64,000 bases of DNA from Nissabacter sp. SGAir0207. Its GTDB lineage: Bacteria > Pseudomonadota > Gammaproteobacteria > Enterobacterales > Enterobacteriaceae. Under the pieces are notes generated by a model, which was not told the origin of the DNA, ran no database searches, and saw nothing but the letters and a program-made list of their open reading frames with translations. Below, in pieces: positions 1 through 64,000 of the stretch. How positions within the stretch are numbered: position 1 is the first letter of the stretch; the number at the start of each line of letters is the position of its first letter. The position numbers and the translations under genes are program-made. Where the stretch lies: NCBI RefSeq assembly GCF_005491205.1, contig NZ_CP028035.1, positions 930,001 through 994,000 of the forward strand, written 5' to 3'.

Positions 1-665
1 ATGCCGGTGTCACTGCCAGCGGTGATGTAGTTGCCGACGTCCACCTGCCGCAGCCCGACGCGGCCAGCCATCGGCGCGGTGATTTTGCTGTAGGTCAGCT
101 GGAGCTGGGCGCTGGCGACCGCCCCCTGATCGGCCTTCAGGCTCCCCTCGGTCTCGCGCACCAGCGACTGCTGGGCGTCCAGCTCCTGTTGGGAGATCAG
201 GTTACGGTTGCCGAGCTGCTGGTAGCGCGCCAGATTCTGCCGGGCGTTGGCCAGCGTTGCCTGATCCTTCGCCAGTTGCCCCTGCGCCTGCGTCAGCGCC
301 ACCTGGAACGGGCGCGGGTCAATCTCCGCCAGCAGGTCACCGGCCTGCACCTGTTGCCCCTCCTGGAAGTGCAGCGCCACCAGTTCGCCCTCCACCCGGC
401 TCTTGAGGGTGACGGTATTGGCGGCGGTGACGGTGCCAAGGCCGGTCAAATAGTGTGGCACGCTGCGGGTGCTGGCCGTCGCGGCCTGCACCGGTGCCGG
501 TGTGGTGGCGTGGCGGCCGCCGCGCCGTGCGTTCCCCTGAGTGGCCTCCCCCTCGGTGGGCGGGGACGCAATGAAAAAGTGCCAGACAGCAAAAGCCGCC
601 AGCAGCAGCGCCAGCCAAACCAGCAGGCGGCGCACCGGCGAAGATCGTTTCAGGGATGCATTCAT
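1..665 (-). CDS. mdtA: Multidrug efflux RND periplasmic adaptor MdtA (5' part; 3' end outside window)
   Basis: Reading the minus strand from the ATG at 665 gives an open frame to the window edge. It starts with a basic stretch and one hydrophobic segment (about residues 12-32, inner-membrane anchor), then a Gly/Arg-rich linker. The biotinyl-lipoyl half-motif follows ([19 protein letters not shown], then [20 protein letters not shown]), then an alpha-hairpin region ([19 protein letters not shown]) and the start of the second lipoyl half ([18 protein letters not shown]). These match E. coli MdtA nearly word for word. MdtA is the periplasmic fusion protein linking the MdtBC pump to TolC; mdtBCD should lie off the left edge. 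In E. coli the operon is activated by BaeR; I could not identify a BaeR box with confidence. The gene is truncated by the window, not broken. Confidence 0.93.
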
Positions 666-918
666 AGGACGAACATATTCTCCGTTATACCGCGTCCGGG
701 GGAACCAGATGTGTGGAACAATCCAAGGTGATAGCGCGAGCAGAGTACCAGTGTAACGACTCCTCCCGTCAGAAAAAATGAAGTAAATATGAAGTCAGCG
801 CCGCGCCGGGGCAGGTCGCGCAAAGACGCCCACTGGGATAACTCAGAATATATTGAGCGGGCAGCTTTCGTTAGCTGTGCAATAATTTTGTGGGTAACAA
901 TAAACCAAGGAGATCAGG
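666..918. promoter_or_regulatory. Divergent intergenic region between mdtA and aldo/keto reductase
   Basis: This 253-bp gap must hold the promoters of mdtA (leftward) and the aldo/keto reductase (rightward). An AAGGAG ribosome binding site sits at about 909-914, before the ATG at 919. The stretch 840-905 is AT-richer than its surroundings and is the likely promoter of the reductase. No operator was recognised. Confidence 0.45.
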
Positions 919-1872
919 ATGAAACAACGCGAACTGGGCCGCTCTGGCATTCACGTACCGCCGTTGACCTTTGGCGGCAATGTTTTCGGCTGGACCATCG
1001 ATCAGGCCACCTCATTCAGCATTCTGGATGCGCTGCTCGACCACCGGCTCAACTTTATCGACACCGCGGATGTCTACTCCCACTGGGCGCCGGGCAACCA
1101 CGGCGGCGAGTCGGAGACCATCATCGGCCACTGGCTGAAAAAGAGCGGCAAGCGCGACCAGATCGTGCTGGCGACCAAGGTGGGCAAGTCGATGGGCGAG
1201 GGCAAGGTGGGGCTGTCGCCACGCTACATCCGCGAGGCAATTGACGCCTCCCTGACGCGCCTGCAAACCGATTATGTCGATCTCTACCAGTCCCATGATG
1301 ATGACCAAGACACGCCGCTGTCAGAGACGCTGGCGACCTTTGACGCGCTGATTAAAGAGGGGAAGGTGCGGGCCATCGGCGCATCCAACTACAGCGCGGC
1401 GCGGCTGGAGGAGGCGCTGAAGGTGAGCGAGGCGCAGGGCATCGCGCGCTATGAGACGCTGCAACCTGAGTACAACCTCTATGACCGTGCGGGCTATGAG
1501 CAGGGGCTGGAGCAGGTGGTGGAGGCGCACCAGCTGGGGGTGATTGGTTACTACTCGCTGGCGAGCGGCTTCCTCTCCGGCAAGTACCGCAGCGCGGCGG
1601 ATGCCGGCAAGAGCGCGCGCGGCGAGGGAGTGGTGAAGCAGTACCTCAACCCGCGCGGCCACCAGATCCTGCAGGCGCTGGACGAACTGGCGGAGAAGCA
1701 CCGCGTCAGCCCGACGCAGATCGCCCTGGCGTGGCTGATTGCCCGCCCGAGCGTCACCGCGCCGATCGTCAGCGCCACCTCGCTGGCACAGCTGGACGAT
1801 CTGGCGCAGGCCGCGACGCTGACGCTCGAGGAGCAGGACATCACCCGCCTGAACGAGGCCAGCGCCTACTGA
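919..1872 (+). CDS. Aldo/keto reductase
   Basis: This 317-residue protein has the (beta/alpha)8 aldo/keto reductase plan: FGGNVFGW near the N-terminus, FIDTADVY (Asp and Tyr of the catalytic tetrad, about residues 49-55), ATKVGKS (Lys) and YQSHDDD (His). The later GASNYSAARL stretch is typical of the cofactor side of the barrel. The family reduces aldehydes or ketones with NADPH in the cytoplasm; the substrate cannot be told from sequence. The start has a strong AAGGAG site. It lies between mdtA and yegD, which are neighbours in E. coli without this gene, so it looks inserted or lineage-specific. It is convergent with yegD, 36 bp away. Confidence 0.9.
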   Translation: MKQRELGRSGIHVPPLTFGGNVFGWTIDQATSFSILDALLDHRLNFIDTADVYSHWAPGNHGGESETIIGHWLKKSGKRDQIVLATKVGKSMGEGKVGLSPRYIREAIDASLTRLQTDYVDLYQSHDDDQDTPLSETLATFDALIKEGKVRAIGASNYSAARLEEALKVSEAQGIARYETLQPEYNLYDRAGYEQGLEQVVEAHQLGVIGYYSLASGFLSGKYRSAADAGKSARGEGVVKQYLNPRGHQILQALDELAEKHRVSPTQIALAWLIARPSVTAPIVSATSLAQLDDLAQAATLTLEEQDITRLNEASAY

Positions 1873-1879
1873 CGCGCCA

Positions 1880-1901
1880 CCGGGCGGCAACCGCCGCCCG
1901 G
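1880..1901. terminator. GC hairpin between convergent genes
   Basis: A perfect 9-bp stem (CCGGGCGGC / GCCGCCCGG) with an AACC loop lies in the 36-bp gap between the aldo/keto reductase and yegD. There is no run of T after either arm, so it may be a weak terminator or only an RNA-end stabiliser. Confidence 0.45.
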
Positions 1902-1908
1902 CTCTCCG

Positions 1909-3261
1909 TTAGCGGTAGAGCACCTCGGCCCAGCGCGCCAGCCCGGCGGTGACGGAGCCAAAGTCATTGCCGCCGACCAGCGGGATGCCCGGCAACTGCG
2001 CCTGTAACGCGGCACGCAGCAGCGGTGAGCGCGCGCTGCCGCCGGTCAGGTAGATCACGTCCGGCGTCACGGCGCTGCCCTGCAATGCCTCGGTCACCTG
2101 CTCCTGAATGCGCGCCAGCGGCTGGCTGATCGCCTCGCCCAGTTGCTGCTGGGTGATGCGCTCCTCCAGTGCGGTCTCGACGAACCCCAGCGCGGTGCGG
2201 ATCTCCGGCTCGTGGGAGAGGGCGATTTTGCTCTCCTCGGCGGCGCGCACCAGCCGGTAGCTCAGGCGCTGCTGGTAGACCTTCAGCAGGCGCTGCACGC
2301 TGGCCGGATCGGCGGCATCGCGGATCAGGTCACGCAGCAGGCGGCCGTTGGCGACGCTGTAGAAGTCGCTCTGCGCTGGCACATCGTTGGTGGCGACCGC
2401 GTTCCAGAACGGCAGTGCCGGGATCGCCAGCCCCTTGGTGGTCTGGCTGCCCATGCCGCACAGCGGCATCAGCTGGCGGAAGGCGAGCATGATGTCGAGG
2501 TCGTTACCGCCGACGCGGCAACCACTGTGCCCCAGCAGGCTCTGCTGGCGGTCAGCCTGGCCGTGCCACTGTGGCCCCATCAGCAGCACCGAGCAGTCGG
2601 TCGTACCGCCGCCGATGTCCACCACCAGCACCGTCTTCTCCTCCTGCAAGGTCGCCTCGAAATCCAGCCCCGCCGCCACCGGCTCGAACTGGAAGGCGAT
2701 GTCGCGGAAGCCCGCGCGCTCAGCCGCACGCTGCAAAATGCCCTGCGCCTGCTGGTTGGCCTCGTCGCCGCCGGTGCCCTGGAAGTTGACCGGGCGGCCA
2801 ATCACCGTCTGGGTGATGCTCTGTTGCAGCTCGCCCTCGGCCTGGCGCTTGATGTGGAACATCATGGCGCACACCAGATCCTCAAACAGCGCGATCTGCT
2901 GCGGCTTCAGGCCGTTGGCGCCGAGGAAGGATTTCGGCGACTTGACGAAGTAGACCTCTTCCGGGTCTTCGGCATAGTGCGCCAGCGCCGACAGGCCAAA
3001 CAGCACGCTGTCGCCGTTGACCGAAATGTCCTCTTCCCGGTTGAAGCTGACGGCGCGGCGCAGCAACTGCTGGTTCTCGTCACTGCCGGTGGGCACCTGC
3101 CAGTGGCGATGTAAGCATTCACTTACTGCCTCGCGCGTCGGCGCGGCCAGCATGGAGGGCAGGTAGGGCGAGGTGCCCTCCAGCGTCAGCAACTCCGCGT
3201 TGCCGCCGCGCATCACGGCCACCGAACAGTTGGCGGTGCCATAGTCAAAACCGATAAACAT
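1909..3261 (-). CDS. yegD: Hsp70-family putative chaperone YegD
   Basis: The 450 residues equal the usual YegD length. The actin-like ATPase motifs are visible: FIGFDYGTANCSVAV (phosphate-1), VVDIGGGTTDCSV (phosphate-2, about residues 220-232) and YLTGGSARSP (adenosine motif near the C-terminus). It lacks the substrate-binding lid of DnaK, as the family does. The ATG at 3261 is chosen over one six codons upstream because GGGGAGAAGAA precedes it and it gives the FIGFDYG N-terminus. YegD is a DnaK-like protein of unknown client. It sits between the mdt region and alkA-yegE as in E. coli, with lineage-specific genes interposed. Confidence 0.93.
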   Translation of the reverse strand: MFIGFDYGTANCSVAVMRGGNAELLTLEGTSPYLPSMLAAPTREAVSECLHRHWQVPTGSDENQQLLRRAVSFNREEDISVNGDSVLFGLSALAHYAEDPEEVYFVKSPKSFLGANGLKPQQIALFEDLVCAMMFHIKRQAEGELQQSITQTVIGRPVNFQGTGGDEANQQAQGILQRAAERAGFRDIAFQFEPVAAGLDFEATLQEEKTVLVVDIGGGTTDCSVLLMGPQWHGQADRQQSLLGHSGCRVGGNDLDIMLAFRQLMPLCGMGSQTTKGLAIPALPFWNAVATNDVPAQSDFYSVANGRLLRDLIRDAADPASVQRLLKVYQQRLSYRLVRAAEESKIALSHEPEIRTALGFVETALEERITQQQLGEAISQPLARIQEQVTEALQGSAVTPDVIYLTGGSARSPLLRAALQAQLPGIPLVGGNDFGSVTAGLARWAEVLYR

Positions 3262-3581
3262 TTCTTCTCCCCATGCCAATAAAGGGGCGCGACTTTACCG
3301 GAGAGCGGCGCAACGGGCAAGCCAAACCCGCCGCCCGCCCACCGCGCCGGGAAAATAGCCCCGCCCGGATGCCCATCACCTCCTATACTGCTGATACCTT
3401 CCCCCTTTCTGCTGGGAAAGCCACGCCAACGATGTGGCCAGGGGGCGGGCAACGCACCGGAGTTCTGCCCGCGCGGCCATGCAGGAAAACGTCAGAGGTT
3501 TGAAGGCGTTAACCCCCGGTTTACCCTGCGCAGCCGATAATGCCTCCGGCCTTTCCCCCTTTTTTGGCGCGATGACCTGTC
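3262..3581. other. 320-bp intergenic region between yegD and pqqU
   Basis: This is the divergent promoter region for yegD (leftward) and the TonB receptor (rightward). A TATACT sequence near 3384 could be a -10 element, without a convincing -35. No Fur box, CRP site or hairpin was recognised, and no small gene is supported. The receptor's start has no clear Shine-Dalgarno sequence. Confidence 0.4.
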
Positions 3582-5735
3582 ATGAAAAAAACACCGTACA
3601 CACTACGCTCCGCCTGCTCGCTGGTGATCCCGGCGCTGCTGCCTTGGGCGGCGCAAGCCGCCGAGGGCGATGCCCCTGAACAGACGATGGTGGTCACCGC
3701 CACCCCGGCCCCGGCGGGCCTGTCGGAGCTGGACACCCCGGCAGCGGTCAGCGTGGTGGACGGCGCGTCGTTCCGTCAGGCGCGGCCGGAGATCAACTTG
3801 TCCGAGGGGCTGGGCGGCGTGCCGGGCTTGCAGGTGCAGAACCGCCAGAACTACGCGCAGGATCTGCAATTGTCGGTGCGCGGCTTTGGCGCGCGGTCGA
3901 TGTATGGCGTGCGCGGCGTGCGCATCAACGTGGACGGCATCCCGGCCACCATGCCGGACGGGCAGGGCTACACCTCCAACATCGACCTGAACTCGGTCGA
4001 GCGGGTGGAGGTGCTGCGCGGCCCCTTCTCGGCGCTCTACGGCAACGCCTCTGGCGGGGTGGTGAACATCACCAGCCTCACCGGCCAGCAGCCCGACACG
4101 CTGGAGGCGGGCCTCTACTATGGCAGCTACGGCAGCTGGCGCTACGGCGTGAAGGCCAGCGGCGCGACCGGGGATGGCAGCCAGGCCGGCGACGTCAACT
4201 ATCTGGTCTCCGCCACCCGTTTCACCACCCACGGTTACCGCGATCACAGCGCCGCGCAGAAGAACCTCGGCAACGCCAAGCTCGGCGTGCGCATCAATGA
4301 CGTCAGCACCCTGACCCTCATTTTCAACAGCGTGGACATTGATGCCGACGATCCCGGCGGCCTGACGCGCGCGCAGTGGCAGGAGAACCCACGGCAGGCA
4401 ACGCGCGCCGAGCAGTTCAACACCCGCAAAACCACCAAACAGACGCAGGGCGGGCTGCGCTACCAGCGCGAGATGAGCGAACGCGACGATCTCAGCATCA
4501 TGGCCTACGCGGGCGAGCGCGAGACGGTGCAGTACCAGTCGATCCCGGTGGCGACGCAGGCCAACCCGCTGCACGCCGGTGGGGTGATTGACCTGACGCG
4601 CCACTATCAGGGCATCGACACCCGCTGGACGCACCGCGACGAGTGGCTGGTGCCGGTGACGCTGACCGGCGGGCTGGACTATGAGACGGTGACCGAGCAG
4701 CGCAAGGGGTATGAGAACTACACCGTGCAGGATGGCGTGACCGAGCTGGGCACGCGCGGCAACCTGCGGCGCGACGAGCGCAACCTGATGTGGAACCTCG
4801 ATCCCTACCTGCAAACCTCCTGGCAACTGACGCCGAAGTGGACGCTGGATGCCGGGGTGCGCTACACCACGGTGCGGTTTGACTCGAATGACCACTACGT
4901 CACGGCGCAGAACGGCGATGACAGCGGCGACGCCCGTTACCACAAGTGGCTGCCGGCCGGTTCGATCAAGTACGCGGTGAACGAGGGCTGGAATCTCTAC
5001 GCCTCCGCCGGGCGCGGCATGGAGACGCCGACCATCAATGAGCTTTCTTACCGCAGCAGCACCGCCAGCGGCGAGAGCCAGGCCGGGCTGAACGTCGGCC
5101 TGCAACCCGCCACCAGCAACAGCGTGGAGCTGGGCAGCAAGGCGCGCATCGGCTATGGGCTGTTCACCGCCGCGCTGTTTGAGACCCACACCCAGAATGA
5201 GATTGTGGTGGATGAGAGCAGCAACGGCCGCACCAGCTACACCAACGCTGGCAAGACCCGCCGCCGCGGCGCGGAGCTGGCGCTCGACCAGCAGTTTGGC
5301 GAGGCGTGGAAGCTGAACCTGGCCTGGACGCTGCTGGACGCCACCTACCGCGACGACGCCTGTAACGACAGCGGCTGTACCGCCACCGCCGGCCACCGCC
5401 TGCCGGGCATCGCCCGCAACATGGGCTACGCCTCCCTCGCCTGGGCGCCGGAGGAGGGGTGGTACGCCGGGGCGGAGATCCGCTACATGGGCGACATTGA
5501 GGTCAATGACGAGAACAGCGAGCAGGCCCCCTCCTATGCGGTCACCGCGCTCAATACCGGCTACAAGTTCCGCCACGGCAACTGGCTACTGGACGTCTTC
5601 GGCCGCGTCGATAACCTGTTTGACCGCGACTACGTTGGCTCGGTGATCGTCAACGAGGGCAACGGCCGCTACTACGAGCCTGCCCCCGGCCGCAACTGGG
5701 GCGGCGGCCTGACGCTGGCCTACAGCTTCGAATAA
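3582..5735 (+). CDS. pqqU: TonB-dependent receptor PqqU (YncD)
   Basis: This 717-residue outer membrane receptor starts with a Sec signal peptide (cleavage probably after AAQA, about residue 26). A TonB box follows (QTMVVTA, 34-40), then the plug domain (LSEGLGGVPGLQVQNRQN, SVRGFGARS, VEVLRGPFSALYGNASGGVVN) and a 22-strand barrel ending in a terminal aromatic (YSFE). Identity with E. coli YncD is high across the full length. YncD was renamed PqqU because it imports the cofactor pyrroloquinoline quinone, which lets cells make active periplasmic glucose dehydrogenase without synthesising PQQ. That function is inferred by orthology. Its place beside yegD differs from E. coli. A strong terminator follows. 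Confidence 0.92.
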   Translation: MKKTPYTLRSACSLVIPALLPWAAQAAEGDAPEQTMVVTATPAPAGLSELDTPAAVSVVDGASFRQARPEINLSEGLGGVPGLQVQNRQNYAQDLQLSVRGFGARSMYGVRGVRINVDGIPATMPDGQGYTSNIDLNSVERVEVLRGPFSALYGNASGGVVNITSLTGQQPDTLEAGLYYGSYGSWRYGVKASGATGDGSQAGDVNYLVSATRFTTHGYRDHSAAQKNLGNAKLGVRINDVSTLTLIFNSVDIDADDPGGLTRAQWQENPRQATRAEQFNTRKTTKQTQGGLRYQREMSERDDLSIMAYAGERETVQYQSIPVATQANPLHAGGVIDLTRHYQGIDTRWTHRDEWLVPVTLTGGLDYETVTEQRKGYENYTVQDGVTELGTRGNLRRDERNLMWNLDPYLQTSWQLTPKWTLDAGVRYTTVRFDSNDHYVTAQNGDDSGDARYHKWLPAGSIKYAVNEGWNLYASAGRGMETPTINELSYRSSTASGESQAGLNVGLQPATSNSVELGSKARIGYGLFTAALFETHTQNEIVVDESSNGRTSYTNAGKTRRRGAELALDQQFGEAWKLNLAWTLLDATYRDDACNDSGCTATAGHRLPGIARNMGYASLAWAPEEGWYAGAEIRYMGDIEVNDENSEQAPSYAVTALNTGYKFRHGNWLLDVFGRVDNLFDRDYVGSVIVNEGNGRYYEPAPGRNWGGGLTLAYSFE

Positions 5736-5738
5736 CCC

Positions 5739-5762
5739 AAGCGCCGCAAGGCGCTTTTTTTT
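5739..5762 (+). terminator. Rho-independent terminator after pqqU
   Basis: The stem AAGCGCC / GGCGCTT with a GCAA loop is followed by a run of eight T, starting four bases after the pqqU stop. Confidence 0.9.
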
Positions 5763-5800
5763 GGCGGTGATCAAAGAAACCACGCACCGGACACCGCACC

Positions 5801-5854
5801 GATTGAGTGTTTCGTTTATTTCGAATAATCTGAGGGGAACAGAGAGAGGAAACC
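5801..5854 (+). promoter_or_regulatory. Promoter and candidate autoregulatory operator of the HTH-PIN module
   Basis: TTGAGT (5803-5808) and AATAAT (5824-5829) are separated by 15 bp and could be -35 and -10 elements. The inverted repeat TTATT-TCG-AATAA (5816-5828) overlaps the -10. Antitoxins of this type usually repress their own promoter, so this is a reasonable binding site. A purine-rich ribosome site (GAGAGAGGA) follows. Confidence 0.5.
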
Positions 5855-6319
5855 ATGATGAGTACACCCCCCTTGTCGGCCCTCAGCCTGCCGGAAGTGC
5901 ATGAGAGCCAGTTGGCAGAGAAAGGTTACCGCGAGCTTTCGGCCATTTTGGCGACCCGGCTGGAGTCGCGGCAATTTACGTTGGTCAACGCCGAGAACCC
6001 GGCCCATAGCGTGGAGCTGCCGGTCTCCGCGCTAAAGATGCTGGTGGAAATTTTAGGCGAGCTGGCGAACGGCAACGCGGTGCAGGTGGTGCCGGTGCAC
6101 GCGGAGCTGACCACCCAGGAGGCCGCCAATTTGCTGAAGGTCTCCCGGCCGCATCTGGTCAAACTCCTTGAGCAGGGGCGCATCCCCTTCCATAAAACCG
6201 GCCGCCACCGCCGCATCCGTTTTGCTGACCTGATGGCCTTCAAACAGCAGCGGGATACCGAAAGCGCCAGCGCGATGGATGAGCTGGCCAGACTTTCCCA
6301 GGATTTGGATATCTATTGA
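5855..6319 (+). CDS. Excisionase-family HTH protein, probable antitoxin of a PIN module
   Basis: The protein has 154 residues (or 153 from the second in-frame ATG at 5858). The C-terminal half carries a MerR/excisionase-type helix-turn-helix: LTTQEAANLLKVSRPHLVKLLEQG, then IPFHKTGRHRRIRFADLMAF (about residues 86-130). The N-terminal half is likely the part that contacts the toxin. It overlaps the downstream PIN gene by one base, so the two are translated together. This HTH plus PIN arrangement is a recurring type II toxin-antitoxin layout. I infer that it neutralises the PIN protein and represses the operon. The module sits between pqqU and alkA, where E. coli has neither, consistent with horizontal gain. 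Confidence 0.8.
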   Translation: MMSTPPLSALSLPEVHESQLAEKGYRELSAILATRLESRQFTLVNAENPAHSVELPVSALKMLVEILGELANGNAVQVVPVHAELTTQEAANLLKVSRPHLVKLLEQGRIPFHKTGRHRRIRFADLMAFKQQRDTESASAMDELARLSQDLDIY

Positions 6320-6894
6320 TGATGCACTCGCCCTATCCGGTCATGCTTGATGCCTGTGTGTTGTATCCCGCCAGATTGCGCGATCTGCTGATGCACCTCG
6401 GATTGCGCGGCCTCTACCAGCCCAAGTGGACGGCCACCATCCAGCAGGAGTGGAAGCGTGGGCTGCTCAGGGAGCGGAAGGATATTGAACCCAGCAAACT
6501 GGATCGGATAGAGCAGTTGATGAATCAGGCCCTGCCGGACGCCGAGATTACGGGCTATGAGGCGCTGATTGCCGGGCTGGATCTGCCTGACCCGGACGAT
6601 CGCCATGTGCTGGCGGCGGCCATCAAGGCCAATGCCGAACTGATCGTTACCTTTAACCTTCAGGATTTTCCTGCTGGTTACCTCAGCCAGTTTGGCATTG
6701 AGGCGATCCATCCCGATGAGTTTGTCTCGGACATCATTGACCTGAGCTGTGCACGGGCCTTGCAGGCGGTCAGCGCGCAACGCGCTTCGCTAAAACATCC
6801 GCCGTTTACCGCCGAGGCGTTTCTCTCCGCACTGCTTCAACTGGGGCTGGCGAAAACCGTCAGGATGCTGGAGGGGTATAAGACCCTGATTTGA
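6319..6894 (+). CDS. PIN-domain protein, probable ribonuclease toxin
   Basis: The 191-residue protein shows PIN nuclease features: an N-terminal strand ending in Asp (VMLDACVLYP, Asp11), a mid-region Glu (QQEWKRG), DPDDRHVLAAA and VTFNLQDFP. The acidic residues form the expected Mg2+ site. A C-terminal helical extension of about 60 residues follows, longer than in classical VapC (about 130 residues). The ATG at 6319 overlaps the antitoxin stop (TGATG); a TTG at 6316 and an ATG at 6322 are alternatives. PIN toxins cut specific RNAs such as tRNA or rRNA loops; the target here is unknown. All key acidic residues appear intact, so the toxin is probably functional. Confidence 0.8.
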   Translation: MMHSPYPVMLDACVLYPARLRDLLMHLGLRGLYQPKWTATIQQEWKRGLLRERKDIEPSKLDRIEQLMNQALPDAEITGYEALIAGLDLPDPDDRHVLAAAIKANAELIVTFNLQDFPAGYLSQFGIEAIHPDEFVSDIIDLSCARALQAVSAQRASLKHPPFTAEAFLSALLQLGLAKTVRMLEGYKTLI

Positions 6895-6963
6895 AAACCC
6901 TCACATTGACGCCCCTGCGGGCAGCGTCTTAACTGAAGGTTTTGCGACACAGGAGGCGCGCAC

Positions 6964-7851
6964 GTGACGGTTGAGCTGCAATGGCACCCGGAGATTATCC
7001 CTTTACCCTATATCCCGCCGTTTGACTGGGCGCTGGTGCAGGGCTTTTTGCGTACCCGTGCCATTGTCGGCGTGGAGGCCAGCGACGCCATGCACTACCA
7101 GCGCACCCTCCGTATCGAGGGCGTGCCGGGCTGCTATCAGGTGTCGCCGCTGCCGGGGGAGGCGGCGCTGGCGCTGCGGGTGTCGGCGTCGCTCTGGCCG
7201 TGGCGCGATGAGGTGGTGCGGCGCGTGCGGCGGCAGTGGGATCTGGATGCCGACCCGCAGGCGATTGGCGCGGTGCTGGGGCCGCTGGCGGCGGCGCGGC
7301 CGGGGCTGCGGCTGGCGGGATCGGTGCATGGCTATGAGCAGACGGTGCGCGGCATCCTCGGCCAGCTGGTGAGCGTCAAGATGGCGGCCACCCTCACCGA
7401 GCGGTTGGCGGCGCGCTGGGGGGAGCCGCTGGCACAGCCCCTCGGCCAGCTTGATCGCCTCTTCCCGACGCCTGAGCGCATCGCGGCGCTGACGGTGGAT
7501 GATCTGCGCGCCATCGGCGTGCAGGCGCGGCGCTCGGCCTGTTTGATTGCGCTCTCACGTGCGGTGGCGGAGGGGGTGCTGGAGGTGGATGCGGTGCCGG
7601 AGGTGGAGGTGGGAATGCGCGACCTGCTGGCGCAACCGGGCATCGGCCCGTGGACGGCCAACTATATCGCCATGCGCGCCTGGGCCGCCCGTGACCTGTT
7701 CCTTACCACCGACTACCTGATCAAGCAGCGCTTCCCCGGCATGACGCCGGGGCAAATCGTGCGTTACGCCGCCCGCTGGCGGCCGTTCCGCTCCTACGCC
7801 ACGCTGCACCTGTGGCACGCCGCCGACTGGGTGCCGGAGGGCAGCGCCTAG
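6964..7851 (+). CDS. alkA: DNA-3-methyladenine glycosylase II AlkA
   Basis: The 295-residue base-excision repair enzyme removes alkylated purines from DNA. The N-terminal beta domain is followed by the helix-hairpin-helix (LLAQPGIGPWTANYIAMRAW, about 221-240) and the catalytic Asp250 in TTDYLIKQRFPGMT, which corresponds to Asp238 of E. coli. The segment ARPGLRLAGSVHGYEQTVRGILGQLVSV also matches. It is about 13 residues longer than E. coli AlkA at the N-terminus. The start is GTG at 6964, preceded by AGGAGG. The 3' end overlaps the convergent dgcE gene by 4 bp; E. coli also has alkA next to yegE. No Ada box was identified. Confidence 0.95.
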   Translation: MTVELQWHPEIIPLPYIPPFDWALVQGFLRTRAIVGVEASDAMHYQRTLRIEGVPGCYQVSPLPGEAALALRVSASLWPWRDEVVRRVRRQWDLDADPQAIGAVLGPLAAARPGLRLAGSVHGYEQTVRGILGQLVSVKMAATLTERLAARWGEPLAQPLGQLDRLFPTPERIAALTVDDLRAIGVQARRSACLIALSRAVAEGVLEVDAVPEVEVGMRDLLAQPGIGPWTANYIAMRAWAARDLFLTTDYLIKQRFPGMTPGQIVRYAARWRPFRSYATLHLWHAADWVPEGSA

Positions 7852-10847
7852 CGCATGGCAAAGTAGCCGCTGGCGAGCAGGCTCTCCAGCGTCTGCGGCG
7901 GCGCGACCACCTCGCCCTCAATCAGGTCAATGCCCATCTCTACCAGCTTCTGCTGCGCGGCGGCCAGATCGACCGGCCCGGCCAGCGTCTGCGCCTGCAA
8001 CCGATGGGCGGTGCCATGCAGGATGTTCACCAGAATCTCATCCATCTGATTGCTGTGGATCTGGCTGATGAAGCGCGCGTCCGGCTTCAGGTAGTCCACC
8101 AGCCCGGCCGGTAGCTCGCCCAGCGCGTTGAGCTGGTGGCCCGCCTGCGTGAGGATGACGCCGCACCCCTGCTGCTTCAGGCGGTGGAGCAGCGCCTCGG
8201 CCTGTGCCCGATGGTGCAGCAGCACCTGCTCCTCCAGCGTGAACAGCAGTCGCGAGTTGGGCAGGGCGCTCTGCGCCAGCGCGTCAAACAGCGCCTCATG
8301 CAGCGCCGGGCTGAGCACGCCACCGGCGCTCAGCGGCAGCGCCACGGTCAGCCCCTTGCGCGCCAACGCCGGGCCGGAGGCCAGCAGCACTTGCCGCACC
8401 AGCCAGCGATCCACCTCCGCCTCCAGCCCCAGCAGCGCCACCGTGGTGTGAAACGCCTCGTGGGTCGCGCCACTCTCCTCGTCGGCGGCCATCGTCACCG
8501 AGAGGGTGTAGAAGCAGGTGGAGAGCGGCGTCTTGGGCGGGGCGGCGGCGCGCGCCATCAGGGTCAGCTGGTTGCTCGCCAGAATCTGCGTCACCTGCGC
8601 GGCGGAGAGCAGCACGCTGTTGTTCTCCAGCAGCCACTGCTGGCGCGCCTGATAGATCACCACCTGCCCGCGGCCACCGTGCTTGGCGGCGTAACAGGCG
8701 ACGTCCGCCTGCGACATCAGTTCGCTGGCCGAGACCTGCGGATCGTCAATCAGCGTCACCCCGGCGCTGGCGCCGATGCGGTAGAGTTTCTCCTCCCAGT
8801 AGAAGCGGAAGTCGTTGATGCGCTGCACTACCCGGCCCACCACCTCGCGCGCCTGCGCCAGATCGCAATCCGGCAGCAAGATGCCGAACTCGTCGCCGCC
8901 CAGCCGCCCGAGCAGGTCAGTGGGGCGCAGGTTGGCGGACATCAACTGGCTTAGCTGCTTCAGCAACTCGTCGCCCGCCGCGTGGCCAGCGGTATCATTC
9001 ACCGCCTTGAAGCGGTCGAGATCAAGGAACACCAGCCCGTGCCGCTGCCCCTCGTTGGCGGTCAGCATCAGCGCATGGTGCAGCTCGCGCTCAAAGTGCG
9101 ATCGGTTGGGCAGGCCGGTCAGCATGTCGTGGGAGGCGTTGTAGCTCAGCTTGCGCATCAACTCGCGGGAGCGGCTGACATCCTGCAACACCAGCACCAT
9201 GCCAATCGGCTCCTGATTGAGGGTTTTGAGCGGCGAGAGCGCGCGCTGGATCTCATACGCCTCGCCGTTGGGGCCGTTGAGCACCAGCGACTGCTCAATC
9301 GAGGAGTGCAGGCTCTCGTTGCTGTCGAACGGCAGCAGGTTGGCGACTGGCGGGCCATCGAAGCCGCGCGTCAGGCTCACCACCTGATCGATGTGCCGCC
9401 CCTGCGCCTCGCGCATCCGGCAGCCGGTCATCTTCTCCGCCACCGGGTTCATGAAGATCACCGCTTGGTTGCGGTCGGTGCAGATCACCGCTTCGTTGAT
9501 GGCGTCGAGCGTGATGCGCAGCCGCTCCTTCTCCTCGTGCAGCGCCTCGGTCAGCCGGTTATTGGCCGCCTCGGTCTGCTTCAGGCTGCTGATGTCCTCA
9601 ATCTGGGCGATAAAGTAGAGCGGCCGCCGCCTCTCGTTATCGCGTACCACCGAGGCCACCAGCCGCACCCACACCATCTCACCGTCGCGGCGGCGGTAGC
9701 GCTTCTCCAGCGTAAAGCTGGGGATGCGCCCCTCCAGCAGCGCCTGCGTCATCTCCAGATCCGCCGCCAGATCATCCGGGTGGGTCAGCTCCTGGAAATT
9801 CATCTGCGTCAGCATCTCGGCGGGGTAACCCAGCAGCGAGCAGAGCGCCTGATTGACCTGGAGCCAGTGCCCCTGCGGCGACACCAGCGCCATGCCGATG
9901 GCGGAGAACTCCATCGCGTTGCGAAAGCGGTTCTCGCTCTCCTCGATGTGCGCCCGCTCCACCTTCAGCCGGTGCATCATGATGGTCATGGCATTGGCGG
10001 GCAGCAGGATCAGCAGCAGCGGCACATAGTTGAGCAGCGGCGTGTAGTCGAGGTAGCGGATATGCACAATCTGCCCGCTGGCGATCAGCAGGGTGACCAT
10101 CACCGTCAGCGCGAGGAAGATCAGCTGCGCCTCCAGCCGTTGCAGGCGGATCGAGGCGGTCAGCAGGGCGATGGAGATAAAGGCGAAGGGGTAGGGCAGC
10201 CAGAACAGCACCAGATAGCTGGCGCCGAGCGTGACAACCAGCATGAACAGCACCTCCGGCAGGCGCGGCGAGCGCAGTAGCTGCCGCCACGGCGTGGGGC
10301 GGAACAGCAGGCCAATCGGGGTGACGGTCAGGATGCCGAGCGCCTCGGAGAGGAACCAGATGCGAAAGCGCTCCGGCATCAGTTCGGCGCTTGCGGTGCC
10401 GAGGTGCGGCAGCACCATCACCAGCGCGCTGACGCAGGGGGTGAACACCACCGCCGCCAGCACAAAGGTGATCCAGTTGCCAACGCTGCCGAGCGGATCG
10501 GGGCCGGGCAGCAACCGGCGCAGCAGCGTGGCCGCCAGCAGCGACTCCGCCACGTTGATCAGCGTCAGCGGCAGGAAGAAGGCCAGCGGCACGCCGCACA
10601 GGCTGTTGGCCGCCGCCATCGCCGCGGCGGAGCCGAGCAGCAGCGCCAGCCAGTCGCGCTGCGGGAAGCGGGTGAGCAGGGCGATCATCAGCGCGGTCGG
10701 CAGCCAGAGCGAGACGATCAGCCCCTGCACCACCGTGAACCGCAGGCAGAACAGGGCGAGGGCAAATACCAGCGCCGTCAGGGCCGCCAGGGTACGCCAG
10801 CGCATTCTCGGCGGGCTGGCTGGCAGGGTATTCAGGTTGGTTTCCAC
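7848..10847 (-). CDS. dgcE: Diguanylate cyclase DgcE (YegE): MASE1-PAS-PAS-GGDEF-degenerate EAL
   Basis: This is a 999-residue membrane enzyme. Residues about 17-290 form a multi-pass MASE1 sensor, 303-420 and 440-560 are PAS domains, and about 565-735 is the GGDEF domain. The active-site GGDEF (650-654) and the product-inhibition I-site RPTD (641-644) are intact, so it should make cyclic di-GMP from two GTP. The C-terminal EAL-like domain (about 750-999) has lost the EAL signature and most catalytic residues. E. coli DgcE has the same plan with an extra PAS region and 1105 residues. In E. coli it feeds the curli/biofilm switch with CsgD. The start is GTG, with AAGG 8 bp upstream. Confidence 0.92.
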   Translation of the reverse strand: METNLNTLPASPPRMRWRTLAALTALVFALALFCLRFTVVQGLIVSLWLPTALMIALLTRFPQRDWLALLLGSAAAMAAANSLCGVPLAFFLPLTLINVAESLLAATLLRRLLPGPDPLGSVGNWITFVLAAVVFTPCVSALVMVLPHLGTASAELMPERFRIWFLSEALGILTVTPIGLLFRPTPWRQLLRSPRLPEVLFMLVVTLGASYLVLFWLPYPFAFISIALLTASIRLQRLEAQLIFLALTVMVTLLIASGQIVHIRYLDYTPLLNYVPLLLILLPANAMTIMMHRLKVERAHIEESENRFRNAMEFSAIGMALVSPQGHWLQVNQALCSLLGYPAEMLTQMNFQELTHPDDLAADLEMTQALLEGRIPSFTLEKRYRRRDGEMVWVRLVASVVRDNERRRPLYFIAQIEDISSLKQTEAANNRLTEALHEEKERLRITLDAINEAVICTDRNQAVIFMNPVAEKMTGCRMREAQGRHIDQVVSLTRGFDGPPVANLLPFDSNESLHSSIEQSLVLNGPNGEAYEIQRALSPLKTLNQEPIGMVLVLQDVSRSRELMRKLSYNASHDMLTGLPNRSHFERELHHALMLTANEGQRHGLVFLDLDRFKAVNDTAGHAAGDELLKQLSQLMSANLRPTDLLGRLGGDEFGILLPDCDLAQAREVVGRVVQRINDFRFYWEEKLYRIGASAGVTLIDDPQVSASELMSQADVACYAAKHGGRGQVVIYQARQQWLLENNSVLLSAAQVTQILASNQLTLMARAAAPPKTPLSTCFYTLSVTMAADEESGATHEAFHTTVALLGLEAEVDRWLVRQVLLASGPALARKGLTVALPLSAGGVLSPALHEALFDALAQSALPNSRLLFTLEEQVLLHHRAQAEALLHRLKQQGCGVILTQAGHQLNALGELPAGLVDYLKPDARFISQIHSNQMDEILVNILHGTAHRLQAQTLAGPVDLAAAQQKLVEMGIDLIEGEVVAPPQTLESLLASGYFAMR

Positions 10848-11005
10848 ATCGAAGCCTTATGCGCGCGCGGGTCACAAGCCCGGCCCCGGCAGGGGGCGGT
10901 AAACTGTAGAAATATTTATCAATTAAATAATATTATCGCAGGAAATAAGAGTTAAAAATCTTTCCGGCAGATAAATGTGCCGCCCGGCGGCTGCCGGGCT
11001 GGCAT
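10848..11005. promoter_or_regulatory. Intergenic region: dgcE promoter and mgtE 3' hairpin
   Basis: An AT-rich block at about 10908-10960 is the probable dgcE promoter area. At 10982-10999 a hairpin GCCCGGC-GGCT-GCCGGGC lies just past the mgtE stop. On the minus strand it is not followed by a clean T run, so termination is uncertain. Confidence 0.5.
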
Positions 11006-12442
11006 TTACAGCAGGAACAGCGTGGCCAGCCCCAAAAAGATGAAGAAGCCGCCGGTGTCGGTGATGGCGGTGATCATCACACTGGAACCGACCGCCGGGT
11101 CGCGGCCAAACCGCACCATCAGCATCGGGATTATTACCCCCATCAGCGCCGCCACCAGCAGGTTCAGCACCATCGCCAGCGTCATCACCGCGCCGATGCC
11201 AGCGTCGTGGTAGAGCAGCCAGGTGATGATGCCCATCAGCCCGCCCCACACCAGCCCGTTGATCAGCGCCACCCCCAGCTCGCGCATCAGCAGGAAGGAG
11301 TAGCTGCCGCCCTGCAACTGGTGCAGCGCCAGCGCCCGCACAATCATGGTGATGGTCTGGTTGCCGGTGTTGCCGCCGATGCCAGCGACAATCGGCATCA
11401 GCGCCGCCAGCGCCACCAGCTCGGAGATAGTGTGCTCAAACAGCCCAATCACCCGCGAGGCGATAAAGGCGGTGCAGAGGTTGATCGCCAGCCACGCCCA
11501 GCGGTTGCGCACCGCTTTGCCCACCGGCGCGAAGACATCCTCCTCCTGGCTCAGGCCGCCCATGCGCCGCATGTTGTTCTCGCTCTCCTCGTTGACGATG
11601 TCGAGGATCTCCTCCACCGTCAGCCGCCCCATCAGCTTGCCCTTGGCATCGACCACCGGCGCGGTGATCAGGTTGTAGCGCTCGAAGGCGCTGGCGGCGT
11701 CCTCCGCCTGCTCATCGGGAGTGAAGGTAGTGGGATCGGCATCCATCAGCGCCGCCACCTCGGTCTCCGCCGGATGCAGCAGGATGGCGGTGAGCGGCAG
11801 CTCGCCCAGCAGCTTATTGTGGCGGTCGGTGACGAACAGCTTGTCGGTGGCGTCTGGCATCCGCCCCAGCTTGCGCAGGTAGCGGTGCACCGTGCCGAGC
11901 GTCACGTCCGGCCGCACCGTCACCAGCTCAAAATCCATCACCCGGCCAACGGTGTCGCGGTCAAACTTCATCACCTCGCGCACCTGCGCGCGCTTATCCG
12001 GTGCCAGTGAGGTGAGCACCCGGCCCGTGAGGTTACGCGGCAGGTACTCTGCCAGATAGACCTGCTCATCAATGTCCAGCGTCGCCATCGCCCGCAGCAG
12101 GTCGCGGTCGCTCATCTCGGCGATCAGGCTGTCCCAGACCGTCTCGCTGGCCTCCACCAGCACCCGGCCACGCATGGCGTGATCCTCCACCAGCCCCCAC
12201 AGCGCCAGTCGCTCATCCAGCGGTAGCGCCTCCAGCAGGTCGGCAAGGTCGGCGGCGTGCAGGCCGCGCAGCAGCGTCTGGATCTCGGCGGTGTGGTCAA
12301 GCTGGGCCGGGTCGGGCGGCGGCGCGTCGTCGGGCCGGATGCCGAGCAGATCCTCCACCAGATCCCGGTTCCCTAATAGCAGCCCCATGATGCGGCTGCG
12401 AGTTTCCGCAAGTTTTTTAGTGTTGTGGTTGGCGGCAGACAT
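11006..12442 (-). CDS. mgtE: Magnesium transporter MgtE
   Basis: The 478-residue protein has the MgtE layout. A cytosolic N domain of helical repeats (about 30-145, ADLADLLEALP) is followed by a CBS pair (about 150-270, VGRVMDFELVTVRPDVTL and APVVDAKGKLMGRLTVEEIL). Next come a connecting helix and five membrane helices (about 300-478) containing MPIVAGIGGNTGNQT and VRFGRDPAVGSS, which line the Mg2+ pore. MgtE is a Mg2+-gated channel: the N and CBS domains bind Mg2+ and close the pore when internal Mg2+ is high. E. coli K-12 lacks it. I see no Mg2+ riboswitch in the short upstream region. Confidence 0.95.
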   Translation of the reverse strand: MSAANHNTKKLAETRSRIMGLLLGNRDLVEDLLGIRPDDAPPPDPAQLDHTAEIQTLLRGLHAADLADLLEALPLDERLALWGLVEDHAMRGRVLVEASETVWDSLIAEMSDRDLLRAMATLDIDEQVYLAEYLPRNLTGRVLTSLAPDKRAQVREVMKFDRDTVGRVMDFELVTVRPDVTLGTVHRYLRKLGRMPDATDKLFVTDRHNKLLGELPLTAILLHPAETEVAALMDADPTTFTPDEQAEDAASAFERYNLITAPVVDAKGKLMGRLTVEEILDIVNEESENNMRRMGGLSQEEDVFAPVGKAVRNRWAWLAINLCTAFIASRVIGLFEHTISELVALAALMPIVAGIGGNTGNQTITMIVRALALHQLQGGSYSFLLMRELGVALINGLVWGGLMGIITWLLYHDAGIGAVMTLAMVLNLLVAALMGVIIPMLMVRFGRDPAVGSSVMITAITDTGGFFIFLGLATLFLL

Positions 12443-12551
12443 GTTTTTCCCTTTTCATATGGCGCGCGCGGCGCAATCTCCCTTCACCGGGATAGAGTAA
12501 GGTTAGAACATGCAGGCGGGCTGCGCTGCCTCAAGGCAGGCGGGCGCGGGG

Positions 12552-12728
12552 TCAGGGCGGGTTGGAGCGTGAAGCCGTCTCGCTGGTGAGCACGGACACC
12601 GCAGACTGCTGCTTGTCCTGATGGTGGGAGATGGCGCCGATTCCGGCGTAGATCATGCGTCCGAACAGGATGATGAAACTGATAGCCAGCACAATTTTGG
12701 TCATTCGGACGTTGGTTCGTCGTCGCAT
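12552..12728 (-). CDS. yfgG: Small membrane protein YfgG (DUF2633 family)
   Basis: The 58-codon frame starts with MRRRTNVRMTKIVLAISF and continues with a single membrane helix (about residues 11-29). GRMIYAGIGAISHHQ and a short polar tail follow. It aligns with E. coli YfgG (RMTRIVLLISF...GRFIY), which also neighbours ppx. GGAG precedes the ATG by 5 bases. The protein's function is not established from sequence; the family is a single-pass inner-membrane protein with a basic N-terminus. It lies downstream of ppx on the same strand, separated by a strong terminator, so it needs its own promoter. Confidence 0.85.
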   Translation of the reverse strand: MRRRTNVRMTKIVLAISFIILFGRMIYAGIGAISHHQDKQQSAVSVLTSETASRSNPP

Positions 12729-12820
12729 AGGGTCTCCGGGGGCCAGGGAGGCGTCGCGGGCGGCTCCTCCGGTAAATCGGGAGGCTATAGCTTAAAAAAT
12801 AACCATGCGTGGGGCAAGAA

Positions 12821-12857
12821 AAAAAGGGCGCGGCCCGCTGGCCCCGCCCTTTTTTTG
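12821..12857. terminator. Terminator of the ppk-ppx operon
   Basis: AAAAAAAGGGCG-c-GGCC, loop CGCT, GGCC-c-CGCCCTTTTTTT forms a long stem flanked by A and T runs, 12 bases past the ppx stop. The flanking runs would let it act on both strands. Confidence 0.9.
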
Positions 12858-12868
12858 GCCGGTCAGGC

Positions 12869-14407
12869 TCAATCGCCCGCCGGCAGCTCCTCGGCCACGT
12901 GCAGTTTCCAGCCGGTGACGTCATCCCAGTAGGCCTGCTCGCGCTCCACGTCGAGCTGCACCAGCATGTTTTGTGACAGGTAACCGGCCGGGAAGTAGAG
13001 CGTCCAGTGGTTATCGTCACACTCCAGCCGCAGCGACTCGGGGGTGGTGGTGGACTGGCGCTGGTTGTTCAGCAGCGCGCCGAGGCGCAGCAGCTGGATC
13101 AGCGGCACATAATCCTTTTTGCGGAACAGGTTGAGGCGCGGCAGCTCCTCCAGCTTGATCGCCTTGCGGTGCAGCCGCACCAGCGCCGCCAACAGCGTCT
13201 GCTGCTCCTGATTGAAGCCGGGCAGGTTGGTGTTCTGCAAGATGTAGGCGGAGTGGCGGTGCATACCGCTGTGGTTGATGCTCAGCCCCACCTCATGCAG
13301 CATCGCTGACCACTTCAGGATCGCCTCCAGCTGCGGGTGCGCCAGCTTCGGATGCTGCGCCTGCCACTGCGCATAGAGCTGCACCGTGGTGTCCAGCACC
13401 CGGCGCGCCTGCTCGCGGTCGATGTTGTAGTGGTCGGCCAGACTGCGGGCGGTACGGCTGCGGATGTCCTGATGGCGGAAGCGACCCTCCATCTCATACA
13501 GCACCCCCTCGCGCAGCGCGCCGTCTGACAGGCGCATCGATTTCAGCGCCAGCGCGTCAAACACGCCACACAGGATCGCCAGCCCCGGCACAAACACGGT
13601 CTTGCGATCCTCTGACAGCCCCGGCAGGCTCAGCGACTTGAAGTTCTTGAACTTCAGCACCTGCGCCACCAGCATCTCCAGCCGCTCTGGCGTGATCAGG
13701 CCATCCTTCTCGCCCAACTCCACCAGCACCTCTACGGTGGCCTTGATGGTGCCGGAAGCGCCAAGGGCGTACTGCCAGCCCTGGATACGGTACTGCCAGG
13801 CCAGCGCCTCCAGCTTCTGCGCCGCCGCCAGCCGCGCGCGGCTGAAGTGGTGGGCGCTCAACTCCCCCTGCGGGAAGAAGAGCTGGCCGAAACTGACGCA
13901 GCCCATGCGGCGGCTCTCCGCCAGCAGCGGCTCGAAGTCCTCGCCAATCACCAGTTCGGTGGAGCCACCGCCGATGTCCACCACCAGCTTGCGCCCCTTC
14001 TCCGGCTGGGTGTGCTCGACGCCCATGAAGATCAGGCGCGCCTCCTCCTGCCCGGAGATGATCTCAATCGGGTAGGGGATCACCTCGGCGGCGCGGCGCA
14101 AGAACTCCTCGGCGTTGACCGCCTCGCGCAGGGTATGGGTGCCGACGATGGTGACGTTGTCCGGCGAGAAGCCCTGCAGGCGCTCGGCAAACAGCGCCAG
14201 ACAGGTCAGGCCGCGCTGCATGGCCTCTTCGCTCAGCACATGGTTGCTGTCCAGACCGTCGGCCAGGTGCACGCGCTGCTTGAGGCGCCCCAGCACCTGC
14301 AACGCCCCGTTGACGATACGGGCAATCACCATGTGGAAACTGTTGGAGCCGAGGTCAACGGCGGCAATTTCCTGTGGCTTGGTCGAGGGAATTTGATGTA
14401 AAGGCAT
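12869..14407 (-). CDS. ppx: Exopolyphosphatase Ppx
   Basis: The 512-residue enzyme releases orthophosphate from polyphosphate chain ends. The ASKHA ATPase-type fold is seen in [15 protein letters not shown] (residues 17-31), [11 protein letters not shown] and GASGTIKA. The C-terminal half is HD-like ([21 protein letters not shown]) and binds long polyphosphate. Length matches E. coli Ppx (513). It follows ppk after only 4 bp on the same strand, so synthesis and breakdown of polyphosphate are co-transcribed. (p)ppGpp inhibits the E. coli enzyme, which allows polyphosphate to build up in stress. Confidence 0.96.
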
Positions 14408-14411
14408 AGTC

Positions 14412-16481
14412 TCAGGCCTGATTCTCTGGCTGTTCCAGGTTCTTTAAGTAATGGTAAATGGCGGTCTGCGCCCGTACCTTGCGGCGGTTGCCGCGCGGAA
14501 CATACCGGTTACTCAGCTCTTTATCAACAATACGCGCTTTGACGGTGTCACTGAACAGCAGCTCAAGGATGTCCAGCACCCGCTGTTTCAGGCGTGGATC
14601 GAGCAGCCCCACCGCCACCTCAATCCGGTAGTCGATGTTGCGCGTCATCCAGTCCGCCGAGGAGAGGTAGACCTTGTGATCGCCATTGTTCTCAAACACA
14701 TACACCCGATCATGCTCGAGGAAGCGGTCAACGATGCTGATCACCTGGATATTCTCGCTGACGCCCGGCAGGCCGGGGATCAGGGAGCACATGCCGCGCA
14801 CCAGCAGGCGGATCTTCACGCCAGCGTTGGCGGCGGCGTAGAGGCGATCCACCAGCCCCTTGTCCACCAGGTTGTTGATTTTCAGAGTAATGCCACCGCG
14901 CCCACCGGACTGGGCGTTGGTGATCTCTTGGTCAATCAGCGCGTAGAGCATCCGGCGCGAGTTCTGCGGCGACACCATCAGGTGGTCAAAGGTCACTGGC
15001 CGGTAGGGGTTCTCAATGAAGTTGAACACCCGGCGCACCTCGTTGGTCATGCGCGGGTCGGCGGTCAGCAACGAATAGTCAGTATAGATGCGCGCGGTTT
15101 TTTCATTGAAGTTACCGGTGCCGATGTGCGCGTAGCGCACGATCTCGTCGTTCTCGAGCCGCGAAATCAAAAACAGCTTGGCGTGGATCTTCAGCCCCGG
15201 CGCGGAGAAGATAACGTGCACCCCCGCCTCGGTCAGCCGTTTCGCCCAGTGGATGTTCGCCTCCTCATCGAAGCGCGCCTGCAACTCCACCACCACCGTC
15301 ACCTTCTTGCCGTTGTGGGCGGCGTGGATCATCGACTCGATGATGCGCGAATCCTTCGCCACCCGGTAGATGTTGATCTTGATCGCCAGCACGTTCGGGT
15401 CGAACGACGCCTGCCGCAGCAGCTCCAAGACGTGCTCGAAGGTGTGGTAGGGGTAGTAGAGCAGCACGTCGCGCTCGCGGATGGCGTCAAAGCCATTGCG
15501 GAAGCGGTCAAAGAAGACGTGGCGCAGGCGCGGTAGCGGGCGGTTGACCAGATTGGCCTTGCCAACGTTCGGGAAGCCAATGAAATCTTTGAAGTTGTGG
15601 TAACGGCCGCCCGGCACCACCGAGTCATAGTTGGAGATGCCGAGCTTCTCGCACAGCAGATCCACCATCTCATCCGGCATGTCGCGCTGGTAGACAAAGC
15701 GCACCGGCTCCGCCGTCAGGCGCTGCTTGAGGCTGGAGGACATCAGTTCCAGCAGGCTGGACTCCATCTCCGTCACCAGATCGTACTCGGCGTCACGCGT
15801 CATCTTCATCGAGTAGGCGTTCAGCGCGTCATAGTCGAAGAAGCCCTTGAAGATCTCATCCAGACAGTTGCGCAGGATGTTGTCCAGCAGGATCATCGGC
15901 TTGCGGCGGCGCGGGGCCTCCGGCGGCAGATCCACGAAGCGCGGCACCTTGTCCGACGGGATCTCCAGCAGCGCATAGTTCACCTGCTCACCCCGGATAA
16001 TCTCCACCGCCAGATAGGTGTAGTCATCCTTCAGGAACTGCACCAGATTGGTGTCGTGGTTGATGAGGATCGGGGTGATGTAGGGGCGTAACTGGTGCTT
16101 GAAGTAGTGGCGTAGCCAATTTTGCTGGTTTTCAGAGAGTTGGCGCTCGTTGATCAGGAAGATCTGGTTGCGCGCCAGCTCCAGCAGCAGGTCGTTGTAG
16201 AGGTTGTCGAACTCCAGCTCGGTCTTCAGCACCTTGGACTGGATCTTCTTCAGCAGGTGGCGGGAAGCGCCGACCGACCCCTGCTCCTCGCTGATCAAAA
16301 TGCGCCGCTTCAGATCGGCGAAGCGCACCTTGTAAAACTCATCCAGGTTATTGGAATAAATGCCGAGAAACCGCATCCTTTCGATCAGGGGGTTTGACTT
16401 GTCTGCCGCTTCCTGCAATACCCTCTCATTGAAGGATAACCAGCTCAGCTCTTTGTCGATGTATAGTTTTTCTTGTCCCAT
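14412..16481 (-). CDS. ppk: Polyphosphate kinase Ppk1
   Basis: This 689-residue enzyme reversibly transfers the ATP gamma-phosphate onto polyphosphate. The N-terminal helical domain starts [20 protein letters not shown]. The two phospholipase-D-like C domains contain [13 protein letters not shown] with the His that becomes phosphorylated, [15 protein letters not shown], and [15 protein letters not shown]. The ATG at 16481 is preferred to one five codons upstream because GGAG lies just before it and it matches the family N-terminus. It is the first gene of the ppk-ppx operon and is divergent from the pst genes, across a region with a Pho box. Confidence 0.96.
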
Positions 16482-16790
16482 TGTCACTCCATTCATTTAG
16501 CCTGACATTTCCCTGGGGGCCGGAACGGGGATGCCTGAACGGCATACGATATTTTAGGGGGAATCAGGTTGAATCACGGTCTCCAGGCCAGGGCGGCCGG
16601 TCGCTTAGCACCGTGTCTCCAGGCCCATTATGGCGAGAGAAATGCGCTAAAGTCCAATAATTATCGAGAGTTAACATTGTCATGCAATGTTCATAAAACT
16701 GTCTTAAGATGCGCGGTCAATCGCGGCTTTTGCATGATGGAATGGGGGCCGCAACCCACAGGGATTTTTACTTTTTATGCAGGACGGGCA
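16482..16790. other. 309-bp divergent region between ppk and the pst operon
   Basis: This region contains the Pho box and -10 described separately (16677-16709), serving the rightward pst genes. The ppk promoter must lie in the left half; no strong sigma-70 pair was picked out there. An in-frame extension of the pstC frame runs back to 16569 but crosses the promoter, so it is not coding. Confidence 0.6.
16677..16709 (+). promoter_or_regulatory. Pho box and -10 of the pst operon
   Basis: Three 7-bp units spaced by 4 bp read TTGTCAT-gcaa-TGTTCAT-aaaa-CTGTCTT (16677-16705). They match the PhoB direct-repeat pattern CTGTCAT-N4-CTGTCAT. A -10-like TAAGAT (16704-16709) follows the first two units by 9 bp, the spacing seen at PhoB-activated promoters, where the Pho box replaces the -35. 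Confidence 0.85.
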
Positions 16791-18923
16791 GTGCATATAC
16801 GTGACCTACCTCTCTCTTCAGACCGCCGCCGCGCCCGCACCGATCGACTGGTGCGCTATGCCGTGACCGGATGCGGCATGCTGGTGTTGTTGGCCCTGAT
16901 GCTGATCTTCATCTACCTGCTCTACAGCGTCTGGCCGCTGTTCCGCACGGTGTGTGTCAACCAGCCGGTGACGCTACGCGTTGACACCTCCACGCCGTCG
17001 CTGGCCATCGGCACGCTGCCGGACCGGCGCTGGGGCTACCGCCTCGACAGCGCCGGGCAGGGCACCTTTATCCGGCTGACGCCCTCCGAGGAGGCGCCGC
17101 TCACCACGCCGCTCGCCGCTGCGCCGCTGGCCTCGCTGGCGCGCAACGCCGGTGCGCAGCCGATGTATGCCCTTGGCGGCCAGGATGGCCGCGTGACGCT
17201 GGTGACACCGCTGATGCCGCTGCCGCACCACGGCCCGAGCTGGTCATTCCCGCTTGGCCGCACGCCGCAGGTGGTTGACCCGGCGGGCCAGCCGCTGGTG
17301 AAACTGGCGCTGGCGGCGGGCGAGGGGCAGGCCACCCGGCTGGCGGCGGTGACCGCCGATCGCCGCCTGTGGGTGCGCGACCTGCCCAGCGGGCGCGAAG
17401 AGACGCTGCCGCTGGCGGCGCTGCCTGACACCCTTGCCCTGACCCCCGATGGCCGCCTGCTGTTTGTGCAGAGCGGCCCGCTGATGCAGATCTACGCCCT
17501 GAACCACGCCACCCTGCGCCTGCGCCAGACGGTGGTGCTGGCCGAGCGCGGCCCGGTGAGCGTGACGCTGCTCAGCGGCGGCAACTCGCTGCTGGTCAAC
17601 GCGGGCGGCCAGCTCTCCCAGTGGTTTGACGTCGCTGGCCCGAACGGCCCGGTGTTGCAGAAGATCCGTGACTTCCAGCCGCAGGGCGTGGCGCGCGTGG
17701 CGGCCGAAACCTCGCGCCGGGTGTTCGTGGCGCTGGATGCCCACGGGCAGATGACGCTCAATTCGACGGTACAGACGCGGCCGCAGCTGCACCATGCGCT
17801 ACCGGCAGCGACCGAGCGACTGGCCTTCGCGCCACTCGGCGACGGGCTGCTAGTGGAGCAGCCGGGCGGCTGGATCTCGCTGCATGTCACTAATCCCTAT
17901 CCTGACGTCGGCCTGCGCACCCTGTGGCAGAAGGTGTGGTATGAGGGCTACCCGGAGCCAGCCTACGTCTGGCAGACCACCTCGGCGGCGGAGGGCTACC
18001 AGCCCAAGTTCAGTTTGGTGCCGGTGATTGTCGGCACCCTGAAGGCGGCGCTCTGCGCCATGCTGTTCGCCGCGCCATTGGCGCTGGGCGGCGCGGCCTA
18101 CACCGCGTGGTTCATGACCCCGCGCCTGCGGCGGTTGGTGAAACCGGCGCTGGAGGTGATGGGCGCGCTGCCGACGGTGGTGATCGGCCTGATAGCTGGC
18201 GTCTGGCTGGCCCCGCTGCTGCAACATGTGCTGCTCGGCATTCTGCTGCTGCCGTGGCTGCTGGCGGCGGTGGCGCTGCTGGGCAGTGTGCTGGCGGTGC
18301 GCCAGCGTTGGCGTAGCGCCGGGCAGGAGGTGTTCTGCCTGCTGCCGCTGCTGGCACTGGTGACCTGGCTGGTGTGCCACGCCAGCCCGTGGTTCGAGCA
18401 AATGCTGTTTGGTATGCCGTTCGCCCAGTGGCTGGGGGAAGAGTACCAGCCGCGCAACACGCTGGTGGCGGGCATCGCGATGGGCTTTGCGCTGGTGCCC
18501 GTGATCTTCACGCTGGCGGAGGATGCGCTGTTCAGCGTGCCGCCGCTGCTTGGGCAAGGCTCGCTGGCGCTGGGGGCGACCCCGTGGCAGACGCTGCGCC
18601 GGGTGATTGTGCCCGCCGCCGCCGCCGGTATCTTCTCCGCGCTGATGATCGGCTTTGGCCGGGCGGTGGGGGAGACGATGATTGTGCTGATGGCGACCGG
18701 CAACACGCCGGTGATGGATGGCAGCCTGTTGCAGGGGCTGCGCGCGCTCTCTGCCAACATCGCGATTGAACTGCCGGAGGCGGTAGCCAACAGCGGCCAC
18801 TACCGGGTGCTGATGCTGACCGCGCTGGTGCTGTTCCTGTTTACCTTTGTGCTGAACACCGTGGCGGAGCTGATCCGCCAGCGGCTGCGGGCGCGCTATA
18901 GCCAGAACCAGGAGGGCGCATGA
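16791..18923 (+). CDS. pstC: Phosphate ABC transporter permease, PstC type with large extracytoplasmic domain
   Basis: This 710-residue permease has one N-terminal membrane helix (about 23-48), then about 360 residues outside the membrane. That part has repeated hydrophobic beta-strand segments (LAVTADRRLWVRDLPSGREE, LALTPDGRLLFVQSG) suggestive of a beta-propeller. A C-terminal ABC permease domain follows (about 415-710) with the EAA-type loop at LGQGSLALGATPWQTLRRVIVPAAAAG. E. coli PstC is only about 320 residues and lacks the insert. I chose GTG at 16791 because AGGA lies 6 bases upstream; an ATG at 16734 is possible but has no ribosome site. It overlaps pstA by 4 bp. No pstS or phoU gene accompanies it. 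Confidence 0.83.
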   Translation: MHIRDLPLSSDRRRARTDRLVRYAVTGCGMLVLLALMLIFIYLLYSVWPLFRTVCVNQPVTLRVDTSTPSLAIGTLPDRRWGYRLDSAGQGTFIRLTPSEEAPLTTPLAAAPLASLARNAGAQPMYALGGQDGRVTLVTPLMPLPHHGPSWSFPLGRTPQVVDPAGQPLVKLALAAGEGQATRLAAVTADRRLWVRDLPSGREETLPLAALPDTLALTPDGRLLFVQSGPLMQIYALNHATLRLRQTVVLAERGPVSVTLLSGGNSLLVNAGGQLSQWFDVAGPNGPVLQKIRDFQPQGVARVAAETSRRVFVALDAHGQMTLNSTVQTRPQLHHALPAATERLAFAPLGDGLLVEQPGGWISLHVTNPYPDVGLRTLWQKVWYEGYPEPAYVWQTTSAAEGYQPKFSLVPVIVGTLKAALCAMLFAAPLALGGAAYTAWFMTPRLRRLVKPALEVMGALPTVVIGLIAGVWLAPLLQHVLLGILLLPWLLAAVALLGSVLAVRQRWRSAGQEVFCLLPLLALVTWLVCHASPWFEQMLFGMPFAQWLGEEYQPRNTLVAGIAMGFALVPVIFTLAEDALFSVPPLLGQGSLALGATPWQTLRRVIVPAAAAGIFSALMIGFGRAVGETMIVLMATGNTPVMDGSLLQGLRALSANIAIELPEAVANSGHYRVLMLTALVLFLFTFVLNTVAELIRQRLRARYSQNQEGA

Positions 18924-20587
18924 GACGTTGGTGGCGCTCAGGCTCGCCCTGGATCTGGCTCACCGCGGCGGCGGTGGCGGCCAGCGTGCTGGCACTGGCT
19001 GGCATCATCCTGCTGCTGGCAGGGCAGGGGGCGCGCAGCTTCTGGCCAGCCGACGTCTGGCAGTTCACCCTGCGCGCGCCGCTGGCGGGCCAGAACCAGT
19101 TGCTCGGCGAGCTGTATGCCCGGCCGTCGGTGCCGCGCCAGCAGCTGATTGACGCCGGTGTCACGCTACCAGCGGATGCCCCGCCCACGCTGCGGCGGTT
19201 GTTGGTCAAGACCGGCAACCGCGACCTGTCGGCGGCCTCGCCAGCGGCGCGCGAGTTTGTGCTGCTGGATGAGGCGGATGTCACGGCGCGCCGTGCGCCG
19301 CCAGAGGTGCTGGTGCTCGACCGCGAGGAGAGCGGGCTGGCCTACGGCACGCTGGCGGGCATGTTGGAAAATGGCCAGCCGCTGGTGGCGCGCAACCTGG
19401 CGGAGGAGCTGCTGCGCCGGGTGCCGGAGAACCGTGCGCTGGCCGCCCGCGCCTACCGCCTGCAACACCACGATCTGGCGCGGGTCAACCACCGCTTTGA
19501 GGCGCTGCGGCTGGAGGAGCGGCGGTTGGCGCTGCATGACCAGCTGGATGCGCGGGCGGTGTCGCGTTTGCGCGCAGAGCGCATTGAGCTGGAGTACAGC
19601 TTCAGCCGCCTGACCGCGCAACTCGACAGCATCAATCAGGAGCGGCGGCGCGACGCGCTGCTATTGCGTGACGCTGCTGGCCAGTTGCATACCCTGCCGC
19701 TGAACGAGGTACACAACGCCTGGTATCCGAACGCCATGAGCCTGCCGCAGAAGCTGCTGCACACCGCGCGCGCCATCTGGGCCTTCTTGAGTGAGGATCC
19801 GCGCGCCTCCAACACCGCGGGCGGCGTCTTCCCGGCGCTGTTTGGCACGGTGCTGATGGTGGTGCTGATGTCGATCATCGTGATGCCGCTCGGCGTGGTG
19901 GCCGCCATCTACCTGCATGAGTACGCGGGCCGCCACTGGCTCACCCGGCTGCTGCGGGTGGCGGTGGTCAATTTGGCCGGTGTGCCGTCGATTGTTTATG
20001 GGGTGTTTGGCCTCGGCTTTCTGGTCTATGGCGTCGGCGGCTCCCTCGACCGGCTGTTCTTCCCGCAGGCGCTGCCCGACCCAACCTTCGGCACGCCGGG
20101 GGTGCTGTGGGCGGCGCTGACGCTGGCGCTGCTCACCCTGCCGGTGGTGATTGTCGCCACCGAGGAGGGGCTGTCACGCATCCCGGTGGCGCTGCGGCAA
20201 GGCTCGCTGGCGCTGGGGGCCAGTCAGGCGCAGACGCTCTGGCGCATCGTGCTGCCGATGGCGGTGCCCGCGATGCTGACCGGCATGATCCTGGCGATCG
20301 CCCGCGCCGCTGGCGAGACCGCGCCGCTGATGCTGGTGGGGGTGGTGAAGTCGGTGCCAGCGCTGCCGGTGGATGGTATCTTCCCCTACCTGCATCTGGA
20401 CCGTAAATTTATGCACCTTGGCTTCCAGATCTATGACATGGCGCTGCAAAGCCCGAACGTGGAGGCGGCGCAGCCGCTGGTCTACGCCACCGCGCTGCTG
20501 CTGGTGCTGATTGTGGTGGGGCTGAATTTGGTGGCGATGGGGCTACGCCACTCACTGCGAGAGAAATTCCGCACGCTGGGCCTGTAG
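18920..20587 (+). CDS. pstA: Phosphate ABC transporter permease, PstA type with extended N-terminal region
   Basis: This 555-residue partner of the preceding permease overlaps it by ATGA. It has one N-terminal membrane helix (about 14-36) and a long extracytoplasmic stretch that includes a charged, probably coiled-coil segment (about 190-250, rich in Leu, Arg and Glu). The permease domain (about 300-555) has LHEYAGRHWLTRLLRVAV and the coupling loop LRQGSLALGASQAQTLWRIVLP. E. coli PstA is about 296 residues, so both membrane subunits here have gained an extracytoplasmic module. The two inserts probably contact each other or a substrate-binding protein encoded elsewhere. Confidence 0.85.
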   Translation: MRRWWRSGSPWIWLTAAAVAASVLALAGIILLLAGQGARSFWPADVWQFTLRAPLAGQNQLLGELYARPSVPRQQLIDAGVTLPADAPPTLRRLLVKTGNRDLSAASPAAREFVLLDEADVTARRAPPEVLVLDREESGLAYGTLAGMLENGQPLVARNLAEELLRRVPENRALAARAYRLQHHDLARVNHRFEALRLEERRLALHDQLDARAVSRLRAERIELEYSFSRLTAQLDSINQERRRDALLLRDAAGQLHTLPLNEVHNAWYPNAMSLPQKLLHTARAIWAFLSEDPRASNTAGGVFPALFGTVLMVVLMSIIVMPLGVVAAIYLHEYAGRHWLTRLLRVAVVNLAGVPSIVYGVFGLGFLVYGVGGSLDRLFFPQALPDPTFGTPGVLWAALTLALLTLPVVIVATEEGLSRIPVALRQGSLALGASQAQTLWRIVLPMAVPAMLTGMILAIARAAGETAPLMLVGVVKSVPALPVDGIFPYLHLDRKFMHLGFQIYDMALQSPNVEAAQPLVYATALLLVLIVVGLNLVAMGLRHSLREKFRTLGL

Positions 20588-20611
20588 GCCCGGCGGCGAG
20601 AGGAGAGAGAG

Positions 20612-21421
20612 ATGAGATCGTTGTTGCCGGACACGCCGTTGCCGGATATTTCCCAGCTCAGTGACGCCGACACCGCGCTGGAGGTGCAGAAGCTGAACCT
20701 GTGGTACGGCGAGAAGCAGGCGCTGTATAACATTTCGCTGCGCATCCCGCGTAACCGGGTGACGGCGCTGATTGGCCCCTCCGGCTGCGGCAAATCCACG
20801 CTGCTGCGCTGCTTCAACCGGATGAATGACCTGCTCGATCCCTGCCGCATTGAGGGGGCGATTCGCCTAAATGGCGCGTTGGTCAACGATGGCGAGCTTG
20901 ACGTCAGCGCGCTGCGGCGGCGGGTGGGGATGGTGTTCCAGCGGCCCAATCCCTTCCCCAAATCGATCTATGAGAACGTGGTCTACGGGCTGCGGGTGCA
21001 GGGCGTGCGCGACCGGCGGCTGCTCGATCAGGCGGCGGAGGCGGCATTGCGCTCGGCGGCGCTGTGGCACGAGGTGAAAGACCGGATGAAGGAGAACGCC
21101 CTGCGGCTCTCCAGCGGCCAGCAGCAGCGGCTGGTGATCGCCCGCGCCATCGCCATTGAGCCGGAGGTACTGCTGCTGGATGAGCCGACCTCGGCGCTCG
21201 ATCCCATCTCTACCCTGACAATTGAGGAGCTGATTGGCGCGCTGAAGCAGCGCTTTACCGTGGTGCTGGTGACGCACAACATGCAGCAGGCAGCGCGCGT
21301 CTCGGACTACACCGCCTTCATCCACCAAGGGGTGCTGGTGGAGTATGGCGACACCGACACGCTGTTTACTTCCCCACGCCAGCGGCGCACCGAAGATTAC
21401 ATCACTGGCCGCTTTGGCTGA
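20612..21421 (+). CDS. pstB: Phosphate ABC transporter ATP-binding protein PstB
   Basis: This 269-residue ATPase powers phosphate import. Walker A is GPSGCGKST (about 54-62), the Q-loop is [16 protein letters not shown], the ABC signature is LSSGQQQRL, Walker B is [13 protein letters not shown] and the H-loop is [16 protein letters not shown]. The order [21 protein letters not shown] and the RMNDL motif are characteristic of PstB rather than other ABC ATPases. It follows pstA after 24 bp with an AGGAGAG ribosome site, completing the operon. PhoU, normally downstream in E. coli, is missing here. Confidence 0.93.
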
Positions 21422-21690
21422 CCACGCAAAATCATCCGCGCCAGTTATGCAAAAAATTCATGCATCACTGGCGCAGATTACTTCCTTTCCCCACAAAATC
21501 ATCGGCTTAACGCCGCCATCACGACCCCTGTCACACTCCCCGCCAAATCACCTTGTCAGCAAAGCACGTGCTCATTAAGTTGCTAACTCGAGTTAGCAAA
21601 GAGCGGTGGGTGTCAGGTTGCCCCTGTCAGGTTGTCGAGGCACCGGTGTGGTCGCCCTTACCGGATCCATTATCAGGTGAGGAGAACAGT
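21422..21690. promoter_or_regulatory. Intergenic region between pstB and the GH172 gene
   Basis: An imperfect 14-bp stem-loop spans 21438-21474 (arms GCGCCAGTTATGCA and TGCATCACTGGCGC, one mismatch). It could end the pst transcript although no T run follows. AGCACGTGCT (21562-21571) is a 10-bp palindrome of unknown meaning. TTGTCA (21553-21558) and TTAAGT (21575-21580) could be a promoter abutting the LacI-family operator at 21580-21599. GAGGAGA precedes the ATG at 21691. Confidence 0.55.
21580..21599. promoter_or_regulatory. Operator 1 of the sugar regulon (before the GH172 gene)
   Basis: A perfect 20-bp palindrome has the core GCTAACTCGAGTTAGC. The same 16-bp core recurs at 27141-27156 and 27358-27373, upstream of the other two transcription units of this regulon. 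Its size and symmetry fit a LacI-family repressor, and such a gene lies inside the cluster. Confidence 0.88.
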
Positions 21691-23022
21691 ATGCCAGCGG
21701 AGCGCGCAGGTCTTTTACACACGCTAAGCCAAATCAGGGACGCCCGCAGCGGGCGGCTCTCCAGTTGGGATCAGAGTGGCCGGAATCAGGATTACTGGAT
21801 GATCCCGGCCGGTGAAACGGTGCGGCTGGCCGACATCCACGGCAGCGGCTGCATCACGCATCTCTGGATGACGCAGTTTTGCCGCCGCGTGCTGGGGCCG
21901 GGGCTGATTGACCCGACCGCCGGCCAGTACGTCGCGCCCATCAACGAAATCAACAACGCGCTGGGCGTGAGTTGGGAGGAGCATGACGCGGCCTACTACC
22001 GCAAGGTGCTGCTGAAGATCTACTGGGACAACCAGACGCAGCCCTCGGTGCTGGTGCCGCTGGGCGACTTCTTCTGCGTCGGGCATAGCATCCCGGCCAG
22101 CTTCAACTCGCTGCCCTTCACCGTCTCGGTGCGGCCGGAGGAGAACTGCCGCCCCGGCGCGACGGCGGCGCTGAACTGCTACCTGCCGATGCCCTTCAAT
22201 GAGCGCGCGATCATCGAAGTCGAGAACCAGAACGACATCCCCTACGGCCAATACTTCCACATCGACTATGAGCGCTACCCGGAGCGTCACTCCGCCGACA
22301 CCGCCTACTTCCACGCGTGGTGGCGGCGCGAGAATCCCTGTCGCGGCTGGGCGCCGGAGTTGCAGGTCAACAGCCCGGAGGTGAACATCCCCAACGAGGA
22401 TGGCGCTGGCAACTATATGCTGCTCGACATCGAAGGGGAGGGGCACTACATCGGCTGCAACCTGTCGGTGCGCCACCGCCAGAACACCTGGTGGGGCGAG
22501 GGCGATGACATGATCTACATCGATGATGACCCGGCCTGGCCGCCGACCCTGCACGGCACCGGCACCGAGGACTACTTCAACCACGCGTGGGGGATGCAGG
22601 ATGCCTGCTCGCCCTTCAACGGCACCGCGCTGCATGACTCCCACGTCCCCGGCTTCCAGACCAGCTACCGCTTCCATCTGGCCGACCCGATCCACTTCAA
22701 GAGGCGCATCCGCGTCACCATGGAGCATGGCCACGCCAACCACCTGTCGGATGACTGGGCCTCTACCGTCTACTGGTACCAGAAACTGCCGTCGCCGCCG
22801 CTGACGATGCAGCCGGTCAACGAGCGCATCCCGGCGCGCCCCGGCGAGCCTTTTGCCCCGCTGGTGGAACCGGCGCTCACCGAGGCGATGCGCGCGCAGA
22901 AACAGCAGGCCGCGGCGCGGCACGCTGACTGGCTGGCACTCCGGCAGCGGGAGATTGACCGCAAGATCGCCGCCACCCGCGAGAAGTCACGCGCCAACAA
23001 GGCGGGCGACCCCGCCTGCTAA
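21691..23022 (+). CDS. GH172 (DUF2961) glycoside hydrolase, cytoplasmic
   Basis: The 443-residue protein belongs to the DUF2961 family, now GH172. The signature GTGTEDYFNHAWG (residues 289-301) and the preceding GEGDDMIYIDD (269-279) are clear, giving Glu270 and Glu293 as likely catalytic residues. Known GH172 enzymes act on alpha-D-fructofuranosides or D-arabinofuranosides. There is no signal peptide, so it should act in the cytoplasm on an imported oligosaccharide or glycoside. An upstream extension of the frame to 21553 would run through the operator and is rejected; GAGGAGA before 21691 marks the start. It is followed after 65 bp by the transporter. The neighbours point to D-arabinofuranoside rather than fructoside as substrate, by inference. 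Confidence 0.87.
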   Translation: MPAERAGLLHTLSQIRDARSGRLSSWDQSGRNQDYWMIPAGETVRLADIHGSGCITHLWMTQFCRRVLGPGLIDPTAGQYVAPINEINNALGVSWEEHDAAYYRKVLLKIYWDNQTQPSVLVPLGDFFCVGHSIPASFNSLPFTVSVRPEENCRPGATAALNCYLPMPFNERAIIEVENQNDIPYGQYFHIDYERYPERHSADTAYFHAWWRRENPCRGWAPELQVNSPEVNIPNEDGAGNYMLLDIEGEGHYIGCNLSVRHRQNTWWGEGDDMIYIDDDPAWPPTLHGTGTEDYFNHAWGMQDACSPFNGTALHDSHVPGFQTSYRFHLADPIHFKRRIRVTMEHGHANHLSDDWASTVYWYQKLPSPPLTMQPVNERIPARPGEPFAPLVEPALTEAMRAQKQQAAARHADWLALRQREIDRKIAATREKSRANKAGDPAC

Positions 23023-23087
23023 GGGGTGGGCAGCCGGTGCGCCACCTTGCCCGCCGGCTGCCCGCAACGGTTGATGACAGGGAGTGA

Positions 23088-24434
23088 ATGATGACTACAC
23101 GCTTGTCTGTTTTGGAAAAAACCGCCTACGGCGCCGGGGATATGGCGCTGACCATCTCGATCATCTCCGCGTCGATTTTGATCTACGCCTTTCTGGTTCA
23201 GGTGGTGGGTTTGACGCCGGTGGACGCTGGCTGGATATTGATGATTGTCCGCACCATCGATGCGATCTCCGATCCCTTGATGGGGCTGTTGACCAGCCGG
23301 GTGCGCAGCCGGCTGGGGCGCTACCGGCACTGGCTGATCATCGGCGCGCTGCCGTTCGGGCTGTCTCTGTGGCTGCTGTTTACCTCGTTTGGCGAGACCT
23401 ACGCGCAGAAGATGGCGTGGTCTACCGGGGCCTACATCTTCAACAGCCTGGCGTTCACGGTGCTGGCGATCCCCTATATTTCGCTGATTGGCGTCATTAC
23501 CCCCGACCCGCAGGAGCGGCTGCGTGCCAACGCCTTCCGCTTCCCGATGGCGAAGGTCGCCACCCTGATTGTCTCTACGCTGGTGCCGTGGTGGGTGACG
23601 CAGGGCACTGACCCGCACCGCAGCTACGCGCTCGCCTTTATGGTGGTGGGGGCGGTGAGCGTGGCGATCATGCTGTTCTGCGCCTTCAACGTGAAGGAGC
23701 GCATCGTGCAGGAGGCCGCGCCGCCGCCGCTGGCGCAGCAGATCCGTGGCCTGCGTGACAACCGCCAGTGGCAGGTGATCAGCCTGGCAATGGTGGTGCT
23801 GTTCGTCGGTTTTCTGGTCAATGGCAGCGTCGCCATCATCTACGGCAGCGCCTTCGCTGGCGCGAGCGATGGCGTGGGCATCGCGCTGTTCATGAGCATG
23901 GGATCGGTGGGCGGCATCCTTGGGCCGCTGCTCTCCACCTGGCTGACGCGCCGCTACTGCAAGGTGAAGGTGTTCCGCTACTCGATGTATGGCTCTGCGC
24001 TGGTGTCGGTGCTGGCGTGGGCGCTGGTGGGGGCAGGGGAGTTCTGGGGCGCGACGCTGTTCTATCTGCTCTGCTCGGTGGTATCGCAGATCAACACGCC
24101 GATCCTCTGGTCATCCATCACCGAGGCGTCGGACTATGGCCGCTACCAGAGCGGGATTGACGCCTCCGGGCTGGCGATTGGCATGATCTCCTTCTGCCAG
24201 AAGCTGGGGATGGGCATCGCAGGCCCCATCACCGGCTACCTGCTGGCTGGCATCGGCTACACGGCGCAGGGCACCCCCAGCGCCGAGACCGTCGCCGGGC
24301 TGGCCTGGATCATGCTGCTGGTGCCCGCGCTGTTCTACCTGCTGACCGGCTGGGTGATGCGCTACTACGTCATCAACAATGACTACTACGCGCGGATGGT
24401 CGCCGCTGGTCGACTGCCGGAGGGCAGCGCCTGA
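23088..24434 (+). CDS. GPH-family (MelB-like) sugar:cation symporter
   Basis: The 448-residue, 12-helix transporter of the glycoside-pentoside-hexuronide family has LSVLEKTAYGAGDMA at the N-terminus and RTIDAISDPLMGLLTSR in the first half. This is the conserved Asp-bearing region that binds the coupling cation in MelB. RYRHWLIIGALPFG and AFRFPMAKVATL also fit. A second in-frame ATG at 23091 is equally possible; GGGAG lies just upstream. It follows the GH172 gene in the same transcript, so the imported substrate is probably a small glycoside that the GH172 enzyme then cleaves. It ends 1 bp from the convergent repressor gene. Confidence 0.9.
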   Translation: MMTTRLSVLEKTAYGAGDMALTISIISASILIYAFLVQVVGLTPVDAGWILMIVRTIDAISDPLMGLLTSRVRSRLGRYRHWLIIGALPFGLSLWLLFTSFGETYAQKMAWSTGAYIFNSLAFTVLAIPYISLIGVITPDPQERLRANAFRFPMAKVATLIVSTLVPWWVTQGTDPHRSYALAFMVVGAVSVAIMLFCAFNVKERIVQEAAPPPLAQQIRGLRDNRQWQVISLAMVVLFVGFLVNGSVAIIYGSAFAGASDGVGIALFMSMGSVGGILGPLLSTWLTRRYCKVKVFRYSMYGSALVSVLAWALVGAGEFWGATLFYLLCSVVSQINTPILWSSITEASDYGRYQSGIDASGLAIGMISFCQKLGMGIAGPITGYLLAGIGYTAQGTPSAETVAGLAWIMLLVPALFYLLTGWVMRYYVINNDYYARMVAAGRLPEGSA

Positions 24435-24435
24435 C

Positions 24436-25425
24436 TCAACGCCGCCGGATAACCGGCTTCATCTCCACCCGTACCCTCTCTCTGGCCGGGGAACCGGCCA
24501 GAGCGCGCTGCATCAATCCAAACGCCTTCTCCGCCCAGGCATCCTCATCCTGCTGCATCGACCAGACGGGGTTGGCGAGGAAACTGAGCATCGGGTGCTC
24601 GTCAAAGGTGCCGATATGGATGGCGGGCGGCACCCCGCCCGCCTCCTCACGCAGCGCGCTGATTGCTCCCTCCAGCACCGGCAGTGACGAGGCGATAAAC
24701 GCCTGTGGCATCCCGTGTTGGACGATCAGCTGGCGCATCAGCGCATGGCCGCCCTGCGGCGTGTTCTCCTCGCCAGCCAGCAGCCACTCCGCGTCGAGGG
24801 CGCGCGCCGCCAGCGCCTGCCGGTAGCCGGTAATGCGGTCAGCGATGCTGGGCAGCGCGGCGTCACCGGCCAAAAACCACAGCGGCGCGTCGTGGGCGGT
24901 GAGCATCGCCTGCGCCAGATGCAGCCCGCCAGCGGCGTTGTCACTCTCCACCAGCGCGTTGTCGCTGTAGCCAAAGTCACGATCCAGCAACACCAGCGGC
25001 TTTTTCATCTGCCGCAGGTGGTGCTGTTGGTTCTCAAGGGTGGAGGGCACCACGAACAGGCCATCGATGTTACGGGCAATCGACGCCTTAACCAGCCGGT
25101 TCTCGTAGTCCACATCATGGTAGGTGCAGCTGATCACCAGCTGGTAGCCGGAGCGGCGACAGCGCAGCTCCAGCTTCTCCGCCAGCGTGGCAAAAAACAC
25201 GTTGGAGATGTTGGGCACAATCAGCCCCAGCGTGTCGGTTTTGTTCAGCTTCAGGCTGCGCGCCGAGTGGTTGAGCGTGTAGCCGTAGCGCTCCACATGC
25301 TCCTGAATGCGCGCCTGTGTTTTCGCGCTGATGCGGTAACGCTCCGCCTTGCCCCCCAGCACCAGCCGCACGGTGGTGACGGAGAGTTTCAGCTCCTGCG
25401 CAATCTGTTCCACGGTTTTCGCCAT
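24436..25425 (-). CDS. LacI-family transcriptional repressor of the sugar regulon
   Basis: The 329-residue regulator has an N-terminal helix-turn-helix (TVEQIAQELKLSVTTVRLVLGG), a hinge helix (LNHSARSLKLNKTDTLGLIVPN) and a periplasmic-binding-protein-like effector domain to the C-terminus. It lies 63 bp downstream of the kinase gene on the same strand and is probably co-transcribed with it. The three identical palindromes before the GH172, kinase and isomerase units are the predicted operators. The inducer is unknown; D-arabinose, D-ribulose or the imported glycoside are reasonable. The recognition helix (VTTVRLVLGGK) differs from the usual LacI VSRVLN pattern, in keeping with an unusual operator. 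Confidence 0.92.
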   Translation of the reverse strand: MAKTVEQIAQELKLSVTTVRLVLGGKAERYRISAKTQARIQEHVERYGYTLNHSARSLKLNKTDTLGLIVPNISNVFFATLAEKLELRCRRSGYQLVISCTYHDVDYENRLVKASIARNIDGLFVVPSTLENQQHHLRQMKKPLVLLDRDFGYSDNALVESDNAAGGLHLAQAMLTAHDAPLWFLAGDAALPSIADRITGYRQALAARALDAEWLLAGEENTPQGGHALMRQLIVQHGMPQAFIASSLPVLEGAISALREEAGGVPPAIHIGTFDEHPMLSFLANPVWSMQQDEDAWAEKAFGLMQRALAGSPARERVRVEMKPVIRRR

Positions 25426-25488
25426 CTCAAGCGCCCCAATCCTTTTCGCTAATCAAAACCAGCAGATTAAAGCAAATGGCGCGTGAAC

Positions 25489-27078
25489 TCATGCTTCTTG
25501 CTGCATCAGTGCCTCCAGCGCCTGCTGTTGCTCCCACATCGCCAGATAGACGCGGTATTTGCGCTGGTGGAAGGGCAGGGTGGCGGGGCGGTGGCGGATC
25601 ACCGTGCCGGGCCGCACCAGCGCGCGCGCTGCCGTGGCGATATCCGGCCAGACGTTGGCCGCCACCGCGCCGCAGATGGCCGCGCCCAGCGCCACCGCCT
25701 CCTCCTCGGCAATCAGGTGCAGGTCGCGCTGGGTGGCGTCGGCGTACTCACGCAGCCACAGCGGGTTATGCCGCGCGCCGCCGCACAACGCGATGCGCTG
25801 CGGCCGGTGCCCCTGCGCCTCCAGCGCCTCAATGATGTGGCGGGTGCCGTAGGCGATGGCCTGAAGGGTGGCGAGGTAGAGCCGCGCCAGCGCCTGCTCG
25901 CCACGCTCCAGCGTCAGGCCGCAGACGCTGCCGCGTGCATCCGGCCGTGACCGGGGCGAGCGGTTGCCGTGGTGGTCTGCCAGTACATGCAGGTGCGCGG
26001 TGGGGCAGGGCTGCGCCTGCTCGAGTTGGGCGACCCACTGATTGGCAATCTCCACTGGGTGGCAACCCTGCTGTTTGGCCTGTGCGAACAGCCCGGCGGA
26101 GGCGTGGTGCTCGCCGAGCGTCCACTCCACCAGCGCACCGGCCGCGCTCTGGCCGCCCTCCGCCAGCCAGTACTCCGGCAGCATCGCGCCCCAGTATGGC
26201 CCCCAGACGCCGGGCGTGTGGATCTCGTGGCGGCTGGCGAGCATCAAACAGTTGGAGGTGCCGCTGATCAGCGCCAGCGTCCCCTCTGGCTCGGCCCCGG
26301 CCAGCGCCACGCCGCCCGCGTGGGCGTCAATCATGCCGGTGGCGACCGTGGTGCGGGTGGTCAGCCCCAGCGCCTCGGCCGCCTGCGCGCTAAGGGTGCC
26401 AGCCGCCGTCGCCACTTCAGCAACGCGCGCCGGCAGCTTGTCACGCAGGTCTGCCAGATCCGCCGCCGCCAGCAGCGAGTCGCTGAAACGCCCCTCATGC
26501 GCGAGGTAGTTCCACTTGCAGGTCAGGGTGCAGAGGCTCGCCACCTCCACGCCGGTGGCCTGCCACACCAGAAAGTCCGCCAGATCCCAAAAGCGGTGCG
26601 TGCGCTGCCAGGCCGTGGGGTGCTGCTGCTTCAGCCACAACAGCTTCGGCAGCGCCATCTCCACGCTCACCTCGCCGCCGACGTAGCGCAGCGCCGGATC
26701 CTGGCTGGCATTGATCTGCTGGGCCTGCTTCAGGGCGCGGTGATCCATCCACATGATGATGTCATGGCTTGGCTCGCCCCCCGGTGAGACCGCCACCCCG
26801 TGCCCGTGGGCATCCAGCGCCACCAGCGAGCAGGTGGCGTCAAAGCCGATGGCGCGGATCGCCTCCACCGGCACGCCAGATGCTCCCACCGCCTCGCGCA
26901 CCGCCGCGCACAGTGCCTGCCAGATCTCCGTGGAGGATTGCTCCACCCGTTCACCGCTGGCGTGGAACTGGGAGATGGGCCGGCTGGCGCAGCCCAGCCT
27001 CTCGCCAGTGGCATTGAACAGCGCGGCGCGCACGCTGGCAGACCCGACGTCCACCCCCAGAAAATAGTTGTCACTCAT
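25489..27078 (-). CDS. FGGY-family carbohydrate kinase, probable D-ribulokinase
   Basis: This 529-residue ASKHA kinase begins FLGVDVGSASVRAALFN (ATP-site loop). It has GFDATCSLVALD (TCSLV at residues 82-86), MWMDHRA, GNRSPRSRPDARG and ALCGGARHNPLW. The TCSLV motif is the published marker of D-ribulokinases within FGGY kinases, the group of human FGGY and YDR109C. They phosphorylate D-ribulose on C5, giving D-ribulose 5-phosphate. The ATG at 27078 is preceded by AAGGAG; a frame extending ten codons upstream is not needed. With the FucI-type isomerase this supplies the last two steps from D-arabinose to the pentose phosphate pathway. An operator palindrome lies 62 bp upstream. Confidence 0.87.
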   Translation of the reverse strand: MSDNYFLGVDVGSASVRAALFNATGERLGCASRPISQFHASGERVEQSSTEIWQALCAAVREAVGASGVPVEAIRAIGFDATCSLVALDAHGHGVAVSPGGEPSHDIIMWMDHRALKQAQQINASQDPALRYVGGEVSVEMALPKLLWLKQQHPTAWQRTHRFWDLADFLVWQATGVEVASLCTLTCKWNYLAHEGRFSDSLLAAADLADLRDKLPARVAEVATAAGTLSAQAAEALGLTTRTTVATGMIDAHAGGVALAGAEPEGTLALISGTSNCLMLASRHEIHTPGVWGPYWGAMLPEYWLAEGGQSAAGALVEWTLGEHHASAGLFAQAKQQGCHPVEIANQWVAQLEQAQPCPTAHLHVLADHHGNRSPRSRPDARGSVCGLTLERGEQALARLYLATLQAIAYGTRHIIEALEAQGHRPQRIALCGGARHNPLWLREYADATQRDLHLIAEEEAVALGAAICGAVAANVWPDIATAARALVRPGTVIRHRPATLPFHQRKYRVYLAMWEQQQALEALMQQEA

Positions 27079-27140
27079 CACGGCTCCTTGTTTTATCGCC
27101 GAGCACACCCGCCTTTAGCGCGCAACGCGGCCTGATAGCG

Positions 27141-27156
27141 GCTAACTCGAGTTAGC
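27141..27156. promoter_or_regulatory. Operator 2 of the sugar regulon (before the kinase)
   Basis: This is a perfect 16-bp GCTAACTCGAGTTAGC palindrome, 62 bp upstream of the leftward kinase ATG. A second inverted repeat, AATAGCG-TTGA-CGCTATT (27158-27175), directly adjoins it and may be part of the kinase promoter control. Confidence 0.85.
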
Positions 27157-27213
27157 TAATAGCGTTGACGCTATTTTACCCACCGCATTTCGCCAAGCGC
27201 TTTGGTGTCAGAG

Positions 27214-27229
27214 TGTGATCGTCTGCACA
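27214..27229. promoter_or_regulatory. Candidate CRP-cAMP site between kinase and isomerase
   Basis: TGTGA-TCGTCT-GCACA matches the CRP consensus TGTGA-N6-TCACA with one mismatch. Its centre is about 73 bp from operator 2, so it could activate the kinase promoter or serve both divergent units. Catabolite control of a sugar regulon is expected. Confidence 0.6.
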
Positions 27230-27330
27230 ATTTCGACTTAATGCAATGATAATTAAGCCTTTTGCCTATTGTGGCCTCAAGGGCGGGCAGGATTGGGCGT
27301 GAAAAGGCTCACAGAATGCGTGGAAAAGCA

Positions 27331-27374
27331 TTGAACAACTGGCGAAGCGATCCTTATGCTAACTCGAGTTAGCA
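27331..27374 (+). promoter_or_regulatory. Promoter and operator 3 of the isomerase gene
   Basis: TTGAAC (27331-27336) and TATGCT (27355-27360), 18 bp apart, form a likely promoter. The 18-bp perfect palindrome TGCTAACTCGAGTTAGCA (27357-27374) overlaps the -10, so repressor binding would block polymerase directly. Confidence 0.75.
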
Positions 27375-27426
27375 AAGGTTTTAGCCGGCTTCCGATCCGG
27401 GGGGCGGCGCTCGCCAAGGAGAAACT

Positions 27427-29181
27427 ATGAACAGAACAGCCCTGCCGCGGGTCGGCATCCGTCCGGTGATCGATGGACGCCGCCGCGGGGTACGTGAGTC
27501 AATGGAGGCGCAGACCATGGCGATGGCACAGGCCGCCGCCGCGCTGATTAGTTCAACGTTGCGCCACGCCTGCGGTGCGCCGGTGGAGTGCGTGATCGCC
27601 GAAAGCTGCATCGCTGGCATGGCGGAGGCTGCGGCCTGTGAGGCGCAGTTCAGCACCCAGCAGGTGGGGCTGACGCTGACCGTCACGCCCTGCTGGTGCT
27701 ATGGCAGTGAAACCATCGACATGGATCCGCTGCGGCCCAAGGCAATCTGGGGCTTCAACGGCACCGAGCGCCCCGGCGCGGTCTATCTGGCCGCCGCGCT
27801 GGCGGCGCATAACCAGAAGGGGATCCCGGCCTTCTCCATTTATGGCCGTGACGTGCAGGAGGCGGGCGACACCACCATCCCAACGGACGTGGCGGAGAAG
27901 CTGCTGCGCTTCGTGCGCGCCGGGCTGGCCGTCGCGACCCTGCGCGGCCGCAGCTACCTCTCGCTCGGTGGCGTGTCGATGGGCATTGCCGGATCGATTG
28001 TCGATCACGGCTTCTTTGAGTCCTGGCTCGGCATGAAGGTGCAGGCAGTGGACATGACGGAGCTGCGCCGCCGCATGGATGAGGCGATCTATGATGAGCA
28101 GGAGCTGGAGCGGGCGCAGGCGTGGGCGCAGGCGCACTTCCGCTTCGCTGGCAACGCCGAGGAGGCGCAGCGGCCAGCGGTGCTGCGAGAGTGTTTGCTG
28201 ATGGCGATCTGTATCCGCGACATGATGCAGGGCAATCCGGCGCTGGCGGCGCGCGGCTGGGAGGAGGAGGCGCTGGGCTACCACGCCATCGCCGCCGGTT
28301 TTCAGGGGCAGCGGCACTGGACCGATCGCTACCCGAATGGCGACACCGCCGAGGCGCTGCTCAACAGCTCCTTTGACTGGAATGGCCGACGCCAGCCGCT
28401 GGTGGTGGCGACGGAGAATGACAGCCTGAATGGCGTGGCGATGCTGTTTGGCCACCTGTTGACCGGCAGCGCCCAGATTTTCGCTGACGTGCGCACCTAC
28501 TGGTCACCGGAGGCGATTGCGCGCGTCACCGGCCAGCGGCTGGAGGGTCGGGCGCAGCACGGCGTGATCCACTTGATCAACTCCGGCTCGGCGGCGCTGG
28601 ATGGCAGCGCGCAGCAGCGTGACGCGCAGGGCAACCCGACGCTGAAACCGCACTGGGAGATTAGCGAGCAGGAGGCGGAGGCGTGTCTGGCGGCGACCCG
28701 CTGGTGGCCGGCGCGGCGTGACTACTTCCCCGGCGGCGGGTTCTCGTCGCAGTTCGTTACCCGTGGCGGCGTGCCCTTCACCCTGACGCGCATCAACCTG
28801 ATCCACGGGGTGGGGCCGGTGATGCAGATTGCCGAGGGGTGGAGCGTGGATCTGCCGCCAGCGGTGCATGACACGCTCGACCAGCGCACCGACCCGACCT
28901 GGCCGACCACCTGGTTTGTCGCGCGTTTGACCGGCACGAGGCCGTTCCGGGATCTTCAGTCAGTGATGGAGAACTGGGGGGCAAACCACGGCGTCTTGAC
29001 GGCCGGGCATGTGGGGGCGGATTTCATTACGTTGGCGTCGATGCTGCGCATTCCGGTCTGTATGCACAATGTGCCGGACGGGCAGATCTACCGCCCGTCC
29101 GTGTGGTCAGCCCTCGGCATGGATCGCGAGGGGCAGGATTACCGTGCCTGCCGCACGTTCGGCCCGCTCTACCGGCGCTGA
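27427..29181 (+). CDS. fucI: L-fucose/D-arabinose isomerase (FucI type)
   Basis: The 584-residue protein matches FucI in length (E. coli 591) and motifs: [41 protein letters not shown] and [21 protein letters not shown]. The Mn2+ ligands are [11 protein letters not shown] and AGHVGADF (Glu330, Asp354, His528). FucI interconverts L-fucose and L-fuculose and equally D-arabinose and D-ribulose, which share configuration at the reacting carbons. There is no fucK, fucA or fucP here, and the kinase present is of the D-ribulokinase type, so D-arabinose is the likelier substrate. It has its own promoter and operator. It ends 4 bp from the convergent purN. Confidence 0.92.
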
Positions 29182-29185
29182 GCGG

Positions 29186-29824
29186 TTACTCCGCCGCATG
29201 GCCGACGGCGGGCAGGCGCTCGCCATCCAGCCAGGCGGCGTCATCGCGCATCACCAGCCGCCCGCTGACGAACCACTCGGCCACCAGCGGGTAGATCTGG
29301 TGCTCCTGCACCTGCACGCGCGCCTGAAGATCCTCCTCGCTGTCGCCGTCAAACACCGGCACCTTGGCCTGGAGGATCACCGGGCCGCCATCCAGCTCTT
29401 CGGTGACGAAGTGCACCGACGCGCCGTGATCGGCATCGCCGTTCGCCAGCGCCTGACGGTGGGTGTGCAGGCCGGGGTATTTCGGCAGCAGGGAGGGGTG
29501 GATGTTCAGCATCCGCCCGGCGTAGTGGCGGACAAAGCCCGCGCTCAGGATGCGCATGTAGCCCGCCAGCACCACCAGATCGGGCGCGTAGGCGTCAATG
29601 CTGTCGGCCAGCGCGGCGTCGAACGCCTCGCGGCCAGCAAAATCGCGCGCATCCAGCGCATGGGCCGGAATGCCCGCGTCACGCGCGCGCGCCAGCCCAT
29701 AGGCGTCGGCACGGTTGCTGAACACGGCGGCGACGGTGGCGTGGAGACGTCCCTGTTTGCAGGCCTCCATCATGGCCTGCAAATTGCTGCCATTGCCGGA
29801 AACCAGCACCACAATCCGCTTCAT
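29186..29824 (-). CDS. purN: Phosphoribosylglycinamide formyltransferase PurN
   Basis: The 212-residue enzyme transfers a formyl group from 10-formyl-tetrahydrofolate to GAR, the third step of purine synthesis. IVVLVSGNGSNLQAM starts the Rossmann-like fold. LVVLAGYMRIL, NIHPSLLPKYPGLHTHRQAL (catalytic Asn and His) and HFVTEELDGGPVILQ (catalytic Asp) are all present. Its ATG overlaps the purM stop by one base, so it is the second gene of the purMN operon and shares the PurR-controlled promoter. Confidence 0.97.
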   Translation of the reverse strand: MKRIVVLVSGNGSNLQAMMEACKQGRLHATVAAVFSNRADAYGLARARDAGIPAHALDARDFAGREAFDAALADSIDAYAPDLVVLAGYMRILSAGFVRHYAGRMLNIHPSLLPKYPGLHTHRQALANGDADHGASVHFVTEELDGGPVILQAKVPVFDGDSEEDLQARVQVQEHQIYPLVAEWFVSGRLVMRDDAAWLDGERLPAVGHAAE

Positions 29825-30861
29825 CAGCCGATCACCACCTGCTCAGCCGCGTCAGAGGCCTGAATGCGGCCAATCTTCCACGCCTGCTCGCCGGAGGCGT
29901 TCAGCAGTTCCACCGCCTGATCCGCCAGCTCGGCGGGCAGGGCGATCACCATGCCGACGCCGCAGTTGAAGGTGCGGTACATCTCGTGGCGGCTCACGTT
30001 GCCCGCCTGTTGCAGCCAGCTGAACACCGCCGGCCACTGCCAGCTCGCCTCGTCAATCACCGCCTGGGTATTGGCTGGCAGCACGCGCGGGATGTTCTCC
30101 CAGAAGCCGCCGCCGGTCAGGTGGGCGATGGCGTGCACCTCCAGCTGCTCAATCAGGCTCAGCACCGATTTGACATAGATCTTGGTCGGGGCCAGCAGGT
30201 GATCGGCCAGCGATTTGCCGTCCAGCTGCTCGGTGGCGGCGTCGGTGTTGCTCACTTCGAGGATCTTGCGTACCAGCGAGTAGCCGTTGGAGTGCGGGCC
30301 GCTGGCGGCCAGTGCGATCAGCGCGTCGCCATCCTGCACCTTGCTGCCGTCGATGATCTCGGACTTCTCCACCACGCCGACGCAGAACCCGGCCACGTCA
30401 TAATCTTCGCCGTGGTACATGCCCGGCATCTCGGCGGTCTCGCCGCCCACCAGCGCGCAGCCGGCCTGTTTGCACCCTTCGGCGATGCCGGTGATCACGC
30501 TGGCCGCGGTATCCACGTCCAGTTTGCCGGTCGCATAGTAGTCGAGGAAGAACAGCGGTTCCGCCCCTTGCACCACCAGGTCATTGACGCACATGGCCAC
30601 CAAATCGATGCCGATGGTGTCATGGCGTTTCAGATCCATTGCCAGACGCAGCTTGGTGCCGACGCCGTCGGTCCCGGATACCAGTACCGGTTCACGATAT
30701 TTTTGCGGCAGCGCGCACAGGGCACCGAAACCGCCCAACCCACCCATCACTTCCGGGCGGCGGGTCTGTTTCACTACACCTTTAATGCGGTCTACCAATG
30801 CGTTACCTGCATCGATATCCACACCTGCGTCTTTATAGCTGAGAGAGGTTTTGTCGGTCAC
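29824..30861 (-). CDS. purM: Phosphoribosylformylglycinamidine cyclo-ligase PurM
   Basis: The 345 residues, identical in length to E. coli PurM, begin [19 protein letters not shown]. The ATP-binding glycine-rich loop [10 protein letters not shown] is followed by the conserved [11 protein letters not shown] and [11 protein letters not shown]. The enzyme closes the imidazole ring of AIR using ATP (fifth step of purine synthesis) in the cytoplasm. It is the first gene of purMN; a PurR box overlaps its promoter. Confidence 0.97.
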
Positions 30862-30912
30862 TGCTGAATCCCCACGGCGGTTTGCAATTGGTGGTTAAAA
30901 TGGAGCGGCGCA

Positions 30913-30941
30913 ATTCTAACAGCCCAGGCAAACGTTTGCGA
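30913..30941 (-). promoter_or_regulatory. purMN promoter and PurR box
   Basis: AGGCAAACGTTTGCGA at 30926-30941 matches the PurR consensus ACGCAAACGTTTGCGT at 14 of 16 positions, and its 12-bp core is a perfect palindrome. On the minus strand, TAGAAT (30913-30918) is a good -10, and the PurR box covers the spacer and -35 region. Confidence 0.9.
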
Positions 30942-31042
30942 GTAGCTTATGAAGGGGAAATCGCTTTTGCCTTCTATACTACTTATCAAAATCTGTTGAT
31001 CTCGATCAGGAGATTAGCGCTGGCGCGACCAAAAAAAGGCGT

Positions 31043-31063
31043 TATAATCTCGCGATTTTTTTG
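31043..31063 (+). promoter_or_regulatory. upp promoter -10 with UTP-sensing initial transcribed region
   Basis: TATAAT (31043-31048) is followed 5 bp later by GATTTTTTTG (31054-31063). In E. coli upp the same G-A-T-run start region gives UTP-sensitive choice of start site and reiterative addition of U, so expression rises when UTP is low. The arrangement here is nearly identical, with seven T. The -35 is weak. Confidence 0.85.
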
Positions 31064-31092
31064 GCCGCCAACCATCGTAGGGGAGAATAATT

Positions 31093-31719
31093 ATGAAGAT
31101 CGTTGAGGTAAAACACCCGCTGGTCAAACATAAGCTGGGCTTAATGCGCGAGAACGACATCAGCACCAAGCGTTTTCGTGAGCTGGCTTCTGAAGTGGGG
31201 AGTTTACTGACCTATGAAGCGACCGCCGATCTGGAGACCGAGAAGGTCACCATCAATGGCTGGTGCGGGCCGGTTGAAGTTGACCAGATTAAAGGCAAGA
31301 AGATTACTGTTGTCCCGATCCTGCGTGCCGGTTTGGGCATGATGGAGGGCGTGCTGGAGCACGTGCCGAGCGCGCGCATCAGCGTGGTTGGCGTCTACCG
31401 CGACGAAGAGACCCTGGAGCCGGTGCCGTACTTCCAGAAGCTGGTTTCCAACATCGAAGAGCGCATGGCGCTGGTGGTAGACCCGATGCTGGCGACCGGT
31501 GGCTCGATGATTGCCACCATCGACCTGCTGAAGAAAGCCGGCTGCACCAGCATCAAGGTGCTGGTACTGGTGGCCGCGCCGGAAGGGATTGCCGCGCTGG
31601 AGAAAGCGCACCCGGATGTGGAACTGTTCACCGCCTCCATCGACCAGCGTCTGAATGAGAAAGGCTACATTGTCCCAGGCCTGGGCGATGCGGGCGACAA
31701 AATATTTGGTACCAAGTAA
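31093..31719 (+). CDS. upp: Uracil phosphoribosyltransferase Upp
   Basis: The 208-residue enzyme makes UMP from uracil and PRPP for pyrimidine salvage. [19 protein letters not shown] is the family start. The PRPP loop is [19 protein letters not shown], and the uracil-binding end is [19 protein letters not shown]. Length equals E. coli Upp. A GGGAGAATA ribosome site precedes the ATG. The gene is followed by a terminator hairpin and then uraA, which in E. coli is partly co-transcribed. Confidence 0.97.
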
Positions 31720-31726
31720 CGCTGTT

Positions 31727-31754
31727 AAGCCGACTGAGAAGTCGGCTTTTTTTT
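31727..31754 (+). terminator. Terminator/attenuating hairpin between upp and uraA
   Basis: AAGCCGACT-GAGA-AGTCGGCTT followed by a run of eight T. It would stop most upp transcripts, leaving partial read-through or a separate promoter for uraA. Confidence 0.9.
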
Positions 31755-31801
31755 GATTTTTTTACCACACTGTCAATAAGTCCTTCCTGGAGAGAGAAAC
31801 C

Positions 31802-33100
31802 ATGACCCGTCGCGCCATCGGGGTGAGTGAGCGTCCACCACTACTGCAAACGATTCCGTTGAGTTTCCAGCACCTGTTTGCCATGTTTGGCGCCACAGTG
31901 CTGGTGCCGATCCTGTTCAAGATCAACCCGGCCACCGTGCTGCTGTTCAACGGCATCGGCACGCTGCTCTATCTGTTTGTCTGCAAGGGCAAGATCCCGG
32001 CCTACCTCGGCTCCAGCTTCGCCTTCATCTCGCCAGTGCTGCTGCTGTTGCCGCTCGGCTATGAGACGGCGCTCGGCGGCTTCATCCTCTGCGGCGCGCT
32101 GTTCTGCGTGGTGGCGCTGATTGTGAAGAAGGCTGGCATCGGCTGGATCAACGTGATGTTCCCGCCAGCGGCGATGGGCGCGATTGTCGCGGTCATCGGC
32201 CTGGAGCTGGCGGGTGTGGCGGCCGGCATGGCCGGGCTGCTGCCGGCAGATGGCGCGGCGGTGGACGGCAAAACCGTCACCATCTCGCTGGTGACGCTGG
32301 CGGTGACGGTGCTGGGTTCGGTGCTGTTCCGCGGCTTCCTCGCCATCATCCCGATCCTGATCGGTGTGCTGGTGGGCTATGCGCTCGCCTTCTTTATGGG
32401 CGTGGTGGATGTCACCCCGATCGGGCAGGCGCACTGGTTCGCGCTGCCGACCTTCTACACCCCGCGCTTTGAGTGGGTGGCGATGCTGACCATCCTGCCC
32501 GCCGCGCTAGTGGTGATCGCCGAGCACGTCGGCCACCTGGTGGTGACCGCCAATATCGTGCAGAAAGACCTGCTGCGCGAGCCGGGGCTGCACCGCTCCA
32601 TGTTCGCCAACGGCCTCTCCACCATGATCTCCGGTTTCTTCGGCTCGACGCCCAACACCACCTACGGCGAGAACATCGGCGTAATGGCGATCACTAAGGT
32701 CTACAGCACTTGGGTAATTGGCGGCGCGGCGATTCTGGCAATCCTGCTCTCCTGCGTCGGCAAGCTGGCGGCGGCGATTCAGGCGGTGCCGGTGCCGGTA
32801 ATGGGCGGGGTGTCGCTGCTGCTCTACGGCGTGATTGGTGCCTCCGGCATCCGCGTGCTGATTGAGTCCAAGGTGGACTACAACCGCGCGCAGAACCTGA
32901 TTCTGACCTCGGTGATCCTGATCATCGGTGTCAGCGGCGCGAAAGTGCACATCGGCGCGGCCGAACTGAAGGGCATGGCGCTGGCGACCATCGTCGGCAT
33001 CTTCCTCAGCTTGCTGTTCCGCGTGATTGAGCTGTTCCGTGGCGAGGAGCAGGTGCTGGCGCCGCAAGACGCCGACAAACCGGCGGAGCCGCGCCACTAG
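31802..33100 (+). CDS. uraA: Uracil:proton symporter UraA
   Basis: The 432-residue inner-membrane permease of the NCS2 family (14 helices in the UraA structure) has [23 protein letters not shown] near the start and [17 protein letters not shown]. It also has [16 protein letters not shown], with the Glu and His of the uracil site, and [23 protein letters not shown]. It imports uracil for Upp. The start ATG has GGAGAGAG upstream. Confidence 0.96.
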
Positions 33101-33127
33101 GCCCGCCGCCGCCCCGGCCACATTGTG

Positions 33128-33152
33128 CGGCCGCCGGTTCTACTGGCGGCCG
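33128..33152 (+). terminator. GC hairpin after uraA
   Basis: CGGCCGCC / GGCGGCCG with a 9-base loop, followed by TTTGTG. A modest terminator for uraA. GTAGACT at 33161-33167 just after it may be the -10 of hda. Confidence 0.6.
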
Positions 33153-33204
33153 TTTGTGTGGTAGACTCGCCGGGTTTTACTGCCAGTTTTTGGTTGAGGT
33201 GCTT

Positions 33205-33906
33205 CTGAACACACCGGCACAGCTTTCATTGCCACTCTATCTTCCGGATGATGAGACATTCGCCAGTTTTTATCCGGGGGAGAACCCCTCCCTGCTCGCT
33301 GCCATCCACAATGCACTGAATCAGGAACATGGGACCTACATCTACTTCTGGTCCCGCGTCGGCGGCGGCCGCAGCCACCTGCTGCACGCGGCCTGTGCCG
33401 AGCTATCCCAGCGTGGTGAAGCCGTCGGCTATGTGCCGCTCGACAAGCGCGCCTATTTCGTCCCGGAAGTGCTGGATGGCATGGAGCAGCTGGCGCTGGT
33501 CTGCATCGACAATATCGAGTGCATCGCCGGTGATGAGGCGTGGGAGATGGCGATTTTTAACCTCTACAACCGCATTCTGGAGAGTGGCCGCACCCGGTTG
33601 TTCATCAGCGGTGACCGCCCGCCGCGCCAGCTCAGCCTGCAACTGCCCGATCTGGCCTCGCGCCTCGATTGGGGGCAGATCTACAAGCTGTTGCCGCTGT
33701 CGGATGAGGAGAAGTTGCAGGCATTGCAGTTGCGCGCCAAGTTGCGTGCCTTTGAACTGCCGGAAGACGTGGGCCGCTTCCTGCTGAAGCGGCTCGATCG
33801 CGAGATGCGCACCCTGTTCATGACGCTCGACCAGCTCGACCGCGCCTCCATCACCGCCCAGCGCAAGCTCACCATTCCCTTCGTCAAAGAGATCCTTAAT
33901 CTGTAG
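33205..33906 (+). CDS. hda: DnaA inactivator Hda (CTG start)
   Basis: The 233-residue AAA+ protein, with the sliding clamp, promotes hydrolysis of ATP bound to DnaA and so prevents over-initiation. The N-terminal clamp-binding motif is QLSLP (residues 6-10). The P-loop region is [13 protein letters not shown], Walker B is [10 protein letters not shown], and the sensor-2 area follows. The first codon is CTG at 33205 (CTG AAC ACA CCG GCA CAG), with GAGGTG 5 bases upstream. This gives exactly the E. coli protein [19 protein letters not shown] and length 233; E. coli hda is also reported to start at CTG. An ATG-based call at 33154 would add 17 unrelated residues. Confidence 0.95.
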
Positions 33907-33918
33907 CCGGGCGCGGCG

Positions 33919-34269
33919 TCACAGGATCTCCAGTACCCGCTCCGGCGGCCGACCAATGCGCGCCTTGCCGTTTGCCACCACAATCGGACGCTCAATCAGC
34001 CGCGGGTGATCGGCCATCGCCTGAATCAACGCCTCCTCGCTGCTCTCCTCCGCCAGCTTCAGCTTCTGATAGATCTCCTCGCCCTGACGCATCATGTCGC
34101 GTGCCGAGGAGAGGCCCAGTTGGTGCACCAGCGTTTGCAGCGTGTCAAAGGAGGGCGGGGTCTCCAGATAGAAGATGATGTCAGGCTTGACGCCCTGCTG
34201 CTCCAACAGGGCCAGTGCCTCGCGGCTCTTGCTGCAATTCGGGTTATGGTAGATCGAGACGGTTTGCAT
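33919..34269 (-). CDS. yfgD: Arsenate reductase-like protein YfgD (ArsC family)
   Basis: The 116-residue thioredoxin-fold protein has the ArsC active-site motif IYHNPNCSKSREAL (Cys near residue 11) and LIERPIVVANGKARIGRPPERVL, including the arginine region of ArsC. The family reduces arsenate to arsenite with glutathione and glutaredoxin; in vivo substrates of YfgD are not proven. The ATG at 34269 has AGGAAG upstream; an 11-codon extension upstream is discarded. It lies just downstream of bepA on the same strand, probably in one transcript. Confidence 0.9.
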   Translation of the reverse strand: MQTVSIYHNPNCSKSREALALLEQQGVKPDIIFYLETPPSFDTLQTLVHQLGLSSARDMMRQGEEIYQKLKLAEESSEEALIQAMADHPRLIERPIVVANGKARIGRPPERVLEIL

Positions 34270-34320
34270 AATAGGCTTCCTGAAAAGTGGGTAAACCGGC
34301 ACGCCGGGCGTGCCGTAAGG

Positions 34321-35787
34321 TTAGCTACGTTGGTATTGGCTAAAGCGTTTTTGCATCTGCCGGAACTGGTCAATGCGCGCGTCGTAGCGCGCCTGATCCA
34401 GGCTGCCGAGCCGGGACTGGGCGCTGGCATTGCTCAGCAGCTCAATCGCCTGATCGATCTTGCCATTCAACGCCAATCCTTCCGCGCGGGCGGATAGCTC
34501 CTGCGCGCGCAGGTTCTGCTTCGCGGCGGCCTGCGCCATCAGCTCCCAGCCATTCGGATCGTCCGGGTAACTGTAAGTATAGCGGTTGAGAATGCGCAGC
34601 GCGTCGGACGGCCGACCGGCCTCCAGCTCCGCGTTGGCCAGGTTGAGTTGCAGCACCGGGTTCTTGTTGGCGGCGTTGGCCTTCTCCAGCCGGGCGATGG
34701 CCTGCGGCGCGCGGCTCTGGCCGAGATCGACGTCAGTAAAGAGATCGAGATACCAGACGTTACCGGGGTCTTGCGCCAGCAGTGACTCCAGCAGGCGCGC
34801 GGCGTCGGCATATTTTTTCGCCTGATAGAACAGGATGGCGCGGCCATAGCGCGCCGCCGTCTGCTCGCGCACGTTGCCGCGCTCCAGCGGCCCCAGCACA
34901 TCCTCACTCAGCCGCCCCTCCTCACTGCCATACATGCCCAGCACACGCATCTTCGCCAGCAGGAAGTCCAGCGAGGAGCGCACCACCACGCGTGGCATCT
35001 GGTTGGCGCGGTTGCGGGTGTCCGCCAGTCGGCTATCCGGCAGCGGGTGGGTCAGCAGCATCTCCGGCGGGGCGGAGGAGGTGCGCGACTGGTCTGCCAG
35101 CTTCTGCAAGAAGGTCGGCATCGCTTCCGGGTCAAAGCCCGCGCGCTGCAACACCTGAATGCCGATGCGATCCGCCTCCTGCTCATTGGCCTGCGTAAAG
35201 CTGATCATCCCCTGCTGCGCGCCAGCCAGCGTGCCGGTCAGCGCCGCCATGCCCGCCTGCGGGCTGGCCATCGCCAGCAGGATGGAGCCGAGCGCGCCGA
35301 CCCAGGTCAGCGGGGCGTTGCGCTGCTGATCCTCCATCGCCCGCGCCAGGTGGCGCTGGGTGACGTGGGAGATTTCGTGCGCCAGCACCGAGGCCAGTTC
35401 GCTCTCATTGTCGGTGTAGTTGAACAGCCCGGAGTGCAGCACCACGTTGCCGCCAAAGAAGGCGAAGGCGTTGATCTCCTGGTTGTTGACCAGAAAAAAG
35501 TGGAACGGCGTCTTGACCGAATAGGCCTGCGCCACCAGCCGGTTGCCCAGCTGGTTGATATACTGAACCAGAACCGGATCGTTGATCAGCGGGGTGCTGG
35601 CGCGCAGTTGGCGCACGTAGAAATCCCCCATCTGCATCTCCTGGCCGATGCTGAGGGTGCCGCCAGCGGTGGTGCCGATGTCCGGCAGTTGGTCAGTGGT
35701 GAAATCCGCCGCGGCGGGCAGGGCGGCCGAGAGTGACAGGGTGCCGACCAGCAATGCGATAACAGAGTGTCGAAATGATAAAGCCAT
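34321..35787 (-). CDS. bepA: Outer-membrane assembly metalloprotease/chaperone BepA
   Basis: The 488-residue periplasmic protein has a Sec signal peptide (cut near Ala27), a zinc M48 peptidase domain with HEISH (137-141) and the third ligand in NEQEADRIG, and C-terminal TPR-like helical repeats (about 310-485). BepA helps assemble LptD and degrades stalled outer-membrane proteins at the BAM complex. Length matches E. coli (487). bamC, encoding another BAM-associated part, lies 3.4 kb away. Confidence 0.96.
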
Positions 35788-36026
35788 GACGCTATCCCTT
35801 GTAATATCCTGATGTTAGCGGAGAGGGCGCGTGTGGCGTCTCTCTGGCAGTCGATGACGCAAAATGGCAAAGCGTGCCGGTGCTCCTTGGGGTGTCACCC
35901 GGCCCTCCATAGACTCCTGACGGGGTAACAGGTTCCTGTGCGGCGTCATTTTTCCTATCTTAGCCAGCCTGCGGGGGTAATGGAACGCCCACCGGCGGGC
36001 AGGGGTTGTTTTCTCTGGAGTCATGC

Positions 36027-37091
36027 ATGTTTGAGTTGTTATTGCAGTGGTATCGCCGCCGTTTCACCGATCCGCAGGCCATCGCCTTGCTGGTGATTTT
36101 GCTGGTGGGCTTCTGCATCCTCTATTTTTTCAACGACATCCTGGCGCCGCTGCTGGTGGCGATTGTGCTCGCCTACCTGCTGGAGTGGCCCACCGCCCGG
36201 CTGCAGCGCCTCGGCTGCTCGCGCGGCTGGGCGGCGGGCATCGTGCTGACGCTGTTCGCTGGCGTGGTGCTGCTCGGGCTGCTGGTGGTCGCGCCGCTCA
36301 CCTGGCAGCAGGGCGTCAAACTGGTGACCGACCTGCCAGCGATGGTCAACCACTTCTACAGCTACGCCCAGAGCCTGCCACGGCGCTACCCGGCGCTGGT
36401 GGACGCTGGCATCCTCGATATGATGGCGCAGGATGTGCGCACCCGGCTGACGGTGCTCGGCGGGTCGGTGGTCAGCTTCTCGCTGGCGTCGCTGGTCGGG
36501 CTGCTAACGCTCTCCATCTATTTGGTGCTGGTGCCGCTGATGCTCTTCTTCCTGCTGAAGGATAAGGAGCAGATGCTGGGGGCGGTGCGGCGGGTGCTGC
36601 CGCGCAACCGTGGGCTGGCCGGGCAGGTGTGGCAGGAGATGAACCAGCAGATCACCAACTATATCCGTGGCAAGGTGCTGGAGATGGTGGTGGTCGGCGT
36701 CGCCACCTATCTGGTGTTTCTGGTGCTCGGGCTGCAATACTCGCTGTTATTGGCGGTACTGGTGGGCTTTTCGGTGCTGATCCCTTATATCGGCGCGGTG
36801 ATCGCCACCCTGCCGGTGGTGGGCGTGGCGCTGTTCCAGTGGGGATTGGGGGCGGACTTCTGGACGCTGATGATTGCCTATCTGGTGGTGCAGGGGCTGG
36901 ATGGCAACCTGCTGGTGCCGCTGCTCTTCTCCGGCGCGGTGAACCTGCACCCGCTGGTGATCATCCTGTCAGTGATTGTGTTTGGCGGGCTGTGGGGCTT
37001 TTGGGGGGTATTTTTTGCCATCCCGCTGGCGACGCTGGTAAAGGCAGTGGCGCATGCCTGGCCAGAGACGCCGCCGGCCCCGGAAGCGTAG
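36027..37091 (+). CDS. perM: AI-2E family transporter PerM
   Basis: The 354-residue membrane protein of the AI-2 exporter superfamily shows MFELLLQWYRRRFTDPQAIAL, ILAPLLVAIVLAYLLEWP, VPLMLFFLLKDKEQML and the C-terminal DGNLLVPLLFSGAVNLHPLVIILSV region. It matches E. coli PerM (353). The transported molecule is not known for PerM. The start at 36027 (CTGGAG upstream) is chosen over one seven codons upstream. It ends before a bidirectional terminator shared with bcp. Confidence 0.94.
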   Translation: MFELLLQWYRRRFTDPQAIALLVILLVGFCILYFFNDILAPLLVAIVLAYLLEWPTARLQRLGCSRGWAAGIVLTLFAGVVLLGLLVVAPLTWQQGVKLVTDLPAMVNHFYSYAQSLPRRYPALVDAGILDMMAQDVRTRLTVLGGSVVSFSLASLVGLLTLSIYLVLVPLMLFFLLKDKEQMLGAVRRVLPRNRGLAGQVWQEMNQQITNYIRGKVLEMVVVGVATYLVFLVLGLQYSLLLAVLVGFSVLIPYIGAVIATLPVVGVALFQWGLGADFWTLMIAYLVVQGLDGNLLVPLLFSGAVNLHPLVIILSVIVFGGLWGFWGVFFAIPLATLVKAVAHAWPETPPAPEA

Positions 37092-37101
37092 TGCCGCCAA
37101 T

Positions 37102-37128
37102 AAAAAAAGCGCCGGGCGCGCTTTTTTT
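37102..37128. terminator. Bidirectional terminator between perM and bcp
   Basis: AAAAAAAGCGC-CGGGC-GCGCTTTTTTT: a stem flanked by A and T runs in the gap between convergent genes. Confidence 0.9.
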
Positions 37129-37141
37129 ATGGCAGTGGCAA

Positions 37142-37612
37142 TCAGACGCTGGAGTTCAGGTAATCCATCACGATGTCGTGGTGGTTACTGGTCTTGAACT
37201 CGTCGAACACCTTCTCCACCTTACCTGCGGCGTCAATCAGGAAGCTGATGCGGTGGATGCCATCATAGGTCTTGCCCATGAAGCTCTTCTCGCCCCAGAC
37301 GCCAAATTGCTGCGCCACCTGGTGGTCTTCGTCAGAGAGCAGCGTGAAGTTCAGCAGCTCCTTCTCGGCAAAGCGCGACAGCTTCTCTGGCTTGTCGGTG
37401 CTGATGCCAAGCACGTCCACACCGGCTTTTTTCAGGTCGTCCATGTTGTCACGCAGGCCGCAGGCCTGCACGGTGCAACCGGGCGTCATTGCTTTCGGAT
37501 AGAAATAGACCAGGACTTTGTGTCCCTGGAAGTCGGACAGATTGACCAATTCGCCGTCCTGATCGGGCAAGCTAAATTGCGGCGCTGTATCACCGGCTTT
37601 CAGTGGGCTCAT
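37142..37612 (-). CDS. bcp: Thiol peroxidase Bcp (peroxiredoxin)
   Basis: The 156-residue atypical 2-Cys peroxiredoxin begins MSPLKAGDTAPQFSLPDQDG. The active site YPKAMTPGCTVQACGLRDN holds the peroxidatic Cys45 and resolving Cys50. It reduces hydroperoxides using thioredoxin. The ATG at 37612 gives the E. coli length; a GTG one codon upstream is not needed. It follows gcvR by 2 bp, so the two are co-transcribed as in E. coli. Confidence 0.96.
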   Translation of the reverse strand: MSPLKAGDTAPQFSLPDQDGELVNLSDFQGHKVLVYFYPKAMTPGCTVQACGLRDNMDDLKKAGVDVLGISTDKPEKLSRFAEKELLNFTLLSDEDHQVAQQFGVWGEKSFMGKTYDGIHRISFLIDAAGKVEKVFDEFKTSNHHDIVMDYLNSSV

Positions 37613-37614
37613 CA

Positions 37615-38184
37615 CTACTCTCCATCTTTCTCATCATGAGGGGGATAGTTCACGACGCTAATAGTGCCTTGCGCATTCAATTCTGTACATAGCTGGTAAA
37701 AAGCCTGTTCAATAATTAATGAATCGGTATCGGCAGGGCTGTGCGCGGTGATCTGGATCGACAGCTGGGGTGGCCGCTCGCCCTCGGCGGGCTGGGTTTT
37801 GGAGGCCAGTTCAGCGATGTTCATCTGATGTGAGTCAAAGAGATCGGTAAAGCGTTCAATAATGTGCGGTGAATCCTTCACTTCCACCTTCACCCAGACC
37901 GTCGAGGGCATTGCCGGGCGGCCGTGGGAGTGGGTGCGTTTCATCACGATCAAAAGCTCCAGCTCCGCGCCCTTCAGCGGCAGCGTTGACTCAATCAGGG
38001 CGATGGCGTTCCAGCTACCGGAGAGCAGCATGATAAAGGTAAACTCCTCACCCAGCATGGCAAGCCGGCTGTCTTCAATATTACAGCCACAGCTGCTGAC
38101 GTGGCGGGTAATGGTGTTGACGATACCGGGGCGATCGGCGCCCAGCGCGGTTATCACCAGATAGTGTTGATGTGACTGCGGCAA
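37615..38184 (-). CDS. gcvR: Glycine cleavage system regulator GcvR
   Basis: This protein of about 189 residues has two ACT domains (HYLVITALGADRPGIVNTITRHVSSCGCNIEDSR, and about 95-170 VKVEVKDSPHIIERFTDLFDSHQMNIAELAS). GcvR binds GcvA and prevents activation of gcvTHP unless glycine is present. The start is uncertain. The open frame extends to 38301, but conservation begins at about the PQSHQHYL segment. TTG at 38184 lies 9 bases after AGGA and GTG at 38190 only 3 bases after it, so I prefer TTG. Convergence of conservation and spacing supports a non-ATG start. Confidence 0.88.
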   Translation of the reverse strand: MPQSHQHYLVITALGADRPGIVNTITRHVSSCGCNIEDSRLAMLGEEFTFIMLLSGSWNAIALIESTLPLKGAELELLIVMKRTHSHGRPAMPSTVWVKVEVKDSPHIIERFTDLFDSHQMNIAELASKTQPAEGERPPQLSIQITAHSPADTDSLIIEQAFYQLCTELNAQGTISVVNYPPHDEKDGE

Positions 38185-38330
38185 AATCACTCTTCCTGTC
38201 CTGCTTCGTGGGGTTAACATGGTAAACATAAAAAAAACCGCCTGCCAAGCGCTTACAACCAGGTTGTTTGCTTGCTTTTGGTCAAGGGTCAAACGTACCA
38301 TGAGTCACCTGTTTGTGGAGGGGATGGCCA

Positions 38331-39212
38331 ATGTTTACCGGAAGTATTGTTGCACTGGTTACGCCGATGGACGACAAAGGTGCTGTCGATCGCGCGAGCC
38401 TTAAAAAACTGATTGATTATCATGTCGCCAGCGGTACTTCGGCGATTGTGTCCGTGGGCACCACGGGCGAATCCGCCACCCTGAGTCACGATGAGCACGG
38501 TGATGTGGTGATGCAGACCCTGGAGCTGGCCGATGGCCGCATCCCGGTGATCGCCGGTACCGGCGCCAACGCCACGGCTGAAGCCATCTCGCTGACCCGG
38601 CGCTTCGAGCAGAGCGGCGTGGTGGGCTGTTTGACCGTCACCCCCTATTACAATAAGCCGACGCAGGAGGGGCTGTTCCAGCACTTCCGCGCGATCGCGG
38701 AAAACACCGCGCTGCCGCAGATCCTGTACAACGTCCCCTCCCGCACCGGCTGCGATATGCTGCCTGCGACCGTGGCGCGGCTGGCCAAATTGAAGAATAT
38801 TGTCGCAATCAAAGAGGCGACAGGGAACTTAAGCCGCGTTAGCCAGATCCAAGAGCTGGTAAATGATGATGCCTTTGTGTTGCTGAGCGGCGATGACGCC
38901 AGCGGCCTGGACTTCATGCAACTGGGTGGCAAGGGCGTGATTTCGGTCACGGCCAACGTGGCGGCCCGCGAGATGGCGCAACTCTGCGCATTCGCGCTGG
39001 AGGGCGACTTCGTGCAAGCCCGCCGTCTTAATCAGCGCTTGATGCCGTTGCATCAGGATTTATTTGTTGAAGCTAACCCCATTCCGGTGAAGTGGGCCTG
39101 TAAGGCGTTGGGGCTGATGGCAAACGACACCCTGCGCCTGCCGATGACGCCGTTGAGCGACGCGGCCCGCCCGGTGGTGGAGCAGGCGCTAAAACGCGCC
39201 GGTTTGCTGTAA
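38331..39212 (+). CDS. dapA: 4-hydroxy-tetrahydrodipicolinate synthase DapA
   Basis: The 293-residue TIM-barrel aldolase condenses pyruvate with aspartate semialdehyde, the first step to diaminopimelate and lysine. [28 protein letters not shown] (Thr44, Thr45), [13 protein letters not shown] (Tyr133, Arg138) and [11 protein letters not shown] (Schiff-base Lys161) are present. The start at 38331 matches the family; six upstream codons are dropped. It is followed 16 bp later by bamC, as in E. coli. Confidence 0.97.
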
Positions 39213-39228
39213 TTCTTAGGGAGATTTA

Positions 39229-40278
39229 ATGGTTCATTCATTGCATAAGTCGCGTGTCGCGAAAGTTGTGGGCGTGTCCCTCGTTTTGCTGCTTGCGGCC
39301 TGTTCCAGCGACCAGCGTTACAAGCGCCAGGTCAGCGGCAACGAGGCTTATCTTGATGCCCCGGCGCTGAAAGAGCTGCAAGCGCCCGCGGGTATGATCC
39401 TGCCGTTGCAGGATGGTACCTATGACGTGCCAGCCGTGACCCTCAAGGGCGGCGTCGGCAAGCAGCTGGATGTGCGCCCGCCGGTGCAGCCGCTGCCGTT
39501 GCTGAACGGCTCGCGCTCCCAGGTGAGCGGTGACAGTGGCACCATCCTGCTGGAGAACAGCCCGCAGAACCAGAACCTGTGGTCGGATGTGGTGCGCGTG
39601 GTGCAGCAGAACAATTACGGCATCGCCAGCCGCGACGACGGCAGCAAGACGCTGACCACCGACTGGGTGCAGTGGAACCGCGCGGATGAGGACTACCAGT
39701 ACAAGGGCCGCTACCAGATCACCGTCGCGCCGCAGGGCTACCAGCTGGCGCTGAGCGTGCGGACGCTGGAGCTGCAACAGCAGGACAAGGCCATCACCTC
39801 CCCGTCTGACATCCAGCGCTATAACGGCGAGATGCTCAACGTGCTGGTGGCTGGCATCGACAAGATCAACGCTGATCTGGCGAGCAGCCGCGCTGGCCGC
39901 GACACCAGCAGCTTCAACGTCACCAGTGGCAGTGATGACACCGGCCTGCCGGTGCTGATTATCCGTGCACCGTACGCCCAGGTGTGGGATCGCCTGCCGC
40001 GCACGCTGGCGCGTGTCGGCATGAATGTCACCGACAGCAGCCGCCCGCAGGGTACGCTCTCGGTCACCTACAAAGCCAGCGACAGCGACTGGGATGCACT
40101 GGGTGCCAAGGAGCCGGTCGAGGTGAAGAACGGCGACTACAAAGTGCAGCTGGGTGATCTCGACAACCGCAGCAGCCTGCAGTTCATTGATTCGAAAGGG
40201 CACCCGCTGACGCAGTCGCAAAACGACGCGCTGGTGGCGGTGTTCCAGGCAGCCTTTAACCAGGTGCCGGCGAAATAA
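39229..40278 (+). CDS. bamC: Outer membrane assembly lipoprotein BamC
   Basis: The 349-residue lipoprotein has a type II signal ending LLLAAC (lipidated Cys25) and a conserved unstructured segment ([17 protein letters not shown]) that in E. coli binds BamD. Two helix-grip domains follow. The end [36 protein letters not shown] is near identical to E. coli BamC. It is part of the BAM complex inserting beta-barrels into the outer membrane. It is in operon with dapA and closed by a terminator. Confidence 0.96.
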
Positions 40279-40280
40279 CC

Positions 40281-40303
40281 AAAGGGGCTTCGGCCCCTTT
40301 TTT
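40281..40303 (+). terminator. Terminator after bamC
   Basis: GGGGC-TTCG-GCCCC followed by TTTTTT, 6 bases past the bamC stop. Confidence 0.92.
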
Positions 40304-40354
40304 ATTGGTGCCGCGGTGGGTCGGCACCCGCAGATTTTTGTTGCCGCAACGGCG

Positions 40355-40370
40355 ACGCAAACGTTACCCT
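40355..40370 (+). promoter_or_regulatory. PurR box upstream of purC
   Basis: ACGCAAACGTTACCCT matches the PurR consensus at 13 of 16 positions, with the left half perfect. It lies 37 bp before the purC ATG, as expected for purine repression. Confidence 0.75.
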
Positions 40371-40406
40371 CTCTCTTGAAGAGTCAAATCACTGGAGTAA
40401 GTTAAG

Positions 40407-41120
40407 ATGCAAAAGTTAGCTGAGCTGTATCGCGGAAAGGCGAAAACTGTCTACACCACTGAAAACCCTGACCTGCTGGTGCTGGAATTCCGCAATGATA
40501 CGTCAGCGCTCGATGGTGAACGTATTGAACAGTTCGACCGCAAGGGCATGGTGAACAACAAGTTCAACCACTTCATCATGACCAAGCTGGAAGAGGCGGG
40601 CATCCCGACCCAGATGGAGCGCCTGCTCTCGGACAACGAGGCGCTGGTGAAGAAGCTGGAGATGGTGCCGGTCGAGTGCGTGATCCGCAACCGCGCGGCC
40701 GGTTCGCTGGTGAAGCGTCTGGGCGTGGAAGAGGGTCTGGTGCTGAACCCGCCGCTGTTTGACCTGTTCCTGAAGAACGATGCGATGCACGACCCGATGG
40801 TCAACGAGTCCTACTGCAAAACCTTCGGCTGGGTGAATGAAGAGAACCTGGCGCGCATGAAAGAGTTGAGCTACCGCGCCAACGAGGTGTTGAGCAAGCT
40901 GTTCGACGACGCGGGCCTGATCCTGGTGGACTTCAAGCTGGAGTTCGGCCTGTTCAACGGTGAAGTGGTGCTGGGCGATGAGTTCTCGCCAGACGGCAGC
41001 CGCCTGTGGGACAAGGCCACCATGAACAAAATGGACAAAGACCGCTTCCGCCAGAGCCTGGGCGGCGTGATTGAAGCCTACGAGGAAGTTGCCACCCGCA
41101 TCGGCGTATCGCTCGACTAA
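40407..41120 (+). CDS. purC: SAICAR synthetase PurC
   Basis: The 237-residue enzyme joins CAIR and aspartate using ATP (eighth step of purine synthesis). [65 protein letters not shown] and [12 protein letters not shown] are diagnostic and match the E. coli protein in length. A GGAGTAAG ribosome site precedes the ATG. Confidence 0.97.
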
Positions 41121-41147
41121 CCGCGCAATCGATTACCCTCCCTTTCC

Positions 41148-41182
41148 CGGCAGGCGGCCCCCACAGGCCGCCTGCCGCATTT
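41148..41182 (+). terminator. Hairpin terminator after purC
   Basis: A perfect 12-bp stem CGGCAGGCGGCC / GGCCGCCTGCCG with a CCCACA loop, followed by CATTTC. The T run is short but the stem is very stable. Confidence 0.7.
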
Positions 41183-41254
41183 CTGCCCCGCCCATCCCTC
41201 GACAAGATTTGGACTACGCTAAAGGGAGACTATAACCAGATCGGAGCACATTTT

Positions 41255-42115
41255 ATGCGTTGGCAAGGGAGACGAGAGAGCGACAATGTTGAAGACCGGC
41301 GCGGCGAGGGCGGCGGCGGTGGTGGGGGCGGGTTCCGCGTGCCGATTGGCGGCAAGGGCGGCATCCTGATCGTGGTGGTGGTGCTGGTGGCGGGCTACTA
41401 CGGCATTGACCTCACCCCATTGCTGGGCGGCGGCGGACAGGGGCTGACCCAGAGCCAGCAGAGCAACATCAGCCCGCAGGATGATGAGCTGGCAAAATTC
41501 ACCTCGGTGATTCTGGCCTCCACCGAAGACACCTGGGGCACCATTTTCGAGCAGTCCGGCCAGCAGTACCGCCAGCCCAAACTGGTGATGTATCGCGGTG
41601 CCACCCGCACCGGCTGCGGCACCGGCCAGTCAGTAATGGGGCCGTTCTACTGCCCGGCTGACAGCACTGTTTACATCGATCTCTCCTTCTATCAGGAGAT
41701 GCGCGACAAGCTGGGCGCGGATGGCGACTTTGCGCAGGGCTACGTGGTGGCGCATGAGGTGGGCCACCACGTGCAGAACCTGCTCGGCATTGAGCGCCGC
41801 GTGCGCCAGATGCAGCAGGGCGCCTCTGAGGTGGCGGTCAACCGTTTGTCGGTGAAGCTGGAGTTGCAGGCTGACTGCTTCGCTGGCGTCTGGGGCCATG
41901 CGATGCAGCAGCAGAACGTGCTGGAAGCGGGCGACGTGCAGGAAGCACTGAACGCCGCGCAGGCGATTGGTGACGACCGGCTGCAACAGCAGAGTCAGGG
42001 GCGCGTGGTGCCGGACAGCTTTACCCACGGCACCTCGGAGCAGCGCTACAGCTGGTTCAAGCGCGGTTTTGACAGCGGGAACTACAAGGATTGTGATACC
42101 TTTGCCGCCCAGTAA
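41255..42115 (+). CDS. ypfJ: Neutral zinc metallopeptidase family protein YpfJ
   Basis: The 286-residue protein starts [17 protein letters not shown], then a glycine run and one membrane helix (about 36-50). The zinc-binding HEVGHH is at 167-172 and the third ligand region is [13 protein letters not shown]. The family is annotated as a putative neutral zinc metallopeptidase; no substrate is known. It lies between purC and tmcA as in E. coli. GGAG precedes the ATG. Confidence 0.92.
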
Positions 42116-42135
42116 GGCTGAGCGGGCAGGGCAAG

Positions 42136-44151
42136 ATGAGAGAGTGGGTGGAGGCACAGCGGGCGATGCAGCACGCCGGTATTCGGCGGCTGCTGGTGAT
42201 CAGCGGCGAGCGGGCGTGGTGCGTGGCACAGGCGCAGGCGTTGATGGCGGCGCTGGCACAGGAGGTGCTCTGGATCTCCGCTGACCCGGCCCTGCCGGGC
42301 GCGCTGCCGCCGGAGCAGGCCCGCCAGCTGCTCGGCAGCGAGCGGCAACATGCGGTCTTTGATGCCTGTGACGGGCTGGCAGCGGATGCGCTGGCCGCAC
42401 TGGCTGGCTCACTGGCCGCAGGCAGTTGGCTGCTGCTGTTGGTGCCGCCCTGGCAACGCTGGCCGCAGCAGCCCGATCGCGACACCCTGCGCTGGAGCGA
42501 ACAGCCCCAGCCCATCGCCACCCCCCACTTTGTTACCCACCTTGGCCAGCTACTGTTGCAGGAGCGCGAGAGCCTGCTCTGGCGGCAGGGCGAGCCATTG
42601 CGCCTGCCTGACTGGCACGCCCGCCCGGCATGGCAACCGCCGCAGGGCGAGCCGACCCCCTGTCAGCACGCGCTGTTGGCGCGCCTGCGCACCGCCGGGC
42701 CGGGTGTCTGGGTAGTGACAGCGGCGCGCGGGCGCGGCAAATCGGCACTGGCGGGGATGCTGGCGGCGCAGGCCCCCACGCGCTGCCTGTTGACCGCCCC
42801 GAGCCGGCAGGCCGCCGCCACGCTCAGCCGCTGGGCCGGCGAGGCGCTGCCGTTTATGGCACCGGACGCCCTGCTGGCGGCCTGCCGCCAGCAAGCGCCG
42901 GACGTCGACTGGCTGCTGGTGGATGAGGCGGCCGCCATCCCCGCGCCGCTGTTACATGCGCTGATCCGCCACTTTCCGCGCGTGCTGCTCACCACCACCG
43001 TGCAGGGGTATGAGGGCACCGGGCGCGGCTTCCTGCTGAAATTCTGCGCCGAGCTGCCGCTCTGGCACGATCTGCGGCTCACCAGCCCGATCCGCTGGGC
43101 GGAACACGATCCGCTCGAGCGCCTGCTGGATCGGGTGCTGCTGATGGGCGAGGAGACCGCGCCCGCCGCGGCCGCCCCCGCGCCACCGCCTACGCTTATC
43201 ACCGTCGCACAGTCCGACTGGCTGGCACGCCCGGCGCTGCTGGCCAGTTTCTACGGCCTGCTCTCCGCCGCCCACTACCGCACCACGCCGCTTGACCTGC
43301 GACGCCTGCTGGATGCGCCCGGCCAGCACTTTATTGCCGCTTGCCAGGGCGAAAATGTATGCGGCGCGCTCTGGCTGGTGGAGGAGGGCGGGCTGGCGGA
43401 GCCACTGGCGCGCGAGGTGTGGGCTGGCCGCCGTCGGCCGCGCGGCAACCTGATCGCCCAGTCGCTGGCGGCCCACGGCGGCCAGTGGCGCGCGCCGCTG
43501 CTGCGTTCGCGCCGCATCAGCCGCATCGCGGTGCAGCCCGGCCTGCGCCGACAGGGGCTGGGGCAACGGCTGGTGGCCGAGCAGGTAGCTCGGGCCGCCG
43601 CCAGCGGGCTGGATGCACTCTCCGTCAGCTTCGGCTACACCCCGGCGCTCTGGGCCTTCTGGCAGCGCTGCGGCTTCCAGCTGGCGCGCATTGGCACACA
43701 GCGTGAGGCGAGCAGCGGTTGCTACGCGGCAATGGCGCTGCTGCCGCTTTCGGCGGCAGGGGAGGCGCTGGCGCATGAGGCGGGGCGGCGGCTGGCGCGT
43801 GACTGGCCGTGGCAGCCCGCCAGCCGGGAGCTTGACCTGACGCTGGCGAGCGGGGATCAGGGCTTTGATCAGGAGGATTGGCGCGAACTGGCCGGTTTTG
43901 CCTTCGCCCACCGGCCGCTGGAGGCGAGCCTCGGCGCGCTCCAGCGCCTGCTGCGGCACAGCGCGTTGCCACTGCCAGCCTTGCGGGCGCACCTGCAACA
44001 GGGGATCACGCCGCCGCTGCTGGCGCAACAGCTGGCACTGGCGGGGCGCAAGGCACTGCTGGCCCGCTGGCGCGAGGAGACGGCCACGGCGCTGACCGCG
44101 CTGGATAACGCGCAATGCCAGCAGTGGCAGATGTGGGCGGCAGGCGACTGA
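42136..44151 (+). CDS. tmcA: tRNA(Met) cytidine acetyltransferase TmcA
   Basis: The 671-residue enzyme, the same length as in E. coli, makes N4-acetylcytidine at the wobble base of elongator tRNA-Met. It uses acetyl-CoA and ATP/GTP. An N-terminal domain is followed by the helicase-like module with Walker A TAARGRGKSALAG (about 194-206), WLLVDEAAAIPAPLL and TTTVQGYEGTGRGF. The GNAT domain (about 390-540) has RISRIAVQPGLRRQGLGQRLV. A tail domain completes it. It starts 20 bp after ypfJ and is probably co-transcribed. Confidence 0.96.
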   Translation: MREWVEAQRAMQHAGIRRLLVISGERAWCVAQAQALMAALAQEVLWISADPALPGALPPEQARQLLGSERQHAVFDACDGLAADALAALAGSLAAGSWLLLLVPPWQRWPQQPDRDTLRWSEQPQPIATPHFVTHLGQLLLQERESLLWRQGEPLRLPDWHARPAWQPPQGEPTPCQHALLARLRTAGPGVWVVTAARGRGKSALAGMLAAQAPTRCLLTAPSRQAAATLSRWAGEALPFMAPDALLAACRQQAPDVDWLLVDEAAAIPAPLLHALIRHFPRVLLTTTVQGYEGTGRGFLLKFCAELPLWHDLRLTSPIRWAEHDPLERLLDRVLLMGEETAPAAAAPAPPPTLITVAQSDWLARPALLASFYGLLSAAHYRTTPLDLRRLLDAPGQHFIAACQGENVCGALWLVEEGGLAEPLAREVWAGRRRPRGNLIAQSLAAHGGQWRAPLLRSRRISRIAVQPGLRRQGLGQRLVAEQVARAAASGLDALSVSFGYTPALWAFWQRCGFQLARIGTQREASSGCYAAMALLPLSAAGEALAHEAGRRLARDWPWQPASRELDLTLASGDQGFDQEDWRELAGFAFAHRPLEASLGALQRLLRHSALPLPALRAHLQQGITPPLLAQQLALAGRKALLARWREETATALTALDNAQCQQWQMWAAGD

Positions 44152-44164
44152 AGAAGCCAGAAAT

Positions 44165-44190
44165 GAAAAGGGGCGGCTAGCGCCGCCCCT
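44165..44190 (-). terminator. Terminator of the yffB-dapE-ypfN operon
   Basis: On the minus strand AGGGGCGGC-GCTA-GCCGCCCCT is followed by TTTTCATTT, just past the ypfN stop. It also lies after tmcA and may serve both convergent units. Confidence 0.8.
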
Positions 44191-44195
44191 GAGGG

Positions 44196-44381
44196 TTACT
44201 TTTTCTTTGGCCAGTCGTCTTCATCATCCCACTGCGCGTTGTTGTCGCGGTGGGGAGGGATTTCCGGTTTGTTATTCAGGAAACGCTTGTGATCCAGTCG
44301 GCGTAACTCTTTGATGCCGTTGAGGATGATCCCCACCAGAATAATCAGGAAAACCCACCAGTAATCGGCTATCCAGTGCAT
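44196..44381 (-). CDS. ypfN: UPF0370 small membrane protein YpfN
   Basis: This 61-residue protein begins [19 protein letters not shown] (one membrane helix). A basic segment and the conserved [23 protein letters not shown] tail follow, nearly the same as E. coli YpfN. Function is unknown. Its ATG lies 2 bases after the stop of the M15 peptidase gene, indicating translational coupling in one operon. Confidence 0.93.
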
Positions 44382-44383
44382 AG

Positions 44384-45058
44384 TTACTCTCCGTGCGTCG
44401 TGCGTATAAAACGCGTAAACAGCCTATCAATATTGGCGCAGAGCCAGTCGGCCCCCGCCACATCCTTGCCCTGCCAGGCCGCAACCACCGTCTCCGGCGT
44501 CAGCCTTGCCTCAAGCGGCGCAGCCAGCGGGCGGTAGCTCAGGTGCCAGGGTTCCACCGCCACCCCGCCGCGATCCTCGGTAAAGGGGCGGTAGAAGCCA
44601 TACTCGGCCATGTGCGCGGTCAGCCAGGCGGTCAGCGGGGCAAAATAGCCGCCGGGCAGGTACTCCCACGGCTCCAGCTGCAACCGTTGTCCGTCAGGCA
44701 GCCGCGAGGGATCGTAGATATCCAGATCGGTGCCCCAGTGGTGGCGGCTGGTGCCGGGCAGTGCCGACCAGCGCAGGATCGCCTCGCAGCGCGCCGGGAC
44801 ATCCAGCGCCAGCGCCTCCAGCGGCTGGCTCTGGTGATCCAATAGTGGCCGCTCGCCGTGGAATTTGCCATTCCAGATGGCGCGTTGCCGATCGAAGTCA
44901 CGAAACGTACTGGCCGGTTGCAGATCGAAGCCCGCCGCCGCCGCGGCCTGTTGCAGGCGTAGGAACGCCTGCACCGCCTCCGGTTGCAGGCGGTGCGGGC
45001 CGCTGAGCGGCGCGAGGTGCGCCTCGCTGCGGCCAGTCAGCATCTCGTCGCTGATCAT
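44384..45058 (-). CDS. M15 family metallopeptidase (VanY/LD-carboxypeptidase type)
   Basis: The 224-residue protein has the M15 zinc site [10 protein letters not shown] (His and Asp ligands) and [10 protein letters not shown] (catalytic Glu and third His). It also has [11 protein letters not shown] and an [15 protein letters not shown] region typical of D-alanyl-D-alanine or L,D-carboxypeptidases of the VanY/LdcB kind. No signal peptide is evident, so a cytoplasmic role in peptidoglycan recycling (trimming DAP-containing peptides) is plausible but inferred. Its ATG overlaps the dapE stop (ATGA). E. coli K-12 has a different gene (ypfH) near this place. Confidence 0.85.
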
Positions 45059-46182
45059 GCGATGAGATGCTCCATGATGCGCTGGTACATGCGGCTCAGC
45101 AGTTGCAGGTCAGCCGCATTCACGCACTCATTGATCTTGTGGATGGTGGCGTTTACCGGCCCCAGCTCCACCACCTGCGCACCCATGCGGGCGATAAAGC
45201 GGCCATCAGAGGTGCCGCCGGTGGTCTCCAGCTTCGGGGACAGCTCATTGTAGTGCTCGACCGCCTTCACCACTGCATCCACCAGCTCGCCGCGCGCGGT
45301 CAGGAAGGGCTGGCCGGAGACTTTCCACTCAATGGTGTAGCGCAGTTGGTGCTTCTCCAACAGCGCCTGCACGCGCTGCTTGATCAGCTCATCCGTCAGC
45401 TCGGTGCTGAAGCGGAAGTTGAACTGCACGAAGAATTCGCCGGGAATAACGTTGTTGCTGCCGGTGCCTGCCTGCACGTTGGCAATCTGCATACTGGTGG
45501 GCGGGAAAAATTCGTTGCCCTGATCCCACTCGGTCGCCACCAGCTCATTCAGCGCTGGCATGGCGCGGTGCACCGGGTTGTCCGCCAGATGCGGGTAGGC
45601 GACATGCCCCTGTACGCCGTGGATATAGAGGTTGGCGGTCATCGAGCCGCGCCGCCCATTCTTCACCACGTCACCGACGCGCTCGGTGCTGGAAGGCTCA
45701 CCGACCAGACAGTAGTCGAGGCGCTCCTGCCGCGCCATCAGCGCCTCCACCACCTTCACGGTGCCGTGGGTGGCGCTGGCCTCTTCGTCCGAAGTGATCA
45801 GGAAGGCCAACCGGCCGCGGTGGTGCGGGTGGCTCTGCACAAAGCGCTCCGCCGCCACCACCATCGCCGCCAGCGAGCCTTTCATGTCTGCCGCGCCACG
45901 GCCAAACAACATGCCGTCGCGGATGGTTGGCTCAAACGGTGGGTTGATCCAGCGTGACTCATCGCCCGCGGGCACCACGTCAGTATGGCCGGCAAACGCC
46001 AGCGTCTTGCCCTCGCCGCGCCACGCCCAGAAATTCTGGGTATCGCCGAAGTGCATCGGCTCCACGATAAAGCCGAGCGCCTGCAACCGCGCAATCAAAA
46101 TGGCCTGACAGCCTGCATCGTCAGGGCTGAGGGAGGGGCGCTTGATCAGTTGCTGCGCCAGATCAATGACCGGACATGTCAT
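45055..46182 (-). CDS. dapE: Succinyl-diaminopimelate desuccinylase DapE
   Basis: The 375-residue di-zinc M20 amidohydrolase makes LL-diaminopimelate for lysine and peptidoglycan. [39 protein letters not shown] (His, Asp), [17 protein letters not shown] (bridging Asp), [10 protein letters not shown] (Glu) and [19 protein letters not shown] are present. The ATG at 46182 has GAGGAG upstream within yffB and matches the E. coli length exactly. It is in operon with yffB before it and the M15 peptidase after. Confidence 0.97.
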
Positions 46183-46183
46183 C

Positions 46184-46564
46184 TTATTGCTCCTCAACCA
46201 CGAATTGCTGATAACGCCCGGCATCAAAGCCCAGCAGGGAGCGATCGCCGCTCACCAGCAGCGGGCGCTTGATCACCGCTGGCTGCGCCAGCATCAGCTG
46301 GATGGCGGTGGTCGCGTCAGTGATGGAGAGGCGCTCGGCCTCGCCCAATTTGCGCCAGGTGGTGCCGCGGGTATTGAGCAGCGCCTCATGGCCCTGCTGG
46401 GCAACAAAGCGCTCCAGCATCTCGGTGGTCAGGCCATCTGCCCGGTAGTCATGGAAACGGTAAGCGACCTGCTGTTCGTCCAGCCAGCGGCGGGCCTTTT
46501 TTACCGTGTCGCAATTTTTTATGCCATAGAGGGTGAGGAGGGGGGCGGTGGTGGACTCTGCCAT
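46184..46564 (-). CDS. yffB: ArsC/Spx-like reductase family protein YffB
   Basis: The 126-residue thioredoxin-fold protein has [20 protein letters not shown] (single active-site Cys), [22 protein letters not shown] and VIKRPLL. It matches E. coli YffB (118) with a few extra N-terminal residues. The family resembles ArsC and Spx; YffB may act as a glutathione-dependent thiol reductase but its substrate is unknown. It is the first gene of the operon leading to dapE, one base before the dapE ATG. No strong ribosome site is seen at 46564. Confidence 0.9.
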
Positions 46565-46705
46565 GAAAACAATTACCTATAACGAAGGATCAACATAGAG
46601 CGGCGCGCCCGCAGATGCGCGGCCAGCCCGGCATCTCCACATAATGCGGCAAAATGGCGGGGCTTTCCAGCCACAGCGGCGGCGCGGCGGCAATCTACCG
46701 GTTGC

Positions 46706-47242
46706 TCACTCCGGCAGGGTGCGATCGGCCGCGCCCAGTTCACGCTGCATCAGCACCGTATCCAGCCAGCGGCCATGCTTCAGCCCCACGGCGCGCAGGG
46801 TGCCAGCGATGCAAAATCCCTGCGATCGGTGCAGCCCCAGCGAGGCATGGTTCTCGCTGTTGCCGATGTTCGCCACCATCTGCCGGTAGCCCTGCTGCTC
46901 CGCCCAGGCAATCGCCGTCGCCAGCAGTTGTTTGCCGACGCCGCGGCCCGCCGCCTCATGGTGCACGTAGACCGAATCCTCCACCGTATAGCGATAGGCC
47001 GCGCGCGGGCGGTAGGGCGCGAGGTAGCAGTAGCCCAATACGTGCCCGTCGGCCAGCGCCACCCACCACGGCAAGCCACTCTCCTGCGCCTTCTGGTAAC
47101 GCGCCAACAGCTCAGCGCTGTCCGGCGGCGTGGTTTCAAAGGAGGCCAGCCCATAGAGCACATGGTGGGCATAAATCTGTTGGATGGCCGTGAAGTGGTG
47201 CGGTTGGGCAGGGGTAACGAGGATGGCGTCAGAGTGGCTCAT
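46706..47242 (-). CDS. GNAT family N-acetyltransferase (phosphinothricin acetyltransferase-like)
   Basis: The 178-residue protein has the GNAT acetyl-CoA site VHHEAAGRGVGKQLLATAI and EDSVYVHHEA. ENHASLGLHRSQGFCIAGTL and VGLKHGRWLDTVLMQREL place it in the Bar/Pat/MddA (YncA) group. These proteins acetylate small amino-group compounds such as phosphinothricin or methionine sulfone. The natural substrate cannot be told. It is transcribed away from the long noncoding region and is separated from yffB by 141 bp. Confidence 0.88.
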   Translation of the reverse strand: MSHSDAILVTPAQPHHFTAIQQIYAHHVLYGLASFETTPPDSAELLARYQKAQESGLPWWVALADGHVLGYCYLAPYRPRAAYRYTVEDSVYVHHEAAGRGVGKQLLATAIAWAEQQGYRQMVANIGNSENHASLGLHRSQGFCIAGTLRAVGLKHGRWLDTVLMQRELGAADRTLPE

Positions 47243-48014
47243 AAGGGTTTCCGTACCGTTAAGGAGAGGCCAGAGTAAGATATTTCAGCGACGCCCGGCA
47301 ACGGGAATCTATCATAAGAAAATCCTCTGACAAAAAGTCGCTGCCTTGATTTGTCTGGAAAAAGTGCGCGCCTGATGGAAGGCAATAAAAGAGTGGAAAT
47401 AATGAAAGGTCACGCTGGAATAAATGGGGTTATTTATATTTAACACGTGGGTTTAATATAATTAATCTCTTTTTTAATAGGCTCATTAAATGGCAGTGAT
47501 ACACCAATAAATACATGGCTGCCGGGAATTACCCTATAATGGGTATTAAGTTAACAGGAAAAGAAAACAGGCCGTGAACAGACCAAGGGGCGCAAGGCAA
47601 CGGGCCGGTTTTATAAAATCATCCTGACAGGCATCTGGCAACGATAAAATGCGTGGCCCAGCTGGTCTATCCAGATACTATGCTTATAGTACGCATTTTA
47701 ACCATTTAAAATACCAAATGATCACAAGTTGAACGGTTTCAACCAGCGGGAGTGCCCATTCGCAGGAGGTGGTAGGGGTTGTTAAAAAATTTAACAATTA
47801 ATTAAAATTTAATGAACAAATACCCAAAAATAGCCGCTTAAACGCCTTTGGCTATCAGTTTTCAGGGATAAATAACTTAAAGTGCTCAGCCCGGAATAGG
47901 GGTGTGATGGCTATCAAACCCATCGCTAAAAATAGCGATAAATAGTTGTTCAGGGGGATTCACAAGGTTAAAAAACGCGCGTAGAATCGCCCTCAGTTTA
48001 TCAGTGAGGTTGTT
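47243..48014. other. 772-bp AT-rich noncoding region upstream of ypfM
   Basis: No convincing reading frame was found on either strand. Visible elements are the following. TATAAT lies inside an inverted repeat TACCC/GGGTA (47530-47545). ATAGCC / GGCTAT arms occur near 47830-47855. A CRP-like TGTGA-TGGCTA-TCAAA is at 47903-47918. A perfect hairpin ATCGCTA-AAAA-TAGCGAT is at 47922-47939. The base composition is far below that of the flanking genes. It may hold one or more small RNA genes; I cannot define ends. Confidence 0.5.
47959..47987 (+). promoter_or_regulatory. Probable sigma-70 promoter of ypfM
   Basis: TTCACA (47959-47964) and TAGAAT (47982-47987) are each one base from consensus and are separated by exactly 17 bp. 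Transcription would start near 47995, giving a leader of about 20 bases before the ypfM ATG. Confidence 0.75.
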
Positions 48015-48074
48015 ATGGTTGAGCAAGAAGTCAGTAACTGGAAAGATTTCATCGAAGAGATGTTGCGCAAGTAA
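48015..48074 (+). CDS. ypfM: 19-residue small protein YpfM
   Basis: The frame ATG to TAA encodes MVEQEVSNWKDFIEEMLRK. It is almost the same as E. coli YpfM (MIERELGNWKDFIEVMLRK), a verified small protein at the same place next to acrD. GAGG lies 6 bases before the ATG. A consensus promoter precedes and a terminator follows, so it is a free-standing unit. Function is unknown; the peptide is probably a single amphipathic helix with the conserved NWKDFIE core. Confidence 0.9.
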   Translation: MVEQEVSNWKDFIEEMLRK

Positions 48075-48121
48075 CGCAGCGATGAAGTAATAACAAGATA
48101 GGCCGTTACGTCTGAGATCTA

Positions 48122-48145
48122 TTATCCCGAAAGGGATAACTTTTT
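48122..48145 (+). terminator. Terminator of ypfM
   Basis: TTATCCC-GAAA-GGGATAA followed by CTTTTT, 48 bases past the ypfM stop. Confidence 0.85.
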
Positions 48146-48188
48146 AAAAACATTTTTTAATAAAGCCACTCACAGCACACGCTCTCTT

Positions 48189-48220
48189 GTTTTATGAATG
48201 AAAAGTTTTATGAATGAGAA
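48189..48220. repeat. 16-bp tandem duplication
   Basis: GTTTTATGAATGAAAA is followed directly by GTTTTATGAATGAGAA, differing at one base. It lies between the ypfM terminator and the acrD terminator. No function is apparent. Confidence 0.7.
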
Positions 48221-48230
48221 GTTATGACCC

Positions 48231-48263
48231 AAAAGGGCCGCACGCTTAGTGCGGCCCTTTTTT
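48231..48263. terminator. Bidirectional terminator after acrD
   Basis: AAAAGGGCCGCAC-GCTTA-GTGCGGCCCTTTTTT: a 13-bp stem flanked by A and T runs, 8 bases past the acrD stop. Confidence 0.92.
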
Positions 48264-48270
48264 ATGGGCA

Positions 48271-51200
48271 TCAGGGCGCGGGTTTCTCCTCTGCCGTATC
48301 ACGCACCGGGCGCTTGCCGGGGAAGCGGCGGCGCACCAGCACAAAGAACAGCGGCACAAAGAAGATTGCCAGGAAGGTGCCGGTGATCATCCCACCGATC
48401 ACGCCGGTGCCGACAGCGTGCTGACTGCCGGAGCCAGCGCCGTGGCTGATGGCCATCGGCAACACGCCGAAGATAAAGGCCAGCGAAGTCATCAAAATCG
48501 GCCGCAGCCGCATCCGTGACGCCTCAAGGGTGGCCGCCAGCAGATCCTGTCCCTTCTGGTTCAGCTCATTGGCGAACTCCACGATCAAAATGGCGTTCTT
48601 GGCCGACAGGCCGATGATGGTCAGCAGCCCCACCTGAAAGTAGACGTCATTCTCCAGCCCGCGCAGCCAGGTGGCGGCCACCGCGCCAATCACCCCCAGC
48701 GGCACCACCAGCATCACCGAGAAGGGGATCGACCAGCTCTCATAGAGCGCCGCCAGACAGAGGAACACCACCAGCAGCGACAGCACATAGAGCGCCGGTG
48801 CCTGCGAGCCGGAGAGACGCTCCTGATAGGACATGCCGGTCCACTCCAGCCCGGCGCCGCCCGGCAGCTGGCGCACCAGCCGCTCCATGGTGTCCATTGC
48901 CGTGCCGGTACTGACGCCCGGTGCCGCCTCACCAACAATCTCCAGCGCGGCGTAGCCGTTGTAGCGCTCCAGACGCGGCGAGCCATAAGTCCAGTGGCTG
49001 GTGGCGAAGGCGGAGAAGGGCACCATGCTGCCAGCCGTGTTGCGCACATACCAGCGGTTGATGTCCTCCGGCAACATGCGGAAGCGCGCCGCCGACTGCA
49101 CATAGACCTTCTTCACCCGGCCACGATCCACGAAGTCATTGACGTAGGTCGAGCCCCAGGCGGTTTTCAGCGTGTCATTGATGTCATCCACCGACACGCC
49201 CAGCGCCCGCGCCTTGTGCTGGTCAATGTCCACCTGCAACTGCGGGCTGTCATCCAGCCCATTGTGGCGCACCCGCGCCAAATCCGGCTGCTTGCCAGCC
49301 AGATCCAGCAGCTCATCGCGCAGGCGCATCAGCCCTTCGTGGCCCAGCCCGCCGTGGTCTTGCAGCTCCATGTCAAAGCCAGCGGAGTTGCCCAGCCCAT
49401 TGATGGCTGGCGGGCTACTGGCGATCACCCGCGCCTCATTGATCTGGCTGAAGGCGCGGGTGGCGCGGTCGATGATGGCGTCGGCGGTGTTCTCCGCGCC
49501 GCGCGCGTCCCAGTCCGCCAGCCGCACAAACAGCCGCGCCACGTTCTGCCCGTTGCCGCCCGGCCCGGAACCCACGGTGGCGAACACCGACTGCACCGGC
49601 CCCTTCTCTTTGGTCAGGAAGTAGTGCTCCACCTTCTCCACCACCTTCACCGTCTGCTGCTGGGTACTGCCGACCGGCAACTGCACCTGCACGGTGAACA
49701 CGCCGCGATCCTCCTGCGGCAGGAAGGAGGTGGGCAGTGTGATGAACAGCCAGACCAGCCCGCCAATCAGCAGCAGGTAGATCAGCATGAAGCGCAGGCT
49801 GCGCTTGAGCACCACACCGACGCCGCGCTCATAGCGCTGCACCGCCCGATCAAAGGCGCGGTTGAAGCCGCCGAAGAACCCGCGCCGCGGCGCATGGCCC
49901 GGCTTGACCGGTTTGAGCAGGGTGGCGCAGAGCGCCGGGGTGAGGATCAGCGCCACCAGCACCGACAGCACCATCGAGGAGACGATGGTCAGCGAGAACT
50001 GCCGGTAGATGGCCCCGGTGGTGCCGCCGAAGAAGGCCATCGGCACGAACACCGCCGTCAGCACCAGCGCGATGCCCACCAATGCTCCCTGGATCTGCCC
50101 CATCGACTTGCGGGTGGCGGCGCGCGGGTCCAGTCCCTCCTCACTCATCACCCGCTCGACGTTCTCCACCACCACAATCGCGTCATCCACCAGCAGGCCA
50201 ATCGCCAGCACCATCGCAAACATGGTGAGGGTATTGATGCTAAAGCCGCACAGGTAGAGCACGGCAAAGGTGCCGAGCAGCACCACCGGCACCGCAATGG
50301 TCGGGATCAGGGTGGCGCGGAAATTTTGCAGGAACAGGTACATCACCAAGAATACCAGCAGGATCGCCTCAAACAGCGTCTTGACCACATCGTGGATAGA
50401 AGCCTTAACGAAAGGGGTGGTCTCGTAGGCGATCTTGGCCTCCAGCCCGTGCGGGAAGTAGTGCGACAGCTCCTCAATGCGCGCGCGCACCAGCTTGTCG
50501 GTCTCCAGCTCGTTGGCACCCGACGCCAGCTTCACGCCCATGCCGGAGGCGGGCATACCGTTGTAGCGGCTGAGGTAGTCATACTTCTCCGCCCCCAGCT
50601 CCACCTGCGCCACGTCACCCAGCCTGACCACGGAGCCATCCTGATTGACGCGCAATGTGATGTCGCGGAACTGCGCTGGCGTCTGCAACTGTGACTGGGC
50701 GTTGATGGTGGCGTTGAGCGCCTGCGCCTCCACCGAGGGCACGCCGCCCAGCTGGCCGACCGCCACCTGGCTGTTCTGCTCGCTGATGGCGTCCACCACG
50801 TCGGCGGTGGTGAGCTGGTAGTCGGTCAGCTTGTCCGGGTTGAGCCAGATGCGCATCGCATACTGCGAGCCGTAGGCGTCAATGCTGCCGACGCCATTCA
50901 CCCGGCTCAGCGGGTCCTGGAGGTTGGTGGCAACGTAGTCGGCGATATCCTGCTTATCCATGCTGCCGTCGGTGGAGACAAAGGCCACCATCATCAGGTT
51001 AGTGTCGCCGGTCTTGGTGACCGTCACCCCCTGCTGCTGCACCTCCTGCGGCAGCCGCCGCAACGCCGCCTGTAGCTGGTTCTGCACCTGCTGCATCGCC
51101 TCATTTGGATCGGTGCCCGCCAAAAAGGTGAGGGTCACCCGCGCCTGCCCGGTGTTGCTGCTGTCGGCGGCCATGTACATCAGGTTGTCCAGCCCGGTCA

Positions 51201-51405
51201 TGTTCTGCTCAATCACCTGCGTGACGGTATTCTCCAGCGTCTGCGCCGAGGCGCCGGGGTAGTTGGCGGTGATGCGGATATTGGGCGGGGCCAGATCGGG
51301 GTACTGCTCCACCGGCAATGACATGATCGCCAGCGCCCCACACAGGGAGAGGATAATGGCCAGCACCCAGGCAAAAATGGGCCGGTCAATGAAAAAATTG
51401 GGCAT
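48271..51405 (-). CDS. acrD: RND multidrug efflux permease AcrD
   Basis: The 1044-residue inner-membrane RND pump has twelve membrane helices and two large periplasmic loops. The start [18 protein letters not shown] and [31 protein letters not shown] are typical. Proton-relay residues lie in [21 protein letters not shown] (Asp pair about 407-408), and the second half has [21 protein letters not shown] (Lys about 940). Full-length similarity is highest to AcrD, which exports aminoglycosides and other amphiphiles through AcrA and TolC. Position beside ypfM and the dapE operon agrees. In E. coli both acrD and mdtABC are BaeSR targets. Confidence 0.95.
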
Positions 51406-51678
51406 CTGTAGAGAACCTCACTATCACGCCGGCTGAAGGAGACGGCCCGACGCACTGCGCCCTGCCTTGGGCGAACGGAGCCCGGCCGGGGCGGCGCCCG
51501 GCTCTCTTGCACTTTACGCGCCGCACCTTGCCAAAGCGTGGAGAAAATAAGGAGATCATGTAAATAAAACCGCGCACCCCGGCCGTCTGGCACGGCGGTA
51601 ACCCTCGCATCAGGCGAGGCCAGCAGGGAGCGCGGGATGGTGTCATAATGAATATTTAGGGTCCAAAGGGAGTCTGCC
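51406..51678. promoter_or_regulatory. Divergent region between acrD and the winged-helix gene
   Basis: This 273-bp spacer must hold the acrD promoter (leftward) and that of the small HTH gene (rightward, GGGAG before 51679). An AT-rich patch lies near 51540-51560. No specific operator was recognised. Confidence 0.4.
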
Positions 51679-51957
51679 ATGCCGCTCAATTCTGTTTTTG
51701 CTCGCCGCCTCTACCTCTGCTGGCTGATCAGCCATCAGGAGCGGCCCAATGTCCCGCGCCTGATGGCTCTGACCGGCTGGCCGCGGCGCACCTTGCAGGA
51801 TGTGCTGAAGGCGCTGCCGGGGATGGGGGTGGAGCTGAAGTTCATCCAGCAGGGGGTGCGCAACAACGATGGCTACTACCAGCTGGAGGGCTGGGGGCCG
51901 CTGGACAGCGAGTGGATCGATCGCCACCATGACCAGTTGCTGGAGGCCATCGGCTAA
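51679..51957 (+). CDS. Winged helix-turn-helix protein (HTH_43 type)
   Basis: The 92-residue protein carries RRLYLCWLISHQERPNVPRLMALTGWPRRTLQDVLKALPGMGVEL, a winged-helix DNA-binding fold. QQGVRNNDGYYQLEGWGPLDSEW follows, characteristic of a small conserved gammaproteobacterial family. Its targets are unknown. The gene overlaps the end of narP by 4 bp in convergent orientation and is divergent from acrD, so it could regulate either; that is speculation. Confidence 0.78.
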   Translation: MPLNSVFARRLYLCWLISHQERPNVPRLMALTGWPRRTLQDVLKALPGMGVELKFIQQGVRNNDGYYQLEGWGPLDSEWIDRHHDQLLEAIG

Positions 51958-52595
51958 CCCTGCGACGGCTTGTGGTGCGCCAGCCAGAGCACCGTCGCCG
52001 CCACGCGCGAGCGCACGTCCAGCTTGCGCAGCAGGTTGCGGATATGCACCTTCACCGTCTCCTCGGAGATCGAGAGCCGCGCGGCCACCTGTTTGTTGGA
52101 GAGGCCGCGCGCCACCTCCTGCAACACATCCAGCTCACGCTCGGTCAGCGTGGCGAACGGATCTGCCTGCTCGCCACGTGACGCCAGATACTCCGCTACC
52201 ACCTCACTGAACACACCTTCCCCCTCCGCCGCGCGGTGGAGGTTGGCCAGCAGCACCTCCGGCTCGCTGTCTTTCAGCAGGTAGCCATCCGCGCCAGCAT
52301 CCACCAGCGCATAGACGTCGCTACGCGCGTCCGAAACCGTCAGCACAATGATGCGCGCCGCAACGCCGTCACTGCGCAGCGCCTTCAGGGTGTCGAGCCC
52401 CGACATGCCCTTCATGTTCAAATCGAGCAAAATCAGGTCAGGCGCGTTGCGTGCCACCAGCGCCAGCGCCTCGCTGCCGCTGCTCGCCTCCGCCACCACG
52501 CGAAAGGCAGGATCCAGCTCCAGCAGCTGTTTGATACCGCGGCGCATCAGCGGGTGGTCATCAATAATCATGACGGTATGGGTATGGTTCACCAT
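51954..52595 (-). CDS. narP: Nitrate/nitrite response regulator NarP
   Basis: The 213-residue protein has a receiver domain (IIDDHPLMRRGIKQLLELDP, phospho-acceptor Asp58 in LILLDLNMKGMSG, Lys in GYLLKDSEPE). A LuxR/NarL-type helix-turn-helix follows (LTERELDVLQEVARGLSNKQVAARLSISEETVKVHIRNLLRKL). Sequence is closest to NarP. The ATG at 52595 is used because conservation starts there; 34 upstream codons are discarded. narQ lies directly upstream, so kinase and regulator form one operon, unlike E. coli where they are separate. Confidence 0.94.
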   Translation of the reverse strand: MVNHTHTVMIIDDHPLMRRGIKQLLELDPAFRVVAEASSGSEALALVARNAPDLILLDLNMKGMSGLDTLKALRSDGVAARIIVLTVSDARSDVYALVDAGADGYLLKDSEPEVLLANLHRAAEGEGVFSEVVAEYLASRGEQADPFATLTERELDVLQEVARGLSNKQVAARLSISEETVKVHIRNLLRKLDVRSRVAATVLWLAHHKPSQG

Positions 52596-52745
52596 AAAAG
52601 CGTTTCTCCAGGGATGGCGCGGTGCACAGTCGGGGGGCGCCGGGATGCCTTTACCGCAGGTGAAGGGGGAAATGGCCCATCCCCCAATAACAACCATAGG
52701 GTGAAATTGCAGCTTTCACCTGCCAGCGGGCCATATTCCAGATAT

Positions 52746-54431
52746 TTACCGCCGGGGAAAGCGCAGCCGCACCTCGGTGCCGCCGCCCTCGGCTGGCCCG
52801 ATCGCCAGCTCCCCGCCCAGTTTCCGCGCCCGTTCATGCATGATATCGAGGCCATAGTGCCCCTCTGGCTCCTCCGTGCTCATCATGCCGATGCCGTCAT
52901 CACGGATGGTAATCATGTTGGCGTGCGCATCATCGGGGCGACAGACAATCTCAATCGACGTCGCCGCCGCATGTTTGATGGCATTGAGCACCGCCTCGCG
53001 CACAATCTGCAAGGCGTGCACCTGTTGCTGGGCGTTGAGTGACTGGGAGGGCAGGGCGCAGTCAAGGCGCAGCGCCGCCGTGCTCTGGGCCTGCAACGGC
53101 ACGAGCATCTGCCGCAGCGCCTCCTCCAGTGACGACTCCTGGATGGTCAGCCGGAAGGTGGCTAGCAGCTCACGCAGTTGCTGGTAGGCGTCCGCCAGCC
53201 CCTGCTCCAGTTCCGCGACAATCGCCTGTGCTGGCGGCGCGGCGTCTGGCAGGCTGCGTTTCAGCAGCGTCAGCTGGATGCGCAGGAACGAGAGCGCCTG
53301 CGCCAGCGAGTCATGCAGTTCGCGGGCGATGGTGGCGCGCTCCTCCATCAACAGCAGCTGTACCTGCTGCTTCTGGGCGTAGTTGAAAAATACCCCGCGC
53401 GCCAGCATGTCCGCCACGTTCGCCATCAGTTGCGGATGGGTCAGCGGTTGCTGGCTCTGCCAGTCGAGCCGGCCAATCTCACGCCCCTCCTGCTGGATCG
53501 GCAGATGGTGCCAGCGCAGCCCGGCCTGCGGCGTGCCGCTGGTCAGCTCCCAACTGCCGCCGCCCTCCTGCACCGTCAGGCGCAGTACCTGCAGGCTCTC
53601 GGTGCGGCAAACAATATCCAGCACCCGCTGAAAGCGCGGGCGATCCAACTGGCCGCCGCTCAGCGCCTGCGAGCAGTCAAACAGCACCTCCAACGTGCGG
53701 TTGGCGCGCGTCAGGTCGGCGGTCTTCTCATGCACCTTATGCTCCAGCGAGTGATAGAGGCGCGACAGCTCGTCCGACATGCGCTGGAAGGTGGCGGAGA
53801 GCAGCCCCAGCTCGTTATGCAGCGTGGTCTCCAGCGGCGGGAAGCGGAACTCGCCGTGCTGCATCGTCAGGCTGGCGTCCACCAGCTTATTAAGCGGCGC
53901 CACCACCCGGCGGCGCAAGAAGTGCAGCGAGAACAGCAGCAACAGCAGGGTAGCGACAAACCCGGCCAAACTGACGACCGCCACGCCCGTCAGCTTCCGC
54001 TCGTCGTTTTGCTGCAACGCCAGCACAAAGTCATTGATCTCGGCGATATAGCCGTCGAGCAGGTACTGGTAACGTGCCGGCTGGCGGGCGAGGGCGGCGG
54101 CCTCCAGCGGTGCCCATGCCTGACGCAGGCGCTGGTAGTGTTGCCGCACCTCGTCCGGCACCCAGATGTGCGGCCGCTCATGCAGCGGCAGTGACGCCAA
54201 CGTCTGGCGGTAGAGCGCCAGATGCGCCTCCAGCGCTGGCGCATCCGCACTCAACTCGTAGGCCAGCCGGTAGCTCTGCATCCGCAGCGATCCGGCGATA
54301 TTGACCGCCTCAGCGTCACGCAGGCTGCCAAACAGCGTGACCACGGCCAGGCTGGTGGTCAGAGCGCTCAGCAGGGCGATGCCGAGGAACACCCCGGCCA
54401 GTGAGCGTATAAGCGAGCGTTTGACTGTCAC
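52746..54431 (-). CDS. narQ: Nitrate/nitrite sensor histidine kinase NarQ
   Basis: The 561-residue membrane kinase has a first helix (12-34) and the periplasmic P-box VNIAGSLRMQSYRL (43-56), which binds nitrate or nitrite. A four-helix sensor, a second helix (149-171) and HAMP (172-225) follow. Then come a cysteine-containing linker, the HisKA_3 helix with phospho-acceptor His373 (ERATIARELHDSLAQAL), and an ATPase domain with DDGIG and YGLDIMHERA. The start is GTG at 54431. It would phosphorylate NarP under anaerobic respiration. An AT-rich perfect palindrome lies 30 bp upstream. Confidence 0.94.
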   Translation of the reverse strand: MTVKRSLIRSLAGVFLGIALLSALTTSLAVVTLFGSLRDAEAVNIAGSLRMQSYRLAYELSADAPALEAHLALYRQTLASLPLHERPHIWVPDEVRQHYQRLRQAWAPLEAAALARQPARYQYLLDGYIAEINDFVLALQQNDERKLTGVAVVSLAGFVATLLLLLFSLHFLRRRVVAPLNKLVDASLTMQHGEFRFPPLETTLHNELGLLSATFQRMSDELSRLYHSLEHKVHEKTADLTRANRTLEVLFDCSQALSGGQLDRPRFQRVLDIVCRTESLQVLRLTVQEGGGSWELTSGTPQAGLRWHHLPIQQEGREIGRLDWQSQQPLTHPQLMANVADMLARGVFFNYAQKQQVQLLLMEERATIARELHDSLAQALSFLRIQLTLLKRSLPDAAPPAQAIVAELEQGLADAYQQLRELLATFRLTIQESSLEEALRQMLVPLQAQSTAALRLDCALPSQSLNAQQQVHALQIVREAVLNAIKHAAATSIEIVCRPDDAHANMITIRDDGIGMMSTEEPEGHYGLDIMHERARKLGGELAIGPAEGGGTEVRLRFPRR

Positions 54432-54460
54432 CCTGACCCCCGGCGCAGAGATAAAAGCGT

Positions 54461-54476
54461 ATTTTAATTAAAATAG
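54461..54476. promoter_or_regulatory. 16-bp AT palindrome upstream of narQ
   Basis: TATTTTAATTAAAATA is a perfect palindrome 30 bp before the narQ start. It could be an operator or part of the promoter; the binding protein is unknown. Confidence 0.4.
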
Positions 54477-54611
54477 TATCCTGCTTCAGATTTTATTTAA
54501 CCTTTTGTTTACTTTCAGATAACGGCGCTGCCGCCGGGATGCGGGCCGCTGGTATCTGACGTGGGCGGCGCTTATCATGGGGAGAGTCAACGCGCTAAAC
54601 CGGGGAGTATC

Positions 54612-55187
54612 ATGGCGGCGAAAATTGAGGTTTTGAAGAATAAGGTGTTGTCAGACAACTGGTTTGTGCTGCGCAACTATACCTACCAGCTGGAGAAGGC
54701 GGACGGCAGCAAGGTGGAGCACAAGCGCGAGGTCTATGACCGCGGCAACGGGGCCACCATCCTGCTCTACAACCGCGAGAAGAACAGCGTGGTGCTGATC
54801 CGCCAGTTCCGCATGGCGACCTACGTCAACGGCAACCGGGATGGCATGTTGCTGGAGGCGTGCGCCGGTTTGCTGGATGACGATTCGCCGGAGGATTGCA
54901 TCCGCAAAGAGGCGGTAGAGGAGACTGGTTACGTGGTCGGCGAGGTGCAGAAGCTGTTTGAGGCTTACATGTCGCCGGGCGGCGTAACGGAGCTTATCCA
55001 CTTCTTCGCGGCGGAGTACCATGAGACGTTACGCTCCCATGCGGGCGGCGGCGTGGAGGATGAGGACATTGAAGTGCTGGAGATCCCCTTCCCAGAGGCG
55101 CTGGAGATGGTGCGCGACGGCCGCATCAAAGATGGCAAAACCATCATGCTGTTGCAACACGCCCGTCTGGCGGGCCTGCTAAACTGA
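54612..55187 (+). CDS. nudK: GDP-mannose pyrophosphatase NudK
   Basis: The 191-residue Nudix hydrolase matches E. coli NudK in length and in [43 protein letters not shown] and [14 protein letters not shown]. It splits GDP-mannose to GMP and mannose 1-phosphate. In the Nudix box ([22 protein letters not shown]) the metal-binding KEAVEETG core is intact, but the first Glu of GX5E is replaced by Ser. ATG at 54612 (GGGGAG upstream) gives the family length; 17 upstream codons are dropped. A 12-bp hairpin and a minisatellite follow the stop. Confidence 0.94.
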
Positions 55188-55190
55188 TGC

Positions 55191-55220
55191 CAGGCGCGGC
55201 GGCACCCTCCGCCGCGCCTG
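55191..55220 (+). terminator. Perfect 12-bp hairpin after nudK
   Basis: CAGGCGCGGCGG-CACCCT-CCGCCGCGCCTG. There is no T run after it. Its right arm is also the start of the tandem array, so the array may have grown out of this hairpin. Confidence 0.65.
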
Positions 55221-55589
55221 TCCATTGCACCCTTCACCGCGCCTGCCCACGGCACCCTTCGTCGCGCCTGTCCATTGCACCCTCCACCGCATCTGTCCAC
55301 GGCACCCTCCGCCGCGCCTGTCCATTGCACCCTTCACCGCATCTGCCCGCGGCACCCTTCGTCGCGCCCGCCCATTACACCTTCCACCGCATCTGCCCAC
55401 GGCACCCTCCGCCGCGCCTGTCCATTGCACCCTTCACTGCATCTGCCTGCGGCACCCTCGGTCGCGCCTGTCCATTGCACCCTCCACCGCATCTGTCTAC
55501 GGCACCCTCCGCCGCGCCTGTCCATTGCGCCCTTCACCGCGTCTGCCCACGGCCCCCTCCGCCGCGCCTGCCCGCGGCACACCTCTCCA
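55192..55589. repeat. 25-bp tandem repeat array (about 15 units)
   Basis: From 55217 the sequence repeats every 25 bp for fourteen clear units (to 55566), with degenerate units at both ends. Two unit types alternate, giving a 50-bp higher-order repeat. One type is CCTGTCCATTGCACCC plus TTCACCGCG, the other CCTGCCCACGGCACCC plus TTCGTCGCG; differences between copies are a few bases each. Because 25 is not a multiple of 3, all three frames stay open by chance, on the plus strand and partly on the minus strand. These frames have proline/histidine-rich low-complexity translations and no ribosome sites. I treat the array as a noncoding minisatellite. Confidence 0.88.
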
Positions 55590-55775
55590 TATCCACCGCA
55601 TTTTTAGCCATATTTTTGTGATGGCTCTATCACAAAACCGCCCGCCATAGCAGAAAAGTGAATACTTACAGCTGACTGCGCCTCACACCTTCCCCCTGCC
55701 AGCCCGTAGGGTGGCGTTCTCGTATGCGGTAAATCTGCTGTCGGCACCGGCCGATGATTTGTTACGGAGAACGTT
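55590..55775 (+). promoter_or_regulatory. araE upstream regulatory region
   Basis: TTTTGTGAT-GGCTCT-ATCACAAAA (55614-55637) is a perfect 9-bp-arm palindrome containing TGTGA and TCACA separated by 8 bp, a candidate CRP site with non-standard spacing. TAGCAGAAAAGTGAATA (55648-55664) resembles an AraC half-site (TAGC-N7-TCCATA), and CAGC recurs 21 bp later, the usual AraC phase. A GGAG ribosome site precedes the ATG at 55776. The CRP/AraC reading fits araE but rests on pattern only. Confidence 0.5.
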
Positions 55776-57206
55776 ATGTCTGCTACCCATGATTACCCCG
55801 GCAAGGCCAACCTGCGCCCCCACGACGCGGCGAAGCGCACCCGCCTGATGAACCTGTTTGTGTCATTTGCGGCGGCGATGGCTGGCCTGTTGTTCGGGCT
55901 GGATATTGGCGTCATTTCCGGCGCGCTGCCCTTCATTACCGATCACTTCACCCTCAGCAGCCGCCTGCAGGAGTGGGTGGTCAGCACCATGATGCTTGGC
56001 GCGGCGCTGGGCGCGCTGGCAAACGGCTGGTTGTCGTCACGGCTGGGGCGCAAATACAGCCTGATGATCGGCGCGCTGCTGTTTGTGCTCGGCTCGGCTG
56101 GCTCAGCGCTGGCACACAGCATTGAGTTGCTGCTGCTGTCGCGGGTGCTGCTCGGCTTTGCGGTCGGCATCGCCTCCTACACCGCGCCGCTCTACCTCTC
56201 TGAAATGGCCACGGAGAACATCCGCGGCAAGATGATCGCCATGTACCAGCTGATGGTGACAATCGGCATCCTGCTGGCCTTCCTCTCTGACACCGCCTTC
56301 AGCGCCAGCGGCAACTGGCGCGCGATGCTCGGTGTGCTTTGCGTTCCGGCGCTGGTGCTGCTGGTGGCGGTGTTCTTCCTGCCCAACAGCCCGCGCTGGC
56401 TGGCGGCCAAGGGGCGGCATGTGGAGGCGGAGCAGGTGCTGAACATGCTCCGCGACACCTCCGAGAAGGCGCGTCAGGAGCTGAACGAGATCCGCGAGAG
56501 CCTGAAGCTGAAACAGAATGGCTGGGGGCTGTTCAGAACCAACGCCAACGTCCGCCGCGCGGTGTTCCTCGGCATGTTGCTTCAGGCGATGCAGCAGTTT
56601 ACCGGCATGAACGTCATCATGTACTACGCGCCAAAAATCTTCAGCCTGGCGGGCTTCACCACCACCCACGAGCAGATGATGGCGACCGTGGTGGTGGGCC
56701 TGACCTTCGTGCTGGCGACCTTTATCGCCATCGGCATGGTGGACAAGGCGGGCCGAAAACCGGCGCTGAAGATCGGCTTCTCGGTGATCGCCATCGGCAC
56801 TCTGGTGCTCGGCTTCTGCCTGCAACAGATGGGCAGTGGCAGCGGCTCCAGCGGCCTCTCCTACCTCTCCGTTGGCATGACCATGATGTGCATCGCTGGC
56901 TACGCGATGAGCGCCGCGCCAGTGGTATGGATCCTCTGCTCCGAGATCCAGCCGCTGAAGAGCCGCGACTTCGGCATCACCTGTTCCACCACCACCAACT
57001 GGGTCGCCAACATGATCATCGGCGCGACCTTCCTGACGCTGCTCAACAGCATCGGCGCAGCGGCTACTTTCTGGCTCTATGCCGCGCTCAACGTGCTGTT
57101 CGTGGTGATCACCTTTGTGCTGATCCCAGAGACCAAAAACGTCACCCTGGAGCACATCGAGCGCAACCTGATGGCGGGCAAAAAGCTGCGCGACATCGGC
57201 AACTGA
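55776..57206 (+). CDS. araE: L-arabinose:proton symporter AraE
   Basis: The 476-residue sugar porter has twelve helices. It carries [88 protein letters not shown] and [25 protein letters not shown]. It is closer to AraE than to GalP, for example [54 protein letters not shown] and [13 protein letters not shown]. It takes up L-arabinose with a proton. No araBAD or araC is in the window, so it is a solitary transporter gene, as in E. coli. Candidate CRP and AraC sites lie upstream. Confidence 0.92.
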
Positions 57207-57258
57207 CGGGCATGGCACCACTTGCCCCCAGCGCGTAAGCCGGGGGCACGCGGCTCAG

Positions 57259-57287
57259 ACGCCCCCAGCGCCACGCGCTGGGGGCGT
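57259..57287. terminator. 13-bp hairpin between araE and the DUF3298 gene
   Basis: ACGCCCCCAGCGC-CAC-GCGCTGGGGGCGT is a perfect 13-bp stem. An overlapping weaker stem with GCCCCC/GGGGGC arms lies at 57223-57246. Neither has a T run, but in the gap between convergent genes they probably end or protect both transcripts. Confidence 0.6.
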
Positions 57288-57291
57288 TGGC

Positions 57292-58524
57292 TTATTTCGG
57301 TAGCGCCAGCGCCACGCCACCGGGGTGGCCGGTGATCTGTTTCCACGGCAGCACCGACCAGCTCTCCCCCTCGCAGGCGCGCATCACGCGGGCGAAAGAG
57401 GGGCCAAACCAGATGCCCTGCGGCGTGAAGTACCAGGCCGGGAAGTTCCAGATCTCCGGGTCACTGAAGTTGCAGCCATCCTCATCCTCCTCTGCTGGCA
57501 CGGCCATCTGTTCCGGGTAGAGCGTTTGGAATTGGCGCACCAACCAGGGGGCCAGCGTATGGCTGCGGTAGGCGGCGTAGTCATCAAAACTGACGCTGTC
57601 CGTGGTTTCGTTCGCATCCTGTCCACCGTCGTAGAAGTTGTTCTCCTCATACAAGTAGTGGAAGGGCTTGCCCTCTCCCAGCCAGAGCACATCCTCCAGC
57701 GCCAGCTTCTCGCCAGTCTGCGCATTCAGGTTCAGCGGTGCGTCGCCAAAGTCCGGGTGTGCGCCGCCGCAGTCATAGCTGGTGAACACGCTGACGCTGA
57801 CCACCGCCGGTGAGAGCAGGGTGGGCGTCACGGTCTGGGAGAACTCCCCCTGGCCGAAACGGCTGGCCCCCAGCTGGCAGGCATGGTAATCCACCACCTC
57901 CTGCCATAGCCGGGCGCGCAGCTGGCGGTTCAGCGCCTCCAGTTGCGCCGGCGGGTAGCCAGAGAGGATCTCAAACAGCCGGATGCCAGATTGCGGCTCA
58001 CGCCACCACTGGATGGCGTAGCCCATCACCGTCTGTGGCTTGTCGCGCTGCAACCGTAACCCATGCAGGCGCAGGTACTCATAAGGATCGCTGTCGGCCA
58101 GCGTCGCCAGATAGGCGTCCTCACCCGCGGCGGCCGTGGGGTGGGCCTGCGTGAGCTGCAACGGCAACACTTTGCCCTGCGGGCTGCGCCACTCCCCCTG
58201 CCAGCCCTGTTCGGCGGGTTGTAGGCTGATGGTCGGGTGCGGCGTGTCATCCAGCGCGTCCAGCCCCTCGCTCATGCTGAGGTCATGGTTCACCAGCGTG
58301 CCGCTCAGCGGCAGGTCGAGGTGGTATTTCTGGTAGAAGTAGCGGCCTGTCACTTCGTTTGGCTGGGTTAGGTCCAGCTCCACGACCACGGATTGGTCGC
58401 CCAGCGTGCCGGTATAGACCTGTGGCGCTTCCTCGGCGCGCAGCCCGGCCGCCGCCAGCAACCCTATCGCTGCGGCCATGCCACATGCCCCCAGCCGGAT
58501 GCCCCGGCGGATCCCCTCTCTCAT
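57292..58524 (-). CDS. Exported DUF3298-domain protein
   Basis: The 410-residue protein has a Sec signal peptide (basic start, hydrophobic core about 12-27, cleavage near GLRA-EE). The C-terminal half carries FTSYDCGGAHPDFGDAPLNLNAQTGEKLALEDVLW, the DUF3298 pattern also found near the C-terminus of RsiV-like proteins. The rest is unrecognised. Predicted to be periplasmic, with several aromatic and acidic residues and three scattered cysteines. It is divergent from ypfG. Function unknown; a lysozyme- or cell-wall-related role is conceivable only by the RsiV analogy. Confidence 0.7.
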   Translation of the reverse strand: MREGIRRGIRLGACGMAAAIGLLAAAGLRAEEAPQVYTGTLGDQSVVVELDLTQPNEVTGRYFYQKYHLDLPLSGTLVNHDLSMSEGLDALDDTPHPTISLQPAEQGWQGEWRSPQGKVLPLQLTQAHPTAAAGEDAYLATLADSDPYEYLRLHGLRLQRDKPQTVMGYAIQWWREPQSGIRLFEILSGYPPAQLEALNRQLRARLWQEVVDYHACQLGASRFGQGEFSQTVTPTLLSPAVVSVSVFTSYDCGGAHPDFGDAPLNLNAQTGEKLALEDVLWLGEGKPFHYLYEENNFYDGGQDANETTDSVSFDDYAAYRSHTLAPWLVRQFQTLYPEQMAVPAEEDEDGCNFSDPEIWNFPAWYFTPQGIWFGPSFARVMRACEGESWSVLPWKQITGHPGGVALALPK

Positions 58525-58802
58525 CGCTCACTCCCTCTTACCCTGCTCAGGCCATGCTCAGCCTCTTGCCCAGGCAGCATAACAGCCTGGCTTCTCAGGG
58601 CAGCATTGTGCCGCTTGCCGCCCACCTCGGCAATGATGTGGCATCGGCAAAGCTTAAGTTTGCGCGATGCTTTCCAGACATTTCACGCGCTTGCAGAATA
58701 ATCCGGTTAATTTGCGTGCCGCACCGAAAATGCGTGGGAAAGGCAGGCAAGCTGTCAAAAGGTTGGGCTATTATCGGAACCCACTTTTCCAACCGAGAAT
58801 GG
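58525..58802. promoter_or_regulatory. Divergent region between the DUF3298 gene and ypfG
   Basis: This 278-bp spacer carries the two outward promoters. The ypfG frame extends back through this stretch and into the neighbouring gene without a stop, but the translation is not conserved-looking and has no signal peptide, so it is not coding. No operator recognised. Confidence 0.45.
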
Positions 58803-59861
58803 ATGATGTTGAGAGTAATCACGTTTTCTGTGCTGTTGCTGGCCGCCCTACAGGTCGCCGCCGATCCGCTGCAACAGGACTACAGCGACTGGACGGTCAG
58901 TTGCGATAACCTTAACCGTTGCCAGGCGCGCAATATTAATGATCACAATGGGCTGGTGCTGTTGATCAGCCGTGAGGCCGGGCCGCAGGGGCGGGCGGAG
59001 GTGCGGCTGGACAACCAGCAGAGCGAGGTGTTTCCTGACAGCGACACCCGGCCGATTGCGCCGCGCCTGCTGCTGGATGGCAAGGTGCTGCGCCTCAACC
59101 CGCGTGAGTGGCAGATCGCTGATCGCCTCACGCTGGCGGACAACCCGCTGGTGGTGGCCGACTTTATCGCCCGCATCCGCGAAGGCTCGGCACTGACCCT
59201 CTCCGGCGAAGAGAAGATCAAGCTGCGGCAGGTGGTGTCGCTGAAGGGGTTCAAGGCGGCGCTGCTGGCAATGGATGCCCAGCAGGGGCGGGTGGAGAGC
59301 GTCACCGCCTGGACGAAGCCCGGCAGCCAGCCGGCGGAGAGCGTGCCGCCCGCGCCACAGGCCCCGGAGGCACCAGTGTTTGCCCTGCCGCAGCCGTTGA
59401 CCGAGACGGAGATCGCCGCCCTGACGCAATTTGCCGCCACCAACATTGATGCCAATGACTGCACGCTGGAGCCGTCCGAGCGCGACATCCGCCTGACGCC
59501 CCTCAGCGCCGATCGGGCGCTGATTCTGGTGAACTGCGACATGGGGGCCTATAACCTCTTCTCGCTGGCCTATCTGGCGAACCGCCACGCGCCGTTTAAG
59601 GCGGAGGAGCTGGCACTGAATGCGCCGTTCAAGCTGAATGGCACACAGACGTTGGAGCCGGAGATGATCAACGCGGACATGGATGAGGCGAAGGGTGAAC
59701 TGACGCTCTATGCCAAGGGGCGAGGCATTGGCGATTGCGGTGAGTCGAGCCGCTGGATCTATGACGGCAAGCAGTTTGTGCTGGCGGAGTACCGTTCAGA
59801 GCCGCACTGCGACGGCGTCAGCCAGCATGGCTGGCCGCTGCTGTGGACTACGCGCGGGTAG
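58803..59861 (+). CDS. ypfG: Exported DUF1176-family protein YpfG
   Basis: The 352-residue protein has a signal peptide (MMLRVITFSVLLLAALQVAA, cut near Ala20). The DUF1176 pattern follows: DYSDWTVSCDNLNRCQARNI and, near the end, GRGIGDCGESSRWIYDGKQFVLAEYR. Its place between nudK and tktB-talA matches E. coli ypfG. Paired cysteines suggest disulfides in the periplasm. Function is unknown. ATG at 58803 or 58806 are both possible; starts further upstream are rejected for lack of a signal peptide and ribosome site. Confidence 0.85.
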   Translation: MMLRVITFSVLLLAALQVAADPLQQDYSDWTVSCDNLNRCQARNINDHNGLVLLISREAGPQGRAEVRLDNQQSEVFPDSDTRPIAPRLLLDGKVLRLNPREWQIADRLTLADNPLVVADFIARIREGSALTLSGEEKIKLRQVVSLKGFKAALLAMDAQQGRVESVTAWTKPGSQPAESVPPAPQAPEAPVFALPQPLTETEIAALTQFAATNIDANDCTLEPSERDIRLTPLSADRALILVNCDMGAYNLFSLAYLANRHAPFKAEELALNAPFKLNGTQTLEPEMINADMDEAKGELTLYAKGRGIGDCGESSRWIYDGKQFVLAEYRSEPHCDGVSQHGWPLLWTTRG

Positions 59862-59883
59862 GGCAGGGAGTCGTCGCCCCCAT

Positions 59884-59908
59884 AAAAAAGGCGCCCCGTG
59901 GGGCGCCT
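59884..59908 (-). terminator. Terminator of the talA-tktB operon
   Basis: On the minus strand AGGCGCCCC-AC-GGGGCGCC is followed by TTTTTT, 16 bases past the tktB stop. Confidence 0.92.
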
Positions 59909-59924
59909 GTCAGCGGGGAACGGC

Positions 59925-61919
59925 TCAGCCCAGCAGGGCGCGGGCCTTGTTCACCACGTTGTCGGTGGTGAAGCCGAACAGCTCAAACAGCTTCTCCGCC
60001 GGGGCAGATTCGCCGAAGGTGGTCATGCCCACCACATCGCCGTTGAGGCCGACGTACTTGTACCAGTAGTCGCTGATACCGGCTTCAATCGCAATCCGCG
60101 CGCTCACCGCTTTCGGCAGCACGGATTCGCGGTAGGCCGCGTCCTGCTTGTCGAAGGCGTCGGTGGACGGCATGGAGACCACACGCACCTGGCGGCCTTC
60201 GGCGGTCAGCTGCTCGCAGGCGCTCACCGCCAGCTCCACTTCTGAGCCGGTGGCAATCAGGATGAGCTCCGGCGTGCCGTCGCAGTCTTTCAGCACGTAG
60301 CCGCCGCGGGCGATGTCCGCCAGCTGGGCGTCGGTGCGCGGCTGCTGCGCCAGGTTCTGGCGGGAGAAAATCAGCGCTGCCGGGCCGTCGTTGCGCTCGA
60401 TGGCGTACTTCCATGCCACCGCCGACTCCACCTGGTCACACGGACGCCAGGTGCTCATGTTCGGGGTCACGCGCAGGCTGGCCAGCTGCTCCACCGGCTG
60501 GTGGGTCGGGCCGTCTTCACCCAGACCAATGGAGTCGTGGGTGTAGACAAAGACGTTGCGGATTTTCATCAGCGACGCCATGCGCACCGCGTTGCGGGCG
60601 TACTCCACGAACATCAGGAAGGTCGCGGAGTACGGCAGGAAGCCGCCGTGCAGCGCGATACCGTTGGTGATGGCGGTCATGCCGAACTCGCGCACGCCGT
60701 AGTGGATGTAGTTGCCCGCCGGGTCATCGCCAATCGAGGTCGAGCCGGACCACATGGTCAGGTTGCTCGGTGCCAGGTCAGCGGAGCCGCCGAGGAACTC
60801 CGGCAGCAGTTTGCCGAAGGCTTCCAGCGCGTTCTGCGAGGCCTTGCGGCTGGCAATCTTGGCCGGGTTGGCCTGCAGGTTGGCAATGAAGGCGTCCGAC
60901 TGGGCCTGCCACTCTGCTGGCAGCTCGCCGTTCAGGCGACGGCTGAACTCGGCCGCCAGCTCCGGGTGGGCCTGCTGGTAGGCGCTGAACTGCTCGTTCC
61001 ACGCCTGCTCTTTCGCCTGACCGGCCTCTTTGGCGTCCCACTGGGCATAGATGTCCTGCGGGATCTCAAACGGCCCGTGGTGCCAGCCCAGCGCCTCGCG
61101 GGTGGCTGCCACTTCAGCGTCGCCCAGCGGCGCGCCGTGCGCGTCGTGGGTGCCAGCTTTGTTCGGCGAGCCGAAGGCAATCACGGTCTTGCACATCAGC
61201 AGCGACGGCTTGTCGGTCACGCGGCGCGCTTCCTCAATCGCCGCCTTGATGGCGTCGGCGTCGTGGCCATCCACGCCGCGCACCACGTGCCAGCCGTAGG
61301 CTTCAAAGCGGGCGGCGGTGTCGTCGGTGAACCAGCCCTCGACGTGGCCGTCGATGGAGATGCCGTTGTCGTCATAGAACGCCACCAGCTTGCCAAGCTT
61401 CATGGTGCCGGCCAGCGAGCAGACTTCGTGGGAAATCCCCTCCATCATGCAGCCGTCGCCCAGGAAGGCGTAGGTGTAGTGGTCAACGATGTCGTGGCCC
61501 GGACGGTTGAACTGCGCCGCCAGCGTGCGCTCGGCAATCGCCATGCCCACCGCGTTGGCGATACCCTGGCCCAGCGGGCCGGTGGTGGTCTCAACGCCCG
61601 CGGTATAGCCATACTCCGGGTGACCCGGGGTCTTGGAGTGCAGCTGGCGGAAGTTGGCCAGCTCTTCAATCGGCAGGTCATAGCCGGTGAGGTGCAGCAG
61701 GCTGTAAATCAGCATTGAGCCGTGGCCGTTGGAGAGCACGAAGCGGTCACGGTCAGCCCAGTGCGGGTTGACCGGGTTGTGGTTCAGGTAGTCACGCCAC
61801 AGCACTTCGGCGATATCCGCCATCCCCATCGGGGCGCCGGGGTGGCCGGATTTGGCTTTTTGCACCCCATCCATGCTCAGCGCGCGGATGGCATTGGCAA
61901 GCTCTTTACGAGAGGACAT
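59925..61919 (-). CDS. tktB: Transketolase (TktB by position)
   Basis: The 664-residue thiamine-diphosphate enzyme moves two-carbon units between ketoses and aldoses in the pentose phosphate pathway. [38 protein letters not shown], the TPP motif [41 protein letters not shown] and [20 protein letters not shown] are present. TktA and TktB are hard to tell apart by sequence; pairing with talA 17 bp upstream and the neighbours ypfG and nudK match E. coli tktB. It would use xylulose and ribose phosphates derived from the predicted D-ribulose 5-phosphate. Confidence 0.93.
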
Positions 61920-61936
61920 GTATTAAAACTCCGTGA

Positions 61937-62887
61937 TTACAGTTCAGCAGACAGCATGTCTTCCAGCTTCTGCTGGTCAACGGCGAACAGACGGATACCT
62001 TCCGCCAGTTTTTCCACCGCCATCGGATCCTGGTTGTGCTCCCAGCGGAACTCAGCCTCGGCCAGCGGCGCTGGCTGATGGAAGGCTTCAGTGGACGGGG
62101 TCAGCTTGCGCTCAACCGGGGCGTCGCTGTTTTTCAGCTCTTCCAGCAGGTTCGGGGAGATGGTCAGGCGGTCACAGCCAGCCAGTGCGAGGATCTGCTC
62201 CACTTTACGGAAGCTCGCGCCCATGATGACGGTCTGGTAGCGGTGCTGTTTATAGTATTCGTAGATGCGGCGTACGGACTTCACGCCCGGATCGTTGTCC
62301 GCGCTGTAGTCGGCGTTCGGCTCTTTGGCCTTGTACCAGTCATAGATACGGCCAACGAACGGGGAGATCAGGTAGACGCCCGCTTCGGCGCAGGCACGGG
62401 CCTGGGCGAAGGAGAACAGCAGGGTCAGGTTACAGTTGATGCCCTCTTTCTCCAGCTCTTCCGCCGCCTTGATGCCTTCCCAAGTGGAGGCCAGTTTGAT
62501 CAGGATGCGGGATTTGTCGACGCCCTGCTCCTGGTACATGCCGATCAGCTTGCGTGCCTTGGCGATGCACATGCCGCGGTCAAAGGAGAGGCGCGCGTCC
62601 ACTTCGGTGGAGATACGGCCAGGGACGCTTTTCAGGATCTCGACGCCAATGTTAACGGCCAGTTTGTCGGAGGCGTTGATGATCTGCGTCTCTTTGGTGC
62701 CACCCTGCTTGCGGGCGTACTCCAACGCGTCTTTGAACAGGGGCTGGTACTGCGGCAGGCCGGCGGCTTTCAGGATCAAAGAGGGGTTGGTGGTCGCGTC
62801 CTGCGGTTCGAAGTGGCGGATAGATTCAATGTCGCCGCTGTCGGCTACGACAGTGGTCACTTTTTTCAAAGCTTCTAACTGGTTCAT
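61937..62887 (-). CDS. talA: Transaldolase TalA
   Basis: The 316-residue TIM-barrel enzyme moves a dihydroxyacetone unit from sedoheptulose 7-phosphate to glyceraldehyde 3-phosphate. [31 protein letters not shown], the Schiff-base Lys in [12 protein letters not shown], and [32 protein letters not shown] are present. The end [28 protein letters not shown] is TalA-like. It is first in the talA-tktB operon. E. coli talA is RpoS-dependent; that was not tested here. Confidence 0.94.
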
Positions 62888-63215
62888 CTCAGTGCTCCTT
62901 AGCGAGATTAACGTCGAAAAATAGGCAGATCGGTTTCAGAAAATTCGGAGTTTCATCACATTCGTATACCCTGCATCATTTCATTAACGAAATGAATACG
63001 CTTTTTCTGATTGTTGTAATGGGTAATAGCGATGCACCCTGCCGGGAGCGGTCTGGCGTGTTGAGTCAGGAAGCCTCATAAAGGGAGGATCGCACGCGAA
63101 TGGACAACATTTCAGCATAGTGCATTTTGGCCGGGAGGGGGAAATGAGCGGCATAAATTTCCCCCAGATGCCTGAGGCAAAAATTAAGGGGCAGATGCCC
63201 CTTAATTTTGTCATG
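62888..63215. other. 328-bp region upstream of talA
   Basis: This region contains the leftward talA promoter. An inverted repeat TCATTTC-ATTAAC-GAAATGA (62976-62995) lies about 90 bp upstream of the talA start and is a candidate operator of unknown identity. The right end holds the terminator of the next gene. No reading frame is supported here. Confidence 0.45.
63181..63210. terminator. Terminator of the HEVGH-protein gene
   Basis: AAAATTAAGGGGCA-GA-TGCCCCTTAATTTT is a perfect 14-bp inverted repeat with A/T ends, 5 bases past the minus-strand stop at 63216. Confidence 0.9.
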
Positions 63216-64000
63216 TTACCCCCACATTGGAATTTTGGGCCGCCAGGGGCGGTTGGTGTGGCTTTCGGCCAGTTGCTCGCCGTAGTCATTGCTGCCTGCG
63301 CCGAGCAGGGTTTCGTTCAGCGCGTCATAGATGCCAAACGCCGGGCCGAAGGCGGCGTTGTTGAGTGAGTGGCCCACCTCATGGTTAAGCACTGCCTCAA
63401 AGCCGCCGGAGGCCGGGTTGTCCGTCCACTCCTTGTTCATAAAGACAAAGTTGCCGACATTGAACGCGGTGCCGTTGCGGATCAGGCCGTTGACCATCAC
63501 GATGCTGCCGGAGCGCCAGTCAATTTGCAGCTTCTCAATTTTCAGCGCGTCCACCTGCTGGAAGGTGACGGCCGCCGCCAGCAAATTGATGATAAAGAAC
63601 ACTGCACCAAGCGCGATGCCGGCCCATGACATCGGCATCGCCCAGCTGGTCCAGCCCAAAATGCCCTGATAGACCGGGCTTTGCGACGCCCCCTCGAAGG
63701 TGGCGATAAAGTTGATCACGCCGAGCGTAATGCCAATCACCGGGCCAAACAGGGCGCTGGCGAAGACGCCGTTCATGCCAGCGTTGAAGCCGATCATAAA
63801 GCCGCGCACGAACTGGCCGAAGCCGCTGCTGGGGTCAACGTTGCTGGCGATCACATAGGAGATGCCGGTCGCCAGCAGGCTGGCCCCGAGCGCCAGCCCG
63901 ATGCCAAGGGCGATGCCCGCCAGCCCGCCGGTTGCCACTACCGCCGCGACAATCGCCACCCCAACGATCACGCCCACCACCGCGCCCACCACCGCGCCGA
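63216..64000 (-). CDS. Large hydrophobic protein with HEVGH zinc-peptidase motif (3' part)
   Basis: The minus-strand frame is open to the window edge, so only the last about 261 residues are visible; a Met at 63992 is not necessarily the start. The visible part begins with long Gly/Ala/Val-rich hydrophobic stretches (three or four possible membrane segments, to about residue 145 from 63992). A soluble segment follows with VMVNGLIRNGTAFNVGNFVFMNKEW and LNHEVGHSLNNAAFGP, a gluzincin-like zinc motif. ETLLGAGSNDYGEQLAESHTNRPW might give the third ligand. This combination resembles secreted toxin or effector C-termini more than a housekeeping protease. I do not recognise the family. It has its own strong terminator. 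Confidence 0.6.
   Translation of the reverse strand, partial: GAVVGAVVGVIVGVAIVAAVVATGGLAGIALGIGLALGASLLATGISYVIASNVDPSSGFGQFVRGFMIGFNAGMNGVFASALFGPVIGITLGVINFIATFEGASQSPVYQGILGWTSWAMPMSWAGIALGAVFFIINLLAAAVTFQQVDALKIEKLQIDWRSGSIVMVNGLIRNGTAFNVGNFVFMNKEWTDNPASGGFEAVLNHEVGHSLNNAAFGPAFGIYDALNETLLGAGSNDYGEQLAESHTNRPWRPKIPMWG

Follow-up and report, generated by a model that had tools for sequence, protein, structure and literature searches.

A GH172 glycosidase and a GPH symporter joined to a DarK-type D-arabinose regulon in Nissabacter sp. SGAir0207: a probable D-arabinofuranoside-scavenging cluster

Genes and operators of the locus

Nissabacter sp. SGAir0207 (contig NZ_CP028035.1) carries, within the 64-kb stretch of DNA analyzed here (the window), a cluster of five genes that are all intact open frames (Table 1). 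Profile matches and the intact frames confirm the set named in the first-pass annotation: a GH172 glycosidase, a GPH symporter, a LacI-type regulator, a TCSLV-type FGGY kinase and a FucI isomerase. The glycosidase matches PF11175 at 6e-85, and no signal peptide was seen in it on inspection by eye. Its real start is probably the ATG listed in Table 1, because operator 1 lies upstream of that codon; position 21580, formerly given as the start of the cluster, marks operator 1 and not the start of the first gene.

Table 1. Genes and regulatory features of the cluster, in window positions.
Feature	Position	Strand	Remarks
Operator 1, GCTAACTCGAGTTAGC	21582..21597		upstream of the GH172-GPH transcription unit
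GH172 (DUF2961) glycosidase	21691..23022	+	443 aa from probable ATG; ORF 21553-23022
GPH-family cation symporter	23088..24434	+	TIGR00792, 250 bits (cut-off 231)
LacI/Cra-like regulator	24436..25425	-	orthologous to the E. coli B regulator (D-arabinose segment)
FGGY pentulose kinase	25489..27078	-	ORF 25489-27108, probable ATG 27078; TIGR01315, 504 bits (cut-off 409)
Operator 2, GCTAACTCGAGTTAGC	27141..27156		divergent kinase/FucI promoter region
CRP-like site, TGTGATCGTCTGCACA	27214..27229	+	putative site and function; one mismatch to consensus
Operator 3, GCTAACTCGAGTTAGC	27358..27373		217 bp from operator 2
FucI (L-fucose/D-arabinose isomerase)	27427..29181	+	TIGR01089, 1069 bits (cut-off 850)

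The shared operators claimed for the locus are real, being three identical copies of a perfect 16-bp palindrome. The 14-bp core, searched with up to one mismatch in the 5.03-Mb genome, has only three matches, all in the cluster, and base composition predicts 0.0006 occurrences of the exact 16-mer. The core also precedes the GH172 gene in six other loci (L005, L007, L008, L157, L160 and L169) and, with one mismatch, in L162, in a comparison that left out L006. Operators 2 and 3 are closer together in the window than in six loci with an ABC transporter, where they are 238-240 bp apart; the surplus is about two helical turns. Among the operators of those six loci, one site in G112 and both sites in the Lelliottia locus L007 carry one mismatch each. 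The CRP-like site between operators 2 and 3 was called against what we take to be the CRP consensus.

The regulator is 70.9% identical to REL606 protein WP_001140843, and the segment LSVTTVRLVL is identical in all eight regulator proteins compared, that of the window included. With none of the 18 listed NCBIfam families does it reach the cut-off; its best score is against a D-fructose-responsive family.

Relationship to the E. coli B D-arabinose segment and other systems

A D-arabinose system of E. coli B was reportedly described by Elsinghorst and Mortlock in 1994. The corresponding segment shares with the window not only the orthologous LacI protein but also orthologous kinase and FucI proteins (67.3% and 75.6% identity) and the identical 16-bp operator, present as two copies between divergent units. 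In the window, as in a D-arabinose regulon of this kind, fucI is thus accompanied by the orthologous LacI and flanked by the identical operator. The E. coli B segment differs in possessing a ribose-type ABC transporter and in keeping fucO, fucK, fucU and fucR, whereas the window has the GPH symporter and GH172 instead, carries a further operator ahead of the GH172 gene and has no fuc gene but fucI at this place; no ribose-type ABC importer was found among the genes around the cluster. Lelliottia L007 carries both kinds of transporter.

TCSLV is found at residue 82 of both kinases, and this motif is said, reportedly following Singh et al. in 2017, to denote the D-ribulokinase type among FGGY kinases. 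The window kinase is also the only protein over the TIGR01315 cut-off in its genome, and by sequence it is probably a D-ribulokinase orthologous to DarK. FucI retains E337, D361 and H528, taken to be its metal and catalytic residues. A FucI close to that of the window acts on D-arabinose and D-ribulose (PMC6894278). The D-ribulokinase DarK of E. coli B is required for D-arabinose metabolism (PMC12307932), and our identification of the REL606 kinase gene as darK is based on gene position together with that paper.

A FucI and D-ribulokinase route is known in E. coli B, and the novelty that the first-pass annotation saw in the pathway does not hold. Nor is the wider scheme new: in 2023 a D-arabinan route in Microbacterium was put forward that runs through GH172, isomerase and kinase to D-ribulose 5-phosphate (PMC10509167). 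The pathway itself is probably read correctly, with a core that was known before. We did not find a description in the literature of GH172 and GPH joined to a FucI/DarK-type regulon.

Like the window, the D-arabinan cluster of Microbacterium arabinogalactanolyticum (ExoMA1/ExoMA2) combines GH172, isomerase and kinase (PMC10509167), and Dysgonomonas gadei PUL42 pairs GH172 with a predicted fucose isomerase (PMC10115798). Both differ from it in encoding GH183 endo-arabinanases and a GH116 (putative in D. gadei), and the Microbacterium cluster further has an ABC transporter and, in ExoMA1, a GH172 of another clade. A search for DUF4185 (GH183 endo-D-arabinanase) matched none of eight enteric genomes, the control genomes likewise giving no match. 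With one GH172 and a symporter, the window cluster would suit small glycosides. The Rbl D-ribulose system of Citrobacter rodentium also has a dedicated FGGY D-ribulokinase but imports free D-ribulose through an ABC transporter, uses a KpsF-like isomerase instead of FucI and includes no glycosidase (PMC12307932).

The GH172 enzyme and its partners

Comparison with characterized members, proposed in the first-pass annotation, places the enzyme in the clade of alphaFFase1 and not in that of ExoMA1 (565 bits to alphaFFase1, PDB 7v1v, versus 127 bits to ExoMA1, 8ic8). Its identity to alphaFFase1, a difructose dianhydride I synthase/hydrolase of Bifidobacterium dentium, is 54.5% over 431 aligned residues, exceeding the 47% bar given for the set with a conserved pocket (PMC8605356). 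The catalytic pair E270/E291 and W267, D292, W298 and Y187 are all conserved, in keeping with a shared subclade and shared catalytic and -1 residues (PMC8605356), while the calcium ligand N272 is replaced by D. In the +1 subsite E85 is kept and K147 is replaced by R. The B. dentium gene has a LacI regulator, GH32 and an ABC transporter as partners (PMC8605356), in contrast to FucI, a DarK-type kinase and GPH in the window. In the ExoMA1 clade, which is specific for D-arabinofuranosides, Asn253 at the position of Gly299 blocks fructofuranose (PMC10509167); the glycine, which admits the fructose hydroxymethyl group, is kept in the window enzyme and in 80/80 relatives (the best 80 of at least 590). 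The bit scores and Gly299 rule out assignment as an ExoMA1-clade D-arabinofuranosidase.

Sequence does not settle the specificity of the enzyme, because alphaFFase1 cleaves both alpha-D-fructofuranosides and alpha-D-arabinofuranosides, the latter, as pNP-alpha-D-Araf, with a kcat of 127.5 per s (PMC8605356). The K147A variant of alphaFFase1 loses activity on inulobiose, and K147 is not needed for pNP-Araf (PMC8605356, Table 2). For the window enzyme, of the alphaFFase1 clade and with the Gly299 pocket but with R at position 147, specificity for D-arabinofuranosides is thus an inference. The replacement of K by R is conservative, and Gly299 and the clade count against this reading.

Gly299 and the clade, together with the conserved E85, would favor an enzyme that is still an alpha-D-fructofuranosidase or difructose dianhydride hydrolase, with GPH importing fructosides and with FucI and the kinase separately serving free D-arabinose and D-ribulose; the regulator, whose closest LacI relatives are of the fructose-responsive and Cra types, points the same way. 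We regard this arrangement as unlikely in view of the genomic surroundings of the gene. A whole-genome search found no GH32 that could finish inulobiose, a result that also disposes of a DFA I pathway completed by a GH32 encoded far from the cluster. In our survey of the best 80 of at least 590 confirmed related stretches, with flanks of up to 10 kb and some shorter contigs, a GH32 beta-fructofuranosidase lies within the fetched flanks at 70/76 non-enteric loci and at 0/4 enteric loci, and neither FucI nor a DarK-type kinase occurs at any of the 76 non-enteric loci. Besides the window, seven enteric clusters (L005, L006, L007, L008, L157, L160 and L162) have GH172 and GPH beside FucI and the orthologous LacI, and in all eight GPH follows GH172. 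Position 147 divides along the same line, being R in 8/8 FucI-linked enzymes and K at 70/70 of the GH32-linked loci among these best 80 of at least 590; an E. coli GH172 gene that lies beside GH32 (strain 53) also keeps K147. A Fisher test on the residue counts takes no account of how closely the loci are related.

In a quick tree the enteric enzymes come out as one clade (SH-aLRT 100) that lies within GH32-linked relatives, and at the level of sequence GH172 has exchanged GH32 for FucI as its partner. Judged by eye on this tree, K147 has changed about three times: in the enteric clade, in L022/L023/L030 and in L083, whose contig ends just past GH172 so that the presence of GH32 there cannot be judged. 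Two GH32-less loci, L009 and L015, keep K147. The cluster of C. arupi DSM 115072 lies on plasmid p251. It may be, with the case for and against about equally strong, that an enteric GH172 of the difructose-anhydride clade changed both partner and substrate, leaving GH32, coming under the D-arabinose repressor and acquiring R at position 147; it would now act in the cytoplasm as an alpha-D-arabinofuranosidase dedicated to the small D-arabinofuranosides that the symporter imports, and this system would have moved among sites on chromosomes and a plasmid.

Proposed pathway

We consider it likely that a branch for scavenging D-arabinofuranosides has here been added to a DarK-type D-arabinose regulon. 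The LacI-type repressor would sit on the three operators. An inducer, which is probably D-arabinose or D-ribulose or else a product, would lift repression of the GH172-GPH unit and of the divergently transcribed units of the kinase and FucI. GPH, presumed to be the importer of the glycoside, would bring in a small alpha-D-arabinofuranoside, from which the cytoplasmic, retaining GH172 would release D-arabinose. FucI would then convert D-arabinose to D-ribulose, and phosphorylation by the DarK-type kinase would give D-ribulose 5-phosphate, which enters the pentose phosphate pathway. The same sequence of import, hydrolysis, isomerization and phosphorylation had been put forward in the first-pass annotation; it is the best reading, and it is backed by the orthology to FucI and the kinase of E. 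coli B, by the shared operator and by a genome with no GH32, no L-fuculokinase over the cut-off and no close FucA.

D-arabinofuranosides are found in mycobacterial and corynebacterial walls, Pseudomonas aeruginosa pilins and Stenotrophomonas O-antigens (PMC8605356). They are rare, so that an enteric bacterium equipped specifically for them would probably be a scavenger of its neighbors' glycans. If true, D-arabinose would here be obtained by glycoside scavenging in a system unlike those based on ABC transporters or PULs. How GH172 enzymes switch between fructofuranosides and arabinofuranosides could be studied on this natural exchange of partners, with position 147 as one residue to look at. 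The long-known D-arabinose cluster of E. coli B is moreover linked to an operator and a regulator that are now defined and can be followed from genome to genome.

A pathway that leads through D-ribulose 1-phosphate to aldol cleavage, like the classical fuc route, or one for L-fucose, is quite improbable. In its favor, the model that FucI matches is that of an L-fucose isomerase, and fucA, fucO and fucK share a locus with the orthologous regulator in E. coli strain 7/2 and in G351, as does fucA in Lelliottia L007. The window genome, however, has no L-fuculokinase above the cut-off and only three weak FucA matches (30-34% identity, best E 3e-16), on which grounds we reject an L-fucose pathway. 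In REL606 fucA is interrupted by IS1A, and this strain grows on D-arabinose (++, versus - for K-12) and not on L-fucose (PMC3446290, Table 1), which fits an aldolase-independent route through ribulose 5-phosphate. REL606 is not proof against an aldolase route, because RhaD or another aldolase could substitute. BL21(DE3), in which fucA is likewise interrupted, is reported to grow on L-fucose too (PMC6150544), and E. coli B may thus use a different aldolase.

Import of another furanose glycoside, such as a D-ribuloside or D-psicoside, with FucI only interconverting by-products, is barely credible: we know of no such natural substrate, and FucI is kept in 8/8 enteric clusters even where the kinase is missing, which indicates an aldose product. 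The -1 pocket of GH172 does accept ketofuranosyl rings (PMC8605356), and activity of FucI-type enzymes on D-altrose or D-psicose has been cited (PMC6894278).

Phenotypes of C. arupi count against the D-arabinofuranoside pathway that we prefer. Of two strains known to carry the cluster, DSM 115072 was weakly positive and 2016-Iso3 (L008) negative in API50CH tests on D-arabinose; the same table lists three more strains as -, - and + (PMC10587679). The weak and negative results could be explained by the lack of a monosaccharide importer in the cluster and are not taken as support. The Superficieibacter loci are without the kinase gene, and in the one genome of this genus examined (G394) a D-arabinitol-type operon adjoins another TIGR01315 kinase.

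A five-gene cluster with a D-arabinose core

Flanked by pst transporter genes on one side and purN on the other, the cluster has five frames, all uninterrupted. The observation of the first-pass annotation, five genes with common operators, was confirmed, with a perfect palindrome present at three sites. Because the 14-bp core of this operator is confined to these sites in the 5.03-Mb genome (at most one mismatch), the cluster looks like a one-cluster regulon. Since the first operator falls within the frame opened at 21553, ATG 21691, preceded by a purine-rich, RBS-like stretch, is the likelier GH172 start. The two Pst-type permeases adjoining the cluster (window 16569-20587) have unusually long frames of 784 and 555 aa, as against about 270-320 positions in Pst permease models.

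Genes and operator sites of the cluster (window coordinates)
Feature	Position	Strand	Remark
GH172	21691-23022	+	open frame from 21553
GPH symporter	23088-24434	+	
LacI-type regulator	24436-25425	-	
FGGY kinase	25489-27078	-	
FucI	27427-29181	+	
Operator	21582-21597, 27141-27156, 27358-27373		perfect palindrome GCTAACTCGAGTTAGC

E. coli B strains REL606 and BL21(DE3) carry a LacI gene, an FGGY kinase gene and a ribose-type ABC transporter within the fuc locus, divergent from fucI. The window proteins are 67.3% (kinase), 70.9% (LacI) and 75.6% (FucI) identical to those of REL606, which has two copies of the window operator between the divergent units. Judged by these sequence comparisons, the cluster core is the D-arabinose system already described for E. 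coli B, with GPH and GH172 genes in the window in contrast to the ribose-type ABC transporter of E. coli B. We take the REL606 kinase gene, from its position, to be darK, for which Elsinghorst and Mortlock 1994 is reportedly the primary source. A D-ribulokinase inserted in the E. coli fuc locus is named in PMC12307932.

Among 394 genomes from the order, the window operator was found in four, the window genome included; the other three have fuc loci with the ABC transporter, LacI and fucI, and in G351 a DarK-like kinase is also in place. All eight LacI proteins compared, that of the window among them, share the HTH stretch LSVTTVRLVL without a change. The two operators are 238-240 bp apart in six loci with the ABC transporter (with mismatches at one site in G112 and at both in Lelliottia) versus 217 bp in the window. 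The spacings thus differ by roughly two turns of the helix, which would suit looping but is only suggestive.

Exchange of GH32 for FucI and mobility of the cluster

The best 80 of 590 confirmed GH172 loci, with flanks of up to 10 kb, included 76 non-enteric loci; GH32 was found within the flanks of 70 of these, and FucI or a DarK-type kinase in none of the 76. Non-enteric loci in which GH32 was not found were L009 (with GH116), L015, L022, L023, L030 and L083 (contig cut). The four enteric loci in this set (L005-L008) all have FucI and GPH, and none has GH32. Further enteric loci came from the genus of the window (L157), that of genomes G631 and G697 (L160) and genus g236 (L162). With G655, G631 and G697 taken as repeats of L008, L005 and L006, and the C. 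arupi p251 plasmid copy left out, GH172, GPH, LacI and FucI are present in all eight distinct enteric clusters, window included. The kinase is present in five, the three Superficieibacter-type loci being without it. In G394, the one Superficieibacter-type genome examined, a TIGR01315 kinase is encoded at another site, next to an SDR dehydrogenase gene and D-arabinitol genes (dalD, a xylulokinase and an RbtT/DalT transporter), a region that looks similar to the ribitol/D-arabinitol operons of Klebsiella. In a quick tree of 90 rows the enteric GH172s form a single clade (SH-aLRT 100) of eight FucI-linked rows and a second G672 copy, and the other ingroup members are mostly GH32-linked. No GH32 was found in the whole window genome.

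The congener G586, without a DUF2961 match, has pstB and purN near each other with about 1 kb replacing the cluster; window DNA aligns with it to 21417 and resumes from 29187. C. arupi DSM 115072 carries the same five genes on a 251-kb plasmid (p251), and the cluster neighbours in G485 and C. arupi differ from those in the window. From this genomic setting, the five-gene cassette appears mobile.

Elsewhere in the family, the rhizobial loci L009 (8014-14963) and L014 have a sister-clade GH172 near a GH116 gene, as in exo-beta-D-arabinofuranosidase loci; L014 also has GH32. In addition, 42 records of large Klebsiella plasmids contain a remote GH172, with identities near 30% among the rows listed.

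Substrate of the GH172 enzyme

Comparison with characterised members placed the window GH172 nearest to alphaFFase1, the Bifidobacterium dentium DFA I synthase/hydrolase (PDB 7v1v; 565 bits), with 127 bits to the Microbacterium D-arabinofuranosidase ExoMA1 (8ic8), but did not fix its substrate. Catalytic and -1 residues are kept, among them Gly299, which admits the hydroxymethyl group of fructose (PMC10509167). Because alpha-D-Fruf and alpha-D-Araf are both substrates of alphaFFase1 (PMC8605356), the sequence alone would be compatible with either.

The K147A variant of alphaFFase1 has 94% activity on pNP-alpha-D-Araf and 4.8% on inulobiose (PMC8605356 Table 2). In the set of 80 loci, the best of 590 confirmed, every one of the 70 that are GH32-linked keeps K147, as do L009 and L015; the four enteric loci, L022, L023 and L030 have R at this position, like the window, whereas L083 has T. 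It is also R in L157, L160, L162, the second copy L163 and the p251 GH172. These appear to be two independent co-occurrences of K147R with GH32 absence; as K to R is conservative, they are a lead, not proof.

In L022 (Blautia schinkii), L023 (Lachnospiraceae MAG) and L030 (Eubacteriales MAG), the R147-type GH172 is followed by what by eye are apparent ABC transporter genes, and no GH32 was detected within the fetched flanks. L022 and L023, the two tested, each have an additional GH172; a large protein encoded next to it gave a weak GH116/MGH1-like model match in L023 and no match in L022. All three are candidate clostridial D-arabinan loci. At L163 (9765-12313, G672) a second GH172-GPH pair, with no FucI in the stretch read, has an operator-like site with two mismatches and active-site Trp267 changed to Glu; it is possibly a decayed or altered copy. 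Of 5426 E. coli genomes, six have a GH172 detectable with window DNA; that of strain 53, the one examined, is 65% identical as protein, adjoins GH32 and keeps K147. Its GH172-GH32-MFS-LacI-carbohydrate kinase island (L170 8932-18925), which has Qat anti-phage genes and IS elements as neighbours, is likely a difructose-anhydride or alpha-fructoside system.

Retention of Gly299 counts against a D-arabinofuranoside substrate, as does the window regulator, which is nearest to fructose-responsive LacI proteins. Also counting against the D-arabinose reading, in API50CH tests of D-arabinose C. arupi DSM 115072 was weakly positive and 2016-Iso3 negative (PMC10587679 Table 1), although the cluster is present in both DSM 115072 and 2016-Iso3 (L008), the two strains examined for it; three other strains in that table scored -, - and +. 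At 408 aa, the GH172 of DSM 115072 is shorter and diverges at its end, and the kinase/FucI operator has two mismatches in both DSM 115072 and 2016-Iso3. Since the cluster would import glycosides and is without an ABC importer, it need not give growth on free D-arabinose, an after-the-fact explanation. Orthology to the E. coli B core, the absence of GH32 and the lack of an L-fuculokinase over cut-off favour the reading of the first-pass annotation, from a D-arabinofuranoside through D-arabinose and D-ribulose to D-ribulose 5-phosphate, which is probably right.

Probable route to D-ribulose 5-phosphate

The accompanying claim that no such pathway had been described was too strong, because a Microbacterium route from GH172/GH116 through an isomerase and a kinase to D-ribulose 5-phosphate has been proposed (PMC10509167). 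A GH172-GPH pair within a DarK-type regulon was not found described in the available portions of the literature searched. The cluster couples a known D-arabinose regulon with a glycosidase whose exchange of partners is documented.

In the window genome, no L-fuculokinase scored over the model cut-off, a FucA search gave only three weak matches (30-34% identity), and the cluster kinase is the sole TIGR01315 kinase over cut-off. REL606 scored ++ on D-arabinose (K-12 -) and - on L-fucose, the latter ascribed by the authors to a transport reaction (PMC3446290 Table 1). fucA is split by IS1A in REL606 (L135 4971-6395) and BL21(DE3) (L136 22632-24056). As REL606 grows on D-arabinose despite this, such growth in E. 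coli B may not need the FucA aldolase; RhaD might act as a stand-in in REL606. No joint reading of these growth scores and the fucA interruption was found in the available parts of the cited literature. BL21(DE3) is reported to grow on D-arabinose and also on L-fucose (PMC6150544) with fucA interrupted, and therefore another aldolase may be active in this strain.
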